From positions 1 to 61,586 of the forward strand of contig DULO01000120.1 of NCBI GenBank assembly GCA_012840345.1: 61,586 bases of DNA, in the 5' to 3' direction. The position numbers and the translations under genes were made by a program. The stretch is from Candidatus Fermentithermobacillaceae bacterium (lineage in GTDB: Bacteria; Bacillota; Sulfobacillia; Fermentithermobacillales; Fermentithermobacillaceae). Positions 1 through 61,586 of the stretch are shown piece after piece (within the stretch, counting starts at the first letter, position 1; each line of letters starts with the position of its first letter). Below the pieces are notes generated by a model. The model did not search any database, had not been told where the DNA came from, and was given only the letters and a program-made list of their open reading frames with translations.

Positions 1-327
1 GTATTGGGTCACCGTTGCTCCTCCTCGACTAGTGATCTGTTCAATCAACCAGTCTACCAGAGGGGTCGGTGGCCCGAGCTATGTTCTCGTCACGATCCCT
101 TTTTACAGAAGTTTAAGGACACTACTACAGTCAGCTCAGCATGTCCTTCGTGCGCCTATGCAGGAGACCCTGAAGATGGCATTGAATGATCTTCAAAACG
201 CCTGTATGCTGTACTGTATGTGTGTCGATGACATCACTGCGTGATTAGGGGCGCCTGGATAGGAGTCTCGAGAAGTGCCGGCGTATGAGTCATCAAGGCG
301 CAGTAGCGGAAAGGCTAGAGTGAGATC
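1..327. other. Left-edge stretch, no recognised gene
   Basis: The forward frame beginning at base 2 is open from the window edge to a TGA at 242-244, so the 3' end of a gene starting outside the window is possible. Its roughly 80 residues resemble no family I recognise. Bases 245-327 look like a short leader in front of trkA. I see no convincing terminator hairpin or structured RNA. Confidence 0.4.
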
Positions 328-1674
328 ATGAGAGCCATAGTCATCGGAGCAGGCAAAGTGGGCTACCACATAGCCCGAAAACTCGCGGAAGAATCACATG
401 ACGTTGTCCTCATCGACAGCAGAGCGGAGGCCCTCCTCCCTGCCAGAGAAACTCTGGACGTCATGGCGATTGTGGGAAACGGCGCCTCACCCAGGACTCT
501 TGAGGAGGCCGGGGTGTCGGATACGGACATGGTTATCGCGGTCACAACGCAAGATGAGGCAAACATCATAGCTTGCCTGACCGCCAAATACTACGGAGTG
601 CGTACCACCGTCGCGAGGGTCAGGAACCCCGACTACACAGTTCCTGCCAAGGCGTTGGTCCATGGCCAGCTCGGCATAGACCTCATCATCCACCCTGAGC
701 GCTTGGCTGCTCAGGAAATAGTGAAGCTGATCAAGACTCCCACCGCCAGCGAGGTTGGGTTCTACGCTGATGGAAAAGTCGAGTTACTGGGCATTCGCTG
801 CGACACTCCAGGCTCGGCGGTATTGGATAAACCATTGCACCAGCTAGGCTTAAAGAACTCGTTGGTGGTCGCCGTCGTGAGAAACGACCGGCTCCTCATC
901 CCCGACGGCAACACCAAGTTTCAGTTGGGCGATTACATTTACGTTCTTGGCCGGAGCGGCAACTTCGAACGCTCCACTTTTCTCGCCGGCAGGATTCCCA
1001 GCCAAATCCGGTCCGTGGCGTTAGTCGGCGGAGGCGAGATTGGTCTGCGCACCTGCGAAATCCTTTCGCGTTACCAGCGCGAGGGCGTATCTGTGAAACT
1101 AATTGAAGAAGACCCCGAGCGCGCTCAGTGGCTGGCAGAGCATCTACCCGGGGTTCTTGTCATCAACGGCGACGGGACAAACATGGAGCTCCTGGAATCA
1201 GAGCAGATCGGCGAATGCGACGCGCTCATAGCAGCCACAGGCAAAGAAGAGACAAACCTTCTTGTGGCTATGGTCGCGAGAAGGCTCGGTGTAAAGGAAA
1301 TCATCGTTGAACTCGGCCGGGAAGAGTACAGTTCCCTGGCGGACACCATAGGCGTGCACGCTACCGTTATCCCCCGTCTTTTGACAGCCAGTACTATCCT
1401 CCGGCTGGTGCAAAAGGAGAGGCTGGTGGACCTGGCCTTTCTGAGGCAGGGCCATGCCGAGGTTATGGAGGTAGTGGTCGCGGATAAGGCGCCTATCATC
1501 GGAAAACCCTTGAGAAACGCGGGGTTGCCCGCGGGCGCGCTAATCGGCACCGTAATGCGGGGCTCTGACGTCTTCATCCCTCATGGAGACTCGGTGATTC
1601 AGGCAAAGGACCGGGTTATCACTTTCAGCAGCATGGGCGCGGCTTCGAAACTTAAGTGGATGCTGGGATTGTGA
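328..1674 (+). CDS. trkA: Trk system potassium uptake regulatory subunit TrkA
   Basis: This is the cytoplasmic NAD-binding gating subunit of a Trk/Ktr potassium uptake channel. The 448 residues form two tandem RCK units. The first opens with a Rossmann GAGKVG at residues 7-12 and an acidic residue (D30) ending the second strand. The second restarts with GGGEIG near 234-239. Each is followed by a smaller RCK_C domain (about 140-225 and 370-448). Length and duplicated layout match full-length TrkA rather than single-unit KtrA. The ATG lies behind a purine-rich GAGTGAGATC. trkH follows after 10 bases, so the two are almost certainly co-transcribed and form one transporter. Confidence 0.95.
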   Translation: MRAIVIGAGKVGYHIARKLAEESHDVVLIDSRAEALLPARETLDVMAIVGNGASPRTLEEAGVSDTDMVIAVTTQDEANIIACLTAKYYGVRTTVARVRNPDYTVPAKALVHGQLGIDLIIHPERLAAQEIVKLIKTPTASEVGFYADGKVELLGIRCDTPGSAVLDKPLHQLGLKNSLVVAVVRNDRLLIPDGNTKFQLGDYIYVLGRSGNFERSTFLAGRIPSQIRSVALVGGGEIGLRTCEILSRYQREGVSVKLIEEDPERAQWLAEHLPGVLVINGDGTNMELLESEQIGECDALIAATGKEETNLLVAMVARRLGVKEIIVELGREEYSSLADTIGVHATVIPRLLTASTILRLVQKERLVDLAFLRQGHAEVMEVVVADKAPIIGKPLRNAGLPAGALIGTVMRGSDVFIPHGDSVIQAKDRVITFSSMGAASKLKWMLGL

Positions 1675-1684
1675 GGGCTCACCG

Positions 1685-3118
1685 GTGAACTGGAAAAGCG
1701 TGTTTGGGGTTTACGGGTTCTTGCTCATCCTTTTGGCCGTCAGCATGTTGCTGCCCATGTTTTGGGCGCTCTATTACGGGACTCCGGATTGGAAGGCTTT
1801 TGCCCTCTCAGTTCCGCTGGTGGGAGCATTGGGGCTGCTGCTGTTCAGACATAAAGGCGATTTGAGCGTAGGGCCCAGAGAATCTTACTTGATAGTGGCC
1901 GGAGGCTGGGTAATCAGTTCTTTGGCGGCCGCTCTCCCCTATGTCTTGTCTGGAGTCATCCCTAACCCTGTGGACGCGGTCTTTGAAAGCGTGTCGGGGT
2001 TCACGACAACCGGCGCTACCATCATGCCGGTCGTTGAAGTACCGGCGGCCGGAGTCCTGTTTTGGAGGAGCTACCTTCACTGGCTCGGAGGCATGGGGAT
2101 AATCCTTATCTTTCTGGCTTTCGTGCCGAAAGCCTCAGGGGGCGGCGCTTTCCTTTTTCGGGCGGAAGTTCCCGGACCCGAAGTTGAACGCCTTACCCCA
2201 CGGCTTAGACAGACCGCGTCGTCTCTTCTGGCGATATACGGAGGCATGACGGTCCTCGAGACAGTCCTGCTCTGCGTCGCGGGTATGAGCCTGTATGACG
2301 CGTTGATACACGCCTTTGGCTCGGTCGCGACCGGAGGCTTCTCCAATAAGAATTTAAGCGTGGGCGCGTACCAGAACCCTTGGATTCACTACATTATCTT
2401 GATCTTCATGCTTCTCGCCGGGATGAACTTCAGCCTGTTCTACAAGGCCCTGACCACAAGAAGCATTAAGCGCGTGTTCCTCGATAAGGAATCCCAGCTC
2501 TACCTCGCTATAATCGTAATCGCCACCGTCATCATCGCCGCCAACGTGTACGAGGAGCTGGGAGTTCCCGAGGCGCTGCACCACGGCTCATTTCAAGTGG
2601 TCTCGGTGATTACGACCACCGGGTACATTACCAAAGACTTTGACAAATGGCCGGACCTGTCCCGCGCTGTCTTGCTGCTTCTGATGTTTGTAGGGCCTTG
2701 TTCCGGCTCAACCGGAGGCTCGGTGAAGGTCGTGCGCTATCTGGTCATCTTCAAGAGCGTTTTCCGTGAAATCAGGAGGATGGTGCACGCGAAGGCGGTC
2801 CTGCCTCTTAGGATTGGAGACCACGTTATATCAGAAAACACCGTGCGGACCGTGTTGGTGTTTACCCTGACATACTTGGGGTGCGCGTTGATCGGAACGT
2901 TCTTTCTTCTCGGACTTGGCCTTGATATGGTATCGGCCGTCTCAGGTGTGGCCGCTACCTTAGGCAACATCGGACCGGGTCTAGGAGCGGTAGGACCGAT
3001 GTTCAGTTTCGCCTTGGTCCCCCCCGCCGGCAAGATACTGCTGACATTCCTAATGCTTCTGGGAAGGCTCGAGATATTCACTGTGCTTATAACGCTAGCT
3101 CCGGCGTTTTGGCGCTGA
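1685..3118 (+). CDS. trkH: Trk-type potassium channel subunit TrkH
   Basis: This is the membrane pore-forming subunit of the Trk potassium uptake system. The 477-residue protein is hydrophobic throughout and contains four pore-loop signatures with the filter glycines typical of the family: SGFTTTGAT near residue 104, GSVATGGFS near 212, VITTTGYIT near 308 and ATLGNIGPG near 423. The start is a GTG ten bases after the trkA stop, with GAGGGCTCACC in front. Partnership with the adjacent trkA is inferred from family knowledge. The downstream gene is convergent. Confidence 0.95.
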   Translation: MNWKSVFGVYGFLLILLAVSMLLPMFWALYYGTPDWKAFALSVPLVGALGLLLFRHKGDLSVGPRESYLIVAGGWVISSLAAALPYVLSGVIPNPVDAVFESVSGFTTTGATIMPVVEVPAAGVLFWRSYLHWLGGMGIILIFLAFVPKASGGGAFLFRAEVPGPEVERLTPRLRQTASSLLAIYGGMTVLETVLLCVAGMSLYDALIHAFGSVATGGFSNKNLSVGAYQNPWIHYIILIFMLLAGMNFSLFYKALTTRSIKRVFLDKESQLYLAIIVIATVIIAANVYEELGVPEALHHGSFQVVSVITTTGYITKDFDKWPDLSRAVLLLLMFVGPCSGSTGGSVKVVRYLVIFKSVFREIRRMVHAKAVLPLRIGDHVISENTVRTVLVFTLTYLGCALIGTFFLLGLGLDMVSAVSGVAATLGNIGPGLGAVGPMFSFALVPPAGKILLTFLMLLGRLEIFTVLITLAPAFWR

Positions 3119-3152
3119 CCCTCATGCTATGAATTTCCATTAACGGTGGGCG

Positions 3153-3194
3153 GGCATTCGCTCGATTAGATTACTAAAGGTTTTCGGGAATGCC
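3153..3194 (+). terminator. Long-loop inverted repeat after trkH
   Basis: GGCATTC at 3153-3159 is repeated inverted as GAATGCC at 3188-3194, with a loop of about 28 bases and partial extension of the stem (GGGC outside pairs with GCCC). It sits between the convergent trkH and minus-strand genes. It has no T-run on either side, so a terminator role is only a guess. Confidence 0.25.
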
Positions 3195-3218
3195 TGTTGC
3201 CCATCCGGGAGTGTCGGC

Positions 3219-3320
3219 TCATGAAGAGGTTGATCCGTACCCAACTGACCGGGTTTGCCCCGCCAGGTCCACGGCAATTTGCATTAACTCTTCAGTGGTG
3301 ACTCCCAAGGGCTCTGTCAT
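3219..3320 (-). CDS. Possible small protein (33 aa), unknown function
   Basis: An ATG at 3320 is preceded by GGAGGAAGCCGA, a good ribosome-binding site with about 7 bases spacing, and the frame runs 33 codons to TGA. The peptide reads MTEPLGVTTEELMQIAVDLA and then a short polar tail. It lies about 110 bases downstream of the patatin-like gene on the same strand, so it could be the last gene of that operon. The segment TEELMQIAVDLAG faintly resembles the N-terminal helix of some Nif3-like clostridial proteins. It could therefore be a remnant of a longer gene, but that is only an impression. Confidence 0.35.
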   Translation of the reverse strand: MTEPLGVTTEELMQIAVDLAGQTRSVGYGSTSS

Positions 3321-3431
3321 TCGGCTTCCTCCGTTTTCCGCGGTCTCGCGCAAGATAGATGCGAGTCTTTTCCCCAGTCAAGTGGAAAAGTCCTGCTCCA
3401 TTGCTCGGAGGCCGGGAAAGGCCCCTCGGGG

Positions 3432-4334
3432 TCATTGGAGGATCGATAACAAGCGGTCTATGTTTTTCTCGACGCACGCTTTTCCGGACTCGATCAGGGC
3501 CCGCGCTTTGCTGGCGGTGGGGAAGCCCACGTCCCAGACTTCGGGTTGCAGGATTATCGAGGCGTGCTCGGTGAGGGAACGTTCGACCTCCCTCCTACAC
3601 GCCAGCGCGAAGCACCTGGACAGGACGCCGATAACATTGTCCACCTTTTGCGGCTTTTCGGCGTGGGACCCTAAGTCAACGGCCACGACCTCTCTAGCCC
3701 CCATCCGCTTTAGCTCGTCAGCGGGCACCATATTGCGGACGCCTCCGTCCACCAGAGTCCTTCCGTGCAGCTTCTTTGGAACGAACACTCCCGGGAGGGA
3801 TATGCTCGCCCGAATCGCTTCCGAAATCTTAACGTCGCTGACGTATACCTTGCCCGTGCCGGCTCCCAGGATCGAAGTGCGGTACCTCGGTGGGCAATTA
3901 GTGAATACCACTTCTTCGCCGGTTTCCACGTCGACAGCCGTGATGGCCACGGGCATCTGGGCGTCGCACATGCGCTTTCCGCCCGCCAAGCGGTCGAACC
4001 AGGATTCGATGATTCCGCCTCTGATAAGGCCCTTGATCCCCAGAGAGTACGCCCGGGAGGCTCCGGACGGTAGGATTACAGGCTCGTCGTCGATTATGCC
4101 TTCCGCGGAAGCCAGTGCCATGGCGCCGTCTTCGATTCCGGTGATATTCACTCCGGCGGCCAAGAGCCCGACGACAGCGCCGCCTGCGCTTGTTCCCGCG
4201 ATTAGCGAAGGGGTTAGACCGTAGAGGCGTAGGGCCATCAAGACTCCAATGTGGGCGAAGCCCAGGAACCCACCGCCTCCCAAGGCCAATCCCCAGTAAG
4301 TCTGGTTGCGGGACAAAGGGACCCCTCCCTCCAC
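3432..4334 (-). CDS. Patatin-like phospholipase / esterase (RssA-type)
   Basis: This is a serine lipid acyl hydrolase of the bacterial patatin family. The 300-residue protein has the glycine-rich oxyanion loop GGGGFLG (19-25), the nucleophile elbow GTSAGG (47-52, Ser49) and the catalytic dyad aspartate in DGG (197-199). All catalytic motifs are therefore present. There is no signal peptide, so it is probably cytoplasmic or peripheral to the membrane. Substrate is unknown. It follows the MFS permease gene with no gap (permease stop at 4335) and is probably translated from the same mRNA as the permease and perhaps the oxidoreductase upstream. Confidence 0.9.
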   Translation of the reverse strand: MEGGVPLSRNQTYWGLALGGGGFLGFAHIGVLMALRLYGLTPSLIAGTSAGGAVVGLLAAGVNITGIEDGAMALASAEGIIDDEPVILPSGASRAYSLGIKGLIRGGIIESWFDRLAGGKRMCDAQMPVAITAVDVETGEEVVFTNCPPRYRTSILGAGTGKVYVSDVKISEAIRASISLPGVFVPKKLHGRTLVDGGVRNMVPADELKRMGAREVVAVDLGSHAEKPQKVDNVIGVLSRCFALACRREVERSLTEHASIILQPEVWDVGFPTASKARALIESGKACVEKNIDRLLSILQ

Positions 4335-5651
4335 CTACAGCGTATGCGATGGAGGGGCAGGTGACACTTCTCTTGAGTCAGGGAGCCTAAACGCGACTAT
4401 GCAGGCCACAACCTCAATGGCGGCGACTATGCCAAACAAGGTGCGGTAGTTGGTTGCTTGAAGGATCCACCCGCCCACCATGGTGAGCAGCGTCAAGGGG
4501 GCCCCGATGCTGTTGTAGAGGCCTATTAAGGTCGCCCTGTTTCCTTCTACTGAGATGTCGAACACGTAGTTGGAGAAGCCTATCCACGTGCCTCCAAAAA
4601 AGCCTCCTATGCAGAAGTACAGGATGAAGTAGAGTGCGTAGGCCAGCGCCGGGATGCCTAGCGCGCTGGCCAGACGGGACCCCAAAGCCAGGAACGGAGT
4701 CGCTGTTGTCATCAGGGCGACTATTCGGATCACCCAGTAGGGACCGTGCCGGTCTCCCAGGTACCCCCACACGGGTCCTCCCACAACCGTCCCGACCATC
4801 TGAGCCGACACAAACAATCCCACGACGCTGGCAGGAAACAAAAGGTCCGTTTGCGCGTGGATGGCGAAAAACGGCAGGCATAAGTAGAAGGAGCCTGTCA
4901 GAAGCCTGGTTACCATCAGCTGTCGGAACAACGGGTTGTCCGCCCAGGCCGAAGGAAGCCTCCTTAAATAAGTTTTCAGCGAGCAGTACTTTCCGGGGGC
5001 AGGCCCGCCCGGTTCCACGATGAAGTGCATCGCCATCAGGGAGCAGCACATGAAGAAGGCTCCCAGTGCCATTACGGTAAAGTAGTTGGCTGGGTAGTTG
5101 CCGTTATCGTTAAGGAGCTTTTGTATAAGGAACCCGGCGAGGAACGCCCCTAACCCTCCCAGCGCCTGCATGCTGCCGAAGAGGCGGCCTCTCCTGTCCG
5201 GAGGGATGGTCTTTGCCACAATATCCATCCACGGAAGCCCGCTAAAGCCGTCGCCGAAGGCGAACACAACCAGAGCCAAGTAGAAAACTGCCAGTGCCAG
5301 GCCGGGATTATTCTTGGCTATAAGCGCGGAGAGAGCCAGGGCTATTCCGCCCACCCGCATTACATACCCTGCCTTCATCATGAAGGGTTTCTTCAGCGGG
5401 CGGTTTTCTATGAACCCTGCCACGAAAATCTGCGGCATCAGGTACCCAAAGCTCCGGATGGAGCTCACCATGCCAATAAGCAGCGGCGAACTCGTGAGGG
5501 TTCTCACAAATGTAGGAAGGACAGTGTTGCTCTCGAGAAACGCCTGGCCGATGTTGAAGCAGGCCCCATCGGATATAAAAGCCCATTTGTTACGGCTGGT
5601 TACCTTGGGATCAAAAGCTGTACCGACCCGCGCCTTGTCTTGTGCGGACAC
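4335..5651 (-). CDS. Major facilitator superfamily permease
   Basis: This is a 438-residue membrane protein with about twelve hydrophobic segments and an MFS-type charged loop between helices 2 and 3 (ENRPLKKPFMMK). A loop with DRRGRLFGSM in the middle of the N-terminal half and GDRHG in the C-terminal half mark the two six-helix bundles. The fold is clear, but the substrate cannot be read from sequence. It is sandwiched between an aldehyde:ferredoxin oxidoreductase gene (49 bases upstream) and the patatin-like lipase. Export or uptake of an acid or aldehyde linked to those enzymes is possible but speculative. Confidence 0.85.
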   Translation of the reverse strand: MSAQDKARVGTAFDPKVTSRNKWAFISDGACFNIGQAFLESNTVLPTFVRTLTSSPLLIGMVSSIRSFGYLMPQIFVAGFIENRPLKKPFMMKAGYVMRVGGIALALSALIAKNNPGLALAVFYLALVVFAFGDGFSGLPWMDIVAKTIPPDRRGRLFGSMQALGGLGAFLAGFLIQKLLNDNGNYPANYFTVMALGAFFMCCSLMAMHFIVEPGGPAPGKYCSLKTYLRRLPSAWADNPLFRQLMVTRLLTGSFYLCLPFFAIHAQTDLLFPASVVGLFVSAQMVGTVVGGPVWGYLGDRHGPYWVIRIVALMTTATPFLALGSRLASALGIPALAYALYFILYFCIGGFFGGTWIGFSNYVFDISVEGNRATLIGLYNSIGAPLTLLTMVGGWILQATNYRTLFGIVAAIEVVACIVAFRLPDSREVSPAPPSHTL

Positions 5652-5700
5652 AATAAGACCTCCGGTTCTCCTATGCGTGAGTCCTTTTGCTAGACCGTCT

Positions 5701-7581
5701 TCAGTCGACCTTTGGCAGGTGCTTTCCGGCCCAGGATATACCTAGCCTGGCCAGGGTGTCTTCAGTCGGGACGCCCCGATCGGTCCATCCTGACTGACGG
5801 TAGTACGCCAGCTTGGCTCGTTCCCATTCCTCCCTGGGTATCCTGGACGTTGAAAGGGGGCCTTCCGGAAGCGCTTCAAAGAACCTGTCGGGAATTGTCT
5901 CGTCTTCGGGAGTCATGCCTTCTCGGAGATTTATGATTCTCGCGAGAGTGTATGCCCTTTCAGCTATCGCCATGATCTCGGCGGTGCCGGTTTTCCAGCC
6001 TGTCACGGCTGTCACCAGGTCAACCACCTGGAAGATGGTCCACGGCATGAAAGTGCATATTACCGCGCAATCGCAGAAGTGGCGGAACTTGGTTATGGTC
6101 CTAAGCAGGGTGACTTTCTCCAGAGAAAGATCGAGAGGAGGCAAAGGTACCGCGCCTACTCCCATCGCCCTGGCGTCATCCGCGCCTTTTCCTTCTTTGG
6201 CGTAGATGATGTCATGCATGTTGTGCTGGTGGTCCGCGCCGGTTATGGATAAGGCGTAGCCCAGACCCAATCCCCATTCTTGCCGGGGGTCGTGCATGGG
6301 GATCTCTTGCTTCCTGCTGTGCATCGCCAAAGAGATGGCCCCTTTGCCGATCTTTTCGGCGGCCCTTACCGATCCCTCCGCCAAGAGGTCACCGATCCCT
6401 TCGCGGCGCACGATCTTTTGCAGGACCTCCAGCATGGCTTCGCCGTTCCCAAACCTGAGGTCGAGGCCATCCGTATCTTCCGGGGTCAATATCCCTTTTT
6501 CGAAGCATTCCATGGCAAATGCTATGGTTACGCCCGCGGAAATGGTGTCAAGCCCGTAGGCGTTGCAGATTTCGTTGGCCTTGCATACGTACCGCACGTC
6601 CCCGATACCGCAAGTTGAGCCGAAAGACCCCAAAGTCTCATACTCGGGACCGCCGTACCTGGGATCGACTGTGAAAGGTTCCTTGACTTCGACCACGCGC
6701 TTGCACCGGATGGGGCATCCGAAGCAGGAGTCGCGATCGATCAGGACCGTCTCGTTCATGGTCTGCCCGGTAATCCCTTGGTATCCTTCGAAGAGGCCTT
6801 GCGAGAAGTTCTTGGTGGGGAGACCGCCCGCCACCTGCTTGTTCATGACCCCTCCGGTGGTTCCAAACTCGTGGAGCCCCCACGAAAGGTCCTTCCAGTT
6901 CCGCATAAACCAGGAACCAAGCTCACGTACCTTATCTTTGTCGGCCAGGAATACCGGTTGGCGACCTCTGGCGGCAACGGCACGCAGCCGCTTCGAACCC
7001 ATCACGGCTCCGATGCCGCTTCGCCCGATGTAGTGGGTAACGTCATTGGCGATGCCCGCGAACCTGACGAGCCGTTCTCCCGCGGGGCCGCACTGGCAGG
7101 TCCTGATCAAGTTGTCGCCGAGTTCCGCACGTATGATGTCCTGGGCTTCGCCGGTGGTTTTTCCCCAGATAGCCGAAGCGTCCCTTATCTCTATCTCCCC
7201 GTCGTGGACCCACAGGTACACAGGGGTATCGGAAGCTGAGGTTATCACGAGGGCATCGAATCCCGCTCTGCGGAGCTCAGGGCCGAAGAAGCCCCCTCCC
7301 TCGCCTACGCCAAAACCTCCCGTAAGGGGAGATATAGCTCCCGCCGCGCTCCTGCCCGTTCCCGGCACGGGCGCCCCGGTAAGCGGGCCGGCGGCTATGA
7401 CCAGCACATTGTCTGGCCCCAGGGGATCTATCCCCGGTTTCGTCAGCCGCAGGAGTTCCCTGGCAATCAGACCGGTGCCTCCGAAATACAGGCGGTAGGT
7501 CAGGGAATCAATGGTCTCTTTTCGGATCTCCCTGGTGCCCAAGTCTATGTATCCTATGGTTCCGGTGAGTTCGTTAGTCAT
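5701..7581 (-). CDS. Aldehyde:ferredoxin oxidoreductase (tungsten/molybdopterin)
   Basis: This AOR-family enzyme oxidises aldehydes to carboxylic acids with ferredoxin, using a bis-pyranopterin tungsten (or molybdenum) centre and one 4Fe-4S cluster. The 626 residues match family length. The N-terminal beta domain contains YFGGTGLIAREL and GPLTGAPVPGTGR, the segment that cradles the pterins. Cluster ligands C286, C289 and C293 (CFGCPIRC) are visible, with further cysteines near the C-terminus (FCDCAVIC) as candidates for the fourth. The start ATG has GGGAGGG in front. The gene heads a minus-strand run with an MFS permease and a patatin-like lipase. It implies an anaerobic, ferredoxin-based metabolism. 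Substrate specificity is not predictable. Confidence 0.93.
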   Translation of the reverse strand: MTNELTGTIGYIDLGTREIRKETIDSLTYRLYFGGTGLIARELLRLTKPGIDPLGPDNVLVIAAGPLTGAPVPGTGRSAAGAISPLTGGFGVGEGGGFFGPELRRAGFDALVITSASDTPVYLWVHDGEIEIRDASAIWGKTTGEAQDIIRAELGDNLIRTCQCGPAGERLVRFAGIANDVTHYIGRSGIGAVMGSKRLRAVAARGRQPVFLADKDKVRELGSWFMRNWKDLSWGLHEFGTTGGVMNKQVAGGLPTKNFSQGLFEGYQGITGQTMNETVLIDRDSCFGCPIRCKRVVEVKEPFTVDPRYGGPEYETLGSFGSTCGIGDVRYVCKANEICNAYGLDTISAGVTIAFAMECFEKGILTPEDTDGLDLRFGNGEAMLEVLQKIVRREGIGDLLAEGSVRAAEKIGKGAISLAMHSRKQEIPMHDPRQEWGLGLGYALSITGADHQHNMHDIIYAKEGKGADDARAMGVGAVPLPPLDLSLEKVTLLRTITKFRHFCDCAVICTFMPWTIFQVVDLVTAVTGWKTGTAEIMAIAERAYTLARIINLREGMTPEDETIPDRFFEALPEGPLSTSRIPREEWERAKLAYYRQSGWTDRGVPTEDTLARLGISWAGKHLPKVD

Positions 7582-7671
7582 AGTCGAGCCCTCCCAGTGT
7601 GATTATGCTGGTATTCGCCACAAGCCCGTCCAAATCCCTTTTGGTGTATACTCGTCCGGGGAGGGGAACAT

Positions 7672-8346
7672 GTGACTACTTACTACTTGATCAGGCACGG
7701 AGAAACTGAAGCGAACCAGTCGGGGATACTGCAGGGACATCTAGACGTGCCGCTTTCTGATACCGGACGCAAGCAAGCCGAGCTGGCCGCGCGTGCCCTA
7801 TCTCAAGTCGAGTTTGACGAAATCTATTCCAGCGATCTGTGTCGCGCAATGGAAACGGCCCGGATAATCCTTGCCGGGCAAGAGAACAAACGGGCAGCGG
7901 TAGTGAATCCTGAGGAAGGGCTAAGGGAAATCAACTGCGGCGTTCTCCAGGGAAAGACCCTCGCGGAAGCGGAGAAAATCTGGCCTGAGGTGTACAAGGA
8001 ACTTAAACGGGATCCCTTAAACGCGCCCCGTCCCGGCGGCGAATCCTATTTGGACTTCTACCGGAGGGCTGTGGCGGCGTTTGAGCGCATCAGGGAATCG
8101 GTGAGACGCAAGGGGTTGACCGAGGGCGCGGTCGCGATTGTCGCGCACGGCGGGACCATTCGGAGTCTCCTCGCCTACGCTAAAGGACAGGTTGTAAATC
8201 CGGCGTCGGAAGCGGTGGCTAACTGCTCCATCAGTGTCGTAAAAGAAGAGGGCTCAAGTCTCGCGATCGTCAAGGAAAACTGTGTTGAGCACCTTTTGGC
8301 TCTGGGCTTCGACCCAAGAGAAAAGGCTCAAATGTACCGCTGGTAG
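7672..8346 (+). CDS. Histidine phosphatase family protein (phosphoglycerate mutase-like)
   Basis: This is a cytosolic branch-1 histidine phosphatase of 224 residues. The phospho-accepting motif is LIRHGETEAN (residues 5-14). The second half supplies the conserved pair of the family in AHGGTIRS (around 162-169), with an Arg/Glu set between them (SSDLCRAMETA, LREINCG). Family members include CobC alpha-ribazole phosphatase and broad-specificity PhoE. Nothing nearby decides between them. The start is GTG, with GAGGGG five bases upstream. An out-of-frame ATG directly overlaps it as ATGTGA. A TATACT -10-like box at 7647-7652 would give a very short leader. Confidence 0.88.
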   Translation: MTTYYLIRHGETEANQSGILQGHLDVPLSDTGRKQAELAARALSQVEFDEIYSSDLCRAMETARIILAGQENKRAAVVNPEEGLREINCGVLQGKTLAEAEKIWPEVYKELKRDPLNAPRPGGESYLDFYRRAVAAFERIRESVRRKGLTEGAVAIVAHGGTIRSLLAYAKGQVVNPASEAVANCSISVVKEEGSSLAIVKENCVEHLLALGFDPREKAQMYRW

Positions 8347-8373
8347 TTGCTGGTAGTTAAGGATATCAAGCAG

Positions 8374-8420
8374 GACACCCCCAGTACTCTGCGGCCGGGC
8401 CGCCGTTTCCTGGGGGTGTC
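8374..8420. terminator. Nested hairpin between convergent genes, probable bidirectional terminator
   Basis: GACACCCCCAG (8374-8384) is perfectly repeated inverted as CTGGGGGTGTC (8410-8420), an 11-bp stem. Its loop holds a second small GC hairpin (GCGGC/GCCGC). It lies between the ends of the convergent phosphatase and carboxypeptidase genes, the right place for a shared terminator, but lacks a proper T-run on either side. Confidence 0.55.
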
Positions 8421-8481
8421 GCGATTCGTGAGCGTGTCGGAATCCAAACCGGCTCCGCCCAAGCCAGGTTCTTGCTTTTCG

Positions 8482-9702
8482 TTAGGTCTTTGAGAACGCC
8501 CGCCCCAAGGCCCTGGTTATGACATCCCAGATAACCCGGAAGATGTTGCCCTTGGGGACATCATCTCCTGCCACCAGATTCGAACGTCCGACTTCCTGGC
8601 CGTCCACCGTGAAGACCACTTCGCCGACTTTTTGGCCCCGTTTTATCGGAGCTTCCAGGTCTGACCGGAGCTCAACAGTGTAGTTGACCTGATCCTTCTG
8701 TTCCTTCTCTACCGTGGCGCCCAGGCCGGACGGTGTAACCGCCTCAACCCACTTGCCCTTACCTTTCCATACCCGGGCCTTCCCGACCACGGTGTTCGGT
8801 TCGGCTTTGCATACGTAGGAGTAGTTGGCGTAGGCCCAGTCCAGCATCGAAGTGACCAGCGCCGTCCGCTCCCTCTCTCCGTCATCGATCGATTTCCCGC
8901 GGGCTGACCCCAACAGGATGGCCACAAGGTTTAGGCCGTCCCGCTCGCACATAACTACCGTGTTGAAGCCGGCCTTGGTGGTGAAGCCCGTCTTCAGGCC
9001 GTATGTACCGGGGTACGACCAGAGGAGCCTGTTGCGGTTGAACTGCGGCGCCATCGGGCGTTCACCCGGAGCGGTGTAGGCGAACTCTTTGATGGCGTGG
9101 TAAGGCATAGCCTCGGGATGGACATTGGCATAGGAGGTCACGAGCTTAAGCAGGTCGTTGGCCGATACCCGGTTATCGTCTGACAAACCGTTCGGGTCGA
9201 CGAAGTGCGTCTGGGTTAGCCCCAGTGACCTCGCCTTCTCGTTCATGCGGTCCACGAAGCTCTGGACGTTGCCCGCGAGGTGTTCGGCGATGGCGACGCA
9301 AGCGTCGTTGCCGGACATCACGGTCACGCCCTTAACCAAGTCTTCCAGCTTCACCTCTGTACCCACTAATACGTACATCTTCGAGCCTTCCGTGGACCAT
9401 GCGAGTTCTGATATCGGAACCATGTCGTCCAACGACACTTCCCCGTTGGAGATGGCGTCAAACAGGACGTACATGGTCATGATCTTTGTAAGGCTGGCAG
9501 GCACGCAGGCCGTATCAATGTCCTTTGACATAAGCACCCGGCCCGTGTTAAGGTCGGCTACCAAATAGCTGTCGGCCTTGATCTCGGGTGGAGCCGTCGC
9601 CGCCAAAGCGGTTCCGGGAACTAATGACAGTAGGGCCGCGCATGTCAAGAGGAAGGAAATTAGCGCGCGGACAAGGAAGAGGCGTTTGCCCGATGAGAAC
9701 AT
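8482..9702 (-). CDS. dacF: D-alanyl-D-alanine carboxypeptidase (DacF-type, penicillin-binding protein 5/6 family)
   Basis: This secreted serine DD-carboxypeptidase trims the terminal D-Ala from peptidoglycan stem peptides. From the chosen start it is 406 residues. It has a signal peptide ending near LAATA, then the active-site SxxK as SLTK (S70, K73), SGN (132-134) and KTG (239-241), and a C-terminal beta-rich PBP5_C domain (about 300-385) with a final basic helix typical of membrane anchoring. The longest frame begins at 9735. The ATG at 9702 is preferred because GGAGGT sits 7-8 bases before it. In spore formers, paralogues called DacF or DacB act in cortex synthesis, and the exact role here is open. 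Confidence 0.93.
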   Translation of the reverse strand: MFSSGKRLFLVRALISFLLTCAALLSLVPGTALAATAPPEIKADSYLVADLNTGRVLMSKDIDTACVPASLTKIMTMYVLFDAISNGEVSLDDMVPISELAWSTEGSKMYVLVGTEVKLEDLVKGVTVMSGNDACVAIAEHLAGNVQSFVDRMNEKARSLGLTQTHFVDPNGLSDDNRVSANDLLKLVTSYANVHPEAMPYHAIKEFAYTAPGERPMAPQFNRNRLLWSYPGTYGLKTGFTTKAGFNTVVMCERDGLNLVAILLGSARGKSIDDGERERTALVTSMLDWAYANYSYVCKAEPNTVVGKARVWKGKGKWVEAVTPSGLGATVEKEQKDQVNYTVELRSDLEAPIKRGQKVGEVVFTVDGQEVGRSNLVAGDDVPKGNIFRVIWDVITRALGRAFSKT

Positions 9703-9769
9703 TGATCTGACCTCCGAGACTTTTTTCCAGAACACCAGGCTGGATTCTGATGGGGTGATTTAAACGTAC

Positions 9770-10381
9770 ATCATTTCGGCGTGCTTGTGCAACTTTCCCT
9801 GCCGCTATGACGGCAAATCCAAAGGGGATTTAAGGCTGGTTTCTTTGATGAAGGAAGGACTGGGGATTCCCGTGTGCCCCGAGGTCTTAGGCGGCCTTGC
9901 GGTTCCCAGAACGCCCGCGGAAATCGTGCCAGTGGGTCCCGGGGGGGCCGCGCTTGCCGGATCGTGGCGACTTGCGTCTGATGGTTCCTCTAATTCCTCG
10001 CAAGTTGCGTTTCTGGGTTCTGCTGAACTCACCTCTGCCGGTGGAATGCCCGCGATACGATCTGTGTTGCGTGGAGCCAAAGTTGTCACTGCGGACGGTG
10101 TCGACGTCACGCGGCAATATATCGAAGGTGCCTGGAAGGCCCTTTTCATAGGCCTGCAATCAGGCTGCTCTAAAGCCATATTGAAAGCCCGGAGCCCGTC
10201 GTGCGGCTTAGGTCAGATATACGACGGCACGTATTCCGGACGGTTGGTCCAAGGTCACGGCGTCTTCGCCGAGCTTCTTCTTGCCCACGGCATAGAAGTG
10301 TACACAGAGGAAAACTTCACGAAATTGGAACTTGGGAAAAGAATGCCGGTAATGATGAACCCCACCGAGGAGAGAAGGTAG
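9770..10381 (+). CDS. DUF523 family protein, probable non-canonical start codon
   Basis: DUF523 is a conserved bacterial family of unknown function with invariant cysteines. The frame shows CRYDGK, CPEVLGGLAVPR, GVDVTRQYIEGA, AILKARSPSCG and IYDGTYSG, in family order and spacing. The family normally starts with a short strand ending in SACL just before CRYDG. Here the only in-frame canonical-like start, TTG at 9785, would delete that segment. Upstream in the same frame lie codons for I-I-S-A-C-L, and a stop occurs at 9761. Initiation at ATC 9770 or ATT 9773, behind GGGGTGA at 9752-9758, is therefore likely. About 203 residues from ATC. Confidence 0.8.
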   Translation: MISACLCNFPCRYDGKSKGDLRLVSLMKEGLGIPVCPEVLGGLAVPRTPAEIVPVGPGGAALAGSWRLASDGSSNSSQVAFLGSAELTSAGGMPAIRSVLRGAKVVTADGVDVTRQYIEGAWKALFIGLQSGCSKAILKARSPSCGLGQIYDGTYSGRLVQGHGVFAELLLAHGIEVYTEENFTKLELGKRMPVMMNPTEERR

Positions 10382-10386
10382 ACCGT

Positions 10387-10509
10387 ATCTACGACAAAAC
10401 CCGAGAGGACATCATCAAGACTACCCCGTTCAAGACATACGAAGACCGGAAGATGTACTTCGAGCGCCTAGAGAGCACAGACGGAGTGATACGAGGCCGT
10501 AACTGGTGA
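10387..10509 (+). CDS. Possible small ORF downstream of the DUF523 gene
   Basis: After the DUF523 stop, a different frame stays open to TGA at 10509. It encodes a hydrophilic, protein-like sequence including REDIIKTTPFKTYEDRK and MYFERLESTDGVIRGRNW. The only ATG in it is at 10453 (18 codons). A longer 40-residue product would need the ATC at 10387, which does have AGGAGAGAAGG (10368-10378) at proper distance. I do not recognise a family. It could also be chance coding in a short gap before the convergent tRNA gene. Confidence 0.3.
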   Translation: MYDKTREDIIKTTPFKTYEDRKMYFERLESTDGVIRGRNW

Positions 10510-10521
10510 GCGAAATAAAAA

Positions 10522-10610
10522 TGGTGCCGAAGGTGGGATTTGAACCCACACAGGCGTCCGCCTACGGCGCCCTGAACACCGCGTGTCTGCCAGTTCCACC
10601 ACTTCGGCAC
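10522..10610 (-). tRNA. tRNA-Leu (anticodon CAG)
   Basis: The minus strand folds as a class II tRNA. The acceptor GTGCCGA pairs with TCGGCAC, the anticodon loop TTCAGGG is flanked by CGGTG/CGCCG, there is a long variable arm, and the T arm is GTGGG-TTCAAAT-CCCAC. CCA is encoded (10522-10524). The loop places CAG at the anticodon, reading CTG leucine codons. Total 89 nt with CCA. A T-run (TTTTTATTT) follows the 3' end. Confidence 0.95.
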
Positions 10611-10619
10611 TGCTAGGAT

Positions 10620-10649
10620 AGTCTAGCACAAACACCTCATGTATTTCAA
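10620..10649 (-). promoter_or_regulatory. Promoter of the tRNA-Leu gene
   Basis: On the minus strand TTGAAA (10649-10644) and TAGACT (10625-10620) are separated by 18 bases. Initiation about 7 bases after the -10 would leave only a few nucleotides before the mature tRNA 5' end at 10610. Confidence 0.6.
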
Positions 10650-10705
10650 CAGAAACCTATGGTGAAGACCATTCCCGACGGCCTCAGGCTTGTTGTCAGC
10701 AATTT

Positions 10706-10893
10706 GATGATTCCTGGGTCTGGTCGTCCAAATCTGATAACTCCTTGAGGCGGAGTCGTATCTGGTTGATAGCCCTCGGTGTAGCAGTCGTCAGGTACTG
10801 ATGACTCCTGAGCTAAGTCATCAAGACCGGATGATTCTGCGCGGTGAGGTTGTCTCCGGTTGATAGCTCTCGACGCAGCAGTCGTCAACCATT
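10706..10893. repeat. Imperfect 94-bp tandem repeat (two copies)
   Basis: Copy 1 (10706-10799) and copy 2 (10800-10893) align without gaps over the full 94 bases at roughly 70 percent identity. The best-kept block is GTTGATAGCYCTCG followed by GCAGTCGTCA. A partial further copy may precede copy 1. Copy 2 contains a perfect hairpin, TGATGACT at 10799-10806 with AGTCATCA at 10816-10823. The equivalent place in copy 1 can still form GATGA/TCGTC with a wobble pair. Because 94 is not a multiple of three and the copies have diverged, the open frame across them (10646-10924, minus) is unlikely to be coding. The role is unknown. Confidence 0.7.
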
Positions 10894-11019
10894 GAAAACC
10901 AGGGTGCCTAGTCTTGCGGCGCAAGGCGATTGTCCCGGGAAGATGAGGGGAATTGTCACGAAGGGTTGGGGGCGGCAGGTAATTGCTCCAGGTGTGTGAC
11001 GGCTTTGGGGCTCAAGACA

Positions 11020-11205
11020 CACAAAAAACCCCGCCATGTCGTGAACCCGGAGGGTGTTGAACCTGCTTAAGCAGGTGGGTGCCTCCCCAAAAGCTTTTGT
11101 GTTTCCGCTGACTACACGGCTTACACGCCGCAGAAGGAGGTCAGGCTCCCTCTTTCACGGTGTTGGCTCAAACTCACCGCGATCCACGATCACAGCAGGG
11201 CAGTA
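11020..11205 (-). ncRNA. ssrS: Probable 6S RNA
   Basis: 6S RNA binds the housekeeping RNA polymerase holoenzyme by mimicking an open promoter. On the minus strand, a 5' segment beginning CCCTGCTGTGATCGTG (from 11200) pairs with a 3' segment CACGACATGGCGGGG (to 11029), with A/C mismatches. This gives the long imperfect closing stem typical of the family. Directly after it comes TTTTTT (11028-11023), so the closing stem doubles as terminator. On the 3' side of the central bubble is the hairpin ACCTGC-TTAA-GCAGGT, where E. coli 6S also has one. The assignment rests on hand folding and remembered consensus, so it is tentative but reasonably supported. Confidence 0.65.
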
Positions 11206-11233
11206 AGCGTTGCCCTGTCTATCTTTCGTGAAG

Positions 11234-11263
11234 ATCTTATCACCGTAAGATGACGCTTCGCAA
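11234..11263 (-). promoter_or_regulatory. Candidate promoter of the 6S-like RNA
   Basis: Minus-strand TTGCGA (11263-11258) and TAAGAT (11239-11234) are 18 bases apart. The predicted start near 11227 would include a small 5' hairpin (CAGGGCA/TGCCCTG, 11196-11217) before the closing stem. 5' processing, known for 6S RNAs, is possible. Confidence 0.4.
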
Positions 11264-11352
11264 CAGAGAAACGGTCAACGTCAGGTGGAAGATTGTTCCT
11301 TGCCCCCTTGAGCAAACTAGAATATCATCCGGACTATGGGTGTGAGGGGGCG

Positions 11353-11901
11353 ATGTCCATGCGTTCGTTCAGATCATTGGCGCTAGCGTCGATCATGTCG
11401 GCTCTGTCTGTGGTCCTCACCAGGTTCGCGTCAATTAGGGTGGCCTTCGCGGGCGTGGAGGGCGTCAGGCTCGGTTTGGGCCCGCTGCCGAACATACTGG
11501 TGGGCATTGTCGCCGGTCCGCTGTACGGAGCGGCGTCGGGCGCCGTGTCCGACCTGGTGGGTTACGCTTTGAGCCCTATGGGCGGCGCGTACATGCCCCA
11601 TTTCACGCTTACCGCGGCGCTAATGGGCGGCATACCGGGCTTCGTGTACCAGATGCTTCGTCGGAAGGACCGCAGGCATCCCTCTGTCGCTCTCATCATG
11701 GTCTGTGTCGGCGCGAGCAGCCTCTTAGTCTCTCTCGGCCTCACACCGTACTTCTTGAACCTTTTGTTTGGCCTCCCCTACAAAGCCCTTATCCCTCCGC
11801 GGGCCGCCGCTGCCGTAATTGAGGTACCCGTGTACTCAATTCTGATCCGCGCCGTCATCGTAAGATATGGAGGCATGGCGCGTTCAGGCAGGTCGCGCTG
11901 A
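11353..11901 (+). CDS. folT: ECF transporter S component, folate-type (FolT-like)
   Basis: This is the substrate-binding membrane subunit of an energy-coupling-factor vitamin transporter. The 182-residue protein has about six hydrophobic helices. It carries the family pattern of an Arg-rich first loop, then GPLPNILVGIVAGPLYGAAS and SDLVGYALSPMGGAYMPHF, as seen in FolT-like S components. Folate is the best guess, other vitamins cannot be excluded. The longest frame starts at TTG 11293. The ATG at 11353 is chosen because GAGGGG lies just before it. No energising module (EcfA/EcfT) is adjacent, so it would share a distant one. I saw no folate riboswitch in the leader. Confidence 0.82.
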   Translation: MSMRSFRSLALASIMSALSVVLTRFASIRVAFAGVEGVRLGLGPLPNILVGIVAGPLYGAASGAVSDLVGYALSPMGGAYMPHFTLTAALMGGIPGFVYQMLRRKDRRHPSVALIMVCVGASSLLVSLGLTPYFLNLLFGLPYKALIPPRAAAAVIEVPVYSILIRAVIVRYGGMARSGRSR

Positions 11902-11936
11902 AGAAAACCGGAAAAAGTTCGAAACAAAGCACATCC

Positions 11937-14900
11937 TCAAAACAACGAGAGCTGATCTCCTTCAGGCAGTCCGTCCAGCACGCCCTCGCTTCTTAGGATT
12001 TCGCATACCTTCTTGCCGAGCCTTGTGCGCTTCCTGAAGTCATCTACCGAGGTAAACTCGCCTTCTTTGCGAGCGGCGACTATGGCCGCGGCCGCTTGCG
12101 CGCCCAGCCCCGGTATAGCGACAAAGGGAGGAATCAGGGTCTTTCCGTCCAGCACGTACTTGGTGGCCTCCGACCGGGTCAACGAAGGCAGGCCGAACTT
12201 GACCCCTCTCTTCTTCATGTCCAGCGCCACTTCCAGCGCCGAGGCCTGGTTCTGTTCTTTGGCCTTAGCCCCCGCCATCCCGTTCACCCGGTCGATAAAC
12301 TTCCGCCATTCATCTTCGCTCTGCCGGATCAAGTCCGTGGTGAGCGCGGAGCCGTGGAAAGTGAAATAGGCGGCCGCGAACGCTTCCGGGTGATGGGCTT
12401 TGAAGTACGCTATGCGGAAAGCCATCGTGACATATGCCGCGGCGTGGGCCTTAGGAAACAGGTAGCTGATCTTGAGGCACGAGCCGATGTACCACTCGGG
12501 GGTCCCCGCTTCCCTCATGATCGCCAGGTCTTCTTCTGAAGGGGCTTTCCCCTTTCGGACTTTCTCGGCTATCCCAAAAGCCACCGCCGGGTCGACGCCC
12601 AGTTTCATAAGGTACTGGAAGATATCCTCCCTGGTCGCGATCACCTGGTCAAGCGTGGCGACGCCTTCCTTGATGAGGTCCCGGGCGTTGTTTGCCCACA
12701 CGTCGGTGCCGTGGGACAAGCCTGATATGCGGATCAAGTCGGCGAAGCAGGTTGGCCGCGTCTCCGTCAGCATGTTGCGGACAAACCGGGTCCCGAACTC
12801 GGGGATGCCCAAGGCATCGTCAGGGTTTTCTCCGGAGAAAAGCTTCATGGTGGCAGGGTCGTCTAGGGGCACGGTCGTCGGGTCAATGCCCGTGAGATCG
12901 TGAAGCATCTTTATGACCGTAGGATCGTCGTGGCCCAGGATGTCGACCTTGACCAGGTGCCCCGAGATGGCGTCGTAGTCAAAATGCGTGGTCATTGCAC
13001 CGGCTTCCCTATCGTCGGCCGGATACTGGACAGGCGTGAAGTCCAAGACGTCCATGCCTTCCGGGATGACCATGACCCCTCCCGGATGCTGTCCCGTGGT
13101 CCTCTTGACGCCCTCAATCCCTATGGAGAGGCGCGTCTCTTCGGCTCTTCGGAGAGTCTTCCCCGTTTCTTCCGCGTAGTGCTTCACGAAGCCGAACGCC
13201 GTTTTGCGAGCGATAGTGCCTATAGTGCCTGCCCGGAAAACGTTTTTCTTGCCCAAGAGCTCTTCGGCGAAGCGGAACATCTCGCCCTGCTCTTCCCCAG
13301 AGAAGTTCAGGTCGATGTCGGGCACCTTCTCCCCCTTGAAGCCCATGAAAGACTCAAACGGTATGTCTTGACCGTCCCTCTTGAGGTCCTCCCCGCATTT
13401 CGGACACTTTCTGGGCGGGAGGTCGAACCCTGAACCGTAAGCCAGTCCCGTCTCGAAATCGCTCCACCTGCACTGCGGGCATACGTAGTGAGGCGTCAGC
13501 GGGTTCACCTCCGTAATCCCGGTGCAAGTGGCCACAAAAGACGAGCCCACAGATCCCCTGGAACCTACGAGGTAACCGTCGGACAGGGATTTCTCCACCA
13601 TGCGCATGGCGATAACGTAGAGCGAAGCGAAACCGTTGCCTATTATGGCTCCTAGTTCCTTTTCAAGCCGCTTTTCGACTATCTCGGGAAGAGGATCCCC
13701 GTAGATCCTCTTGGCGCCTTCAATGGCGGCGTTCCTTAGCGTTTCGTCGGCGCCGGGAAGGGACGGGAAGTATGAGCCTTCCGGGACCGGGCGCAACTCT
13801 TCTATGGAGTCGGCGATGGCTCTGGTGTTTTTCACTACCACTTCCCGCGCTGCTTCGCGGCCCAAGTAAGATGTCGCTTCCTCCAAGAGTTCCGCGGTCG
13901 TCCGCAGGTATACCGGCGTAGGTTTCTCCCCGTCAGCCATTCCTTTGCCTGCCAGCAGCACCGTTCGGTATATGGACTCTTCCGGATCAAGGAAGTGAAC
14001 GTCGCACGTCATCACGCACGGGCGCCCGATTGACTTCGCCAGTTCGTAGATGGTCTTGTTTATCTCCGCCAGCCCATCCCTGTCTTTGACCGCGCCGGAC
14101 TCAATGAGAAAGCCGTTGTTGTCGAGAGGCTGAATCTCAAGGTAATCATAGAAGGAAGCGATCCGCAGAAGTTCTTCCCGTGGCCTCTTATCCAGCACCG
14201 CTCTGTACAACTCTCCTGCTTCGCAAGCGGAACCTATCAGTAATCCTTCCCTTTTGGACGAGAGCAGGGCCCGGGGTATCCTTGGAGTCCTATAGAAGTG
14301 CTCCAGGTGGGATTCTGTGATGATCTCGTAAAGATGCCTGAGCCCCACCCGGTTCTTGGCCAAGATGATAATGTGGAAAGCGTGGCTCTTGGGATCGTCT
14401 TCAACGAGATATCCTTCCACGCCGTAGATAATCTTCACGCCGTGTTTTTTGCCCAAAGAGGCCGCTTCTGGGAAGGACTGGACCACGCCGTGATCGGTGA
14501 TGGCGAGGGCAGGGTATCCCCATTCCTTGGCGCGCCGCACCGCTTTTTCCAGGTCGAGGACGGAGTCCATGGCGCTCATCTTTGTGTGCAGGTGAAGCTC
14601 CACTCTTTTTTCCGGCGCCGGGTCAATCCGGACGTCGGGCTCGCAGAGACAGATGTCGTCGTTGTCAGTGACAACTATCATGGGGTCCCCGTCGAAACGG
14701 TCGACGTCGGGCCTGCCTCTGGCCACTATGGTTACTCCGGGTTCTATGTCTTCCCTCTTGGATTCCTGAAACGAAAGCCTCACTCGCAAGGAGTCAACCA
14801 TGTCGGTGATGACGAAAGTCCCGTCGAACCTGCCTGCCAGATTTTGACGCCAGTTTACCTCGCATACCCGTCCTTTCACCGTCACCTTTCTCTTCTCTCC

Positions 14901-15335
14901 GCCCGTTATCTCGCTGAGAGGGACGGCTTCTTCCTTGGATGGAGGGGCTTTGGGAGCTCTGGAACCCCGCCTCCTCACCGGGTACTTTCCATTGGCTTGG
15001 ACTTCCTTGGTTTCAGGGTCTCTAAAGGGCTTGGAGAGCTCCTCAGGAACTACCCAGCGAACGTTCTCCAGCCCCTGAACCTTCTTTTTGATTTCTTGGC
15101 GCGCCGTGGCAAGCAGCGCCTCCAAGACGCCCTTTTCGTAGGACTTTGCCGCTTTGGCCCATTCTTTCGGATCCGAAGCGTCCACAGAGACTGTCCACAT
15201 GCTTTCCTGGTCCGAAACCTCTATGAAGCGGACCGAAAGGTGACCCAGCAGGTCAGCCCCCAGGACTTCTCCAACTTCAACTATTTGGTTTACTCGAAGG
15301 TCATCTGAAGACGGTGTAACCCTTACGACGCTCAT
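11937..15335 (-). CDS. polC: DNA polymerase III alpha subunit, PolC type, lacking the exonuclease insert
   Basis: This is the replicative polymerase of Gram-positive type. It has an N-terminal domain (1-110), an OB fold (about 143-235), a PHP domain starting at VELHLHTK (about 246) and a palm with PDIDLNFSGE. It also has the zinc-binding pair CPQC/CPKC inside the polymerase part, a C-terminal helix-hairpin-helix region and a terminal clamp-binding QLSLF. Typical PolC is about 1430 residues because a DnaQ-like exonuclease is inserted in PHP. Here residues 310-330 run straight from YLVEDD into the PHP remainder (AFHIIILAKN), and no DxE exonuclease motif appears anywhere. The ATG at 15335 follows GGGGGAT and is preferred to the TTG at 15341. 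1132 residues. Confidence 0.95.
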   Translation of the reverse strand: MSVVRVTPSSDDLRVNQIVEVGEVLGADLLGHLSVRFIEVSDQESMWTVSVDASDPKEWAKAAKSYEKGVLEALLATARQEIKKKVQGLENVRWVVPEELSKPFRDPETKEVQANGKYPVRRRGSRAPKAPPSKEEAVPLSEITGGEKRKVTVKGRVCEVNWRQNLAGRFDGTFVITDMVDSLRVRLSFQESKREDIEPGVTIVARGRPDVDRFDGDPMIVVTDNDDICLCEPDVRIDPAPEKRVELHLHTKMSAMDSVLDLEKAVRRAKEWGYPALAITDHGVVQSFPEAASLGKKHGVKIIYGVEGYLVEDDPKSHAFHIIILAKNRVGLRHLYEIITESHLEHFYRTPRIPRALLSSKREGLLIGSACEAGELYRAVLDKRPREELLRIASFYDYLEIQPLDNNGFLIESGAVKDRDGLAEINKTIYELAKSIGRPCVMTCDVHFLDPEESIYRTVLLAGKGMADGEKPTPVYLRTTAELLEEATSYLGREAAREVVVKNTRAIADSIEELRPVPEGSYFPSLPGADETLRNAAIEGAKRIYGDPLPEIVEKRLEKELGAIIGNGFASLYVIAMRMVEKSLSDGYLVGSRGSVGSSFVATCTGITEVNPLTPHYVCPQCRWSDFETGLAYGSGFDLPPRKCPKCGEDLKRDGQDIPFESFMGFKGEKVPDIDLNFSGEEQGEMFRFAEELLGKKNVFRAGTIGTIARKTAFGFVKHYAEETGKTLRRAEETRLSIGIEGVKRTTGQHPGGVMVIPEGMDVLDFTPVQYPADDREAGAMTTHFDYDAISGHLVKVDILGHDDPTVIKMLHDLTGIDPTTVPLDDPATMKLFSGENPDDALGIPEFGTRFVRNMLTETRPTCFADLIRISGLSHGTDVWANNARDLIKEGVATLDQVIATREDIFQYLMKLGVDPAVAFGIAEKVRKGKAPSEEDLAIMREAGTPEWYIGSCLKISYLFPKAHAAAYVTMAFRIAYFKAHHPEAFAAAYFTFHGSALTTDLIRQSEDEWRKFIDRVNGMAGAKAKEQNQASALEVALDMKKRGVKFGLPSLTRSEATKYVLDGKTLIPPFVAIPGLGAQAAAAIVAARKEGEFTSVDDFRKRTRLGKKVCEILRSEGVLDGLPEGDQLSLF

Positions 15336-15407
15336 TAACAAATCCCCCGCGGCTTTGTGCTGTATCTGTGCTTCGAAAGGCGTATGGGTTTGCCCGTTTA
15401 AGTTCTC

Positions 15408-16496
15408 CTAGGTTTTTCTTCGCTGGATTTCCTCATGTATGAGGTTCATTAGGGCGGATACCATATCCCCGGAACGTACGCTTCCTACTACTTTGCCGTG
15501 GGAGAAGAGTATTCCTCCATCGCGGCCGCAGGCTATGCCGACATCAGCTTCCCTGGCTTCGCCGGGGCCGTTAACCGGACACCCCATTACCGCTATTGTC
15601 ATGGGGATCTTAAGGCCCCGAACCTTCCGGGCGATTTCCTGGGCCACCGGCATCAAGTCCACTTGGGTACGCCCGCAAGTGGGGCAGGATATGACATTGG
15701 GACCGAAGGACGAAACCCCAACGGCCTGCAGGATGTCTTGAGCCGTTCTGACCTCCTCAACGCACGAACCGGTGAGAGAGACCCTTACCGTATCCCCTAT
15801 ACCGATGGTCAAGAGAGAGGCTATTCCGGCCGTGGACTTGATGATGCCGGGGATTCCGGGACCGGCTTCGGTAATGCCGATGTGAAAGGGCCACTTGGTC
15901 TCCTTGGCCATGAGAGCGTATGCCCGTACGGTGTCGGGCACGCTTGACGACTTCAGCGAGAGGACGATGCCTGTGGCCTGGTGATCCTCTAAGAAGTCGA
16001 GGGTCCTCTTGGCGGCCTCTACTATGGCCTCAGGGGTCGGCGAACCGTACCGGGCGATAAGGTCCTTGGGGACAGACCCGCTGTTGACTCCTATCCGGAT
16101 GGCCGCGCCCCGCTCCTTTGCTTTCATCGCCACGGCCAAAAGGTTTTCCGGCCCGCCTATGTTCCCCGGATTCACCCTGACTTTGTCCGCGCCGTTTTCC
16201 AGCGCCATAATGGCAAGCCTGTAGTCATAGTGGATATCGGCAACTATGGGGCATTTGACCTGTCTCTTGATTGAGGCTATGGCTTCCGCGGCTTCCTTGT
16301 CCGGGACCGCTACCCGGACTATATCGGCTCCCGCCTCCACGGCTTCCTGGATTTCCGCGGTCGTCTTCTGAACATCCCGGGTGTCGGTCGTGGTCATGGT
16401 CTGGATGGAAACCGGGCTTTCCCCTCCGATAATGACCTCACCGCACCTAACCGGGGTTGTCTCACGTCGCTTGAAAAGCATGTCCACGGCGTTCAT
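15408..16496 (-). CDS. ispG: 4-hydroxy-3-methylbut-2-en-1-yl diphosphate synthase (flavodoxin/ferredoxin)
   Basis: IspG (GcpE) is the penultimate enzyme of the MEP isoprenoid pathway, a 4Fe-4S protein that reductively opens MEcPP. The 362-residue bacterial short form has an N-terminal TIM barrel (TTDTRDVQKT, DIHYDYRLA, RVNPGN) and a C-terminal cluster domain with CPTCGR and MGCPVNGPGEA supplying the cysteine ligands. The ATG at 16496 is favoured over the TTG at 16505 because GAAAGG would overlap the latter. It follows rseP and dxr, another MEP enzyme, which fits the common arrangement dxr-rseP-ispG. Confidence 0.97.
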   Translation of the reverse strand: MNAVDMLFKRRETTPVRCGEVIIGGESPVSIQTMTTTDTRDVQKTTAEIQEAVEAGADIVRVAVPDKEAAEAIASIKRQVKCPIVADIHYDYRLAIMALENGADKVRVNPGNIGGPENLLAVAMKAKERGAAIRIGVNSGSVPKDLIARYGSPTPEAIVEAAKRTLDFLEDHQATGIVLSLKSSSVPDTVRAYALMAKETKWPFHIGITEAGPGIPGIIKSTAGIASLLTIGIGDTVRVSLTGSCVEEVRTAQDILQAVGVSSFGPNVISCPTCGRTQVDLMPVAQEIARKVRGLKIPMTIAVMGCPVNGPGEAREADVGIACGRDGGILFSHGKVVGSVRSGDMVSALMNLIHEEIQRRKT

Positions 16497-16546
16497 CGCG
16501 GTCAACCTTTCCCAATGTGATGTTCTTCCCGTCCGGCCTAGCCAGC

Positions 16547-17578
16547 TTACCTTACAAGCCTGAGAATATCCTTGAAGGTGATGAACACGAACAAGGCCAT
16601 AAGAAGGAAAAAGCCGAAGAAGTGCACCAGGCCTTCTTTTTCCGGGTCGATGGGTTTGCCTCTTATGGCCTCAATGCCAAAGAAGATGAGCCTGCTGCCG
16701 TCCAGGGCTGGAAAAGGCATAAGGTTAAAGAGGGCCAAGTTGGCGGAGAGGATTCCCACGATGTAGAAGAGCTGCGCCAGTCCTGTGCGCGCGGCTTCGC
16801 CCAATATCTGAGTTATGCCTACCGGTCCCGTTACTTCCGGCGCTACCTTGCCCACGATCATGCCGATGATACCGGTTATCCAGGCGACGCTGACGTGGTA
16901 GGTCTCACTGAAGCCTGATATAAGGCCTTTCAAGAGGCCCACGCGAGTGAGCTGCAAAGTCGGCCTGACGCCTATCACTCCCACCCCGTTCATCTCAATG
17001 GGGGTCATGTTTACCAGAACAGGCTCCCCGTCTCTTTCCACGCCCACTTCGGTGGTTTGGCCGGCTCGGGTCTGGATGATCGCCACCATTTCGTCCCAGG
17101 TATCGACCGGGGTACCCCCAACGGACTGAATCACGTCTCCGGCGAGGAGCCCGGCGGTCTCGGCCGGGTATCCGGGCATCACTTCCAGGATGCGGGTGGT
17201 CGGCGTGTTGATCCCCACGAAGGAGAACACCAAGAAAAAAGCCAAAGACGCCACGAGAAGGTTGAATATCGGTCCCGCGGCGATCACGAAAGCCCGGCGC
17301 CCTGGCGAGAGGCTGCTAAGGATTCTTTCCTTGGGGATGGCTTTATCTTCCTCCCGGTTGGGGCCTTCCTCACCCGCGAACCTGGTGAACCCTCCCACAG
17401 GGATCAAGCGGAGCGTGTATCTTGTCTCCTCTTTCTGTTTCGAGTACAAAACCGGTCCGAATCCGACGGCGAACTCGTGAATGTATACTCCCATGAGCCT
17501 TCCGGCCAGAAAATGTCCGAGTTCGTGAAAAGTTACCAGCACGCCCAAGAGAAACAGGGCAAGAACGACCTGCGCCAA
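16547..17578 (-). CDS. rseP: Site-2 intramembrane metalloprotease RseP/RasP
   Basis: This is a zinc metalloprotease that cuts transmembrane anti-sigma factors and signal-peptide remnants within the membrane. The 343 residues show HELGH in the first helix (18-22), a single PDZ domain (about 120-190, GYPAETAGLLAGDV) and the third zinc ligand motif NLMPFPALDG near the C-terminus. Four transmembrane segments are expected. The start is TTG with GGAGA nine bases upstream, four bases after the dxr stop. One PDZ domain is the Gram-positive form. Confidence 0.95.
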   Translation of the reverse strand: MAQVVLALFLLGVLVTFHELGHFLAGRLMGVYIHEFAVGFGPVLYSKQKEETRYTLRLIPVGGFTRFAGEEGPNREEDKAIPKERILSSLSPGRRAFVIAAGPIFNLLVASLAFFLVFSFVGINTPTTRILEVMPGYPAETAGLLAGDVIQSVGGTPVDTWDEMVAIIQTRAGQTTEVGVERDGEPVLVNMTPIEMNGVGVIGVRPTLQLTRVGLLKGLISGFSETYHVSVAWITGIIGMIVGKVAPEVTGPVGITQILGEAARTGLAQLFYIVGILSANLALFNLMPFPALDGSRLIFFGIEAIRGKPIDPEKEGLVHFFGFFLLMALFVFITFKDILRLVR

Positions 17579-17581
17579 GTA

Positions 17582-18745
17582 TCATCGTCTCCTTAAACTC
17601 ACAAGTTCCATAGTCTTAGCGACGGCCCATTTCCGTTCTTGTTCCAAAACTTCAACGCACGAGGCGTCTCTAGGATGGTATTCTTCCATGACGGCCGACA
17701 AAACCTCGTACATGTCCAAAAAACCTATGCGGCGGGCCAAAAACTCCTGGACAAGCACCTCATCGGCCGCTGACAAGACGCAAGGCGCGGTACCGCCCAT
17801 ACGTCCCGCGCGGTAGCCCAATAATAGAGACGGAAACCTGGCGGTATCGGGTTCTTCAAACGTGAGAGTACCGAAATAGGGCGAAAGAGATTCCACCGTA
17901 CCGGGCACCCTGTCCGGATACGTGAGCCCGTAGGCTATGGCCAAGCGCATATCCGGTCTCGCCAGTTGGGCCTTGGTGGACCCGTCTTTGAAGGTGACCA
18001 TGGAATGAACGATGCTTTGCCTGTGCAAGACCACCTTTATCTGATCGTAGCCAAGCCCGAACAAGTAGTGGGCCTCCATGACCTCCAAGGTCTTGTTGAA
18101 CAGCGTGGCCGAGTCCACGGTGACTTTCTTCCCCATCTTCCAGGTGGGGTGCCTCAACACTTCTTCCGGAGTGACTTCCCTCATCTCTTCCAGGGTCCGG
18201 TCCCTGAGGGCTCCGCCTGAGGCCGTCAACACTACCTCCTGAACATCTCTTCGGAACTCTCCTTGGAGGCACTGAAAGATGGCGGAATGCTCGGAGTCAA
18301 CGGGTATGAAACGGTCCGGACTCGCGGTTATGTACGGGGCGACCAGCTCCCCCGCCGAAACCAAAGCTTCTTTGCCCGCGAAAGCGACGCGTTTTCCGTG
18401 TTCCAGGGAAGAAAGCAAGGGTTTCACGCCGTCGAAGCCTGGTATGGCGTGAAGCACCACGTCTACATCAGCCAACGACGCGGCTTTCTGAACACCCGAG
18501 GCTCCGGCCGCTATCTCCAAGTTTGAAAGCCCGTAGCTATGTTTGGCTTGTTGAGCTTTGGCGGCAGCCTCTTCGTCAGAAAGGGCCAACAGCCTGGCGC
18601 CGAACTCTTTGGCTTGGGAGAGCGCTTCCTCCCAGCCGGACCCCGCGGCCAGCGCCAGCACTTTAAGGTCGGGGTTCTTGCGTATTACCTGGAGCGCCTG
18701 GGTCCCGATGGAACCCGTGGAGCCCAGTATGCTAACTGTCCTCAA
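17582..18745 (-). CDS. dxr: 1-deoxy-D-xylulose 5-phosphate reductoisomerase
   Basis: Dxr makes 2-C-methyl-D-erythritol 4-phosphate, the committed MEP pathway step, with NADPH and a divalent metal. The 387 residues match the family. Visible are the NADPH loop LGSTGSIG (7-14), the conserved AGKEALV and the metal/substrate region with PVDSEHSAIFQ and ASGGALRD. TTG start overlaps the TGA of the preceding permease gene (TTGA), implying translational coupling. It works with ispG two genes downstream. Confidence 0.97.
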   Translation of the reverse strand: MRTVSILGSTGSIGTQALQVIRKNPDLKVLALAAGSGWEEALSQAKEFGARLLALSDEEAAAKAQQAKHSYGLSNLEIAAGASGVQKAASLADVDVVLHAIPGFDGVKPLLSSLEHGKRVAFAGKEALVSAGELVAPYITASPDRFIPVDSEHSAIFQCLQGEFRRDVQEVVLTASGGALRDRTLEEMREVTPEEVLRHPTWKMGKKVTVDSATLFNKTLEVMEAHYLFGLGYDQIKVVLHRQSIVHSMVTFKDGSTKAQLARPDMRLAIAYGLTYPDRVPGTVESLSPYFGTLTFEEPDTARFPSLLLGYRAGRMGGTAPCVLSAADEVLVQEFLARRIGFLDMYEVLSAVMEEYHPRDASCVEVLEQERKWAVAKTMELVSLRRR

Positions 18746-19779
18746 TCTTTTACACCGTCCTCATGAGGGATGACGCCGGAGACCCAGAGCCCCTTAATGA
18801 GGATGGCCGACAGAGGTCCGTAAATGAGCCCCACTGTGCCGAAGACGCGGAAGCCTATGTAAAGCGAGGCCAAAGTGGCCAGGGGATGCAGCCCCATTTC
18901 CCGGCCGACCAAGTGGGTCTGGGCGACCTGCCTTAGCAAGGATACAGCACCGTACAGGACCGATAAGCCCACGGCCACGGCCGGCGATCCCCATATGGCC
19001 TGGTAGAGGATCCACGGGATGTAGACCAGGCCCGGGCCCACCACCGGCAAGATGTCCATGATAGCCAAGAGAATACCCAAGCCCACCGCGTACCGCGACT
19101 CCACGAGCGTTAAGCCGAGAACGTTGATTATCATGGTCAACAGGACCAGGACCGCCTGAGCCCTGAGGAAGCCGGCGACGCCGCCTAGTATGTCCAGCTC
19201 AACGTGCTTAAAGCTTTTGAAAGCCCGAGGGGGCACGACGCTCCGTATGAAAGACCCTATCTTTGCGCGGTCCTTCATCACGAAGTACGTGGACAGTATG
19301 GTGAACAACAGCATCACCAGAAACATCGGGACTCCTCTGACCAGCCCGCTGGCTCCGCTCAACACGCGGGATAGGAGCACATCCAGGCGGGCCCACTGCT
19401 CTTGAAAAGCCTTGGCTAAGGGTTCGGGCAACTGAGACGATATGTCTCCCGCGATTCGGAGAAGTTCCGTGGCGATCCTGTTGAACTCGGCGTAATACTG
19501 GGGCAAGTACCCGTAAAGGGCGGTCAGTTCTTCCACGATCCTGGTGACGGCCCAAGTGATGAGGGATAGCAAGACGGTTACCAGGAGCAGCACGATGATC
19601 AGGGCCGACCGGCCCCTCCCCAGCCTGGTTTTTTTGGCCATGGCGGCGACTAGGGGATCCAGGATGAAAGCCAAGAAAATGCCCAGGGCGAACGGGAGCA
19701 CGTAGCCCATGAGGTAGCGGAAGAACACGAAGACCGCCACAAACGCGATGGTCAAGTAACCAAGAGTCTTTACTGTCAA
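18742..19779 (-). CDS. AI-2E family transporter (UPF0118 permease)
   Basis: This is a 345-residue polytopic membrane protein. It has hydrophobic N-terminal segments, a hydrophilic middle region (about 85-150) and a C-terminal bundle with GLGILLAIMDILPVVGPGLV and the conserved family tail LIYGPLSAILIKGLW. Family members have been implicated in exporting signals or ions, and substrate assignment from name alone is unsafe. Its position between cdsA and dxr, which are usually adjacent in Bacillota, is uncommon. The gene's end overlaps the dxr start, so they are co-translated. Confidence 0.85.
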   Translation of the reverse strand: MTVKTLGYLTIAFVAVFVFFRYLMGYVLPFALGIFLAFILDPLVAAMAKKTRLGRGRSALIIVLLLVTVLLSLITWAVTRIVEELTALYGYLPQYYAEFNRIATELLRIAGDISSQLPEPLAKAFQEQWARLDVLLSRVLSGASGLVRGVPMFLVMLLFTILSTYFVMKDRAKIGSFIRSVVPPRAFKSFKHVELDILGGVAGFLRAQAVLVLLTMIINVLGLTLVESRYAVGLGILLAIMDILPVVGPGLVYIPWILYQAIWGSPAVAVGLSVLYGAVSLLRQVAQTHLVGREMGLHPLATLASLYIGFRVFGTVGLIYGPLSAILIKGLWVSGVIPHEDGVKD

Positions 19780-19796
19780 ATTGCGTACGCCTCCGG

Positions 19797-20582
19797 TTAG
19801 AGACTGGGCAATATAGAGCTAAAGAGGCGAATCAGAAGACCGCCTGCCCCGGTAAACAAAAGACTGTCGAACCTGTCCAGTACTCCTCCGTGTCCAGGGA
19901 TCAAATTACCCGAATCCTTGGCGTTGCAGAACCGCTTCAGCAGGGATTCCGCTAGATCTCCCGATTCTGCCAAGACGCCCAGGATAAGACCGGACCCAAC
20001 CGCGAAAGGCACGGAAAACCCAAGATAAGTCGAGAGGATTCCGCCTGCCGCGCCTGCCGCCAGAACGCCGCATATGGCGCCTTCCCACGACTTTGAGGGG
20101 CTAATCTTGGGAGCCAGTTTGTGCTTTCCGAAAGCGCTCCCGCCCAGATACGCCCCAACGTCGGTGGCCCAAGTAACCAAGAGGACCAATAGCGCCCATT
20201 CCCTGCCGCCTTTTCCCGAGCGGAGCAGGCCCAGGGCTCCCAGGAGTCCTCCCAAGTACATCTGGCCCGAAAGACCGTAGAGGGCCTCGACTACCCCTCC
20301 CTTAAACAAAGACAACACCAGGAAAAACAAGGCTCCTATCAGAAGACCCATCAGGAGAAGCGCCGGTTGCCCCGTATGACCCAAGAGCGCTACGAGCGAT
20401 ATGACGACAGGGAAACTCGCGGGGATCGTGACACCGGCTTGGTGGAGCAGCCTCCTGTACTCCAACGCCCCCAGAAACGATACTGCCAAGAGCAGCGCGG
20501 CGAAGTACTTGCCGCCAAAATACACCGCGAAACCGACGAGAGGGGCAAAAACCATGGATGAAATGGTTCGTTGCAGAAACAA
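19797..20582 (-). CDS. cdsA: Phosphatidate cytidylyltransferase
   Basis: CdsA converts phosphatidic acid and CTP to CDP-diacylglycerol in the membrane, the branch point for phospholipids. The 261-residue protein has seven or so hydrophobic segments and the diagnostic C-terminal signature split into KISPSKSWEGA and DSGNLIPGHGGVLDRFDS, including the metal-binding aspartates. The start is TTG at 20582. It lies 7 bases after the uppS stop, in the classical uppS-cdsA order. Confidence 0.96.
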   Translation of the reverse strand: MFLQRTISSMVFAPLVGFAVYFGGKYFAALLLAVSFLGALEYRRLLHQAGVTIPASFPVVISLVALLGHTGQPALLLMGLLIGALFFLVLSLFKGGVVEALYGLSGQMYLGGLLGALGLLRSGKGGREWALLVLLVTWATDVGAYLGGSAFGKHKLAPKISPSKSWEGAICGVLAAGAAGGILSTYLGFSVPFAVGSGLILGVLAESGDLAESLLKRFCNAKDSGNLIPGHGGVLDRFDSLLFTGAGGLLIRLFSSILPSL

Positions 20583-20589
20583 CAGCCGG

Positions 20590-21354
20590 TCACCCTCTCT
20601 TGTGGCTCACATCACCAAACCGCCGCTCACGCCTTCCGTATTCGACTACCGCCTTGTAAATATCTATAGGGCCGAAATCGGGCCAAAGCACGTCGGTAAA
20701 CACCAACTCGGAATACGCTCCTTGCCACAGAAGGAAGTTTGATATCCTCTGTTCTCCCGACGTGCGCACGATCAGGTCCGGGTCAGGGACGGAAGGGGCA
20801 TAGAGCAACTGGCGAAACTCCTCCTCTCCTACGGAGTCGAGTTCGCCCGGTTTGTACTTCAATGCCAGTTTCTTAGCGGCATCCAGTATCTCCTGCCTGC
20901 CGCCGTAGTTAACGGCCAGGAGCACGGTCAAGTTTCTGCCTTTGGCCGTGTCATTTGCCGCCTTAGACAACGCTTCCACCACAGGAAGGGGCAGATCCCG
21001 CCAACGACCTATGGGCACTATCCGAACGCCTTTTTCCAGAAGCTCGCGGCGGTCTGAGTTGGCGTAATCCAGGATGAGGTTCATGAGGAACTTGACTTCC
21101 TCTTGGGGCCGGCGCCAATTCTCAGTGGAAAAAACATAAAGGGTCACGTACTTGATTCCCAGGTCAAGAAGGGCAGGGAGACAACGCCTCATGGCCTCTA
21201 CGCCTGCCCGGTGTCCTTCATTCCTGCTTAGCCCGCGCCGCTTTGCCCAACGGCCGTTGCCGTCCATTATGAAAGCTATGTGAGACGGGACGCTGCCTGC
21301 CTTAGCCCGCTCTCTCCATTGGATCTCCTCTTGAGTGGGACCAACAGTAGGCAA
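20590..21354 (-). CDS. uppS: Undecaprenyl diphosphate synthase
   Basis: This cis-prenyltransferase makes the C55 lipid carrier for cell-wall synthesis from farnesyl and isopentenyl diphosphate. The 254 residues contain FIMDGNGRWAKRRG with catalytic Asp31, the GHRAGVEA helix, LYVFSTENWRRP, and the C-terminal PDLIVRTSGEQRISNFLLWQ (truncated motif quoted) that binds IPP. It is three bases after frr and seven before cdsA. It belongs to the same isoprenoid/cell-envelope run as dxr and ispG. Confidence 0.97.
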   Translation of the reverse strand: MPTVGPTQEEIQWRERAKAGSVPSHIAFIMDGNGRWAKRRGLSRNEGHRAGVEAMRRCLPALLDLGIKYVTLYVFSTENWRRPQEEVKFLMNLILDYANSDRRELLEKGVRIVPIGRWRDLPLPVVEALSKAANDTAKGRNLTVLLAVNYGGRQEILDAAKKLALKYKPGELDSVGEEEFRQLLYAPSVPDPDLIVRTSGEQRISNFLLWQGAYSELVFTDVLWPDFGPIDIYKAVVEYGRRERRFGDVSHKRG

Positions 21355-21357
21355 GGG

Positions 21358-21918
21358 CTACACTTCCATTATTTCTTTCTCTTTCGCCGCCGTTATCTCG
21401 TCCACCATCTTGACGTACTTGTCGGTCAGCTTCTGGACTTTATCTTGTATCTTCCTGGACGTATCCTCTGAGATTTCCTTGTCCTTCTCCGCTTTCTTGA
21501 TCTCCTCGTTAATATCCCTTCGCACGTTGCGCAGGGCGACTTTCTGAGACTCCGCTTCTTTTCTTATCGTCTTAAGCATCTCTTGACGCCTCTCGCCCGA
21601 GAGCGGAGGGATAGTTAGTCTTAGAACGTTGCCGTCGCTTACGGGCATGGCGCCCAAATCCGCTTTTTGAAGCGCCTTCTCGATTGGGGAGAGCATCTTC
21701 TTGTCCCAAGGCTGGATGACCAGGGTCCGCGGGGGCTGGACCCCGATGGTAGCTACCTGGCTTACCGGCGTGGGTATCCCAAAATAGTCTACGGTCACCC
21801 TCTCAAGGATGGCGGGACTGGCTCTTCCTGCGCGCAACGAAGCCAGGGCCTTCTTGAAGGCCTCGATGACTTTTTTCATGCGTTCCTCTGAATCAGTGAG
21901 GACACTTCGTTCGTCCAT
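21358..21918 (-). CDS. frr: Ribosome recycling factor
   Basis: RRF dissolves post-termination ribosomes together with EF-G. From the ATG at 21918 it is 186 residues, the normal size, while the longest frame (21936) would add six residues. That ATG sits right after GGGAGGGAG and follows the pyrH stop by one base. Recognisable are EAFKKALASLRAGRASPAIL, the YFGIPTPVSQVA linker region and the long C-terminal helix rich in Lys and Glu. The order tsf-pyrH-frr-uppS is the conserved one. Confidence 0.97.
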   Translation of the reverse strand: MDERSVLTDSEERMKKVIEAFKKALASLRAGRASPAILERVTVDYFGIPTPVSQVATIGVQPPRTLVIQPWDKKMLSPIEKALQKADLGAMPVSDGNVLRLTIPPLSGERRQEMLKTIRKEAESQKVALRNVRRDINEEIKKAEKDKEISEDTSRKIQDKVQKLTDKYVKMVDEITAAKEKEIMEV

Positions 21919-21919
21919 T

Positions 21920-22648
21920 CTACTCCCTCCCGACAAAGGTGCCTACTTTCTCGCCTGTTACCGCTTTTTCTATGTTACCATAAACATCCAGGTCAAATAC
22001 TACAAGCGGTATACGGTTGTCCATGCAGAGGGTGGTCGCTGTGGTATCCATGACTCTCAAACGCTTCTGGATCAATTCCATGTAGTCCAACTGGTCGTAC
22101 TTCTTGGCGTTGGGGTTTTCGTTGGGATCCGAATCGTAGACCCCGTCGGTCCCCTGCTTCGCCATTAAGATCACGTCTGCCCCAATCTCAGCTGCCCTGA
22201 GCGCCGCGGTGGTGTCTGTGGAAAAATAGGGGTTGCCGCTTCCGGCACCGAAAATCACCACTCTCTTTTGTTTTAGGTGGTGAATCGCCTTTCTCCGGAT
22301 ATACGGTTCCCCTACTTCTCTCATGTCGATGGCGGTCATTAGCCTTGTGTCCAGGCCAAGGCGCTCCAGTCTCTCCTGGAGCGCCATACAGTTCATCACG
22401 GTCGCCAGCATGCCCATGTAGTCGGAAGTGGCCCTGTCCATGCCCTGCGACTCGCCCTTAACTCCCCGCCAAAAGTTGCCTCCGCCCACCACGACGGAGA
22501 CCTCGACGCCCATGTCCGAAAGGGTCTTAATCTGCGACGCGATGGTCTCCACCTTGGCGAGGTCCAAACCGAAACCTGCTTTCCCGGCCAAAGCTTCGCC
22601 CGACAGCTTCAGGACAACCCTCTTGTACTTAGCGGTTTTTTCCGCCAA
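21920..22648 (-). CDS. pyrH: UMP kinase
   Basis: PyrH phosphorylates UMP to UDP. The bacterial enzyme is an amino-acid-kinase-fold hexamer regulated by UTP and GTP. The 242 residues carry [10 protein letters not shown] at the N-terminus, [10 protein letters not shown], the [16 protein letters not shown] segment and [15 protein letters not shown] for phosphate binding. It lies 31 bases downstream of tsf in a translation-factor operon, as in most Bacillota. Confidence 0.97.
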
Positions 22649-22679
22649 TTCCGGTCATCCCCCATCGTATCTTCGGCTT

Positions 22680-23276
22680 CTACTCTCCTAGAGCAAGGCG
22701 GGCGAAATTGCCGACGACTATGTTCTCGCCCAAGACGGCGACCTTCTCGGCAATGACGTCCCGGACTTTCTTAGAGTCGTCCCGGATAAAGGGCTGTTCA
22801 AGGAGGCAAACCCTCTCGTAGAACTTGGCGAGCCTGCCCTGGATGATCTTGTCCAGCACGGCCTCAGGCTTGCCTTCAGCCCTCGCCCTTTCCTTCTCCA
22901 CGTTCTCTTCCCGTTCCAAGATGTCCTTCGGGACATCTTCCTTGGAGATATAGTCGGGCTTGGCCCAAGCGATATGCATCGCGATTTCCCTGGCCAACTC
23001 CTTAAAGACGTCTGTCCTGGCCACGAAGTCCGACTCGCACCTGAGCTCAACGAGGACTCCTACCCTGCCGTTGTGGTGCAGGTAAGCCTCAACGACTCCT
23101 TGCTCCGCGGCGCGTGTCGCTTTCTTGGCGGCTTGAGCAAGGCCCTTCTTGCGAAGGTAATCGATGGCCTTCTCCATGTCGCCCCCGGTTTCCTGAAGGG
23201 CCTTCTTGCAGTCCATCATTCCCGCTCCGGTTCTCTCTCGGAGTTCTCTGATCTTCTCGACTGTGATTTCGGCCAT
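22680..23276 (-). CDS. tsf: Elongation factor Ts (short form)
   Basis: EF-Ts regenerates EF-Tu.GTP. The 198-residue form from the ATG at 23276 keeps the N-terminal UBA-like domain (IRELRERTGAGMMDCKKAL) and one core subdomain with RCESDFVARTD. It lacks the second half found in the about 290-residue E. coli and Bacillus proteins. Such short EF-Ts is known in Thermus and several other lineages. The longer frame from GTG 23285 is less likely because AGGAGG would sit on top of it. It is five bases from rpsB. Confidence 0.96.
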   Translation of the reverse strand: MAEITVEKIRELRERTGAGMMDCKKALQETGGDMEKAIDYLRKKGLAQAAKKATRAAEQGVVEAYLHHNGRVGVLVELRCESDFVARTDVFKELAREIAMHIAWAKPDYISKEDVPKDILEREENVEKERARAEGKPEAVLDKIIQGRLAKFYERVCLLEQPFIRDDSKKVRDVIAEKVAVLGENIVVGNFARLALGE

Positions 23277-23281
23277 TATCC

Positions 23282-23983
23282 TCACTCCTCCTGAACCTGT
23301 ACTCCCTGCTTGCCCTCAAGGATAGCGTCGGCCATCTTTCCGCAAATGAGCTTCACCGATCTGATAGCGTCATCGTTGCCGGGTATGACGACGTCGACCT
23401 CGTCAGGGTCGCAGTTGGTATCTACTATGGCTACCACCGGAATGCCAAGGCGGCGGGCTTCCAAAGTGGCTATATGCTCTTTCCTTGGGTCGACCACAAA
23501 GAGGGCGTCGGGGAGGGACTGCATTCCCTTGATTCCCGTGAAGTACTTCTCCAGTTTCTCCTTCTCTTTCATGAGAAGGGCGGCTTCCTTCTTTGTGAGG
23601 CGTTCAAGATACCCGTTTGTCTCCCACTCCTCAAGCTCCAGAAGCCTCTGAATGCGTTTGCGAATGGTCACGAAGTTGGTGAGGGTGCCGCCCAGCCAGC
23701 GCTGGTTGACGTAGAACTCGCCTGCCCTTTTGGCCTCGGTCTCAACGGCTTCTTGGGCCTGCTTCTTGGTGCCCACAAAGAGAACCCTACCACCGTTTTG
23801 GGAGATGGAGCGGACAAAACTGTAGGCGTCTTCGATCATGCGGACGGTTTTCTGGAGATCGATGATGTAGATCCCGTTTCTCTCGATGAAGATGTAGGGC
23901 TTCATCTTTGGGTTCCATCTTCTGGTCTGGTGACCGAAGTGGACTCCTGCCTCAAGAAGCTGCTTCATTGAAACTACGGACAA
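23282..23983 (-). CDS. rpsB: 30S ribosomal protein S2
   Basis: This 233-residue S2 protein has the hallmark N-terminus [27 protein letters not shown], and the second signature [15 protein letters not shown]. Two in-frame TTG codons lie near the start. The second (23983) is chosen since GGAGGTG is nine bases before it and the product then begins like other S2 proteins. The first (23989) would overlap the ribosome-binding site too closely. An approximately 90-base leader with a strong hairpin precedes it. Confidence 0.96.
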
Positions 23984-24009
23984 AAACAAACACCTCCATG
24001 GTTTTTACC

Positions 24010-24068
24010 GCCGCCGCCTTCATCGGCACCGCGACTCCTGTGGAGAACCGGCGATGCCTTGAGCGGCG
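24010..24068 (-). promoter_or_regulatory. Structured leader of rpsB-tsf
   Basis: The mRNA leader can fold into one long interrupted hairpin. GGCATCGC (24058-24051) pairs with GCGGTGCC (24032-24025), inside it CTCC pairs with GGAG around an ACA loop, and outside GCCGC pairs with GCGGC. It ends about 10 bases before the rpsB ribosome-binding site. rpsB leaders often bind S2 for autoregulation, but I cannot match this to a known class. Confidence 0.45.
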
Positions 24069-24075
24069 TGTGTTC

Positions 24076-24103
24076 TTTATAGATCTCGGGTAGTATATCA
24101 CAA
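24076..24103 (-). promoter_or_regulatory. Candidate promoter of the rpsB operon
   Basis: Minus-strand TTGTGA (24103-24098) and TATAAA (24081-24076) are separated by 16 bases, immediately upstream of the hairpin leader. A second -10-like TATACT overlaps the spacer. This separates the housekeeping operon from the flagellar cluster. Confidence 0.5.
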
Positions 24104-24110
24104 CTTCCAG

Positions 24111-24419
24111 TTACGCGCCTTGGATATCTAACAACTTTCCCTTCGTAGGGTGCCCCGGAGGCTCTTTTTCCGGCTCGTCTTTGCCTTTTTTCTTCCCTCC
24201 AAGAAGCATCCAGGCCGCCGACCCGCCTCCCGAATCGGTGTTCACATTGTTCTCGCTCTTGGGCGCCTCATTCACCGTCTGTGCCCGCTGGTTCACCTCT
24301 CTGGCGAATCCCGCGGAGAGGCTTTCGGCTTGAGCTTCGCCGTGCCTTCCTGACGCGGCCACCATCCTGGCCATGTCGGCTGAGCGAGGCAGCCCGGAGA
24401 GGGTATCAATGGGCTTCAA
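24111..24419 (-). CDS. Small protein of the flagellar cluster, unknown function
   Basis: A 102-residue polar protein beginning MKPIDTLSGLPRSADMARMV, with an acidic/Asn-rich middle, a Gly-Ser stretch (GGGSA) before a short hydrophobic patch (AWMLLGG), and a Lys/Glu-rich tail. It overlaps the fapA stop by four bases (ATGA type), so it is coupled to fapA. Small proteins of this kind, at the 3' end of fla operons next to fapA, are common in clostridial genomes. I cannot name a function. It is the last flagellar-cluster gene before the rpsB promoter. Confidence 0.75.
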   Translation of the reverse strand: MKPIDTLSGLPRSADMARMVAASGRHGEAQAESLSAGFAREVNQRAQTVNEAPKSENNVNTDSGGGSAAWMLLGGKKKGKDEPEKEPPGHPTKGKLLDIQGA

Positions 24420-25744
24420 TCCCTAATCACTCCCACCATGTAGCCTTCCACCCGGCTCTTGAAGTCGGTCACGTTTACGCCCATGACCAGCCTGGTGCCC
24501 GGGAAAATGGTTTGGGCCCGGAAGTACCCCGACCCCAACCGCCGCATGTTTTCTCTAAGAGCTCTAAGCTTTCCGTAGAGTTCCTTTTCTTGAGTTTCGA
24601 GAAACAGGATCAAGCGCTTTACGCGGAGGCGGTCGTACTGGTTGAACCCGGAGGAATACTTTGACTTGTTGGCGTTTTTGAGTTCCTCTTGGACTCTCTG
24701 AAGGTCTTTCTCCAATGTTGAAAACTCTCTCCGGTACTTGGGGCTTACTCCTACCTCAATTACTGTGGGCGCGTCCATGTCGGTACCCACCGTGTCGACA
24801 TAGACGCCTTTGCGCGCGCGTATTCGGCCTCCCACTATGCGTCCTCCCGGGTCGGTTACCTTAATGCTTCCTTCCGCTTCGACGACGCTGTGGAGGATAG
24901 CTTCCGCCACCTTTACGGGCCCCATCGTCCGCACCAGGGAATTCTCGATGAACTTGCAGAGGACGCCCCCTCCCGATTCCACGGTCTCGCCGGGAGCGCT
25001 GATGCCGCCCTTAACAGCGATCTGGCCGCCGGCCGAAGCGGAACCCAATATGGAGCCTTCCACTATCAAGTTCTGTCCCGCGGACACACGGTAACCCGGG
25101 CTTATGGATCCCTGTACCGTGATGTCTCCGACGAACTCCAGGTTGCCCGTTTCCTTGTCTACGTTTCCTTGGATCACCACGTGGTCCATAACGTACACGA
25201 CGCCGTTCTCTACGTAGGGTATCCCGGGCCGACGTGCCAAGAGAGACTTCCCGTCCGCGGAAAGGCAGGTGTTTTCGGAAGTGGCTAAGGCCGACGGTTC
25301 GGGTCCAAGGAGCACCGGAAGGCCCGTCACTCCCGTTCCCCGTTGGCGCTTGTCGTTACCTTTCGCGACGCAGAGAACATCGCCTTCTCTGACGGTATCC
25401 AAAGCCAGCATGGCCTGCCACCGTTCTTTGAAATCCGGGTCCACGGGGTACTCGGAAACAGGACGCTCCGCCGGTTGGGGGAAGTTGAAGACGATTTCGG
25501 GTTCACGTGCGTCCTCATCTTGGGGCGTCCCTTCCATCGTTCCCCACGCCACTTGGTAGATGATGCCTCTGGGACCCTCCACCGCTTCCACTAGGGCGCG
25601 AACCGAGACCCCGTGGGTAACGCCCTCGGCTCTTAGGGCGTTTCGCAAGTCGTCCACGGTATAGTCGGGTCCGTGGGGCAATATCACGAACGCCGCCATG
25701 GTATCATCGGAAATCACTATCTTCGGACGCACAAACTCCTCCAT
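24416..25744 (-). CDS. fapA: FapA family protein (flagellar assembly protein A, DUF342)
   Basis: This 442-residue cytoplasmic protein has a DUF342 core: an N-terminal unit, then a right-handed beta-helix-like region rich in Gly/Val turns (about 180-320, for instance GDITVQGSISPGY and GQNLIVEGSILGS). A C-terminal coiled coil follows (about 330-410, EKDLQRVQEELKNA). The family is linked to flagellar assembly and polar placement in some bacteria by genetic context and a few knockouts, and the mechanism is unclear. It is 13 bases downstream of the sigma factor gene and overlaps the small gene after it. Confidence 0.88.
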   Translation of the reverse strand: MEEFVRPKIVISDDTMAAFVILPHGPDYTVDDLRNALRAEGVTHGVSVRALVEAVEGPRGIIYQVAWGTMEGTPQDEDAREPEIVFNFPQPAERPVSEYPVDPDFKERWQAMLALDTVREGDVLCVAKGNDKRQRGTGVTGLPVLLGPEPSALATSENTCLSADGKSLLARRPGIPYVENGVVYVMDHVVIQGNVDKETGNLEFVGDITVQGSISPGYRVSAGQNLIVEGSILGSASAGGQIAVKGGISAPGETVESGGGVLCKFIENSLVRTMGPVKVAEAILHSVVEAEGSIKVTDPGGRIVGGRIRARKGVYVDTVGTDMDAPTVIEVGVSPKYRREFSTLEKDLQRVQEELKNANKSKYSSGFNQYDRLRVKRLILFLETQEKELYGKLRALRENMRRLGSGYFRAQTIFPGTRLVMGVNVTDFKSRVEGYMVGVIRD

Positions 25745-25757
25745 TCGCCTGCCTCCG

Positions 25758-26540
25758 TCAGTCTGCCATGTGTGACAACACGGCCTTAAGCCGCAGAACC
25801 GCTTTGGTATGTAGCTGGGAAACCCTGGACGGCGATACCCTCATTACGTAGGCTATTTCCTTGACGGTGAGACCTTCGAAGTAGTAAAGGCTCACTACCA
25901 GCCTCTCCCTGTCCGGAAGCCTGGCTATGGCGTTGGCCAAGGCCTCCCTCCTTGATGACCACTCCGCTTCGTCGAGAGGGTCTGGTGCTTTTTCATCCTT
26001 TACTTCCGGTCTCCGGGTGTTGGTGTCGCTGTCGTCGACGTTGCCCCACACATCTTCCAATGACAATATCGATGAACTGGCCATATCCTGAATACGCTGT
26101 TCGTATTCTTCCATGGTAATGCCGAGCTCCGCCGCGATCTCCTCGTCCGTGGCGGACCTGCCCAGACGGTTCTCCAAGTCTTTCACGGCGTGCTCCAACT
26201 GCCGGTTCCGGTGCCTCACAGATACAGGAACCCAGTCCATGGACCTAAGGCCGTCGATCATCGCTCCCCTTACCCTCGCTACCGCGTATGTCTCGAACTT
26301 CACGCCGCGTTGCGGGTCAAAGCGCTCTATCGCGTCAATCAGGCCCAAGCTGCCGTAACCTATGAGGTCGCCTTCCTCCACGCTCTTGGGAAGGTTCACC
26401 ACGACCCGGCCGGCGACATACTTGACGAGTGGCGCGTATCTGGTAATGAGGGCGTCCCTCGCTGAGCGGTCGTTTCTAATCTTGTAGGCCCGCCACAGCT
26501 CCTCGGTGGTTTTTTCTTGAATGTCACTGGGGTTAAGCAT
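25758..26540 (-). CDS. sigD: RNA polymerase sigma factor, FliA/WhiG (sigma-D) family
   Basis: This 260-residue alternative sigma factor for late flagellar genes has region 2 with LITRYAPLVKYVAGRV and GSLGLIDAIERFDP, and the family-specific YAVARVRGAMIDGLRSMDWVP. Region 3 lies around ENRLGRSATDEEIAAELG, and region 4 has the helix-turn-helix LTVKEIAYVMRVSPSRVSQL. The longer frame (26612) overlaps pilZ. The ATG at 26540 overlaps the pilZ stop and has GGAGCGGAG in front. As in Bacillus, it is encoded at the end of the fla operon, so class-II expression would feed class-III genes. No anti-sigma gene flgM is in the window. Confidence 0.93.
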   Translation of the reverse strand: MLNPSDIQEKTTEELWRAYKIRNDRSARDALITRYAPLVKYVAGRVVVNLPKSVEEGDLIGYGSLGLIDAIERFDPQRGVKFETYAVARVRGAMIDGLRSMDWVPVSVRHRNRQLEHAVKDLENRLGRSATDEEIAAELGITMEEYEQRIQDMASSSILSLEDVWGNVDDSDTNTRRPEVKDEKAPDPLDEAEWSSRREALANAIARLPDRERLVVSLYYFEGLTVKEIAYVMRVSPSRVSQLHTKAVLRLKAVLSHMAD

Positions 26541-26910
26541 GGCTCCGCTCCAATCCGCCGCTAAGTACGACGCGGGCAATTCTCTCTTTGTCACCGGGCG
26601 CCAAGGAAACAAACTGGACAGCTGCCGCCTTGTTGCCGTTCCCGGTGTCTACTTGGCGCACCGGGCGCGCCAGCAAGAATATGGGTCCTGTCGGAAGAAA
26701 CAACTGGATTTCCAGTAGCTCGCTCTCTCCGCTCCACAAATCGACCTCCGCGTCTACCGGAAAAAACATGCCTCCCGCCGAAAGGTCCTGTGTCGTGGAA
26801 GTGTGCCAGCTCGCTTTGGTATCGCTAAAGGCCGGCAGAGGCCGGTACCAAACCGGATAGCTCACTTCCGCCCGGTAATCACTTCTCCGCTGAGTTCTGC
26901 CGTCAGTCAA
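26533..26910 (-). CDS. PilZ domain protein (c-di-GMP receptor)
   Basis: A 125-residue stand-alone PilZ domain. The c-di-GMP binding signature is intact: RxxxR at R9-R13 and DxSxxG as DLSAGG at 42-47, followed by a beta-barrel. There is no N-terminal YcgR domain, so it is shorter than the YcgR/MotI brake of motility. Its place between flhA (8-base overlap) and the sigma gene suggests it modulates export or motor function in response to c-di-GMP. The target is not known. Together with the riboswitch at the operon head, it gives two c-di-GMP inputs to one operon. Confidence 0.92.
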   Translation of the reverse strand: MTDGRTQRRSDYRAEVSYPVWYRPLPAFSDTKASWHTSTTQDLSAGGMFFPVDAEVDLWSGESELLEIQLFLPTGPIFLLARPVRQVDTGNGNKAAAVQFVSLAPGDKERIARVVLSGGLERSHA

Positions 26911-28945
26911 CTTTGATCACCCTTACCGCTTCAATGTTTGCTCTTTCATCCAGCTCCTCGTATGCCACCACCGCTATGTCCGGGACTATACGGGAGGCTA
27001 TCTCGTACACTTGGCTCCTGACTACCGCCGAAGTAAGGAGCACAGGGCGCTTCGCTTTTGACCCCACCTCGGTCATGGCTTGGGATATGGCTTTCATCAT
27101 CTGAGACAGCCTGTCCGCGCTCAGGGCGACGTAGGACCCCCGGTCACCCTTCTTAGTAGCTTCGATGATCTCTCGCTCAAAGGAAGGGTCTAGGGTGGCC
27201 ACCGGGAAAGGCCCTTTGTCTAAACCGGTCTCCTTAGTGATTAGGCGCGCTAGGCCTTCGCGCACCCGCATTGTGAGGTAATCAACATCTTTGGACACTC
27301 TGGCTGCGTCGGCGAGGTTCTCCATTATGGTCACCAGGTCCCTGATGGGCACGCCTTCCCGGACCAGGTTCTGAAGCACTTTCTGAACATCCCCCACGCT
27401 AAGGAGAGAAGGGATGGCCTCCTCCACGGCTGTGGCGTCCTCCTGCTTCGCCAGGTCAATCAACCGCTGGGTTTCTTGGCGGGTCAAGAGCAGGTGAGCA
27501 TTCTTCCGGAGGGCTTCCGTAAGATGGGTGGCCACAACGGCGGACGCCTCGATAACCGTGTACCCCAGGGATTCCGCCTCGTCCCGATCGTCCCTGGGTA
27601 TCCAGACAACGTCCAGCCCAAAAGCCGGTTCTTTGCCGGGAATTCCCGACAAAGGCTTGGTGACGCCGGGGCCCTCCAACGCCATGAGCCTGTCGGGGTA
27701 CACTTCTCCCGAACCGATCTCCACGCCGCGCAGATTGATGCAGTATGTATTGGGACCCAGACCGGCAAAATTGTCTCTCACCCTGACGAAGGGGATGAGC
27801 ACGCCCAGTTCCGCCGCGAGTTGCCTCCGCACCATGACTATGCGGTCCATAAGGTCTCCCCCCTGAGAGGGGTCCGCCAGAGGTAATAAAGCGAGTCCAA
27901 ACTCGATCTCCAGAGGATCGACTTTGACCAGTCCTTGGGCGGCTTCAGGCCTCTTCTGGTCTTCAACCTCCTTCTTGTAGGCCTCTTCCTGCTTGTCTTT
28001 TTCCATAGTGGCTTTGGCCTTCTGCACCGACGCTCCTATGAGCAGCCAGAGAACTCCCAAAACCACCATTGGCAGCTTGGGAAGTCCCGGGACCAGGCTC
28101 AGCGCGATGAGAGCCCATCCGGTAAACGTGAGCACCTTGGGGGACGCCGATAGTTGTGACAAGACTTCCGAGCCCAGGTTATCCTTGGAGCTCGAGCGGG
28201 TTACCATGATGCCCGTAGCCGCAGATACGATTAGGGCCGGCAGCTGGCTTACCAGGCCGTCGCCCACTGTGAGCAGGGCGAACTTCTGGAAAGCCTCTCC
28301 GGCCGAGAGCCCTTGTTGCATCATGCCTACGGCAAACCCGCCGAAAAGGTTAATCACCGTGATGATGAGGCCGGCGATGGCGTCGCCCTTCACGAACTTG
28401 GACGCGCCGTCCATGGCCCCGTAAAAGTCCGCTTCCTGCTCTGTCGCTTTGCGCCTCGCCCTTGCCTCTTCTTCGGATATGAGTCCGGCGTTGAGGTCCG
28501 CGTCTATGGACATTTGCTTGCCGGGCATGGCGTCTAGGGTAAAGCGCGCGGCTACTTCAGCTACTCTTTCAGCTCCTTTGGTGATGACAAGGAACTGGAT
28601 GATCACAAGGATGATGAAGACTACGAACCCTACAACCTCATTGCCGCCCACCACGAAGTTCCCGAAAGCCTCGATGATTCGTCCCGGGTTGCCGTTAAGG
28701 AGGATAAGCCTGGTAGAGGACACGTTTAGCGCAAGCCTGTAGAGGGTCAGTACCAGGAGCAAAGACGGAAAGACCGAGAACTCCAGCGGTTCCTTGGTGT
28801 ACATGGTCAGGAGGAGGACGCCGATGGAGATGCTTAGGTTTGCCGCCAAGAGAAGGTCTAAGATGTACCAAGGCAGCGGTACGACCATCATGGCGATTAC
28901 AAGGACTATTAGTATGGAGACCATGCTCTCCGCTGATTTCCTCAA
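26903..28945 (-). CDS. flhA: Flagellar type III export protein FlhA
   Basis: This is the inner-membrane export gate protein that forms the nonameric ring binding chaperone-substrate complexes. The 680-residue protein has about eight N-terminal transmembrane helices (1-310), a conserved FHIPEP-family loop (SADLNAGLISEEEARARR and ERVAEVAARFTLDAMPGKQM) and a large cytoplasmic domain (about 350-680). TTG start overlaps the flhB stop. It follows fliQ-fliR-flhB, as in Bacillus. The usual next genes flhF and flhG are missing here. Confidence 0.97.
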   Translation of the reverse strand: MRKSAESMVSILIVLVIAMMVVPLPWYILDLLLAANLSISIGVLLLTMYTKEPLEFSVFPSLLLVLTLYRLALNVSSTRLILLNGNPGRIIEAFGNFVVGGNEVVGFVVFIILVIIQFLVITKGAERVAEVAARFTLDAMPGKQMSIDADLNAGLISEEEARARRKATEQEADFYGAMDGASKFVKGDAIAGLIITVINLFGGFAVGMMQQGLSAGEAFQKFALLTVGDGLVSQLPALIVSAATGIMVTRSSSKDNLGSEVLSQLSASPKVLTFTGWALIALSLVPGLPKLPMVVLGVLWLLIGASVQKAKATMEKDKQEEAYKKEVEDQKRPEAAQGLVKVDPLEIEFGLALLPLADPSQGGDLMDRIVMVRRQLAAELGVLIPFVRVRDNFAGLGPNTYCINLRGVEIGSGEVYPDRLMALEGPGVTKPLSGIPGKEPAFGLDVVWIPRDDRDEAESLGYTVIEASAVVATHLTEALRKNAHLLLTRQETQRLIDLAKQEDATAVEEAIPSLLSVGDVQKVLQNLVREGVPIRDLVTIMENLADAARVSKDVDYLTMRVREGLARLITKETGLDKGPFPVATLDPSFEREIIEATKKGDRGSYVALSADRLSQMMKAISQAMTEVGSKAKRPVLLTSAVVRSQVYEIASRIVPDIAVVAYEELDERANIEAVRVIKVD

Positions 28946-30039
28946 TTCCGGTCCTCCCCTCCGGGTGACTTACCAGAGACTCTATAGACATAAGCCAGGA
29001 CTTCCGCGACGGCCCGGTACAGTTCCTCGGGGATCATCTCCCCTATGTCCGCGGCCTTGTACAGCGCTCTCGCGAGCGGCGGGTTCTGGACGACCTGGAC
29101 TCCGTTTTGTTGCGCTGTTTGCTTGATTCTGAGCGCTACGTCGTCGAGGCCCTTGGCCACCACTACGGGGGCCGGGTTTACGGCGGCGTCGTACTTGATA
29201 GCGACCGCGTAGTGCTCCGGGTTGACTATCACGGCGTCGGCTGTCTTTACGTCTTCCATCATCCTCCTGCGCATGAGCGCCCTCTGCCTGGCTCTGATGA
29301 CGGTTTTGACCTCGGGCTTGACTTCAGAGTCCCTCAACTCTTCCTTCAGTTCTCTCGGGGTCATCATTAGGCTCCGCTCGTACTCCCACCACTGGTAAAA
29401 CCTGTCCGCGGCTCCCAATACCAAGAGCACTATCCCGCAGTTCAGGACCAGCCTTTCGGTGATCTCCCGGGTCATCTTTAGGGACACGGGCAGGTCCCGC
29501 ACCAGGAGAGATGACATCTCGGGCCAGACCTTTTTCAAGGTGAGGTAAGCGGTCAATCCTACCATGGACACCTTCAAGAGCGATCTCAATCCATCCACCA
29601 GGGCTCGCCTAGAGAACAACCTCTTAAGCCCCTCGAGGGGGTTGAGGCGGTTTAGATCGGGTGTGAGCAGGTTCAACCTCACGCCGAAACCTACTTGCGC
29701 GACCGAAGCCGCGACGCCGAAAACCATCGTCGTGAGGGCCAAGGGCAGTATGGCCAAGCACGACACGGCCCCTACTTCTCGCAAGGCCTCCATCGCCCAG
29801 CCCACGGTTATTTGCCCCGGCCCCGCCGACCACATGGCCCGGAGCCTAGTCGAAATGAACTTCACTACCGGGTCAAGGCAGAACCTCAAAGCTATCACGC
29901 CCGCGAGGAACCCCGCCGCCGAGACCAGGTCCGAGGACAGGGCGACCTGCCCTTTTTCCCTGGCCATCTGCCTTCGCCGGGGCGTTGCCGGTTCTTTCTT
30001 CTCTTGAGCGAACAACTGCAGGTCGATTTCGCCTATCAT
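28942..30039 (-). CDS. flhB: Flagellar export switch protein FlhB (NPEH variant)
   Basis: FlhB spans the membrane four times and switches the export apparatus from hook to filament substrates after self-cleavage in its cytoplasmic domain. The ATG at 30039 (ATGA overlap with fliR) gives 365 residues beginning MIGEIDLQLFAQEKKEPATP. The longer frame from 30369 is an antisense artefact through fliR. The cleavage site, normally NPTH, reads NPEH at 273-276 (VNPEHYAVAIKYD). The Asn-Pro bond is retained, so cleavage may still happen, but the Thr to Glu change is notable. Confidence 0.95.
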   Translation of the reverse strand: MIGEIDLQLFAQEKKEPATPRRRQMAREKGQVALSSDLVSAAGFLAGVIALRFCLDPVVKFISTRLRAMWSAGPGQITVGWAMEALREVGAVSCLAILPLALTTMVFGVAASVAQVGFGVRLNLLTPDLNRLNPLEGLKRLFSRRALVDGLRSLLKVSMVGLTAYLTLKKVWPEMSSLLVRDLPVSLKMTREITERLVLNCGIVLLVLGAADRFYQWWEYERSLMMTPRELKEELRDSEVKPEVKTVIRARQRALMRRRMMEDVKTADAVIVNPEHYAVAIKYDAAVNPAPVVVAKGLDDVALRIKQTAQQNGVQVVQNPPLARALYKAADIGEMIPEELYRAVAEVLAYVYRVSGKSPGGEDRN

Positions 30040-30803
30040 CTGGCCAATGCCCCCACCAGGCTCTGAAATACCGACGAGAGGGTCTGGACTATCTCCTTTG
30101 TGAACACATCGTAGAACGCTATGGAAGCCGACATTATGCCCAAGCCCACAACGGTTTTGAGCGGCATGCCAACCACAAACACGTTCATCTGCGGGACGGT
30201 CCGCGCCATGACTCCAAGGGCAATGTCCACAATCAGAGCGGAGACCCACACGGGACAGGAAAGGATGACCGCGGCCCACAGCATCTTTCCGAAAGCTAAA
30301 AGCCCGATCTCTCCCCATTCCGCGGGAATGAACGCTCCTCCCGCCGGAACCAAGGCGAACGACTCCCATAGACCCTTGACGAACAGGTGATGCCCGTCCA
30401 TGGCAAGGAAGACCATGGTGATAAGAAGGTGTTTAAAAGTGCCCATTACCGGTACCGACTGGCCTTGGGCCGGGTCGATTACGTTGGAGAGCCCAAAACC
30501 TATCATCATGTCTGATACCTGTCCCGCCATCTCTACCGCCGACATGACCATGGCGGTGAGAAAGCCCAGGAATAAGCCGAAGACCAACTCGCCCAAAACT
30601 GGGGCCACCATAGCGGGAAGCGAGTCCGGCAGATCCGCCACGGGGACGCTGGCCCACATGAGGTACCCGGTGACCAGCGAGATTCCCGCTTTTACCTGGC
30701 CGGGGACGTACCTGGCCCCGAATACCGGTGAGGTAAGCACCAGTCCCGTGGTGCGCAGCACTACGCATACGTATGGGAATATGATGGGAAACAGGTCACC
30801 CAC
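30036..30803 (-). CDS. fliR: Flagellar export protein FliR
   Basis: FliR is a core component of the FliP5Q4R1 export gate. The 255-residue, almost wholly hydrophobic protein has the N-terminal segment RTTGLVLTSPVFGARYVPGQVKA (motif quoted in part: SPVFGARYVP) and the GLSNVIDPAQGQSVPVMGTF region conserved in the family. It follows fliQ by 15 bases and is coupled to flhB by an ATGA overlap. FliR and FlhB, fused in some clostridia, are separate here. Confidence 0.95.
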   Translation of the reverse strand: MGDLFPIIFPYVCVVLRTTGLVLTSPVFGARYVPGQVKAGISLVTGYLMWASVPVADLPDSLPAMVAPVLGELVFGLFLGFLTAMVMSAVEMAGQVSDMMIGFGLSNVIDPAQGQSVPVMGTFKHLLITMVFLAMDGHHLFVKGLWESFALVPAGGAFIPAEWGEIGLLAFGKMLWAAVILSCPVWVSALIVDIALGVMARTVPQMNVFVVGMPLKTVVGLGIMSASIAFYDVFTKEIVQTLSSVFQSLVGALAR

Positions 30804-30818
30804 TGCCGCGCCCTCCGT

Positions 30819-31085
30819 CTAGCCTAGTCCGGCCAGCTTCTCCATGTACCGGTTAGCGAAGTCCGCCAGCGTCCTGAGCATCCAGCCTCCAAAGAGGAAC
30901 AGGGCCAAGAGCACCGACAGGATCTTGGGAACAAAACTTAAGGTCTGATCATGTATCTGGGTAGTCGCCTGAAAGATTGACACAAGCAGGCCGACCGCTA
31001 CCGAGATCACCAGGACAGGGGCGGACACCGTCAATATGGTAAGAAGCGCTTCCCGTCCTACGGTTATCACCTGATCGAGGGTCAT
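30819..31085 (-). CDS. fliQ: Flagellar export protein FliQ
   Basis: This 88-residue protein has two hydrophobic helices and the family signature GLLVSIFQATTQIHDQTLSFVPK. It is one of the helical subunits of the export gate together with FliP and FliR. The ATG at 31085 follows the fliOP stop by 25 bases with AGGTGAC before it. Size and position between fliP and fliR are standard. Confidence 0.95.
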   Translation of the reverse strand: MTLDQVITVGREALLTILTVSAPVLVISVAVGLLVSIFQATTQIHDQTLSFVPKILSVLLALFLFGGWMLRTLADFANRYMEKLAGLG

Positions 31086-31110
31086 CCAAAGTCACCTCTC
31101 GCTTCGCTGT

Positions 31111-32289
31111 CTATCTGAAACTGGCTATCAGGGACTTTGTTATGAGCCCCCAGCCGTCGACAAGGATAAAAAGCAAGATCTTAAAGGGCAAGGAAATGAG
31201 AACCGGCGGAAGCATGAGCATCCCCATGGACATGAGCGTGGAAGATATCACCATGTCCACTACCAAAAAAGGCAGGTACAGCATGAATCCCATCTCAAAT
31301 GCCGTCCGGAGCTCGGAAATGGCAAACGCGGGCACCACCTGCAAGAGTGACAGATCTTCCGACGATTCGGGAGGAGTCTCGGAGCCCATCTGGACAAACA
31401 ACGCCAGGTCGTTTTCACGCGTTTCTTTCAACATGAACTCCTTGATGGGGCCGGAAGCCCGGTCTATAGCGCCCGCGAGGTCGATTTCTCCGGCGATGTA
31501 CGGGGCGATGGCCACCTTGTTCACCACTCCCCAAGTAGGAGCCATAACAAAGAACGTTAGGAGCAGGGCTATGCCCACCAAGACCTGGTTAGGAGGAGTT
31601 TGCTGTGTTCCAAGGCCGGACCTTAGGAACGAGAACACCACTACTATCCGGGTAAAGCACGTGGTCAGGATCAGGATGGCGGGCGCCAAGGTCAGGACCG
31701 TGAGCATGCCGAGGATTCCGAGGGCCGTTCCGAGGCTTCCCTGGCTTTCGCCGCCCAGGTTGATGTTAATCTCAGGTACGGGAAGGGTCGGGGACGCGAA
31801 GCCTCTAGCCGCGCATGCGAAGACCGCGGTTCCCGCAAGGATGAGTATGAGCGCCCACCGTTTGGCGTTCGCCCGTTTGGAGAGCTTCTTCAGCTCCCCC
31901 GCCAAAGCGGCGACGAAGGACTTTGACGCGGGCTCGTCGGGAAACGTCCGTTCAGGAGTGCTTTCGTCCGGGACTGTATTGTCAGGAGCGGGTCCTGGAG
32001 TCCGAGTGTCTAGGTCGGGGAGTATATCGGCTCCGGCGTCTTCGGTTTCTTTGAGAAGAGTAATGGTGTGATCTGTCACGCCCAAGAGCAGCAGCCGGCC
32101 GTTCCACTTCACAACGGAGAGAAGGCGGTTTTGGCCTAGCGGGAGAGAATCTACCACGTTCAAATGGCTTCCGGGGTTCCTTACAAAGCTTCCGCCCCTC
32201 CGCTTGACCAAGTATAGGCAGAACGCAAACAGAAGCCCAAGAAAGCCTAGTATCTTGAAAAGCGCTGACGCCAACGAAAAATCGTCCAT
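31111..32289 (-). CDS. fliP: Fused FliO-FliP flagellar export protein
   Basis: One uninterrupted frame of 392 residues combines two proteins that are normally separate. Residues 1-90 are FliO-like: a transmembrane helix (LGLLFAFCLYLV), a basic stretch and a small domain with VVDSLPLGQNRLLSVV. Residues 90-140 are a Pro/Asp-rich linker. A hydrophobic segment with an AxA-like end (about 148-168) looks like the cleavable FliP signal peptide now internal. Residues 190-392 are FliP, with TCFTRIVVVFSFLRSGLGTQ and a C-terminal VLISLPFKILLFILVDGW. FliO helps assemble the FliP ring. Fusion would fix their ratio unless processed at the internal signal. Confidence 0.93.
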   Translation of the reverse strand: MDDFSLASALFKILGFLGLLFAFCLYLVKRRGGSFVRNPGSHLNVVDSLPLGQNRLLSVVKWNGRLLLLGVTDHTITLLKETEDAGADILPDLDTRTPGPAPDNTVPDESTPERTFPDEPASKSFVAALAGELKKLSKRANAKRWALILILAGTAVFACAARGFASPTLPVPEININLGGESQGSLGTALGILGMLTVLTLAPAILILTTCFTRIVVVFSFLRSGLGTQQTPPNQVLVGIALLLTFFVMAPTWGVVNKVAIAPYIAGEIDLAGAIDRASGPIKEFMLKETRENDLALFVQMGSETPPESSEDLSLLQVVPAFAISELRTAFEMGFMLYLPFLVVDMVISSTLMSMGMLMLPPVLISLPFKILLFILVDGWGLITKSLIASFR

Positions 32290-32388
32290 AAGGTATGCCG
32301 GAAAACCCGGCGGGCACCCCCCTTATCTATCTGTCTCCCGCTTAAGTCTCCGTGCTGTGTCCCGGGTCCGAAGGCCCTTGGAAACGTG

Positions 32389-32868
32389 TCAGTTTACCTT
32401 TTTAAACTCCTTATCCGCCTTCTTGTGGAGAATCTCCCGGATTCGAACGCCGAAGTTCTCATCTATAACGACCACTTCGCCCAGGGCGAACGGTTTTCCG
32501 TTCACGAGAATGTCCACCGGATCGCCCGCGGCCCGGTCCAACTCGACGACCGAGCCTATGGTCAGGTTTAAGAGGTCCTTTAGGAAACACCGGGCCTTGC
32601 CCAGTTCCACGCTGACCGACAGGGGCACGTCCATAAGCAGCTCCATGCCCGCCACCGGCCGCTCTGTGTGAGCGTCGGTCGAGAGCTCTTGAAACACCGC
32701 CGGACCGATGTTTGGTGCCTCTAGGGCCGGCGCGTTCTTCGAAGCCTCGTCTTCCTCAACTTGCTTCCGAAGGGGCCTCACCGCCCCTTTACCCTGGGGC
32801 TCCGCGGCGTCCGAACGCTCCTTTAGCAGTTCGTCTATTTCGCTTTGGCTAAGGTTTACGAAATCCAT
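32389..32868 (-). CDS. fliN: Flagellar motor switch protein FliN
   Basis: This is a C-ring component that stabilises the rotor and docks export cargo. The 159 residues consist of an N-terminal EIDELL motif similar to the CheY-binding start of FliM, a charged linker (20-70) and a SpoA/FliN domain (about 75-155: LLMDVPLSVSVELGKARC, VVIDENFGVRI). It is the short FliN type, not the Bacillus FliY, as no CheC phosphatase domain is present. The start is adjacent to the fliM stop. Confidence 0.93.
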   Translation of the reverse strand: MDFVNLSQSEIDELLKERSDAAEPQGKGAVRPLRKQVEEDEASKNAPALEAPNIGPAVFQELSTDAHTERPVAGMELLMDVPLSVSVELGKARCFLKDLLNLTIGSVVELDRAAGDPVDILVNGKPFALGEVVVIDENFGVRIREILHKKADKEFKKVN

Positions 32869-33894
32869 CTAGACAGGATCCCCCTCTCCTTCTTCGGCCA
32901 GAACAACTATCTTGGCCGCCAACCGGTTGCCTACCAGCCCGATCTTGGCTTTGAACTTGGGCCGTCCAAACAAGTACAGTGTCGCGTAACCATCTTTGGG
33001 CGCGTTGAGCTCCAGTACGTCCCCTTCTTCCATGGACAGGATGTCCTCAAGGGGAAGCACTGTGCTTCCCAAGCGGCACGAGATCGGGACGTCAATGGTC
33101 TCCAAAGCGCTGGCCACCAAATCGCTTTCTGAACGGGCCTGTTCGATCCCCCGGGAGAACCAGCGGTTGGCCGACAATGCCGGCAAGATCGGCTCCAGGA
33201 GGACGTACGGCAGACAAAACTCTAAAAAGCCCGTTTGGCTCCCGAACTTTACCGACACGTTTACCGAAAGAACCATGTCGTTAGGGGCCATGGCCTGTTG
33301 TATGAACAACGGGTTTGTCTCGAGGGTAACTACAGTAAGTTTGTGGTGAATGTTAAGCTCCTTCATTGTGGCCGACAAGATGTCGGACATGCCTTGCGCG
33401 AGCCGCCGTGACATGGCCAACTCGATTTCCGTGAGAGCTCGCGAACCTCCCGCCGGGCTCCCTTCCCCGCCGCACATTCTGTCCAACATCGGAAGAAGGA
33501 TCTGGAGGCTCATGTTAGTGAGCATGTTGGAAGGCAACTCGTCCCAGCCCACGATGGCGACGCTGCACGGACTCGGCAACTCCTTGGCGAAGTCCTGGAA
33601 GGTCACTTGGTCAATGGAATCTACCTCGGCGTGTATCGCCATCCTGAACAAAGCCGAAAAATACGAAGTCAGTTGCCGCGAGAAGTTGTCAAACAGCAAC
33701 TGAACGCCGCGCATATGGTCCTTGGAGAACTTATCGGGCCTTTTGAAATCGTAAACTCGCAGCCTGGACCTGGATACCTGCGAAGAAGTCCCAATGCCGC
33801 CCTTCCTCATCACCGAGCTTATCAATTCATCTATGTCTTTCTGCGTAAGCGCCAAAGCTGTCTCCCCCCTCTTTGGTGCGCTGTCTGTATTCAC
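32869..33894 (-). CDS. fliM: Flagellar motor switch protein FliM
   Basis: FliM is the middle C-ring protein that receives CheY signals and links FliG to FliN. The 341 residues have an N-terminal LTQKDIDELI (CheY-binding type), the central CheC-like domain (about 45-240, with YDFKRPDKFSKDHMRGVQLL and the conserved GG motif region GGEGSPAGG) and a C-terminal SpoA domain. The fliL stop overlaps its start (ATGA type) and fliN follows directly. The retained CheY-binding helix implies chemotaxis genes exist elsewhere in the genome. Confidence 0.95.
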   Translation of the reverse strand: MNTDSAPKRGETALALTQKDIDELISSVMRKGGIGTSSQVSRSRLRVYDFKRPDKFSKDHMRGVQLLFDNFSRQLTSYFSALFRMAIHAEVDSIDQVTFQDFAKELPSPCSVAIVGWDELPSNMLTNMSLQILLPMLDRMCGGEGSPAGGSRALTEIELAMSRRLAQGMSDILSATMKELNIHHKLTVVTLETNPLFIQQAMAPNDMVLSVNVSVKFGSQTGFLEFCLPYVLLEPILPALSANRWFSRGIEQARSESDLVASALETIDVPISCRLGSTVLPLEDILSMEEGDVLELNAPKDGYATLYLFGRPKFKAKIGLVGNRLAAKIVVLAEEGEGDPV

Positions 33895-34316
33895 TGGACA
33901 ATGAATTCGGAGAAAAACACGTTCCTAGCTACGCCGGGACACCTCTCCTCGATTCGCGAGAGTATTTCGGCCTGAAGCTCCCGAAGGCCGTCCTCGCCGG
34001 AAAGCTGGTCAAATGTCCTAGAACGCAAGAGACCGTAGAGGTCCGTCTTTATCTCGCTTGCCCTGGCGGTGAGTTCGACCGCTTTTTCCGAAAACACCTC
34101 GACCTCCACCGAAAGCTTTATGTATCTGCCGGGGTCGGCAAGGTTTGTCGTGAACTGGCCGAGGTTTATTAGAGATAGGTTTGTTGCCGCTTCGCTTTCG
34201 CCGTGATCAGATGGCATGAAGCCGAAAATGGGGAAACCCCAGGCTTTGGACGCGCCCATGTACCCCAAGATCGCCACCACCAGCACACCCGCGATCACCA
34301 ACAGGATCTTTCTCAA
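33891..34316 (-). CDS. fliL: Flagellar basal body-associated protein FliL
   Basis: A 141-residue single-pass membrane protein with an N-terminal anchor (ILLVIAGVLVVAILGYMG) and an extracytoplasmic FliL domain (LGQFTTNLADPGRYIKLSVEVEV, split motif). FliL rings surround the stator and raise torque. It is preceded by motB and coupled to fliM, the usual order. Confidence 0.92.
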   Translation of the reverse strand: MRKILLVIAGVLVVAILGYMGASKAWGFPIFGFMPSDHGESEAATNLSLINLGQFTTNLADPGRYIKLSVEVEVFSEKAVELTARASEIKTDLYGLLRSRTFDQLSGEDGLRELQAEILSRIEERCPGVARNVFFSEFIVQ

Positions 34317-34350
34317 CGACTACACCTCCTACAGCACCTTGCGAGACGTA

Positions 34351-35082
34351 CTACTTTGGTTCCGCGTCAGCCAACGATTCCCTAAGGATCACGATGTCAA
34401 CTCTCCGGTTTCGCTGCCTCCCCTCCGCCGTATCGTTTGACTCCAGCGGGTGGTACTCCCCGTAACCGGCGGCCTGGAGCCGGTCGCCCGGGATGTCGCA
34501 CTCCAGCATCAAGAACCTCACAACGCTGGCGGCCCGTCCCGTGGACAGTTCCCAGTTGGACGGAAACCTATCGGTTTTGATGGGCCAGTTGTCGGTGTGT
34601 CCTTCAACCCTGACGGGGTTAGTGGTAGTAGTGAGGAACCTACCGACCTCTCTCAACACGGGGTATCCTTCCGCCCTTATGTCCGCGCTGCCCAAGTCGA
34701 ACAGGACTGAATCGGCAAACCTCACGACTAGCCCCCGTTCATCCATCTCCACCGACACCTGGTCCGCCAGACCTGCCTCTTGGAGGTCCTTTTTCAACGA
34801 GTCTCCCAGTATCTCGAGCCTGGCCAGCTCGAGAGCTATTAGCGAGAGTTCTTCGCCTGTCGTGGGACCATCCAGGTCCAAGATGCTGGAAGCACCCCCA
34901 TCAATAACGCCGAAAGCGCCCTGCACCGATTCCAAAGCTCTCTTGAACTTCTGAGTGTTCACCATGGACATTGAGAACAGCAAGATGAAGAAGGTCATCA
35001 GCAGGGTGACCATGTCGGCGTAAGTGTTCATCCAAGGAGCGGACCTTGGTACGTCGTCATCTTGAATGCGCGGCCGCGCCAC
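34351..35082 (-). CDS. motB: Flagellar stator protein MotB
   Basis: MotB anchors the MotA ion channel to peptidoglycan. The 243 residues contain one N-terminal helix with the ion-carrying Asp in MNTYADMVTLLMTF, a plug region, and an OmpA-like domain (about 115-235, with DLGSADIRAEGYPVL, RVEGHTDNWPI and the RNRRVDI peptidoglycan motif). The start is GTG at 35082, 26 bases inside motA, with an excellent AAGGAGGTG eight bases before it. Proton versus sodium use cannot be decided. Confidence 0.95.
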   Translation of the reverse strand: MARPRIQDDDVPRSAPWMNTYADMVTLLMTFFILLFSMSMVNTQKFKRALESVQGAFGVIDGGASSILDLDGPTTGEELSLIALELARLEILGDSLKKDLQEAGLADQVSVEMDERGLVVRFADSVLFDLGSADIRAEGYPVLREVGRFLTTTTNPVRVEGHTDNWPIKTDRFPSNWELSTGRAASVVRFLMLECDIPGDRLQAAGYGEYHPLESNDTAEGRQRNRRVDIVILRESLADAEPK

Positions 35083-35881
35083 CGGTCACCACCTCCTTGC
35101 CCTTCTCGGGCGACATTAACTGCAGCCTCTCCGCCGGCGACAAGAAAGACATCAACTTCTCCTGGACGACCCTGGGGTTGTCGCCGGCCTGAATGGACAA
35201 CACCCCCTCGATAATCGCTTCTTTGATAAAGACCTCCCGGGCGTTTCTAATCTTGAGTTTCGTGGCGATAGGCAAGAACACCATGTTGGCCAATACGGAA
35301 CCGTAGAACGTGGTCACCAGGGCGACCGCCATGCCCGGACCTATCTGGTTCGGATCGTCCAAAACGAGCAGCATCTGGATCAAACCGATTAGGGTACCTA
35401 TCATGCCGAAAGCGGGCGCGAAGGCGCCCATGGTCTCAAACACGGCCTGTCCGGTCTTGTGCCGGTCGGCGACGAAGGTGAGCTCGGTTTCCAATATGTT
35501 TCTGACCAGTTCCTGGGTAGTTCCGTCCACTACCAGGCGTATGCCCTTTTGCAGGAACGGGTCTGTAAGCTCATCAGCCTCCTCATCCAAAGCCAAGAGG
35601 CCTTCCCTGCGGGCTTTGTCGGCGAACCTGACCAGGGTCCTGACAGTCTCGCCGATATCCCCCTCTTTGGTGGTGAAAGCTTGTTTGGCGATCTTCAGGA
35701 CATCCATGAAAGTGCTCCACTGGTAACTCATCAGTGTCGCCGTGATAGTACCACCCACCGTGATGAAGACCGAGGAGGGATCCCAGAATGGCTTAAGGGA
35801 ACCGCCAGTCGCCATCCCCACCGCGACTACCACGAACGAGGCGATCATTCCCGCTACCGTCGCTCTATCCACAACCGACAC
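35057..35881 (-). CDS. motA: Flagellar stator protein MotA
   Basis: A four-helix membrane protein of 274 residues that forms the ion-conducting ring of the stator. Characteristic are the cytoplasmic loop with VRFADKARREGLLALDEEAD and the last two helices around FETMGAFAPAFGMIGTLIGL and VALVTTFYGSVLANMVF. The gene overlaps motB by 26 bases, and flgE lies 65 bases upstream across a strong GC hairpin. In this genome, motAB are inside the flagellar operon rather than in a separate locus. Confidence 0.95.
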   Translation of the reverse strand: MSVVDRATVAGMIASFVVVAVGMATGGSLKPFWDPSSVFITVGGTITATLMSYQWSTFMDVLKIAKQAFTTKEGDIGETVRTLVRFADKARREGLLALDEEADELTDPFLQKGIRLVVDGTTQELVRNILETELTFVADRHKTGQAVFETMGAFAPAFGMIGTLIGLIQMLLVLDDPNQIGPGMAVALVTTFYGSVLANMVFLPIATKLKIRNAREVFIKEAIIEGVLSIQAGDNPRVVQEKLMSFLSPAERLQLMSPEKGKEVVTGGAAAHSR

Positions 35882-35893
35882 CTCACCATTCCC

Positions 35894-35923
35894 GGCCCGC
35901 GCGGGAAGCCTCCCGCGCAGGCC
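35894..35923. other. Strong GC hairpin between flgE and motA
   Basis: GCGCGGGA (35899-35906) pairs with TCCCGCGC (35911-35918) around a four-base loop, and GGCC flanks extend the stem beyond one mismatch (35894-35897 with 35920-35923). There is no T-run on the minus strand, so mRNA processing, stability or partial termination is as likely as a true terminator. Confidence 0.55.
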
Positions 35924-35946
35924 TTATCCATCACGAACCGGCGGCT

Positions 35947-37197
35947 TTACCGCTTCAAGCTGACAAGTTCTTGCAAGAGTTCATCCGCTACCGTGATAAT
36001 CCTCGAGTTCGCCTGAAACCCTCTCTGGGTAATGATCATCTGAGTGAACTCCTCGGCCAGGTCCACGTTGGACATCTCCAGAGAGCAGGGAGCCACCGTG
36101 CCTCGCCCTGATGTGCCGGCTTCACCGATATCCGGCGCTCCCGAGTTGTTGGACTGCCTGTACAGGCTCTTCCCCATCTTCAGAAGGCCGCCGGGGTTGG
36201 CGAAGTTGGCTATGGCCAACTGACCCAGTACCCTTGTTCGCCCGTTTGAGTAGAAACCAGAGATCACGCCCTTGGAGTCGAAAGTGAACGACTCGAGCGT
36301 GCCTGTGGAACAACCGTTGACAACCGGGGCCGCTACGGTAGACGGCCCGGCTACCTGAGTTACGCTGTCAAATACGAGCTCGACGGTGACCGTCGCCGTT
36401 CCTACCGGGGTGAAGCTAAAGGTAGGAGGCGTCGCGCCGGCCGTTCCCGTCGCCGATATCAAAGCTCCGTTAGTGTCAAAGGTGAGAACCCCATCACCCG
36501 TGATGCCGGGGACACCGGAAGCCGTCCAAGTCCACTCGTTGGGGTTCGCCGTCTTCTCGAACGTGATCGTCACCGCGTGGGTCGCGCCCTGTGAATCAAA
36601 GACCGTGACCGGGCAGGTCTTCACTGTTCCCTCTACGGCCTGGGCATCCAAGTTCTTGTCCCACTTGATCAATGTCGTCGCCTGAGCGGGCATGTTTGAT
36701 CCGATGGCGATCCGGATCGGGGTCAGTAGGTCCTCCGACTTATCCACAGGAAGCGCGCCTGTCGGGTCCGCCACCCACCCCAAGACCTTGCGGCCTTCAG
36801 AGTCCACCAGGATGCCGTCGCCGTCGGTGTCGAACGCTCCTACCCGGGTGAAGGCGGGCGTGGAGCCGTCCTGCACCACGAAGAACCCGCTGCCCTCAAT
36901 GGCTACGTCGGTCATGCGGGATGTCGGCTGCAAGTTACCTGAGCTGTGGTTAGTGTCTATGCTCGCGGTAGTCACACCCAAGCCCACTTGCATCGGGTTG
37001 ACCCCGCCCCGCGCTTCGCGGTCGATATCCGAAGGCGAACTGGCGCCCCGTAGCGTCTGGCTGAAAACCTCTTGAAACGTGACCCGGCTGCTCTTGAACC
37101 CAGGAGTGTTGACGTTGGCCACGTTGTTGCCTATCACATCCATGCGCGTCTGGTGTGTCCGAAGACCTGAGACCGCGCTGAACAAGGAACGCATCAT
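35947..37197 (-). CDS. flgE: Flagellar hook protein FlgE
   Basis: This 416-residue hook subunit is exported by the flagellar type III system. The N-terminal rod/hook signature LFSAVSGLRTHQTRMDVIGNN is followed by ANVNTPGFKSSRVTF. The middle carries the D1/D2 beta domains (GFFVVQDGSTPAFTRVGAF, two DUF1533-like repeats with TVTF). The C-terminus has SNVDLAEEFTQMIITQRGFQ and ANSRIITVADELLQELV, the coiled-coil zipper. It sits between TIGR02530 and motA. The small flbD gene that usually follows flgE is absent. Confidence 0.95.
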   Translation of the reverse strand: MMRSLFSAVSGLRTHQTRMDVIGNNVANVNTPGFKSSRVTFQEVFSQTLRGASSPSDIDREARGGVNPMQVGLGVTTASIDTNHSSGNLQPTSRMTDVAIEGSGFFVVQDGSTPAFTRVGAFDTDGDGILVDSEGRKVLGWVADPTGALPVDKSEDLLTPIRIAIGSNMPAQATTLIKWDKNLDAQAVEGTVKTCPVTVFDSQGATHAVTITFEKTANPNEWTWTASGVPGITGDGVLTFDTNGALISATGTAGATPPTFSFTPVGTATVTVELVFDSVTQVAGPSTVAAPVVNGCSTGTLESFTFDSKGVISGFYSNGRTRVLGQLAIANFANPGGLLKMGKSLYRQSNNSGAPDIGEAGTSGRGTVAPCSLEMSNVDLAEEFTQMIITQRGFQANSRIITVADELLQELVSLKR

Positions 37198-37224
37198 TGT
37201 TGATTCAAACCCCTTTCTGTCTTT

Positions 37225-37292
37225 GGGTTCCGGCGCTCTTCGCCGCCTGCTTTGAGCGCCTGGCCTCCCTTGAAAGGGTCCGGCCCGGAACC
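37225..37292 (-). other. Nested inverted repeats upstream of flgE
   Basis: Between the TIGR02530 gene and flgE, GGCGCTC (37232-37238) pairs with GAGCGCC (37254-37260). Outside it GGTTCC (37226-37231) can pair with GGAACC (37287-37292). The whole gap thus folds into a two-level structure just before the flgE leader. No T-run is present. A role in setting hook-protein expression is conjecture. Confidence 0.4.
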
Positions 37293-37303
37293 TCTTCCGT
37301 TTC

Positions 37304-37696
37304 TTACCGGTCTACTAGGACCGCGCTGTCAATCGATGTGAACACGTTCTCTTTCATCCGCTCGTCGGGTATGACCGTTACGACTGTCCGGCTCTGAGGA
37401 GCCACCACGAAGGCTATGCCTTTCATTAGAACCAAGGTGGAGCGGGCTCCTTTCGACGACGCCAGGTCCACGGCGCCTTCGAGTTGGGACAGCTTGTCCG
37501 GATCCAGCGGTTTGCCCCACGCTTGAAGCCTTTCGGCCGCGTGCTTGGAGAAAGTGACCGGCCCGGCTGTTTGGGCGCTTTTAAGGATCTCGGCGAAGGC
37601 CCCATGCCCCTTGATCTGGGAATGGGACGCCCGGTCGATAGGCCTAGAGCCTATTCCTTGGATCCTGTGGTCTCTTTCAGATATCTTGACCTGCAT
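37304..37696 (-). CDS. TIGR02530-type flagellar operon protein
   Basis: This 130-residue conserved protein is found between flgD and flgE in many Bacillota flagellar operons. Recognisable is the core VTFSKHAAERLQAWGKPLD and the LVLMKGIAFVVAPQSRTVVTVI strand pair with MKENVFTSIDSAV at the end. Its role is unknown, though position suggests hook assembly. It overlaps the flgD end by 20 bases, so it is translationally coupled. Confidence 0.88.
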   Translation of the reverse strand: MQVKISERDHRIQGIGSRPIDRASHSQIKGHGAFAEILKSAQTAGPVTFSKHAAERLQAWGKPLDPDKLSQLEGAVDLASSKGARSTLVLMKGIAFVVAPQSRTVVTVIPDERMKENVFTSIDSAVLVDR

Positions 37697-38129
37697 CTTG
37701 GTAGCCTCCGATCGCTGTTAGAAGGTCGGCAGGGATCTCGTAGTCTCCTGCGCGCACCACAACCTGGAAGTCTCTCATGCCTACGGAATCCACCACACCC
37801 GACACGACCATCCCGTCAACGATGGCCTGGAACCGGCGGCCTATGAGAGACGCCGCGGACAGGAGGTTCTGGCTCATCTGTCCCTGGTAAATCACGGCCG
37901 CGACTTGAGCCATGTTCCTGTTCAGTTCTTCCATCTGGGACGCAGTGGCGAACTGGGCCATCTGGGTGAAGAACTCCCTGTCTTTCATGGGGTCCATAGG
38001 GTCCTGGTACCTAAGCTCAGTCAGGAGTATCTTCATGAACTGGTCCTGAAGCCCGGTCATCGCGTTTTGGATCGCGCTTCCAACGGTGTTGGACGTTGTT
38101 TGGGTGCCGGAAACTCCTCCTACTGGCAT
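37677..38129 (-). CDS. flgD: Flagellar hook capping / assembly protein FlgD
   Basis: This hook scaffold protein sits at the growing hook tip. The 150 residues contain the conserved exported N-terminus with FMKILLTELRYQDPMDPMKDREF and QFATASQMEELNRNM, then part of the scaffold domain (GRRFQAIVDGMVVSGVVDSV). It is shorter than the 230-residue enteric FlgD, lacking the C-terminal FnIII/tudor half, which is usual in this clade. It lies 27 bases after fliK. Confidence 0.92.
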   Translation of the reverse strand: MPVGGVSGTQTTSNTVGSAIQNAMTGLQDQFMKILLTELRYQDPMDPMKDREFFTQMAQFATASQMEELNRNMAQVAAVIYQGQMSQNLLSAASLIGRRFQAIVDGMVVSGVVDSVGMRDFQVVVRAGDYEIPADLLTAIGGYQDAGQDI

Positions 38130-38156
38130 CTCGTCTTACCTCCTTTCACTTTCCCC

Positions 38157-39428
38157 TCAGGCCCAGTAATCCAGGGCCGAGTCGGCGCGACTTGAGAAAC
38201 CGAAAACCTCCGGTACGTCTCGCGGGCCCCGGATCCCGACTACCTTGGGCCCGGCGCCTTTGGCTAGACGCTTGTCCCACTCGTGGGCGTTTGTGTGGCT
38301 TGACCCGTTATCCACAACCGCGCCTGTCAGGACCAGTCCGTGCTCCTGAAGGGCAAGGGACAAGTCTGAAGCGGCCTCCGCCAGCGCTCTCCGGGCTTCC
38401 TGGGACTCCGCCAAGAACCGCACGGCAACCTGTTCCCCGCGCGCGGTAAGAAGCACGGTCACCTTGCCGAGCTCAGGAGGGTCGAGCCTCAATTCCACGG
38501 TCCTGGGGAGTTTCTTAAGGGATTCCCTGTAGAGAGACTGGGCTATCTCCCGGGGCTTGGTCAGGTCGAGAACATGCCTTGGATGGTCGGGAGCGTCTCC
38601 CGCGTCCGCCTTCACCGCCGTCTTGAATAGGTCAGCCCTTTCCGCTCCTGAGGTGTGTGCGGAAACCCGCTCAATGCCCGCGCCCTCGCGGCTATCCGTG
38701 ACATCTTCGTCGCCGCTCCGGAGCGTCTTTTCTTCCGCGGCTTCCGGCATTCTAGGGGTTCGGTCGTCGAACGGACTATCGCCGGCCTCCAGGATCTTGC
38801 CGGTAGTAGGGGCCGGTCTGGGACCTCCGCCTTCGGCCACACGGTCTGTGCCTGATAGGTCCGCGTCAGCGGGTATTCCGAACTCGGCGTCCGGAAGCTG
38901 TAGGGAACGCCCTTCTTCCGGAAGCCCGGTTTCGGAAAGAGCCTCCAATTCCGTTGTCCCTTCGCTTGGGCCTTCCGGCCGGTCGTGAGCCGCGGCGGTA
39001 ATCCCTTGGTAAAGCACGTTCCCACGGAAACCCGGGATCTCCACTGTCAGGTCCGACTCATAGAGCCCGACTCCCGTTTCGTTCCACAGGCCTTCCGCGG
39101 CCCTGCCGTGCTCCGCCTCGAGGGTTAGGCCGGTTAGCGCGAACTCATGTCCAGGAGCCGCCTCAAGGGTCATATTCCCCAAGATAGCCGGCCGGTTTTC
39201 TGCCGCCGGGCCCTCCAAGAGCGAGTCCACCCGGACAGCATGTACCTGTGAGAGATCGCTTGGGCCCGAAGAAGCGGCCCCTGTCTGGCCGTACTGGGAA
39301 AACAGAAGCCCCGCGGCCATGAGCAAGCTTTCGAACGCTCCTCCAGTCGAACCGGCGGTCTTCTTTTGGCTTTGCCTCTCGCCGGTCGGTAGGCTAATCT
39401 GGCCCCCGATCTCAATCTCCGAAATCAT
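38157..39428 (-). CDS. fliK: Flagellar hook-length control protein FliK
   Basis: FliK is a secreted molecular ruler that triggers the FlhB switch. The 423 residues are low-complexity and acidic through about 300, typical of the ruler. They then form the conserved C-terminal switch domain (LRLDPPELGKVTVLLTARGEQ, VRFLAESQEARRALAEAASD and LQEHGL). It is located between fliJ and flgD as in Bacillus. Its partner is the NPEH-bearing FlhB in the same cluster. Confidence 0.9.
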   Translation of the reverse strand: MISEIEIGGQISLPTGERQSQKKTAGSTGGAFESLLMAAGLLFSQYGQTGAASSGPSDLSQVHAVRVDSLLEGPAAENRPAILGNMTLEAAPGHEFALTGLTLEAEHGRAAEGLWNETGVGLYESDLTVEIPGFRGNVLYQGITAAAHDRPEGPSEGTTELEALSETGLPEEGRSLQLPDAEFGIPADADLSGTDRVAEGGGPRPAPTTGKILEAGDSPFDDRTPRMPEAAEEKTLRSGDEDVTDSREGAGIERVSAHTSGAERADLFKTAVKADAGDAPDHPRHVLDLTKPREIAQSLYRESLKKLPRTVELRLDPPELGKVTVLLTARGEQVAVRFLAESQEARRALAEAASDLSLALQEHGLVLTGAVVDNGSSHTNAHEWDKRLAKGAGPKVVGIRGPRDVPEVFGFSSRADSALDYWA

Positions 39429-39438
39429 CGCTTGTCTT

Positions 39439-39891
39439 TCACCTCCTCTCGTTTCGTCCGAACCGTTCGGACCCTATTTCATCAAGCTCTTTGCCTTGTT
39501 CCCACCAGTACCGCGCCTTGTACTGCCTAAGTTGGTTCTCGCGGTGCCTTTCCAGCGCCCGCTGTTCCTGCGTCCTTAGGACGGCTTCCTCACGGGCGGA
39601 CTCGGTAAGCGCTTCCTTTCTCTTCAACTCCCCCTTCCTTCTGAAGATCTCGTCCTCCACGCTCTCCCTGTACATCACCAACCGCTTGAGGTCGGCCGGG
39701 TCCAGCCGCCCGGACGCCTTGCGCCGGAACTCCGAGAAGAGAGCCTCCCTCTTCTCCTCTGATGACGCCAGGAGCTGTCTCGCCGCGCGCTCGTCGCGAA
39801 GCCTCGCTCCCAGCTGTTCTTCGGCCAGGAGTTTCTTAAGTTCCCTGACTTCCAGCACCCTTGCCAACCCGAAAACGAACTTTTTCATCAC
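39439..39891 (-). CDS. fliJ: Flagellar export chaperone FliJ
   Basis: This 150-residue, highly charged helical protein begins with the family-like KFVFGLARVLEVRELKK and continues as one long coiled coil ending EQGKELDEIG. FliJ is the stalk-like activator of the FliI ATPase and a soluble export component. It follows fliI by 35 bases and precedes fliK. Sequence conservation of the family is weak. The call leans on the coiled coil and gene order. Confidence 0.88.
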   Translation of the reverse strand: MMKKFVFGLARVLEVRELKKLLAEEQLGARLRDERAARQLLASSEEKREALFSEFRRKASGRLDPADLKRLVMYRESVEDEIFRRKGELKRKEALTESAREEAVLRTQEQRALERHRENQLRQYKARYWWEQGKELDEIGSERFGRNERR

Positions 39892-39926
39892 GCCGGTCTC
39901 CTACGGTGTATCGTCAAAATGCCGAT

Positions 39927-41258
39927 TCACGAACACTCTGCCGGTGCTTCCGCGAATAGCCCTCTTAGGGCGCTTACCGTCTCTTCCATGGTGAAAGCCT
40001 CGTCGGTTCTCTGGCGCAGGAAGCCGTTGACTCTGTCAATGTACGTAAGTGCCTCGTCTATCTGCGGGTTTGACCCTCTGACATAAGCCCCGATGTTAAT
40101 CAGGTCCTCGGCTTTCTTGTAGGTGGCCAAAACGCTCCTAAGCTTTAGTGCCGCTTGGATTTGTTCCTGAGAAGCGACTTGGCTCATCAACCTTGACACC
40201 GAACTCAAGACGTCTATGGCCGGATAGTGGCCCATCTGCGCCAGGTCGCGGGACAACACGATGTGGCCGTCCAAGATTCCGCGGGCGGCGTCGGCGATAG
40301 GTTCGTCCATGTCGTCGCCTTCCACCAACACTGTGTAGATGCCCGTGATGCTTCCGGAGGGGCTTGTCCCGGCCCTTTCCAGGAGTTTTGGCATGTTGGC
40401 GAATACCGAGGGAGTGTATCCCCTGGTTGTAGGAGGTTCGCCGATCGCCAGGCCAACCTCGCGAAGGGCCATGCACCAGCGGGTAATCGAATCCATCATT
40501 AGTAGCACGCTCTTGCCCTGGTCCCTAAAGTACTCCGCGATGGCTGTAGCGACCCAAGCGGCTTTGATCCGTACCAGCGCCGGTTCGTCCGAGGTGGCCA
40601 CCACTACGACGGAACGCTTGAGTCCTTCCTCTCCCAGGTCGCGCTGGATGAACTCCCGCACTTCGCGGCCCCTCTCGCCGATCAGGGCGATAACGTTGAC
40701 GTCCCCAGACATGTTGCGGGCTATCATGCCCATCAGGGTTGACTTTCCAACCCCGGACCCGGCGAAGATGCCGACGCGCTGTCCTTCTCCCAAGGTGAGC
40801 GTCCCGTCTATGGCTCTTATGCCTGTGGAAATGGAGCGGTGGATGAGTCCCCTGTCCAATGGGGCTGGGGGTCTTTCCATTGCCGGGCAATAGGACTCGA
40901 CCCGCCAGGCAGGCTTGCCGTCTATGGGAAAGCCCAAGGCGTCTACGACCCTTCCCAGCATTCCCGTCCCCGCGGGAACTCTCAGGTTCTTGCCGGTGGC
41001 GTAGACCGGAGTTCCGGGCGCGATGCCGTCCATGTCGCCGTAGGGCATGATGAGGACGCGCCCGTTCCTAAAGCCGACGGCTTCTCCCAGCACGGCGACA
41101 CCCGAACCCGGCACCAGCCTGCACAACTCGCCCATGCGGACTTTGGGTCCGGACGACTCTATGAGGAGCCCGATTATGTCCACCACGTTGCCGCCAAAGG
41201 TCAAGGGGTTCGCGGTTTGAATGGCTTCCCTATAGACTTCAAACCCGACTTCTGTCAT
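39927..41258 (-). CDS. fliI: Flagellum-specific ATPase FliI
   Basis: This is the export ATPase related to F1-beta, hexameric at the base of the export apparatus. The 443 residues carry Walker A AGSGVGKS (166-173), Walker B region VLLMMDSITRW, and the catalytic Glu within GERGREVREF. The T3SS-specific N-terminal domain (GNVVDIIGLLIESSGPKV) and a helical C-terminus are present. It overlaps the fliH stop by four bases, and FliH, FliI and FliJ form one complex. Confidence 0.96.
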   Translation of the reverse strand: MTEVGFEVYREAIQTANPLTFGGNVVDIIGLLIESSGPKVRMGELCRLVPGSGVAVLGEAVGFRNGRVLIMPYGDMDGIAPGTPVYATGKNLRVPAGTGMLGRVVDALGFPIDGKPAWRVESYCPAMERPPAPLDRGLIHRSISTGIRAIDGTLTLGEGQRVGIFAGSGVGKSTLMGMIARNMSGDVNVIALIGERGREVREFIQRDLGEEGLKRSVVVVATSDEPALVRIKAAWVATAIAEYFRDQGKSVLLMMDSITRWCMALREVGLAIGEPPTTRGYTPSVFANMPKLLERAGTSPSGSITGIYTVLVEGDDMDEPIADAARGILDGHIVLSRDLAQMGHYPAIDVLSSVSRLMSQVASQEQIQAALKLRSVLATYKKAEDLINIGAYVRGSNPQIDEALTYIDRVNGFLRQRTDEAFTMEETVSALRGLFAEAPAECS

Positions 41259-41956
41259 GACACCGGCTCCTCCGTCAATCTGCTTCTGGCTTCTCCCAGC
41301 GCCGACGCGAGATTGGCAATCTGGGTCTCAACACGCGCGTCCACAAACCCGTGGGGAGTTTTCAGCAAGTAGCCGTCGCCTATGGACTCGTCGGCGCATA
41401 TCTCTACGCTCTTGGCGCCGGATTCCCGGCGAAGTCTCTCTTTGGACCCCTCTAGGATGTCTTTTAGGTAGGGCTTGACCCTTACCGTGAACTCGGTCTC
41501 GTCTCGAAAGGCAGCCATCCCTTCCCTGACCATGGAGACTATCAGTTCAGGGTCGCAGGACAGGGCTTCTCCCACCACCCGCTTGGCGGCGTCCAGGGCG
41601 ATTGCCACCAGCATGGGTTCGGCTTCCTTTTTCATGGCCGAGAACGCGGCCTTGGCTTCTTCTAGCGTTCTGACTGCCTGGTCGAGAAGGCCTTGCGCCT
41701 CCCGGAGAGCCGCTTCCACCCCGTCCTTGTGTCCTTTCTCGAAACCTTCGGATACCGCTTGTGCCATGAGCGCTTCCGAGCGTCCTTGAGCCTCTTCCAG
41801 AATCCTGCCTGCTTCTTCCCAGGCTTCCCGCACGATGCGGTCCGCCTCTTCTTTGGCGCGCTCCATGACCGCTTCGGGAGCGCTGAACCCTGTGCCCTCC
41901 AGCGGCGCTCTTATTGGGGTAGGCTGCCTGTTAGCCGCTCGAAAGACCCTAGACAA
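41255..41956 (-). CDS. fliH: Flagellar assembly protein FliH
   Basis: FliH is the negative regulator and stator-like partner of FliI. It has a long charged helix (about 35-110, ERAKEEADRIVREAWEEAGR) followed by a V-ATPase-E-like C-terminal domain (MKKEAEPMLVAIALDAAKRV). The reading frame extends to 42007, but TTG at 41956 fits better. GGAGG lies 11 bases upstream, the overlap with fliG falls to 8 bases, and the product (233 residues) then begins LSRVFRA like other FliH proteins. Start uncertain within that range. Confidence 0.88.
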   Translation of the reverse strand: MSRVFRAANRQPTPIRAPLEGTGFSAPEAVMERAKEEADRIVREAWEEAGRILEEAQGRSEALMAQAVSEGFEKGHKDGVEAALREAQGLLDQAVRTLEEAKAAFSAMKKEAEPMLVAIALDAAKRVVGEALSCDPELIVSMVREGMAAFRDETEFTVRVKPYLKDILEGSKERLRRESGAKSVEICADESIGDGYLLKTPHGFVDARVETQIANLASALGEARSRLTEEPVS

Positions 41957-42968
41957 GGATTTCCTGACCTCCTCCGCGGCCCACGACAATCTGTCCTTGG
42001 TCCTCAAGCCGCCTTATGACCGCCACTATCCGTTGTTGCGCCTCTTCCACGTCTCTTATGCGGACAGGCCCCAGGTAATCGATGCTTTCTTTGAGGGCTT
42101 CCACCGCTCTCGAGGACAGGTTCTTGTAGATTTTTCCCCTGACTTCCTCGGACGCGCCTTTTAGGGCCAACGGCAGGTCCTTGGACATATCAACCTCACG
42201 CAGGAACTGCTGTACCGCCCGGTCGTCGAGGTACACGATGTCCTCGAACAAAAACATCCGTCTCTTTATCTCCTCAGATAGCTCGGGGGCCTCAACATCC
42301 AACGCGCTTAGGATGGTTTTCTCGGTTTGCCTGTCCACGTTGTTCAGAATGTCCACGATAGAGGTGATGCCGCCTACTTTGGTGTAGTCCTGGCCGACAA
42401 CGGCCGTAATCTTTCGTTCCAATACCCTTTCGATTTCCTTGATGACTTCGGGGCTGGTCCCTTCCATTGAGGCTATGCGCCTCGAGACCTCTACCTGTAG
42501 GTCCGGTCCCAAGGACGCCATTATGGCCCCCGCCTGACTGGGCGAAAGGTAGCTTAAGACCAAAGCGATGGTCTGGGGGGCTTCAGACTCCAGGAAGTTC
42601 AGGAGCTGGGCCGGGTCGGCTTTCCTGGCGAAGTCGAACGGCTTTACCTGCAAGGAAGCGGTGAGGCGGTTCAGCACCCCGTCAGCCTTATCAGGACCTA
42701 GAGCTCTCTCCAAGACCGACTTGGCGTACTCTATGCCGCCCTGGTCGATGTATTGCTGGGCGACAGCCATGTCGGCGAACTCGGCCAGCACCTGGTCTCG
42801 GAGGTCTTGGTCTACCCGGCGCGTGGCGGCGATTTCCAACGTCAACGCGTCGATGTCCTCTTCCCGCATGTGTTTCAGCACCTGGCTGGAAAGGTCGGGC
42901 CCCAGGGATATAAGGAGAATGGCGGCCTTTTCTTTGCCTGTTAAAGAACCCTTACTGTACAGAGACAT
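41949..42968 (-). CDS. fliG: Flagellar motor switch protein FliG
   Basis: FliG is the rotor protein touching MotA and anchoring the C ring to FliF. The 339 residues show the three FliG domains. The N-terminal one starts GKEKAAILLISLGPDLSSQVL, the middle one contains the EHPQ-like segment (ESEAPQTIALVLSYLSPSQA, here EAPQ), and the C-terminal torque helix has DIVYLDDRAVQQFLREVD. The ATG overlaps the fliF stop by one base. Confidence 0.96.
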   Translation of the reverse strand: MSLYSKGSLTGKEKAAILLISLGPDLSSQVLKHMREEDIDALTLEIAATRRVDQDLRDQVLAEFADMAVAQQYIDQGGIEYAKSVLERALGPDKADGVLNRLTASLQVKPFDFARKADPAQLLNFLESEAPQTIALVLSYLSPSQAGAIMASLGPDLQVEVSRRIASMEGTSPEVIKEIERVLERKITAVVGQDYTKVGGITSIVDILNNVDRQTEKTILSALDVEAPELSEEIKRRMFLFEDIVYLDDRAVQQFLREVDMSKDLPLALKGASEEVRGKIYKNLSSRAVEALKESIDYLGPVRIRDVEEAQQRIVAVIRRLEDQGQIVVGRGGGQEILV

Positions 42969-44500
42969 CAGCGCTCATCCTCCAAAATCCACGTTCTCAG
43001 CAAGGCGGCAACCGTGGCCGGATTCACCCTGGCCAATCGTTCAACAGATTCCCGGGTCCGCTGGCGCATGACGTACTCGGGAGGCAGGGCCCTTTCTTCT
43101 TCGGGTTCGGACTCCGGGAGAACCGGCGGGGAGATGGTATCTGTTCCGCGTCTTCTCCGGCGTCCGAGGTACAAGATGACTGTGCCCAAGACCAGAGCCG
43201 CCGCCACCGCCGCGCCGTAGACGTACAGCTTGTTGTAAGGTACGGGCGCCGGCTGGAAGGCGCCGTTGATGGTATCCGCCAGAGAGGTGTTGAACGGGAT
43301 TCCGGTCACGCTTATGCGGTCGTTTCGGAGCGGGTCGAGACCCAAAGCCGCGGAAACGGTTTCCACTATGGAGGCGTGCGCGTCGTCATCAAGTTCTTTG
43401 TTGACCAAGACGGCCACGGAGAGGTTCTTCACCGCGCCGGGAGTGTTCATGGTTTCAACTACTCGCTGCCCTACTTCATAGTTTCTGGTTATCTCGCTTC
43501 TTTGGAACTCTGAATTGCCGCTTCCGGCGGTGGAGTAGTTGGGGACGTCAAGACCGCCCGCCTGACCGCCCGGCATTGTGCCTGCGCCGCTGTAGGTCTC
43601 GGTTATCTCCTGGGTGCTGCGGAGAACTCCTTCGCCTTCCCCGTTGTAAGTGGTCTCCACTGTCCTCACTTGGTTCAGGTCCAGTTCCGCCCGGACCTGG
43701 CACACCACGTTCCCGGCTCCCAGCACCGGAGTAAGCATGGACACGAGGCGCTTTTCGAACTCCCGCTCAACTTGGGCGGTGAGTTCAAACGCCGCGCCGG
43801 AGATTGCCGTCGAACCATACAGGCTTGCCGCGTCTTGGGACAAGAGGCGTCCCTGAGAGTCCATGACGGTTACCTCTGACGGGGACAGTCCCTCCACCGA
43901 CCGCGCCACCAGGTTCACGATGCCCTTTACGCAGGAAGGGCTTAAGTCGGTCATGGGCTGCAGCTGGAGCAACACGGCCGCGGTGGCGGGTTTCCTTTGG
44001 GACACGAACACCGAGTCCTCCGGAAGCACTATATGGACCCTGGCGTCCATGACTCCATATATGGTCTTGATAGTCCTTGTCAGCTCGCCGGACAAGGCGC
44101 GCACGTACTGGACTTTCCTTTCAAAATCGGTCGCCCAAATCCCGTTGGCTCCGATGCTCTCGAAACCCACCACTCCTGAAGCGGGCAGGCCCTGGGAGGC
44201 CAACGAGAGGCGAGTCCGGTAGAGAACGTCGGCGGGCACCTTGATGGTGCGTCCCCCGTCCTCGAGCTTGTACTGGATGGACTGTCGCTCCAGTTCCGAC
44301 ACGATGGCTCCCGCATCGGTCGGGTCAAGGTTCGACCAGAGCGTCTCGAATCTCGTGCCCCTCGCGTTTAGGCCGGCCAGTAAGGCGGTTGTCAGGAAAG
44401 CCAACGCGATGGCTCCAATTATGATGTTCCTGGAGGTCTTCCCGAGTTTCCCCCAAGCATCCTTGACTCCGGCCAAGACTCCTGAGAGGTTGGTTGGCAT
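42968..44500 (-). CDS. fliF: Flagellar MS-ring protein FliF
   Basis: FliF builds the membrane MS ring, the assembly base of the basal body. The 510 residues contain an N-terminal transmembrane helix (IIIGAIALAFLTTALLAGL), ring-building motifs with YRTRLSLASQGLPASGVVGF and RTIKTIYGVMDARVHIVLP, a periplasmic region, a second helix (LYVYGAAVAAALVLGTVILYL) and a C-terminal cytoplasmic FliG-binding tail. Length is normal. Confidence 0.96.
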   Translation of the reverse strand: MPTNLSGVLAGVKDAWGKLGKTSRNIIIGAIALAFLTTALLAGLNARGTRFETLWSNLDPTDAGAIVSELERQSIQYKLEDGGRTIKVPADVLYRTRLSLASQGLPASGVVGFESIGANGIWATDFERKVQYVRALSGELTRTIKTIYGVMDARVHIVLPEDSVFVSQRKPATAAVLLQLQPMTDLSPSCVKGIVNLVARSVEGLSPSEVTVMDSQGRLLSQDAASLYGSTAISGAAFELTAQVEREFEKRLVSMLTPVLGAGNVVCQVRAELDLNQVRTVETTYNGEGEGVLRSTQEITETYSGAGTMPGGQAGGLDVPNYSTAGSGNSEFQRSEITRNYEVGQRVVETMNTPGAVKNLSVAVLVNKELDDDAHASIVETVSAALGLDPLRNDRISVTGIPFNTSLADTINGAFQPAPVPYNKLYVYGAAVAAALVLGTVILYLGRRRRRGTDTISPPVLPESEPEEERALPPEYVMRQRTRESVERLARVNPATVAALLRTWILEDER

Positions 44501-44526
44501 AGCTCTTCACCTGCTTTACCTGAGTC

Positions 44527-44832
44527 CTACACAGGCATCCTCATGATCTCTTGATAGGCTTCCAAGGCTTTGTTCCTAACCGAGACCACAAGGTCTAGGG
44601 CCAGACTGGCTTTTTCCACCGCCAAAACCGCGGTGTGCATGTCCCGGGCGTTCCCCGAAATGAGGTCCAACTGGGCCGCAAGGGCTTCCTGATCAAGGTT
44701 CTTCAGCGTCGAAGCGGCCTTTTGGAGAGCGCCCGAAAAACCGCTCAAAGCGTCTTCTTTGCCATGTGGAAGGACTGTGTTAGAAGAGCTAACGTTCGAA
44801 GTGACTGGTGTGGAAATCGGTCTAATGTACAT
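44527..44832 (-). CDS. fliE: Flagellar hook-basal body complex protein FliE
   Basis: This is the MS ring-rod junction protein and first exported substrate. The 101 residues end with the conserved helix pair LISGNARDMHTAVLAVEKASLALDLVVSVRNKALEAYQEIMRM (family tail, recognised by AVEKASL and AYQEIM). The ATG at 44832 has GGGGGGA nine bases upstream. The TTG at 44841 would abut that site and is rejected. It lies between flgC and fliF, the standard order. Confidence 0.93.
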   Translation of the reverse strand: MYIRPISTPVTSNVSSSNTVLPHGKEDALSGFSGALQKAASTLKNLDQEALAAQLDLISGNARDMHTAVLAVEKASLALDLVVSVRNKALEAYQEIMRMPV

Positions 44833-44880
44833 AACAAGCAATCCCCCCGGTGTTTGTCCGCCTCAAAAGGGTCCAAAAGG

Positions 44881-45318
44881 CTACGATCTCATCAGTTCTA
44901 GAGCCTTCTGGGCCATGGACTTGGCCGCCTCGATGGCGGTGACGTTTGCTTCGTAGGCCCTCGTGGCCATCATCATGTCGACCATCTCGGTCACCACGTC
45001 CACGTTTGGATAGGTAACGTATCCTTCACTGTCGGCGTCGGGATGGCCGGGCATATACGTCCTCTTAAAGGGACTCTGATCTTCGGCCACTCCGACGACT
45101 TGCACGCCCTGACCCGACGACATTTGGGCTCCAAGAACATCACGAAACGAATATCTGGCGTTTCTAGGCGCGAACAGGGCCACTTTGCGCCTGTAAGGTT
45201 CTCCCGTCTCCGTCCTGGTGGTTTCGGCGTTGGCCAGGTTGGACGCGATCAGGTCAAGGCGGAACCTCTCAGCCGTGAGTCCTGAAGCGCTCGTCTCGAT
45301 GGATGAGAACAGTCTCAC
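44881..45318 (-). CDS. flgC: Flagellar basal-body rod protein FlgC
   Basis: A proximal rod subunit of 145 residues with the N-terminal rod signature GLTAERFRLDLIASNLANAET and the C-terminal PNVDVVTEMVDMMMATRAYEA (NVD...MV...ATRAYE). The GTG at 45318 is used because GGGAGG lies eight bases before it. The TTG at 45324 overlaps the flgB stop. It directly follows flgB. Confidence 0.93.
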   Translation of the reverse strand: MRLFSSIETSASGLTAERFRLDLIASNLANAETTRTETGEPYRRKVALFAPRNARYSFRDVLGAQMSSGQGVQVVGVAEDQSPFKRTYMPGHPDADSEGYVTYPNVDVVTEMVDMMMATRAYEANVTAIEAAKSMAQKALELMRS

Positions 45319-45320
45319 AG

Positions 45321-45701
45321 TCAACGCCTCCCTTCAGTAATGGCTTTCCTGAGCATCGATAGGTGTGCCGACAACTGCCTTGACACCGCGGCGTAGTAGA
45401 GGGCGTTGGACGACACCTCTCCCATCTCTCTGTCTATATCCACGCCGTTTCCGTCTGGCGTCATGCTTGCCGTGTCCTCGGTCACCCTGAAGCGGACACT
45501 GCTGTTCCCCGGCAAGTGACTTGGGTCCGAAACCGCCAGTCTAAGACCGGACTCGCTCGCGCTTTGGAGGAACGACCGGAAGTCTAGATCTTTCCTCTTG
45601 TATCCCGGAGTTTCGGCGTTGGCCACGTTTTGAGCCAGAACTTCGTGGCGGCTCCACGCCCCGTCCAATGCCCTTTGCATCAAAGCTGCCATGTCCTTCA
45701 A
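45321..45701 (-). CDS. flgB: Flagellar basal-body rod protein FlgB
   Basis: A proximal rod protein of about 126 residues starting the flagellar cluster. The rod signature WSRHEVLAQNVANAETPGYKR and the C-terminal NALYYAAVSRQLSAHLSML are clear. The frame runs upstream to 45911, but that part is the riboswitch. The TTG at 45701, ten bases after GGGGG, gives the expected N-terminus. An ATG three codons later (45692) is the alternative. Transcription is expected to depend on the upstream c-di-GMP riboswitch. Confidence 0.92.
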   Translation of the reverse strand: MKDMAALMQRALDGAWSRHEVLAQNVANAETPGYKRKDLDFRSFLQSASESGLRLAVSDPSHLPGNSSVRFRVTEDTASMTPDGNGVDIDREMGEVSSNALYYAAVSRQLSAHLSMLRKAITEGRR

Positions 45702-45729
45702 CCGGCTTTCGCCCCCTTTCAATACGAAA

Positions 45730-45757
45730 CGCCTTCCGGCACCAAACCCGGAAGGCG
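45730..45757 (-). terminator. Riboswitch expression platform: terminator hairpin before flgB
   Basis: CGCCTTCCGG (45757-45748 on the minus strand) pairs with CCGGAAGGCG (45739-45730), a perfect 10-bp stem with an 8-base loop, followed by TTTCGTATT. The 5' arm is also complementary at nine of ten positions to CCGAAGGGCG at the aptamer 3' end, giving mutually exclusive structures. The flgB ribosome-binding site lies beyond the hairpin, so control is more likely by termination than by blocking translation. Confidence 0.7.
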
Positions 45758-45771
45758 CGAGCAAACTAAAT

Positions 45772-45875
45772 AACCGCCCTTCGGCAACCCGGCTGTCATG
45801 TCGTGGAGCCCACGATTTAGACCCGTGGCTTTGCGTCACTGCCTTTCGGCAGTTTTGCCATTGTCGGTGCACGGT
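45772..45875 (-). promoter_or_regulatory. Cyclic-di-GMP-I (GEMM) riboswitch aptamer controlling the flagellar operon
   Basis: The minus-strand RNA matches the class-I c-di-GMP aptamer piece by piece. It has CACCGACAATGGCAAA, then P2 ACTGCC-GAAA-GGCAGT with its GNRA loop, then GACGCAAAGCC and TCTAAA of the tetraloop receptor. These are followed by a third stem-loop with CATGACAG, and the closing GGGTTGCCGAAGG. It lies about 75 bases before flgB. The segment that closes the aptamer (CCGAAGGGCG) could otherwise pair with the terminator 5' arm. Ligand binding should therefore free the terminator, giving an OFF switch, as for the flgB operon of Clostridioides difficile. Confidence 0.93.
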
Positions 45876-45976
45876 GTTTTGGGTCTTTTTTCCCTTGTAA
45901 AGAAGCCTCATTCTACAGGGAATCCGAAATTCCTTCTTTTTCTCCGCAAACTCTATAAAAAATTCACGCTAAATGT

Positions 45977-46002
45977 AAGGCGGGATCTTTCGTTCCCGCC
46001 TT
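45977..46002 (-). terminator. Terminator hairpin after codY
   Basis: AAGGCGGGA (minus strand 46002-45994) pairs with TCCCGCCTT (45985-45977), 9 bp with an 8-base loop, about 30 bases after the codY stop, followed by ACATTT. It separates the xerC-hslVU-codY operon from the flagellar riboswitch. Confidence 0.65.
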
Positions 46003-46033
46003 CACGTAATCGGTTGGCTAAACGCGCGCCTTG

Positions 46034-46807
46034 CTATCGCAGTTTCTTTAGCTCCTCCAGGAGTTTCTTGTTAAGGACCCTGATATAGGTGCCTTTCATT
46101 CCCAAAGACCTGGATTCGATGACACCGGCCGACTCAAACTTCCTCAAGGCGTTTACAATGACCGACCTGGTGATCCCGACGCGGTCCGCGATCTTGGACG
46201 CTACCAAGAATCCCTCGGTGCCGCCGAGCTCCTCAAAAATGTGCCTCATGGCGTTTAGTTCGGAGAAGGACAGGGTTCCCAGCGCCACTTGGACCGCGGT
46301 CCGGCTGCGGGTCTCTTCTTCTACCGTGTCCTGGTTGTGCCTTACTATCTCCATAGCCGTCACTGTGGCCGCGTGCTCGGCCAACACAAGGTCCTCATCG
46401 TCAAACTCCTTGCCTTCGCCTCTGGTCAGGAGGAGGGTGCCCAGCCTCTCCCCGCCCGCGATGACAGGCAAGATGGTGGCGACTGTAGGAATGTGAGGAC
46501 ACTGGGTTTCCAGGCCGTAAACGCACTCATCAGATTTAAGGTTCGCGACGGTCTCCCGGTACAGGAACAACCGCTCGTTGTAAGACGCCGGGATCTCGTT
46601 TTTCGCCAGAATCTCGTCTTTCAGCGCGGAGCAGTCGAAGTCGTCCAGGAGCGCGGACCCCAGAATCCTGCCCATCTTGTCCAGAATAAAGACGTTGCAG
46701 TCTATGGAGTCCCTGATGACTTTGGCGCTGGCGTCAAAGTCCACTTCGCTGGCGGCCATCGATAGGCGCTGGTTCATCCTGCGTGTCTTTTCTAGTAGTG
46801 TCTGCAT
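46034..46807 (-). CDS. codY: GTP-sensing global transcriptional regulator CodY
   Basis: CodY represses nutritional and developmental genes when GTP and branched-chain amino acids are plentiful. The 257-residue protein (ATG 46807, AAGGGGG upstream) has the N-terminal GAF-type ligand domain (LLEKTRRMNQRL, then NEIPASYNERL) and a C-terminal winged helix with the conserved ASKIADRVGITRSVIVNALRK helix-turn-helix. The longer frame to 46846 overlaps the leader. It sits last in the conserved xerC-hslV-hslU-codY operon. Confidence 0.96.
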   Translation of the reverse strand: MQTLLEKTRRMNQRLSMAASEVDFDASAKVIRDSIDCNVFILDKMGRILGSALLDDFDCSALKDEILAKNEIPASYNERLFLYRETVANLKSDECVYGLETQCPHIPTVATILPVIAGGERLGTLLLTRGEGKEFDDEDLVLAEHAATVTAMEIVRHNQDTVEEETRSRTAVQVALGTLSFSELNAMRHIFEELGGTEGFLVASKIADRVGITRSVIVNALRKFESAGVIESRSLGMKGTYIRVLNKKLLEELKKLR

Positions 46808-46846
46808 GGTCTTCTTCCCCCTTGTTCTCTTCACCGAGACCAACAA

Positions 46847-48247
46847 TCAGAGAATATATCTTGTTACATCCCTGTTGGTCAAAAGATCGCTCATTTTGGT
46901 TTGCACATACTTCGCGTCGACCACGACTTTGGGTTCTTCTACCTCGGGAGCGCTGAACAGTACGTCTTCCAAGAGACGCTCCATCACAGTGTGCAACCGT
47001 CTCGCGCCGATGTTCTCGGTTTCCTCGTTCACGGTGTACGCTATCTTGGCAAGCTCCCTTACTCCGTCTTCCCGAAACTCCAGAGACACTCCATCGGTAG
47101 CGAGAAGCGCTTGATATTGTTTGGTAAGGGAGTTTTCGGGCTCCGTCAGTATACGGACAAAATCGTCCTCGGTTAGGGGATCGAGCTCCACCCGTATTGG
47201 GAAACGGCCTTGCAGCTCGGGAATAAGGTCAGAAGGCTTGGTCACGTGAAAAGCCCCTGCCCCTATAAAGAGGATGTGGTCTGTCTTCACGGGGCCGTAT
47301 TTGGTGACCACCGTTGTTCCCTCGACTATCGGCAAGAGGTCCCTCTGTACTCCCTCGCGGGATACGTCCGGCCCGACGCCGTGCTCCCTACCAGCGACTT
47401 TGTCCAACTCGTCTAGAAAGACGATCCCCAGCTTTTCGGCGCGGTAAATCGCTTCGGAGACGATTGAGTCTTGGTCGACCAGTTTGGCGGACTCCTCCTG
47501 AGCGAGAATCTTTCTCGCCTCGCTCAATTTGACCCGCCTTTTCTTTTTTCTCTTAGGCAGCATGCCTCCGAGTATGTCTTGAATGTTGAGTCCCATTTCC
47601 TGCATCCCGCTGCCGTCGAAAAACTCCACAGTCGGGACGGTGTTGTCCTCGACCTCGATTTCCACCTCCTGGTCCTCGAGTTCTCCATTGCTAAGGCGCT
47701 CGCGCACGAGCCGCCTTTCAGCCCTGGCGCGCCTTATCCTCTCGTCGAAGTCGTCCTCTTCCGGTTCTTCCTCCCTGGGTGAGGGGTTGAACAACATCTC
47801 AAACGGGTTCCTGGGCGTTTCCCGCCTCTTGGGCATCGGGCACAAGAGGTCCACAAGCCTGTCTTCCGCCAGAAGAGTCGCCTTGGGTTTGACTTCGGCG
47901 TATTTCTCCTGCCGGACCATGCGTATGGACGCCTCTACCAGGTCCCTCACGATCGAGTCCACATCCCTGCCCACGTACCCTACTTCGGTGAACTTGGAAG
48001 CCTCGACTTTACAAAACGGCGCGTTTACGAGTTTTGCCAACCTGCGGCAAATCTCCGTCTTGCCTACGCCGGTAGGTCCGATCATCAAGATGTTCTTAGG
48101 GACGATATCGTCTTGTAGATCGCCTTCCACGCGCTGCCTGCGAAGACGATTCCGTATAGCTACGGCGACGGCTCTCTTGGCCTTCTTCTGGCCGACGATG
48201 AACTTGTCAAGTTCCTCGACTATCTGCCTGGGCGTCAAGTCAGCCAT
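46847..48247 (-). CDS. hslU: ATP-dependent protease ATPase subunit HslU (ClpY)
   Basis: HslU is an AAA+ unfoldase that feeds HslV. The 466 residues begin [17 protein letters not shown], then Walker A GPTGVGKT (57-64), [17 protein letters not shown] (pore region) and Walker [12 protein letters not shown] charged inserted I-domain (about 140-240) precedes the Walker B. The C-terminus carries sensor-2 residues in [17 protein letters not shown] and ends RYIL, the tail that docks into HslV. It lies 20 bases downstream of hslV. Confidence 0.97.
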
Positions 48248-48267
48248 TATAAGATATCTTCCCCCCT

Positions 48268-48834
48268 CTATGAATCGCTCGAAATTTCTTCCACGACGAT
48301 ATTGTCGTTAGTGTATATGCAAATGGAGGCGGCTATTTTGAGAGCCTCTCTGGCTATCGTAGTAGCGTCTAGGTCGGTGAACTTGACCAGCGCCTTGGCA
48401 GCGGCGGTGGCGTACGGGCCTCCGGAGCCGATGGCCAGCACAGGCTCATCGGGTTCTATAACCTCTCCTGTTCCGCTCACCAGAAGTATCCTTTTCTTGT
48501 CCATGCACAAGAGCATGGCTTGAAGTTGACGCAGCACCCGGTCGGTGCGCCACTCTTTGGCCAGTTCGACGGCGGCCCTAAGAAGATCTCCCCTACTCTC
48601 TTCCAGGTGGCCCTCTAGCTTGTCAAATAGCGTGAAAGCGTCGCCTACGGACCCGGCGAACCCGGCCACTATAGAGTTGTGGTAAAGCCGGCGCACTTTT
48701 CGCGCTCCGCCCTTAATGATTGTGCGGCTGGCCTCCAATGTGACCTGACCGTCGCCCGCCATGGCGGATTTGTTCCCTACCCTGACCGCCAAGATGGTGG
48801 TGCTATGAAACAAAGGACCAACTTCAGGGCTCAT
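48268..48834 (-). CDS. hslV: ATP-dependent protease peptidase subunit HslV (ClpQ)
   Basis: A dodecameric N-terminal-nucleophile peptidase of 188 residues. The mature core starts at [21 protein letters not shown] (motif read as TTI...GDGQVT), with the conserved Lys in [11 protein letters not shown] and [15 protein letters not shown]. It is preceded by an 11-residue extension ([11 protein letters not shown]) that must be removed to expose the Thr nucleophile. This differs from E. coli, where only Met is removed, and from Bacillus subtilis ClpQ, which uses Ser. The ATG overlaps the xerC stop. Confidence 0.96.
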
Positions 48835-49829
48835 TGTCTCCTTCCTTTCAAAGACGCGTCTTCAGCGGGTCTTGCCGTTGGCGCCGACGCCCTGGGGTGG
48901 CAGTTCCGGTACACTTCCTTGAGACGCTCGGGCTGCACGTGCGTGTATATCTGGGTAGTGCTGATGCTCGCGTGGCCCAGCATATCTTGCACGGACCTCA
49001 AGTCCGCTCCCCCTGCCAAGAGGTGAGTGGCAAATGTGTGTCTTAAGGTATGGGGAGAACACCTGGCCGGATCAATCCCGCATTCCCTAAGGTTCCGTTC
49101 TACCACGCGCCTCAGTGACCTGACCGACAGCCTTCCGCCCCTGGCGTTTAGGAACAAGGGCTTATTCAGGCCGGCCGTTCCTTGGGCCTTGTCTTTTTCC
49201 TTGAGGAAATGCGGCCTGCCTGACTCTAGATAATCGCCCAGCGCCTGGATGGCTTGGGACCCGACTGGAACAATCCTTTCCTTGTTCCCTTTGCCTAATA
49301 CGCGAACGAACCCAAGAGAGTAATCAATGTCTCCTACGTTGAGCCTCCAGAGTTCGGATATGCGCAGTCCGGCGCCGTAGAACATCTCAAGTATGGCTTT
49401 GTCTCGCTTGCCGGTCGGGGTATCCGTGTCGGGAGCGTCCAAGAGCGACTCCACCTCAGGTCTGGAAAGCACCTTGGGAAGCTTTTGCTCGGAACGCCTC
49501 GGGACCGGTTCCTGGACGGCGTCCTCTTGCAGTTCTTTCCTTTTGCGAAGGAAACGGAGGAAACTCCTTAAGCAGGAGGCTTTCCTGGCGATGGATGATT
49601 TTTGATAGCGCTGTTTTGAGAGGTGTTGGATGAACAGGCGGACGCTTTCTCCGCTCAGGAGTGACGGATCCAGCCGGTCAGTGTCTCTAAGGCCCGCCCA
49701 AGTTCTTAAGAAGTCGAAGAATTGTCTCAAATCGTTAGCGTATGCGGCTTGTGTGCTCGGGCTCTGGGTTTTAGACACTCCGACTTCCGCCAAAAACTCA
49801 TCGCAAAGATCCAATAGAGACCTGCCCAC
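48831..49829 (-). CDS. xerC: Tyrosine recombinase XerC
   Basis: This is a chromosome-dimer resolving tyrosine recombinase (the CodV position in Bacillus). The 332 residues have an N-terminal SAM-like DNA-binding domain (about 1-100) and a catalytic domain with R156 (GAGLRISEL), K180, H260/R263 (HTLRH), H286 (LGHAS) and nucleophile Y295 (IYTH). All catalytic residues are present. The start is GTG with AGAAGGTG upstream. It heads xerC-hslV-hslU-codY. Location next to codY rather than in an element argues for the housekeeping role. Confidence 0.94.
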
Positions 49830-49862
49830 GGAAACACCTTCTCATCATCACCTTTACTGCTG

Positions 49863-49912
49863 TGAATGAGCGCACAAGCTCATTCAGCTCATCTTAGCAC
49901 TGTGAAGATGAG
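49863..49912 (-). other. Two adjacent hairpins between topA and xerC
   Basis: CTCATCTT (49888-49895) with AAGATGAG (49905-49912) and TGAATGAGC (49863-49871) with GCTCATTCA (49878-49886) are two perfect stems, 8 and 9 bp, in tandem. They follow the topA stop by about 18 bases. Neither is trailed by a T-run on the minus strand. They may terminate topA transcripts partially or bind a protein. Confidence 0.5.
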
Positions 49913-49929
49913 AAAGGCAATGTCCATTC

Positions 49930-52014
49930 TCAGTTTTCTTTGAGTTTTTCGGCTTTATATCTGCAATCCGGATTGGCACAATTTTGTTCACCCTTTGTGC
50001 CCGATTCTACCAAGAACCAGCCGCATTTGGGGCATACCGATCCGGGCACAGGGCGGTTCCAGGTCACAAAGCCGCATTCCGGATACTTCTCGCACCCGTA
50101 GAAGACTTTGCCGCGCTTGCTCCTTCTGACAACTAGCTCTCCACCGCACAAGGGACATTTGACCCCGGCTTTCTCCAGGAGCGGTTTGGTGTTCTTGCAC
50201 TCGGGATACCCCGAGCACGCGATAAACCTTCCGAAGCGGCCTCTTTTAATGACCATTGGCCGGCCGCACTTTTCGCAGTTCTCGCCCGCGGGTTCGTCTT
50301 GGACCTGCACCCGCTCTACTTCCTTATCAACCTTCTTGACTTGTTCCGAAAGGGGAGCCCAAAACTCCCGGACCACCGAGGTCCAGTCGACCTCTCCCTC
50401 TTCCACGGCGTCCAGTTTTCGTTCCATCTCCGCGGTGAACTTGAGGTCCACCACGGCGGGGAAGTGTTCCGACAGCAGAGCGTCCACCAAGAAACCCAGC
50501 TCGGTAGGATAGATGCGCCTGCCTTCCCTCGCGACGTACTCCCTCTCGAACAAGGTGGCGATAGTGGGAGCGTAGGTGGAAGGACGGCCGATCCCGTTTT
50601 CCTCCAGGGCTTTCACCAGCGACGCTTCCGTGAACCTGGGAGGCGGTTCGGTGAGGTGGCTAACGGGGTCCAGTTTCATTAGTTTCAGCACCTCACCTTC
50701 GGTGAGAGGGATGATCTCCCTGTCTTCCTCGGCAGGGGAATCGGACCCCTCTTCGTAGACTCTGGTGAAACCCGGGAACCTTAGGCGCGAACCGCTCGCC
50801 CTAAAGGTATGCCCCGCGCAGTCGATTTCCGCGGTGACGGTATCGTATACAGCCGGAGCCATTTGGCTTGCCACAAAGCGTTCCCAGATGAGTTTGTAGA
50901 GGCGGAATAAATCTTGCTTGAGATACGGCTTTACTTCCGCGGGAGTCCTCAGCACGCTTGACGGACGCACTGCCTCGTGGGCGCCTTGCTCTCCTGGCCT
51001 CTCCTTTTCCTTCCTTTGAGAACCGGCGTATTCCGCTCCAAAGACGCCGGTTATGTACGACTTGGCCTCGTTTGCGGCGACCTCCGAGATCCGGGTCGAG
51101 TCGGTCCTCATATAAGTGATGAGGCCGGTGTAACCCTCTTTTCCGAGCTCGACCCCCTCATAGAGTTCCTGGGCCAAAGACATGGTCTTCCTCACCGGAA
51201 AGCCGAGCTTTCGGGATGCTTCCTGCTGGAGAGTGGAGGTGGTGAACGGCGGAGGCGCTATTTTGCGCCGCTCTTTAGGCGTAACCGACTTGACCAGAAA
51301 GTCCTTGCCCGAGACGTCCTTTACGATGGAATCCACCGTGGCCTTATCCTTTATTTCCGCCTTCTTTCCCTGTTCTCCGAAATAGCGGGCCTTTACCTCG
51401 CCTGCGGAGCCTCTAAGGTACGCGTCCAGGGTCCAGTACTCCTCCGGTACAAAGGCCCTGATCTCCTTTTCCCTTTCAACCACGATCCTTAAGGCCACCG
51501 ACTGCACCCTGCCCGCGGACAGGCCCGGTTTTATCTTGTGCCAGAGAAGAGGGCTCAAGCTGTACCCCACCAGCCGGTCGATGACCCGGCGGGCCTGCTG
51601 GGCGTCTACGAGCCTGAGGTTAATCGGCGCCGGGCGGGCAAATGCTTGCTTTACGGCTTTTTCGGTGATCTCGTGGAAGGTGACTCGCTTCGCTTTCTCG
51701 GGCTGGATGCCCAGTATGCCGCAAAGGTGCCACGAGATGGCTTCGCCTTCCCTGTCAGGGTCAGTCGCGAGATACACCGAACTTGCTTTCTTGGCGGCTT
51801 CCTTTAGTTCTTTGATTACCTCGCCCTTCCCGCGTATGTTTATGTACTTGGGAGCGAAACCGTTTTCCACGTCCACTCCAAGCTGGCTCTTGGGCAGGTC
51901 TCTCACGTGGCCCAAAGAAGCCTTAACTTGGTACCTGGACTTCATGAACCGGGATATGGTCTTTGCCTTGGTGGGCGATTCAACTATTATTAACGGACGT
52001 TTTGTCTCGGCCAT
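49930..52014 (-). CDS. topA: DNA topoisomerase I
   Basis: This type IA topoisomerase relaxes negative supercoils. The 694 residues comprise the Toprim domain (LIIVESPTKAKTI with Glu12, DPDREGEAISWHL), the gate domains, and the catalytic tyrosine in GLITYMRTDSTRIS. C-terminal zinc ribbons follow: CEKCG...CSGYPEC, CPLCGG...CEKYPEC and a weaker third CPKCG...CANPDC. Length is normal for Bacillota. It lies 33 bases downstream of dprA's end in the same direction, the usual dprA-topA-xerC order. Confidence 0.97.
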   Translation of the reverse strand: MAETKRPLIIVESPTKAKTISRFMKSRYQVKASLGHVRDLPKSQLGVDVENGFAPKYINIRGKGEVIKELKEAAKKASSVYLATDPDREGEAISWHLCGILGIQPEKAKRVTFHEITEKAVKQAFARPAPINLRLVDAQQARRVIDRLVGYSLSPLLWHKIKPGLSAGRVQSVALRIVVEREKEIRAFVPEEYWTLDAYLRGSAGEVKARYFGEQGKKAEIKDKATVDSIVKDVSGKDFLVKSVTPKERRKIAPPPFTTSTLQQEASRKLGFPVRKTMSLAQELYEGVELGKEGYTGLITYMRTDSTRISEVAANEAKSYITGVFGAEYAGSQRKEKERPGEQGAHEAVRPSSVLRTPAEVKPYLKQDLFRLYKLIWERFVASQMAPAVYDTVTAEIDCAGHTFRASGSRLRFPGFTRVYEEGSDSPAEEDREIIPLTEGEVLKLMKLDPVSHLTEPPPRFTEASLVKALEENGIGRPSTYAPTIATLFEREYVAREGRRIYPTELGFLVDALLSEHFPAVVDLKFTAEMERKLDAVEEGEVDWTSVVREFWAPLSEQVKKVDKEVERVQVQDEPAGENCEKCGRPMVIKRGRFGRFIACSGYPECKNTKPLLEKAGVKCPLCGGELVVRRSKRGKVFYGCEKYPECGFVTWNRPVPGSVCPKCGWFLVESGTKGEQNCANPDCRYKAEKLKEN

Positions 52015-52047
52015 TTACCTAAACCGCTCCTTCGCTTCCCAAGAGTA

Positions 52048-52965
52048 TTACTCTGTCGTACCCCTAAGCATGTACTTGCCTCCGGGAAGCCTTTTTAGTA
52101 CTCCCTTCACTTCCAAAGACGACAACACCGATAAGAGCCTTCCCGGGGAAAGGGAGGGAACCCGGGAGTGGGCTTCATCCGCCGAAAACACATTATCGGC
52201 GACTTCTCCCAGCACGTACGCTTCTTCCAAGGTCAGCGAAACGCCTCTGGCCGAAGTCGCCTCTGGTATGTATTCGGACTCATGCCTGAGAAAGGATAGC
52301 ACATCCCGGGCACAGCATACCAGATAAGCCCCATCTTGAATGAGGCGGTTAGAACCCGCGCTCGCTCTCGACTTGGGGCTGCCCGGGACAGCCATAACCG
52401 GCCTGCCGTGCTTGGCGGCCCAATCCGCGGTTATGAGCGCTCCTGATTTTTCCCCGGCCTCAACTACCAATACGCCCAGCGACAACCCGGATATTATCCG
52501 GTTTCTCGCCGGAAAGTGCCACGGCAAGGGTTTTGTCCCCAAGGGGTACTCTGAAACCAGGGCTCCCGACTTGGGGATTCTCGCGAAGAGATTCCGGTTC
52601 TCCCTGGGATAGACAACATCTATTCCCGCTCCTAGGCAGGCGATGGTCCTGCCCCCCGCGTCAAGCGCTCCTTTATGGGCCGCGGCGTCGATCCCCGCGG
52701 CGAGTCCCGAGACTACCGTAACGCCGGCACGCGCGAGGTCCGAGGCGATTTCGTAGGCTATCTCCCGTCCTACGGGCGTCGGACTCCTGGTACCCACGAT
52801 GGCGACCGCCGTCCTGTCAGTTGGCAAGATATCCCCGGCGCAAAACAGGGGCGGGGGATCGGGTACGGCGCGCAGGTTTTCCGGGTAAGCCAGGTCTTCC
52901 GGGGTGAGAACGGTTCCCGCGGACTGGTCCACTCTAGTCCCTCCCAATTCCTGACAATCCGACAT
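52048..52965 (-). CDS. dprA: DNA-processing protein DprA (core plus winged helix, short N-terminus)
   Basis: DprA loads RecA on incoming single-stranded DNA in transformation. The core Rossmann-like DprA/LOG fold is clear (AIVGTRSPTPVGREIAYEIA, VSGLAAGIDAAAHKGAL, ARNRIISGLSLGVLVVEAG). A C-terminal winged helix follows (about 245-305). The usual N-terminal SAM/HhH domain (about 70 residues) is missing whichever start is used. The ATG at 52965 gives 305 residues without an obvious ribosome-binding site. A TTG at 53067 would give 339 but would overlap the divergent gerAA start. Start uncertain. Confidence 0.9.
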   Translation of the reverse strand: MSDCQELGGTRVDQSAGTVLTPEDLAYPENLRAVPDPPPLFCAGDILPTDRTAVAIVGTRSPTPVGREIAYEIASDLARAGVTVVSGLAAGIDAAAHKGALDAGGRTIACLGAGIDVVYPRENRNLFARIPKSGALVSEYPLGTKPLPWHFPARNRIISGLSLGVLVVEAGEKSGALITADWAAKHGRPVMAVPGSPKSRASAGSNRLIQDGAYLVCCARDVLSFLRHESEYIPEATSARGVSLTLEEAYVLGEVADNVFSADEAHSRVPSLSPGRLLSVLSSLEVKGVLKRLPGGKYMLRGTTE

Positions 52966-53057
52966 GAATATACCACTTTCGCGAATGCGGCGAAAGGGTT
53001 CGAGCGCAAGTGAAGGGGCATGATCAACTTTAGAACCAAGCAGGTCAAGGTGAGATC

Positions 53058-54818
53058 TTGAGGCCAAGAAACCCGTGGAAGCGCTTATTATCGCTTATAA
53101 CTCCCGCCAGAGGAAGGTCGGAGCGTAAGTCCTTTTCCTTGGGGACAAGGCCCATACACGGCAAGACCCCCCAGGGGAAGGAGCGAGCCCCTGTTGAAGG
53201 GACCAAGATTCCCAAGAGAGTGAAGGACTCTTCCGATCTCCTAAAGGAAGTCTTCCACGTTCCCCATTCTTCCGACGTGGTGTTCAGGGAGATCGTCTGC
53301 GCGAAACCGGCCATTAAGGTAGTGGTCGCTTACATCGAAGGGCTTGCCGATTCCAACAAGGTACAGTCTTCAGTCTTAGAGCCCCTGCTCTTGCTTTCGT
53401 CCATTAGAAACTACGACGCGAAAGACCCGGTGACCTACCTGAAGAACGCCCTCCTCCCCAGCGGACAGGTTGAAGAGAAGCAGAGCCTGGAGGAACTGGT
53501 AGAGGGAATGATCGCCGGAGACACCGTCGTGCTCATGGACGGACGCGAAGTCGCCCTAACCGTCGAGACCAAGGGATGGGAGCACCGGACAGTCAGCACT
53601 TCGTTCAGCGAGCGAATCGTAAAAGGTCCCCAGCAGGGTTTCGTTGAGGTGCTCAGGGTAAACACCGCCATCGTCAGGTCCATATTGCAGTCTGCCGACT
53701 TGGTGGTAGAGAACATCGACCTGGGCGCGACGGCTTACAACCGGTGCGCCATGCTGTATATGAAAAGCATAGCCAACGACAAGCTCGTGGCGGAGCTTCG
53801 GCGCCGCCTGAAGTCCATTTCGTTTTCGGACGTATTGACCAGCGGCGTGTTGGAGCAGATGATTGAGGGCCGAAAAACCCTGATCCCCAGCGTGTTGAGC
53901 ACTGAGCGTCCAGACAGGGTAGCGCGCTTCCTCCTTCAGGGGTCGTGCGCGGTCATGGTGGCCGGGGACCCGTTCGTGCTCATCCTGCCTGTAAGCATCC
54001 TGGCGTTCGTGCACAGTCCCGAAGATGAGTACGTCAGGTGGCCTTACGGCAACCTTCTCAGGTTGATCCGTTACATATCTCTCCTCTTGGTGGTGTTCCT
54101 GCCGGGCGTGTACGTGGCGATAGTGGACTACCATGCCGAGATGATCCCGACCCAGCTTCTCATGGCGATAGCCGCCAGCAGGGAACCCATACCTTTCCCT
54201 ATTTATGTGGAAATGCTCGTGATGTACTTCGGCTTTGAGCTGATCCGCGAGGCAGGTATTCGCATCCCATCCCCTATCGGGCCCACCATCGGCATAGTCG
54301 GAGCTCTCTTGATCGGAGAAGCCGCGGTATCCGCCAATTTAGTGAGCCCAATAATGGTTATAGTCATAGCCATAACCGCCGTGGCGGCTTTCGCCGTGCC
54401 TAACCAGGAACTTGCCATGTTTACCCGCATAGCGACCCTACTGTTTATCATAGCAGGCACCGTTGCGGGCCTACTGGGTGTGGTATCCCTAACATACTTG
54501 GGGATCTGCCACTTCGCGTCCTTAACTTCCTTGGGAGTTCCTTTGTTGGCTCCGATCGCTCCTGTCTGGAAGTCGTCCTTCTCTTCCCTCTTGCAGCCGG
54601 CTGCCCAGGATATGCGGCTGAGGCAGACTTTCGTGAGGCCCAAAGACAAGTTCAGGGCACCCGATGAGCCGAGACTCTGGGATATCGGGGAAACGGCGTC
54701 CCACAGGCTCCGGTCCAGCGTCCTTGAGGAAAAACGGAAGGAGAAAGGAAAGACCGAGGAAGGAGGCGATGGGGGAAGCCATGAGCAAGGGAAGGCGAGA
54801 AACCGAGGACCGAAATAG
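53058..54818 (+). CDS. gerAA: Spore germination protein GerAA family (A subunit)
   Basis: This is the membrane A subunit of a nutrient germinant receptor in the spore inner membrane. The 586 residues begin with a hydrophilic N-terminal half (about 50-340, with VVAYIEGLADSNKV and GDTVVLMDG). Five or so transmembrane segments follow (about 350-500, containing the family motif FGFELIREAGIRIPSPIGPTI and a C-terminal QELAMFTRI). Start is TTG with AAGGTGAG before it. It overlaps gerAB by 38 bases. The germinant cannot be predicted. Confidence 0.94.
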   Translation: MRPRNPWKRLLSLITPARGRSERKSFSLGTRPIHGKTPQGKERAPVEGTKIPKRVKDSSDLLKEVFHVPHSSDVVFREIVCAKPAIKVVVAYIEGLADSNKVQSSVLEPLLLLSSIRNYDAKDPVTYLKNALLPSGQVEEKQSLEELVEGMIAGDTVVLMDGREVALTVETKGWEHRTVSTSFSERIVKGPQQGFVEVLRVNTAIVRSILQSADLVVENIDLGATAYNRCAMLYMKSIANDKLVAELRRRLKSISFSDVLTSGVLEQMIEGRKTLIPSVLSTERPDRVARFLLQGSCAVMVAGDPFVLILPVSILAFVHSPEDEYVRWPYGNLLRLIRYISLLLVVFLPGVYVAIVDYHAEMIPTQLLMAIAASREPIPFPIYVEMLVMYFGFELIREAGIRIPSPIGPTIGIVGALLIGEAAVSANLVSPIMVIVIAITAVAAFAVPNQELAMFTRIATLLFIIAGTVAGLLGVVSLTYLGICHFASLTSLGVPLLAPIAPVWKSSFSSLLQPAAQDMRLRQTFVRPKDKFRAPDEPRLWDIGETASHRLRSSVLEEKRKEKGKTEEGGDGGSHEQGKARNRGPK

Positions 54819-56028
54819 ACCGGACTCTTCACCGGTTATCCAATTGGGCCATATAGACGGAAAACAAGTGACCCTGATGACGGGTTTCCTGTTGGGGGCC
54901 AAAGTTTTCCTTATGACTCCGTCATTTATCGCCGCGAGAGTCGGTACCTCGGCGTGGATCACCACCATAGTGGGCACCGGCCTTGCCTTGCTCGGCCTTC
55001 TGGGATGGCTCAAGTGGGCCAACGCCACCTCGGACTTGGCCTTTGTACCCGCCCTCAGGAAGACCTTGGGCCGGTTCTTGGGTGACCTCCTCGCCTTTGC
55101 CATACTGCTGGCCTGTCTGGCAGGGGCCGCTCTCAACACAAGAGTTGTCGCGGGGGGCGCGGTCATCGGCCTGTTGCCCCACTTCCCCATCGAGGTAATT
55201 ATCGCCATCGCCGTGGTCACAGGGCTCTACGGCGCCTGGCTCGGTCTTGAGACAGTCGCCAGGGTGGCGGTGGTATTCGCGCCCTTGACGGTTATTTCCA
55301 CAATCGCGGTTATCGTAGGGGCGGGCCGCTTTATCGACCTCCGGAATCTCTTCCCTTTTTGGGGTCTCGGCGTCGCTGAGACCATAAAGGAAGGTGCCCT
55401 AAACACGGGCCTTTTCGCTGTCATGCCGTCGGTTATGGTTTGGAAGTCCTATGTGAGGGCTCCCGAGAACCTGTCCCGGGGTACGTCCGGCGGAGTGCTC
55501 TTGGCGGGGGTGATCGTGACAATCGGTACCGCGGTATCTATCACTGTCTTCCCGCATCCGGAGATATCACGGATAATCGACCCTTTGGGAATCCTGGCGC
55601 GAGCCGTGTATCTCGGGCCTTTCCTGCAGAGGCTTGAGGCCGTGTTTACCTTCGTGTGGTTCTTCACGACTTCAGTCCAGTTGAGCGTGTTATACATAAT
55701 CGCGTTTATCCTCCTCGCCCAGCTGGCGGGAGTCCACACTTACAGGCCGTTCGCGCCGGCGGTAGGGCTCCTGCTCTTCGCGGGAGCGTCCATTCCCCCC
55801 AGCATTCTGTCCGCCGGCGAGCTACTGCACGGCATCTTGTTTCAAGAAGCCGGGATCGCCTTGGTCGCGTCGGGATGGGTACTGTATCTTGTCGCGCGGG
55901 TGAGAGGAATGGCTCCCCGAGAAGGCGGGAATCCCAGGGGCAGACGGTCCTCCGATGGACCCCCGCTTGCCGGGAAGAAGCTTAGAGCAGGCGGAAAGGA
56001 GGAGCCTTCCAAACTTGGGCAGAGTTAG
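54781..56028 (+). CDS. gerAB: Spore germination permease GerAB family (B subunit)
   Basis: This is the amino-acid/polyamine/organocation-type permease-like subunit that binds germinant in the receptor. From the ATG at 54781 it has 415 residues with about ten hydrophobic helices and starts the fold at VIQLGHIDGKQVTLMTGF. The longer frame (54664) lies inside gerAA. The ATG at 54769 is too near GGAGG. The C-terminus is basic and soluble. It overlaps gerAC by 14 bases. Confidence 0.92.
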   Translation: MSKGRRETEDRNRPDSSPVIQLGHIDGKQVTLMTGFLLGAKVFLMTPSFIAARVGTSAWITTIVGTGLALLGLLGWLKWANATSDLAFVPALRKTLGRFLGDLLAFAILLACLAGAALNTRVVAGGAVIGLLPHFPIEVIIAIAVVTGLYGAWLGLETVARVAVVFAPLTVISTIAVIVGAGRFIDLRNLFPFWGLGVAETIKEGALNTGLFAVMPSVMVWKSYVRAPENLSRGTSGGVLLAGVIVTIGTAVSITVFPHPEISRIIDPLGILARAVYLGPFLQRLEAVFTFVWFFTTSVQLSVLYIIAFILLAQLAGVHTYRPFAPAVGLLLFAGASIPPSILSAGELLHGILFQEAGIALVASGWVLYLVARVRGMAPREGGNPRGRRSSDGPPLAGKKLRAGGKEEPSKLGQS

Positions 56029-57322
56029 AGTGTGGAGACGGAGCGTCTTCCTCCTGTTAGTCTTAACGTTGGCTGCGTCTTCAGCCGGATGCTGGGGCCG
56101 CCAAGAACTGGAGAACCAGTCCTTGGTCACGGTCATGGGTGTCGACAACGGCACGGACAAGCGGATCCGGCTGACCGCGAGAATCGCCATACCCAGAGCG
56201 GCGGCGGGAGGACAGGGCGGGAGCGGACAAGGTTCCTCACTCGGAGGCTTCCCCATAACGGTGGAAGGCGAGAACATCCTCGATGCACTAAACGGGCTCC
56301 AGCAGATAACCGGGCGCGATGTTACCGTTGGTCACCTTACCATCCTCGTATTGGGAGAGGAGTTCGCGCGCAAGGACGTAGGTCCCGTGGTGGACGTGTT
56401 CTCGAGGACGCTTCAGTTTCGTCCCACCACCTTGGTGGTAACGTGCAGGGAAAAAGCTGAGGATTTCGTCAAGGAGTTCACTCCCGGAGAAGAGACGGAA
56501 CCGTCCGTCATGATCCGTAAACTTATCGAATCCACCCATACAACCCTTGGCGGAAGTCCGTTCGTGTCAATGCAGGAGTTCATAAACGCTTACAACACAA
56601 TTGACTCAGACCCGTGGACGCCTTACATGACGTTGGCTTCATCGGTTGCCGCGGACGACAGTTCAGAACGCCCCGGAACCGGCGAAGACGGCGAAGGGTC
56701 CGCCCAGGAACAGGATATGGGACTCGGAGACCGGAAGCCTGGGGGCGACAAGCCCGACGGACTAAAGGTGGTCCGGGTGTTGGGAAGCGCGGTCTACGCC
56801 AAGGTCGGAGACGTGCAACGAATGGTAGGAACTCTGGACTTCTATGAGACCATGGCGGCCAACTTGATGGCGGGGAACTTGAGGAATACAGTTCTTCAAA
56901 TGGCGTTTCCAGAGAGCCACGAAGAAGTATCGCTGAGGTTCAGACACGCAGCCGTGAGGCGTAGGATCAACATTCAAGGGAACACAACTTACGTTACTTG
57001 GGTCATTCGTCTTGTGGGAACCATTGACGAAATCGTCGTTCACCCAACTCTGGAGCCTTTGGGCAGGGAGTTCTCAGATGACGTGATCCTTAGTGCCCAA
57101 GAAGAGATGGCGGCACTCTTGACCAAGACCTTTCGAAAACTGCAAAGTTTTAGGTCCGACCCAATCCAATTGGGCAGGAGCGTTCAGATGAAGTTCGCTA
57201 CAATACCGGAGTGGGAGAACTTCAACTGGCCTGAGCGGTTCCCAGACGTTCAGGGAACCTTTGATATCAAGGTCAGTCTCCTAAACTCCGGATTCGTCTA
57301 CCGGCACCCGTATCCCAGATAA
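56015..57322 (+). CDS. gerAC: Spore germination lipoprotein GerAC family (C subunit)
   Basis: This is the lipoprotein subunit of the germinant receptor. From the TTG at 56015 (AGGAGGAG eleven bases upstream) it is 435 residues. It has a basic start, a hydrophobic signal and lipobox SAGC with Cys26, then the family hallmark CWGRQELENQSLVTVMGVD. A low-complexity acidic/Gly insert (about 205-240) separates the two Ger(x)C domains. The C-terminal half shows LEPLGREFSDDVI and the FRKLQSFRSDPI region. The frame extends upstream to 55955 inside gerAB. Confidence 0.93.
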   Translation: MGRVRVWRRSVFLLLVLTLAASSAGCWGRQELENQSLVTVMGVDNGTDKRIRLTARIAIPRAAAGGQGGSGQGSSLGGFPITVEGENILDALNGLQQITGRDVTVGHLTILVLGEEFARKDVGPVVDVFSRTLQFRPTTLVVTCREKAEDFVKEFTPGEETEPSVMIRKLIESTHTTLGGSPFVSMQEFINAYNTIDSDPWTPYMTLASSVAADDSSERPGTGEDGEGSAQEQDMGLGDRKPGGDKPDGLKVVRVLGSAVYAKVGDVQRMVGTLDFYETMAANLMAGNLRNTVLQMAFPESHEEVSLRFRHAAVRRRINIQGNTTYVTWVIRLVGTIDEIVVHPTLEPLGREFSDDVILSAQEEMAALLTKTFRKLQSFRSDPIQLGRSVQMKFATIPEWENFNWPERFPDVQGTFDIKVSLLNSGFVYRHPYPR

Positions 57323-57449
57323 CGATGCCGGCACCACGACGGCTCCGCATCCGAGGCAACGGCTAGACAGGCTCTTTTGCTGCCTTTTCGCGGGTAAGAC
57401 AGGACAAGCCGAGTTCCTTGGCGAACCCCCAAAAGAGGGGTGATAGGCC

Positions 57450-58097
57450 TTGCCGAGGCGACCGGAGGACGAAGAGAGAGTAAAGGCAATGTACTCTGCG
57501 GAAGACAAGTGGCGACGCAAGTACGGTTATGTCGCCGGAGTGGACGAAGTCGGAAGAGGCCCTATGGCCGGCCCGGTAGTGGCGGCGGCAGTAGTGTTGC
57601 CCGCGAGTTCCATGATCTCGGGTATCGATGATTCTAAGAAGCTGTCGCAAAAGAGCAGGGAGCGCCTCTTCGACGAGATCCTGGAAAACTGCCTCGCTTT
57701 TGGGGTCGGAATCCGCTCGTCTCAGTACATAGACAAGTACGGGATCGTGCCTGCCACCTTTTCCGCCATGAGGATGGCCATAGATATGCTTACCCTGAAA
57801 GGGTACCGTCCGGGATTTGTGGCCGTCGACGGGTACCCTATCCCCTGTCTTGACATCCCGCAAGAAGCCGTGGTCCACGGCGACTCCCTGGTGGCGTCCA
57901 TCGCTTGCGCGTCTATCGTCGCCAAAGTGACCCGCGACCGGATCATGACCGAATACGCGGAACTGTACCCGGACTACGGGTTCGAAGAGCACAAGGGGTA
58001 CTGTACCAAAGAACACAGGTCAAAGCTAAGCCGCTTTGGTCCCTGCCCCATTCACAGGCGGTCTTTTAGGCCGGTGGGAGACGCGGCGGACGCCTAG
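57450..58097 (+). CDS. rnhB: Ribonuclease HII
   Basis: RNase HII removes ribonucleotides from DNA. The 215 residues have the catalytic DEVGRG (32-37, GVDEVGRGPMAGPVV), a third Asp in VAVDGYP and the fourth in AKVTRDRIM, all present. The C-terminus SFRPV fits the family. Start is TTG, with GAGGGGTGAT nine or so bases upstream. Its TAG and the TAG of convergent yraN share the same CTAG bases, so the two genes overlap by four. Confidence 0.96.
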   Translation: MPRRPEDEERVKAMYSAEDKWRRKYGYVAGVDEVGRGPMAGPVVAAAVVLPASSMISGIDDSKKLSQKSRERLFDEILENCLAFGVGIRSSQYIDKYGIVPATFSAMRMAIDMLTLKGYRPGFVAVDGYPIPCLDIPQEAVVHGDSLVASIACASIVAKVTRDRIMTEYAELYPDYGFEEHKGYCTKEHRSKLSRFGPCPIHRRSFRPVGDAADA

Positions 58098-58558
58098 AAC
58101 TCGATTATGCCTTTTATGAGCTCGTAACAGGGGTTTCCGTCTTTGACGAGGCACAAGTCTACGCGAACTTGCGTTTCAGGGAGGATACTCCGGTCGCGAC
58201 TCGAGATGTAGCGCCTTACCGCCAGCCTCAACTTGGCGGCCTTAGCTCGGTCCACCGATTCCAGCGCGGAAACCAGGCTTCCATCGCGTCTGTACCGCAC
58301 TTCGACGAAGGCCAAGACGTTGCCGTCCACGGCAATCACGTCTATTTCGCCGTACTTGCACCTGTAGTTGCGTTCTATGACCCTGTATCCTTCGTTCTCT
58401 GTAAGAAAACGGCAGGCCATTTCCTCTTTCTCGCGGCCTATCTCTGTTGACCGGCGGGGCGTTCGTTGGGCTAGCCCCCGGGTCTTGCCTCGCGCAATGT
58501 CCTGACGCGGTTCATTCTGTTGTGCCTGTCCGTCGGTGCGTGTCCTCATCCTTCCCAC
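58094..58558 (-). CDS. yraN: YraN family protein (UPF0102), predicted endonuclease-like
   Basis: A 154-residue protein of the UPF0102 family with a PD-(D/E)XK-like core: EEMACRFLTENEGYRVIERNY, GEIDVIAVDG and FVEVRYR. The usual FVEVK lysine is Arg here, which may weaken catalysis. The first 40 residues are polar and poorly conserved, so a later start is possible. It overlaps the comM stop by 13 bases. The pairing rnhB/yraN/comM is frequent in Bacillota. Confidence 0.9.
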   Translation of the reverse strand: MGRMRTRTDGQAQQNEPRQDIARGKTRGLAQRTPRRSTEIGREKEEMACRFLTENEGYRVIERNYRCKYGEIDVIAVDGNVLAFVEVRYRRDGSLVSALESVDRAKAAKLRLAVRRYISSRDRSILPETQVRVDLCLVKDGNPCYELIKGIIEF

Positions 58559-60069
58559 ACCGTGCCCGGTCTGTAAGACAGCGCTTCGGCTACATGCTCT
58601 TCCTCGACCCTGGGTGAGCCGGCTAGGTCCGCGATAGAGGCAGCTACCTTCAGCACCTTGTAATACGTCCTCGCCGATAACCTCATTACCGAATAAGCCT
58701 GCATAAGGAGCTTCCTCGCTTGGCCGGAAACGCTCAAGAGAGCGCTAACCTCCCTGGGCCCCATTTCCGAGTTGCAAACCATTCCAGTACCTTTGAGCCG
58801 TTCCGCTTGGAGCCTCCGGGCTTCCGCCACCCTCTCCTTCACTTGGGCGCTCGTCTCAGTCGGGTCCTCCAGGAGTTCGCCGGGCGTGACCCTTGGCACT
58901 TCGAGATGGAGGTCGATCCGGTCCAGAAAAGGGCCGCTTATTCGGGACACATACTGGCGTCTCGCGTGTTCCGTGCAAGAGCACTCCTGGAGGGGATCTC
59001 CATAGAACCCACAGGGGCACGGATTCATCGCGGCCAGTAACACAAACCGGCACGGAAAGACGTAGGTCCCCTTTGATCTGGCGACCACCGTCCTACCGTC
59101 TTCCAACGGCTGGCGCAGGGCGTTAAGCACCGATGGGGGAAACTCGGGGAGTTCGTCCAGAAACAGAACCCCTCTGTGGGCCAGGGTGATTTCCCCCGGC
59201 ACAGGATGGGCGCCCCCTCCTATTAGCGCGGTGGCCGTTATCGTGTGGTGGGGCGCGCGAAAGGGCCGTTCCCGGAGGAGCCCTGAGCCGGGGGCAAGTA
59301 TGCCGGCCACGCTCGCGATCCTTGTAACGACAAGAGCTTCCTCCGGCGTGAGGTCAGGCAAGATTCCGGGCATTGCCCTGGCCAACATGCTCTTACCCGC
59401 GCCCGGCGAGCCAAGCATGAGAAGGTTGTGTCCTCCGGCCGCCGCCACCTCCAAGGCCCGCTTGGCCGCGGCCTGGCCCTTTATGTCCCGGAAATCGGGA
59501 ATGCCGGACGCGGGGAGGCGCGTGTCTTCACCAGGTAAAGGTACGTTCAGCTCGCATTTCCCGCCAAGATAGTCAACTACCTCCCTAAGGCTGCCGGCGG
59601 TTCGAACCGCTAAGTCCAAGATGCAGGAGACTTCGGCACCGTTATCCCGGGGGACGATTACCCGGGAATAGCCCCTGTCCTTAGCCGACAAGGCCATGGC
59701 AAGCGCCCCTCTCACGGGCCTCAGCGACCCGTCAAGCGCCAGCTCCCCCAAGAAGCAATGCTCTTTCAGCCTTTCTCCTCCCACGATAGTGCCCGACGCC
59801 GCCAGGATGCCCAGCGCTATCGGCAGGTCCAGTTGGGAACCTTCTTTATGTACTGCCGCGGGCGCCAAGTTTACAGTGATTCTCCTGGGAGGGAGTTCAA
59901 AACCCGAGTTTCTTATGGCCGACCTCACGCGGTGCCTGGACTCGCGTACAGCCGTATCCCCCATTCCGGTGATCTCCAACCCGGGCAAGCCCGCCGAAAC
60001 GTCCACCTCCACGGTGACGCTGACGCCCTCAATTCCCACAATTGTCGATCCTGCGATGTCCGCGTACAG
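58546..60069 (-). CDS. comM: YifB/ComM family Mg chelatase-like AAA+ ATPase, probable CTG start
   Basis: A hexameric helicase-like AAA+ protein needed for efficient integration of transforming DNA in some bacteria. It has an N-terminal Lon-like fold (VTVEVDVSAGLPGLEITGMGD), Walker A GSPGAGKSML, Walker B with GVLFLDELPEF, a CxC...C cluster (CPCGFYGDPLQEC) and a C-terminal Mg_chelatase_C domain. The alignable N-terminus begins LYADIAGSTIVGIEG. The CTG encoding that Leu (60069) has GGAGGGGGGAG seven bases before it and gives 507 residues, the normal size. A GTG at 60129 is an alternative (about 20 extra residues). Confidence 0.93.
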   Translation of the reverse strand: MYADIAGSTIVGIEGVSVTVEVDVSAGLPGLEITGMGDTAVRESRHRVRSAIRNSGFELPPRRITVNLAPAAVHKEGSQLDLPIALGILAASGTIVGGERLKEHCFLGELALDGSLRPVRGALAMALSAKDRGYSRVIVPRDNGAEVSCILDLAVRTAGSLREVVDYLGGKCELNVPLPGEDTRLPASGIPDFRDIKGQAAAKRALEVAAAGGHNLLMLGSPGAGKSMLARAMPGILPDLTPEEALVVTRIASVAGILAPGSGLLRERPFRAPHHTITATALIGGGAHPVPGEITLAHRGVLFLDELPEFPPSVLNALRQPLEDGRTVVARSKGTYVFPCRFVLLAAMNPCPCGFYGDPLQECSCTEHARRQYVSRISGPFLDRIDLHLEVPRVTPGELLEDPTETSAQVKERVAEARRLQAERLKGTGMVCNSEMGPREVSALLSVSGQARKLLMQAYSVMRLSARTYYKVLKVAASIADLAGSPRVEEEHVAEALSYRPGTVWEG

Positions 60070-60143
60070 GCTTTCTCCCCCCTCCGAACGAAACCGCGAA
60101 GGTTTTTCAAATGTCGACCGCGTCCGCACGGAAGCCCTCCCAC

Positions 60144-60172
60144 ATATTACCAGTTTCTGCCGGGCTCGACAA
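60144..60172 (-). promoter_or_regulatory. Promoter of comM
   Basis: Minus-strand TTGTCG (60172-60167) and TAATAT (60149-60144) are separated by exactly 17 bases. A transcript starting near 60137 has a leader of about 68 bases to the CTG start, and excludes the longer upstream reading frame that reaches 60240. Confidence 0.65.
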
Positions 60173-60278
60173 GACTGTGTTGACGGTGCCGTTACCTTCC
60201 GTCTTCCGTCTCCTTTTGATAGGATCTTCGAGTCCCCCAAGAACGTCAGGTATCAGGCGCCAAGAAGGAGTGTTCCTG

Positions 60279-61109
60279 TTGGACATTGGTGAGATGGTCG
60301 GCCGGGGGCGGCGGGCTGAAGTATACGCTCTAGGTAACGATAAGGTCTTAAAGCTATACCAAGTAGGCGTAGACAGGACGTGGCCCGAACGAGAAGCTGA
60401 CCTTACCCGCCGCGTCAATGAGGCGGGAGTACCGTCGCCGAGAGTTTTCGATGTGGTCCATTTATCAGGAAGGGCCGGGATCGTCTATGAGCGCATCCAA
60501 GGCCCCAGGTTAGAGGACCAGATTAGAGCCAATCCCGGCAAAGTTCAAGACTATGCCTTTCTGCACGCGGAACTGCACGCGGAGATCCACAAGCATGTCC
60601 TTGAGGACTTGCCCTCTCAGCGGGATGCCCAACGCAGGGCGATTGAGCGGGGATCCCTCTTGTCCTGCCAAATAAAAAACGCCGCTATGGAATCGCTTCA
60701 GGCGCTGCCAGATGGAAACGCCTTGTGCCACGGGGACTTGAACGTACAGAATGTCATATTGTCGCCCAGGGGTCCGGTAGTCATCGATTGGGATAACGCA
60801 TGCAAAGGGAATCCTCTGGCTGACGTCGCGCGAGTAATGCTCCTCATGCGCATGGGCAAATATCATTCTCGGTCTCGGGAAGAAAGGGAAGCTGTAGAGA
60901 GGCTCACCGAGGAGTATAGGCGGGCCTACGCCGAGCGCTATCTGGAGCTACGCCCCGGGACAATGGAGGAGCTGCAAGCATGGACGTTCCCACTTGCGGC
61001 CGCCAGAGTGGCGGAGAACATATCGGAAGAGCAAGAAGCCCTATTGGCTGTTGTGGCTGCAGCCTTGCCTTCTAAGTCCGCTTCTCGTTCCCTGCCGCCT
61101 CAAGACTGA
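60279..61109 (+). CDS. Aminoglycoside phosphotransferase-fold kinase, substrate unknown
   Basis: A small-molecule kinase of the APH/choline kinase superfamily. From the TTG at 60279 (AAGGAG eight bases upstream) it is 276 residues. It has an N-lobe with GRGRRAEVYALG and KVLKLY, the catalytic loop CHGDLNVQN (Brenner motif HGD...N) and metal-binding DWDNA. The C-terminal half is helical. Such genes are often misnamed as resistance genes. The natural substrate may be a metabolite. The longer frame (60042) runs antisense through comM. Confidence 0.88.
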   Translation: MDIGEMVGRGRRAEVYALGNDKVLKLYQVGVDRTWPEREADLTRRVNEAGVPSPRVFDVVHLSGRAGIVYERIQGPRLEDQIRANPGKVQDYAFLHAELHAEIHKHVLEDLPSQRDAQRRAIERGSLLSCQIKNAAMESLQALPDGNALCHGDLNVQNVILSPRGPVVIDWDNACKGNPLADVARVMLLMRMGKYHSRSREEREAVERLTEEYRRAYAERYLELRPGTMEELQAWTFPLAAARVAENISEEQEALLAVVAAALPSKSASRSLPPQD

Positions 61110-61143
61110 ACATCCGGCGGTCACGCACTAAGAGCCCACTTGT

Positions 61144-61172
61144 TGCCGTTTATTTGCCTCAATGGTAGGATA
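61144..61172 (+). promoter_or_regulatory. Promoter of the MATE transporter gene
   Basis: TTGCCG (61144-61149) and TAGGAT (61167-61172) are 17 bases apart, about 50 bases before the GTG start of the next gene. Confidence 0.5.
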
Positions 61173-61222
61173 TTTGGAGTACAGAAATAACTCACAAAAA
61201 ACAGAGATGGGGATTGGAGACC

Positions 61223-61586
61223 GTGGGTGACTTAAACAAAGAAAACGGGACAGTTATGCCACCCGAGGCCGAGAATTCAAACGACGATAGCTGGGCCGCT
61301 TCCGTTGAGCCGCCCGGCGGCGAACTGGCTATTCCCGCGCCGGAAGCCTCCGACAAAGAGATCATAGAAGAGGTTATAGACCACGAAGAAGTATCCCTCA
61401 TTCGGAAAAACATCTTGACCCTTGCTCTTCCAGCCCTAGCCGAGATGATCCTCATGACGCTCGTCTCCATGGCGGACATGATCATGGTTGGAAGGCTCGG
61501 TCCGTGGGCGATCACTTCGGTAGGTCTCTCAAACCAGCCGATGTTTGTGGCCATGTCAATGTTTATGGCTCTAAACGTGGGGGCCA
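61223..61586 (+). CDS. MATE family efflux transporter, N-terminal part (cut by window edge)
   Basis: GTG at 61223 with GGAGA just upstream opens a frame that runs off the right edge (121 codons seen). The first 60 or so residues are hydrophilic and acidic (EASDKEIIEEVIDHEE). Then the MatE domain starts with IRKNILTLALPALAEMILMT, followed by DMIMVGRLGPWAITSVGLS. Na+- or H+-coupled drug/cation export is the family role. The long acidic tail before helix 1 is unusual. An upstream ATG (61206) reads only eight codons to a stop. Confidence 0.88.
   Translation, partial: MGDLNKENGTVMPPEAENSNDDSWAASVEPPGGELAIPAPEASDKEIIEEVIDHEEVSLIRKNILTLALPALAEMILMTLVSMADMIMVGRLGPWAITSVGLSNQPMFVAMSMFMALNVGA

Follow-up and report, generated by a model that had tools for sequence, protein, structure and literature searches.

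The PolC-type DNA polymerase III encoded in the window, which is the whole stretch of 61,586 nucleotides analysed here (contig DULO01000120.1 of a Candidatus Fermentithermobacillaceae bacterium), is the chromosomal PolC of its organism and naturally lacks the 3'-5' exonuclease. It is a further case of the exonuclease-less PolCs that have already been described, here from Candidatus Fermentithermobacillaceae. Judging from sequence comparisons, we lean towards the view that the exonuclease insert was probably excised and that the PHP domain most likely proofreads, with the DnaE1 of the genome as second proofreader. The first-pass annotation, which had recognised a PolC devoid of this domain, was correct in its observation and sound in its interpretation, for a kind of enzyme already known. 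The features discussed below are the following.

11937..15341 including the stop codon, minus strand: polC, PolC-type DNA polymerase III alpha without exonuclease (open reading frame; NF001688 and TIGR01405; 3f2b)
15021..15335, minus strand: N-terminal domain, residues 1-105, one alpha/beta subdomain (AlphaFold2 pLDDT mostly 74-91)
Residues 106-133, minus strand: disordered linker after the N-terminal subdomain (AlphaFold2 pLDDT <50)
14640..14888, minus strand: OB-fold domain, about residues 150-232 (beta strands in the model; 3f2b alignment)
13986..14600, minus strand: PHP domain, uninterrupted, about residues 246-450 (PF02811, E=1.2e-31)
H248, H250, D257, H282, E307, H321, C371, D445 and H447, minus strand: PHP metal ligands (alignment columns HHDHEHCDH)
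14376..14408, minus strand: junction loop LVEDDPKSHAF, residues 310-320, at the exonuclease site of other PolCs (alignment with insert-bearing PolCs)
13395..13481, minus strand: zinc site of four cysteines, C619, C622, C644 and C647 (invariant in alignments A1 and A2)
12940..13319, minus strand: aspartates D673 and D675 (PDIDLNF) and D798 (invariant in alignments A1 and A2)
11940..11954, minus strand: clamp-binding motif QLSLF, residues 1128-1132 (read at the C-terminus; Q1128 and F1132 invariant in A2)
15408..21354, minus strand: co-directional neighbours ispG, rseP, dxr, a gene for an AI-2E-type permease, cdsA and uppS (Pfam GcpE, Peptidase_M50, DXP_reductoisom, AI-2E_transport, CTP_transf_1 and Prenyltransf)

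The open reading frame measures 1134 amino acids from a TTG start and 1132 from the ATG at 15335, from which all residue numbers of domains, ligands and motifs in this list are counted; the span 11937-15335 annotated before is right for the ATG start, while the frame itself reaches 15341. Its product is a complete PolC with N-terminal domain, OB fold, PHP domain, polymerase core, HhH and clamp motif, and it displays the features of the PolC class, namely an OB fold N-terminal to PHP, the zinc cysteines, the HhH and the C-terminal clamp motif. Pfam matched PHP (248-404), DNA_pol3_alpha, finger and HHH_6, and the protein passes the cut-offs of both NCBIfam models of PolC, NF001688 (1339 bits, cut-off 873) and TIGR01405 (1236 bits, cut-off 1043). 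Both of these matches come in two pieces, the main piece beginning at query residue 318/319, just after the junction, and lying on the model side beyond the exonuclease. In the AlphaFold2 model, pLDDT averages 86.7, most blocks of the PHP domain scoring 82-97 and one 76; the closest solved structure is the Geobacillus PolC 3f2b (TM 0.94 of the target), which can be aligned to the protein over 137-1134. Pfam, model, alignments and a reading of the C-terminus together confirm the N-terminal, OB, PHP, polymerase, zinc and QLSLF parts that the annotation had assigned. Residues D673, D675 and D798 we take, from what is known of C-family polymerases, to be the catalytic aspartates of the polymerase.

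The N-terminus (window positions 14889-15335, minus strand) is shorter by about 90 residues than its counterpart in insert-bearing PolCs, and the model has a single subdomain in it where two are usual, with 149 residues ahead of the OB core versus a median of 237. The shortfall with respect to Bacillus PolC (about 1430 residues), which had been noted alongside the missing exonuclease, is explained by that domain for about 200 of some 300 residues, whereas most of the rest reflects this shorter N-terminus.

The DnaQ-like exonuclease that PolC usually carries inserted in its PHP domain is absent here. A Pfam search found no match to RNase_T (PF00929) in the protein even at E<=1, and its PHP sequence continues across the insert site (GVEGYLVEDDPKSHAFHIIILAKN), the two halves of the domain being linked by a loop of 11 residues where insert-bearing PolCs have about 195-215. 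Alignment with the latter proteins thus bears out the unbroken PHP run noted at first reading, as does the confident AlphaFold2 model of the region. Assembly deletion or frameshift was considered and rejected: the insert is absent from the PolCs examined in family f1 and in its sister family f2 of the same order, which share a junction of 10-11 residues (L009-L023), and one of these relatives (G002) has a single-contig genome.

Upstream of the gene are uppS, cdsA, dxr, rseP and ispG, the usual chromosomal setting of polC. The source genome is 97.7% complete, its nearest named relatives being MAGs of Candidatus Fermentithermobacillaceae, and we found no second PolC in it; besides PolC, its C-family polymerases comprise a DnaE1, in which all nine PHP ligands are present by reading, and a DnaE2-like protein (L005, contig C60) with N at PHP ligand 8. 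The presence of a DnaE2-type polymerase in a genome with PolC and DnaE1 is a combination reported as rare (PMC3919608). Elsewhere in the window, a gene for aldehyde ferredoxin oxidoreductase (PF01314 and PF02730) occupies 5701-7581 on the minus strand, and a long co-directional run at 26903-53067, also on the minus strand, resembles a flagellar operon with codY, hslUV, xerC and topA after it, according to the starts of its open reading frames.

PolCs without the Exo insertion were described in 2013 by Timinskas et al. (PMC3919608) and amount to 6% of PolCs; they belong almost all to Clostridia and Negativicutes, form 16% of those in systems with PolC and DnaE1, and are still classed as PolC. 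A survey of 2026 attributes three active proofreaders to most Clostridia and takes HHDHEH[C/H]DH as the definition of an active PHP (PMC12926913); besides these two papers, a search of the literature available to us returned nothing more recent on PolCs that naturally lack the exonuclease. The search for the same deletion in related genomes, which had been advised together with the annotation, extends its range beyond family and order: in a phylum-wide sample of 398 genomes, a hand count gives at least about 120 whose PolC aligns across the junction and lies in an open frame that could not accommodate the insert. Among them are Moorella, Desulfosporosinus, Anaerovibrio, Selenomonas, Phascolarctobacterium, Syntrophomonadaceae and some Lachnospiraceae. 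The PolC of the thermophile Moorella thermoacetica (L054), for instance, has no insert. Absence of the exonuclease is common in anaerobic bacteria of Gram-positive type. Genome G394 has two PolCs (L193 and L194), neither with exonuclease, and the exonuclease-less PolC of genome G107 (L158) has a low-complexity stretch of 81 residues at the insert site.

How did these proteins come to lack the domain? Presence and absence of the exonuclease are interleaved across the PolC trees: its state changes 10 times on the tree of the PolC core, with 6 changes forced by well-supported branches, and 8 times on a second PolC tree. Repeated loss among PolCs is therefore probable, as far as such trees can tell. 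A single exonuclease-less clade was rejected by the AU test (p 0.0002). One gain followed by repeated losses is the simplest reading, and some lineages with short loops could be primitively without exonuclease. For the window PolC, the probable origin would be a clean excision of the DnaQ-like insert from a loop of the PHP domain. It is conceivable, if rather doubtful, that the exonuclease was never present in lineages like this one, and that PolC ancestrally had the short loop in its PHP domain; DnaE has no insert at the same site and loops of 9-12 residues are scattered over early-branching lineages, but the interleaving on the trees speaks against such an ancestral lack. So does PolC L112 of the MAG Bacillota AS09scLD_55, which has at the exonuclease site an insert of 195 residues from which the DxE motif is gone (ALGTTG), with PHP ligands intact, and which looks like an intermediate of decay. 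Moreover, the exonuclease domains of PolCs cluster together save for one long DinG branch, which makes several gains at the same site a less likely course than several losses. A DnaE outgroup used to root the PolC tree favours neither gain nor loss: it sits on a very long branch, with about 5 changes per column on either side, and the basal forks stay open. An ancestral lack concerns the origin of the enzyme and is compatible with proofreading by PHP, and its probability is not exclusive of those given to other readings below.

A PolC without its exonuclease raises the question of how errors are corrected, for which the annotation had listed a separate epsilon, the PHP domain or nothing at all. 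The PHP domain is the best supported of these options, given that its nine ligands are kept and that no conserved stand-alone epsilon was found among the close relatives examined. Checking the metal ligands of the domain, as had been recommended, found all nine in the window PolC, which thus has the site HHDHEH[CH]DH of PHP-exonuclease polymerases of the Mtb and Taq DnaE type; the full set likewise occurs in each of the 122 exonuclease-less PolCs whose sites are readable, whereas at least one is altered in 18 of 68 insert-bearing PolCs. The association between PHP state and exonuclease state (Fisher p 2e-9, row-based) is only suggestive, because the altered sites have about three independent origins, namely the D to N change of Bacillaceae, L031 and L034. 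Exonuclease activity has been reported for nine-ligand polymerases (Mtb DnaE, Taq DnaE and PolX), and PHP exonuclease activity has been reported absent in the insert-bearing PolC of Geobacillus, which has N at ligand 8 (PMC5636811; PMC3666897). On the model of the mycobacterial and Thermus DnaE, the PHP domain itself would proofread PolC synthesis by means of a full nine-residue, presumably three-metal site at which mispaired primer ends would be degraded; the DnaE1 of the genome, with its complete PHP site, would constitute a second proofreader. The simplest account of proofreading in these organisms lies in PHP domains, and error correction would most likely be the work of this older metal-binding domain of the same enzyme. 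Our chief doubts are that we know of no PolC in which PHP exonuclease activity has been measured, and that the loop beside the PHP site is short. This loop has about 11 residues in the window PolC, compared with 9 in E. coli, the PHP of which is inactive, 18 in Taq and 29 in Mtb (PMC5636811); its length, closer to that of E. coli than to those of Taq or Mtb, counts against proofreading by PHP.

Other explanations have to be weighed against proofreading by the PHP domain. This PolC might not proofread and be a secondary polymerase, leaving the bulk of accurate synthesis to DnaE1 with its complete PHP, as was raised by Timinskas et al. for genomes with PolC and DnaE1, some relatives having DnaE1 alone (PMC3919608). 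Several relatives of the class are indeed without PolC. We nevertheless consider this unlikely, in view of a gene in its normal chromosomal place, of a retained core and clamp motif, and of PHP sites that are complete in every readable exonuclease-less PolC, unlike those of error-prone DnaE2 and most DnaE3. A complete site could also serve stability or the removal of pyrophosphate, roles reported for the PHP of E. coli Pol III; this is very improbable here, for changes of PHP ligands were seen only where a second exonuclease exists, which suggests a nuclease role.

That a separate protein of the DnaQ family proofreads PolC in trans appears quite improbable to us. The candidate in the order Fermentithermobacillales would be a DnaQ-DinG fusion without ATPase motifs, located in the source genome G000 at L213:1011-3641 (minus strand, contig C17) and in relatives at L214-L219. 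Almost all genomes of the family and order have it; every member examined has kept the exonuclease residues (DLETTG, HNxxFD and HRAxDD), and DinG of B. subtilis, which localises near forks, has been put forward as a possible backup for proofreading (PMC12525004). However, deletion of dinG in B. subtilis lowers mutagenesis, the opposite of what a proofreader would entail (PMC12525004), the fusion has no conserved clamp-binding motif, and genomes G003, G025 and G034 combine an exonuclease-less PolC with no RNase_T domain at all. The search of the genome for a stand-alone DnaQ and DnaE that had been suggested earlier did return the two DnaE polymerases mentioned above, but the DnaQ-like frames it yielded, of 252 and 120 amino acids, are not conserved in the family; in the single-contig relative G002, the only RNase_T frame is that of the DinG-type fusion. 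Throughout the order, the fusion keeps its DEDDh exonuclease and four cysteines at the iron-sulphur position, but Walker A, DEAH, SAT and motif VI, all of which class relatives retain, are gone from it. It might act as a nuclease at forks or on RNA; ExoDinG of S. aureus is without helicase activity according to one review. A transfer of the exonuclease from PolC into the fusion is unsupported, as the exonuclease of the latter groups with DinG-type domains. The stronger proposition that Fermentithermobacillales have handed replicative proofreading to a DnaQ exonuclease on a dead DinG helicase, serving the exonuclease-less PolC in trans, we find scarcely credible.

The window PolC illustrates that the textbook proofreading domain is not a necessity for a replicative PolC; its absence is common rather than exotic. 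If PHP does the work, exonuclease-less PolCs would offer a natural test bed for PHP proofreading in PolC, with a bearing on how fidelity is split between PolC and DnaE1, a pairing that has been called experimentally uncharacterised (PMC3919608). Among known systems, the closest are the exonuclease-less PolCs of Clostridia and Negativicutes (PMC3919608), which have the same N-terminal domain, OB fold, PHP, core, HhH and clamp motif, no Exo and a DnaE1 in the genome, the co-occurrence that defines their type and is found here as well. The present lineage, Candidatus Fermentithermobacillia, is not named among them, and it differs by the shorter N-terminus of its PolC and by the additional DnaE2-type polymerase of the genome. 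The PolC of Geobacillus and Bacillus (3f2b) shares the same fold and about 50% identity over the core; the exonuclease was removed by design from the 3f2b construct at the site where the window PolC naturally has none, whereas the natural enzyme possesses this domain and, at PHP ligand 8, an N in place of the D. DnaE1 of Mycobacterium tuberculosis (PMC5636811) shares its nine PHP ligands with the window PolC and likewise has no exonuclease insert, and the same action is proposed for the window PolC; the mycobacterial enzyme combines a DnaE architecture and a loop of 29 residues with proven activity, in contrast to the loop of about 11 residues and the predicted PHP activity of the protein presented here.
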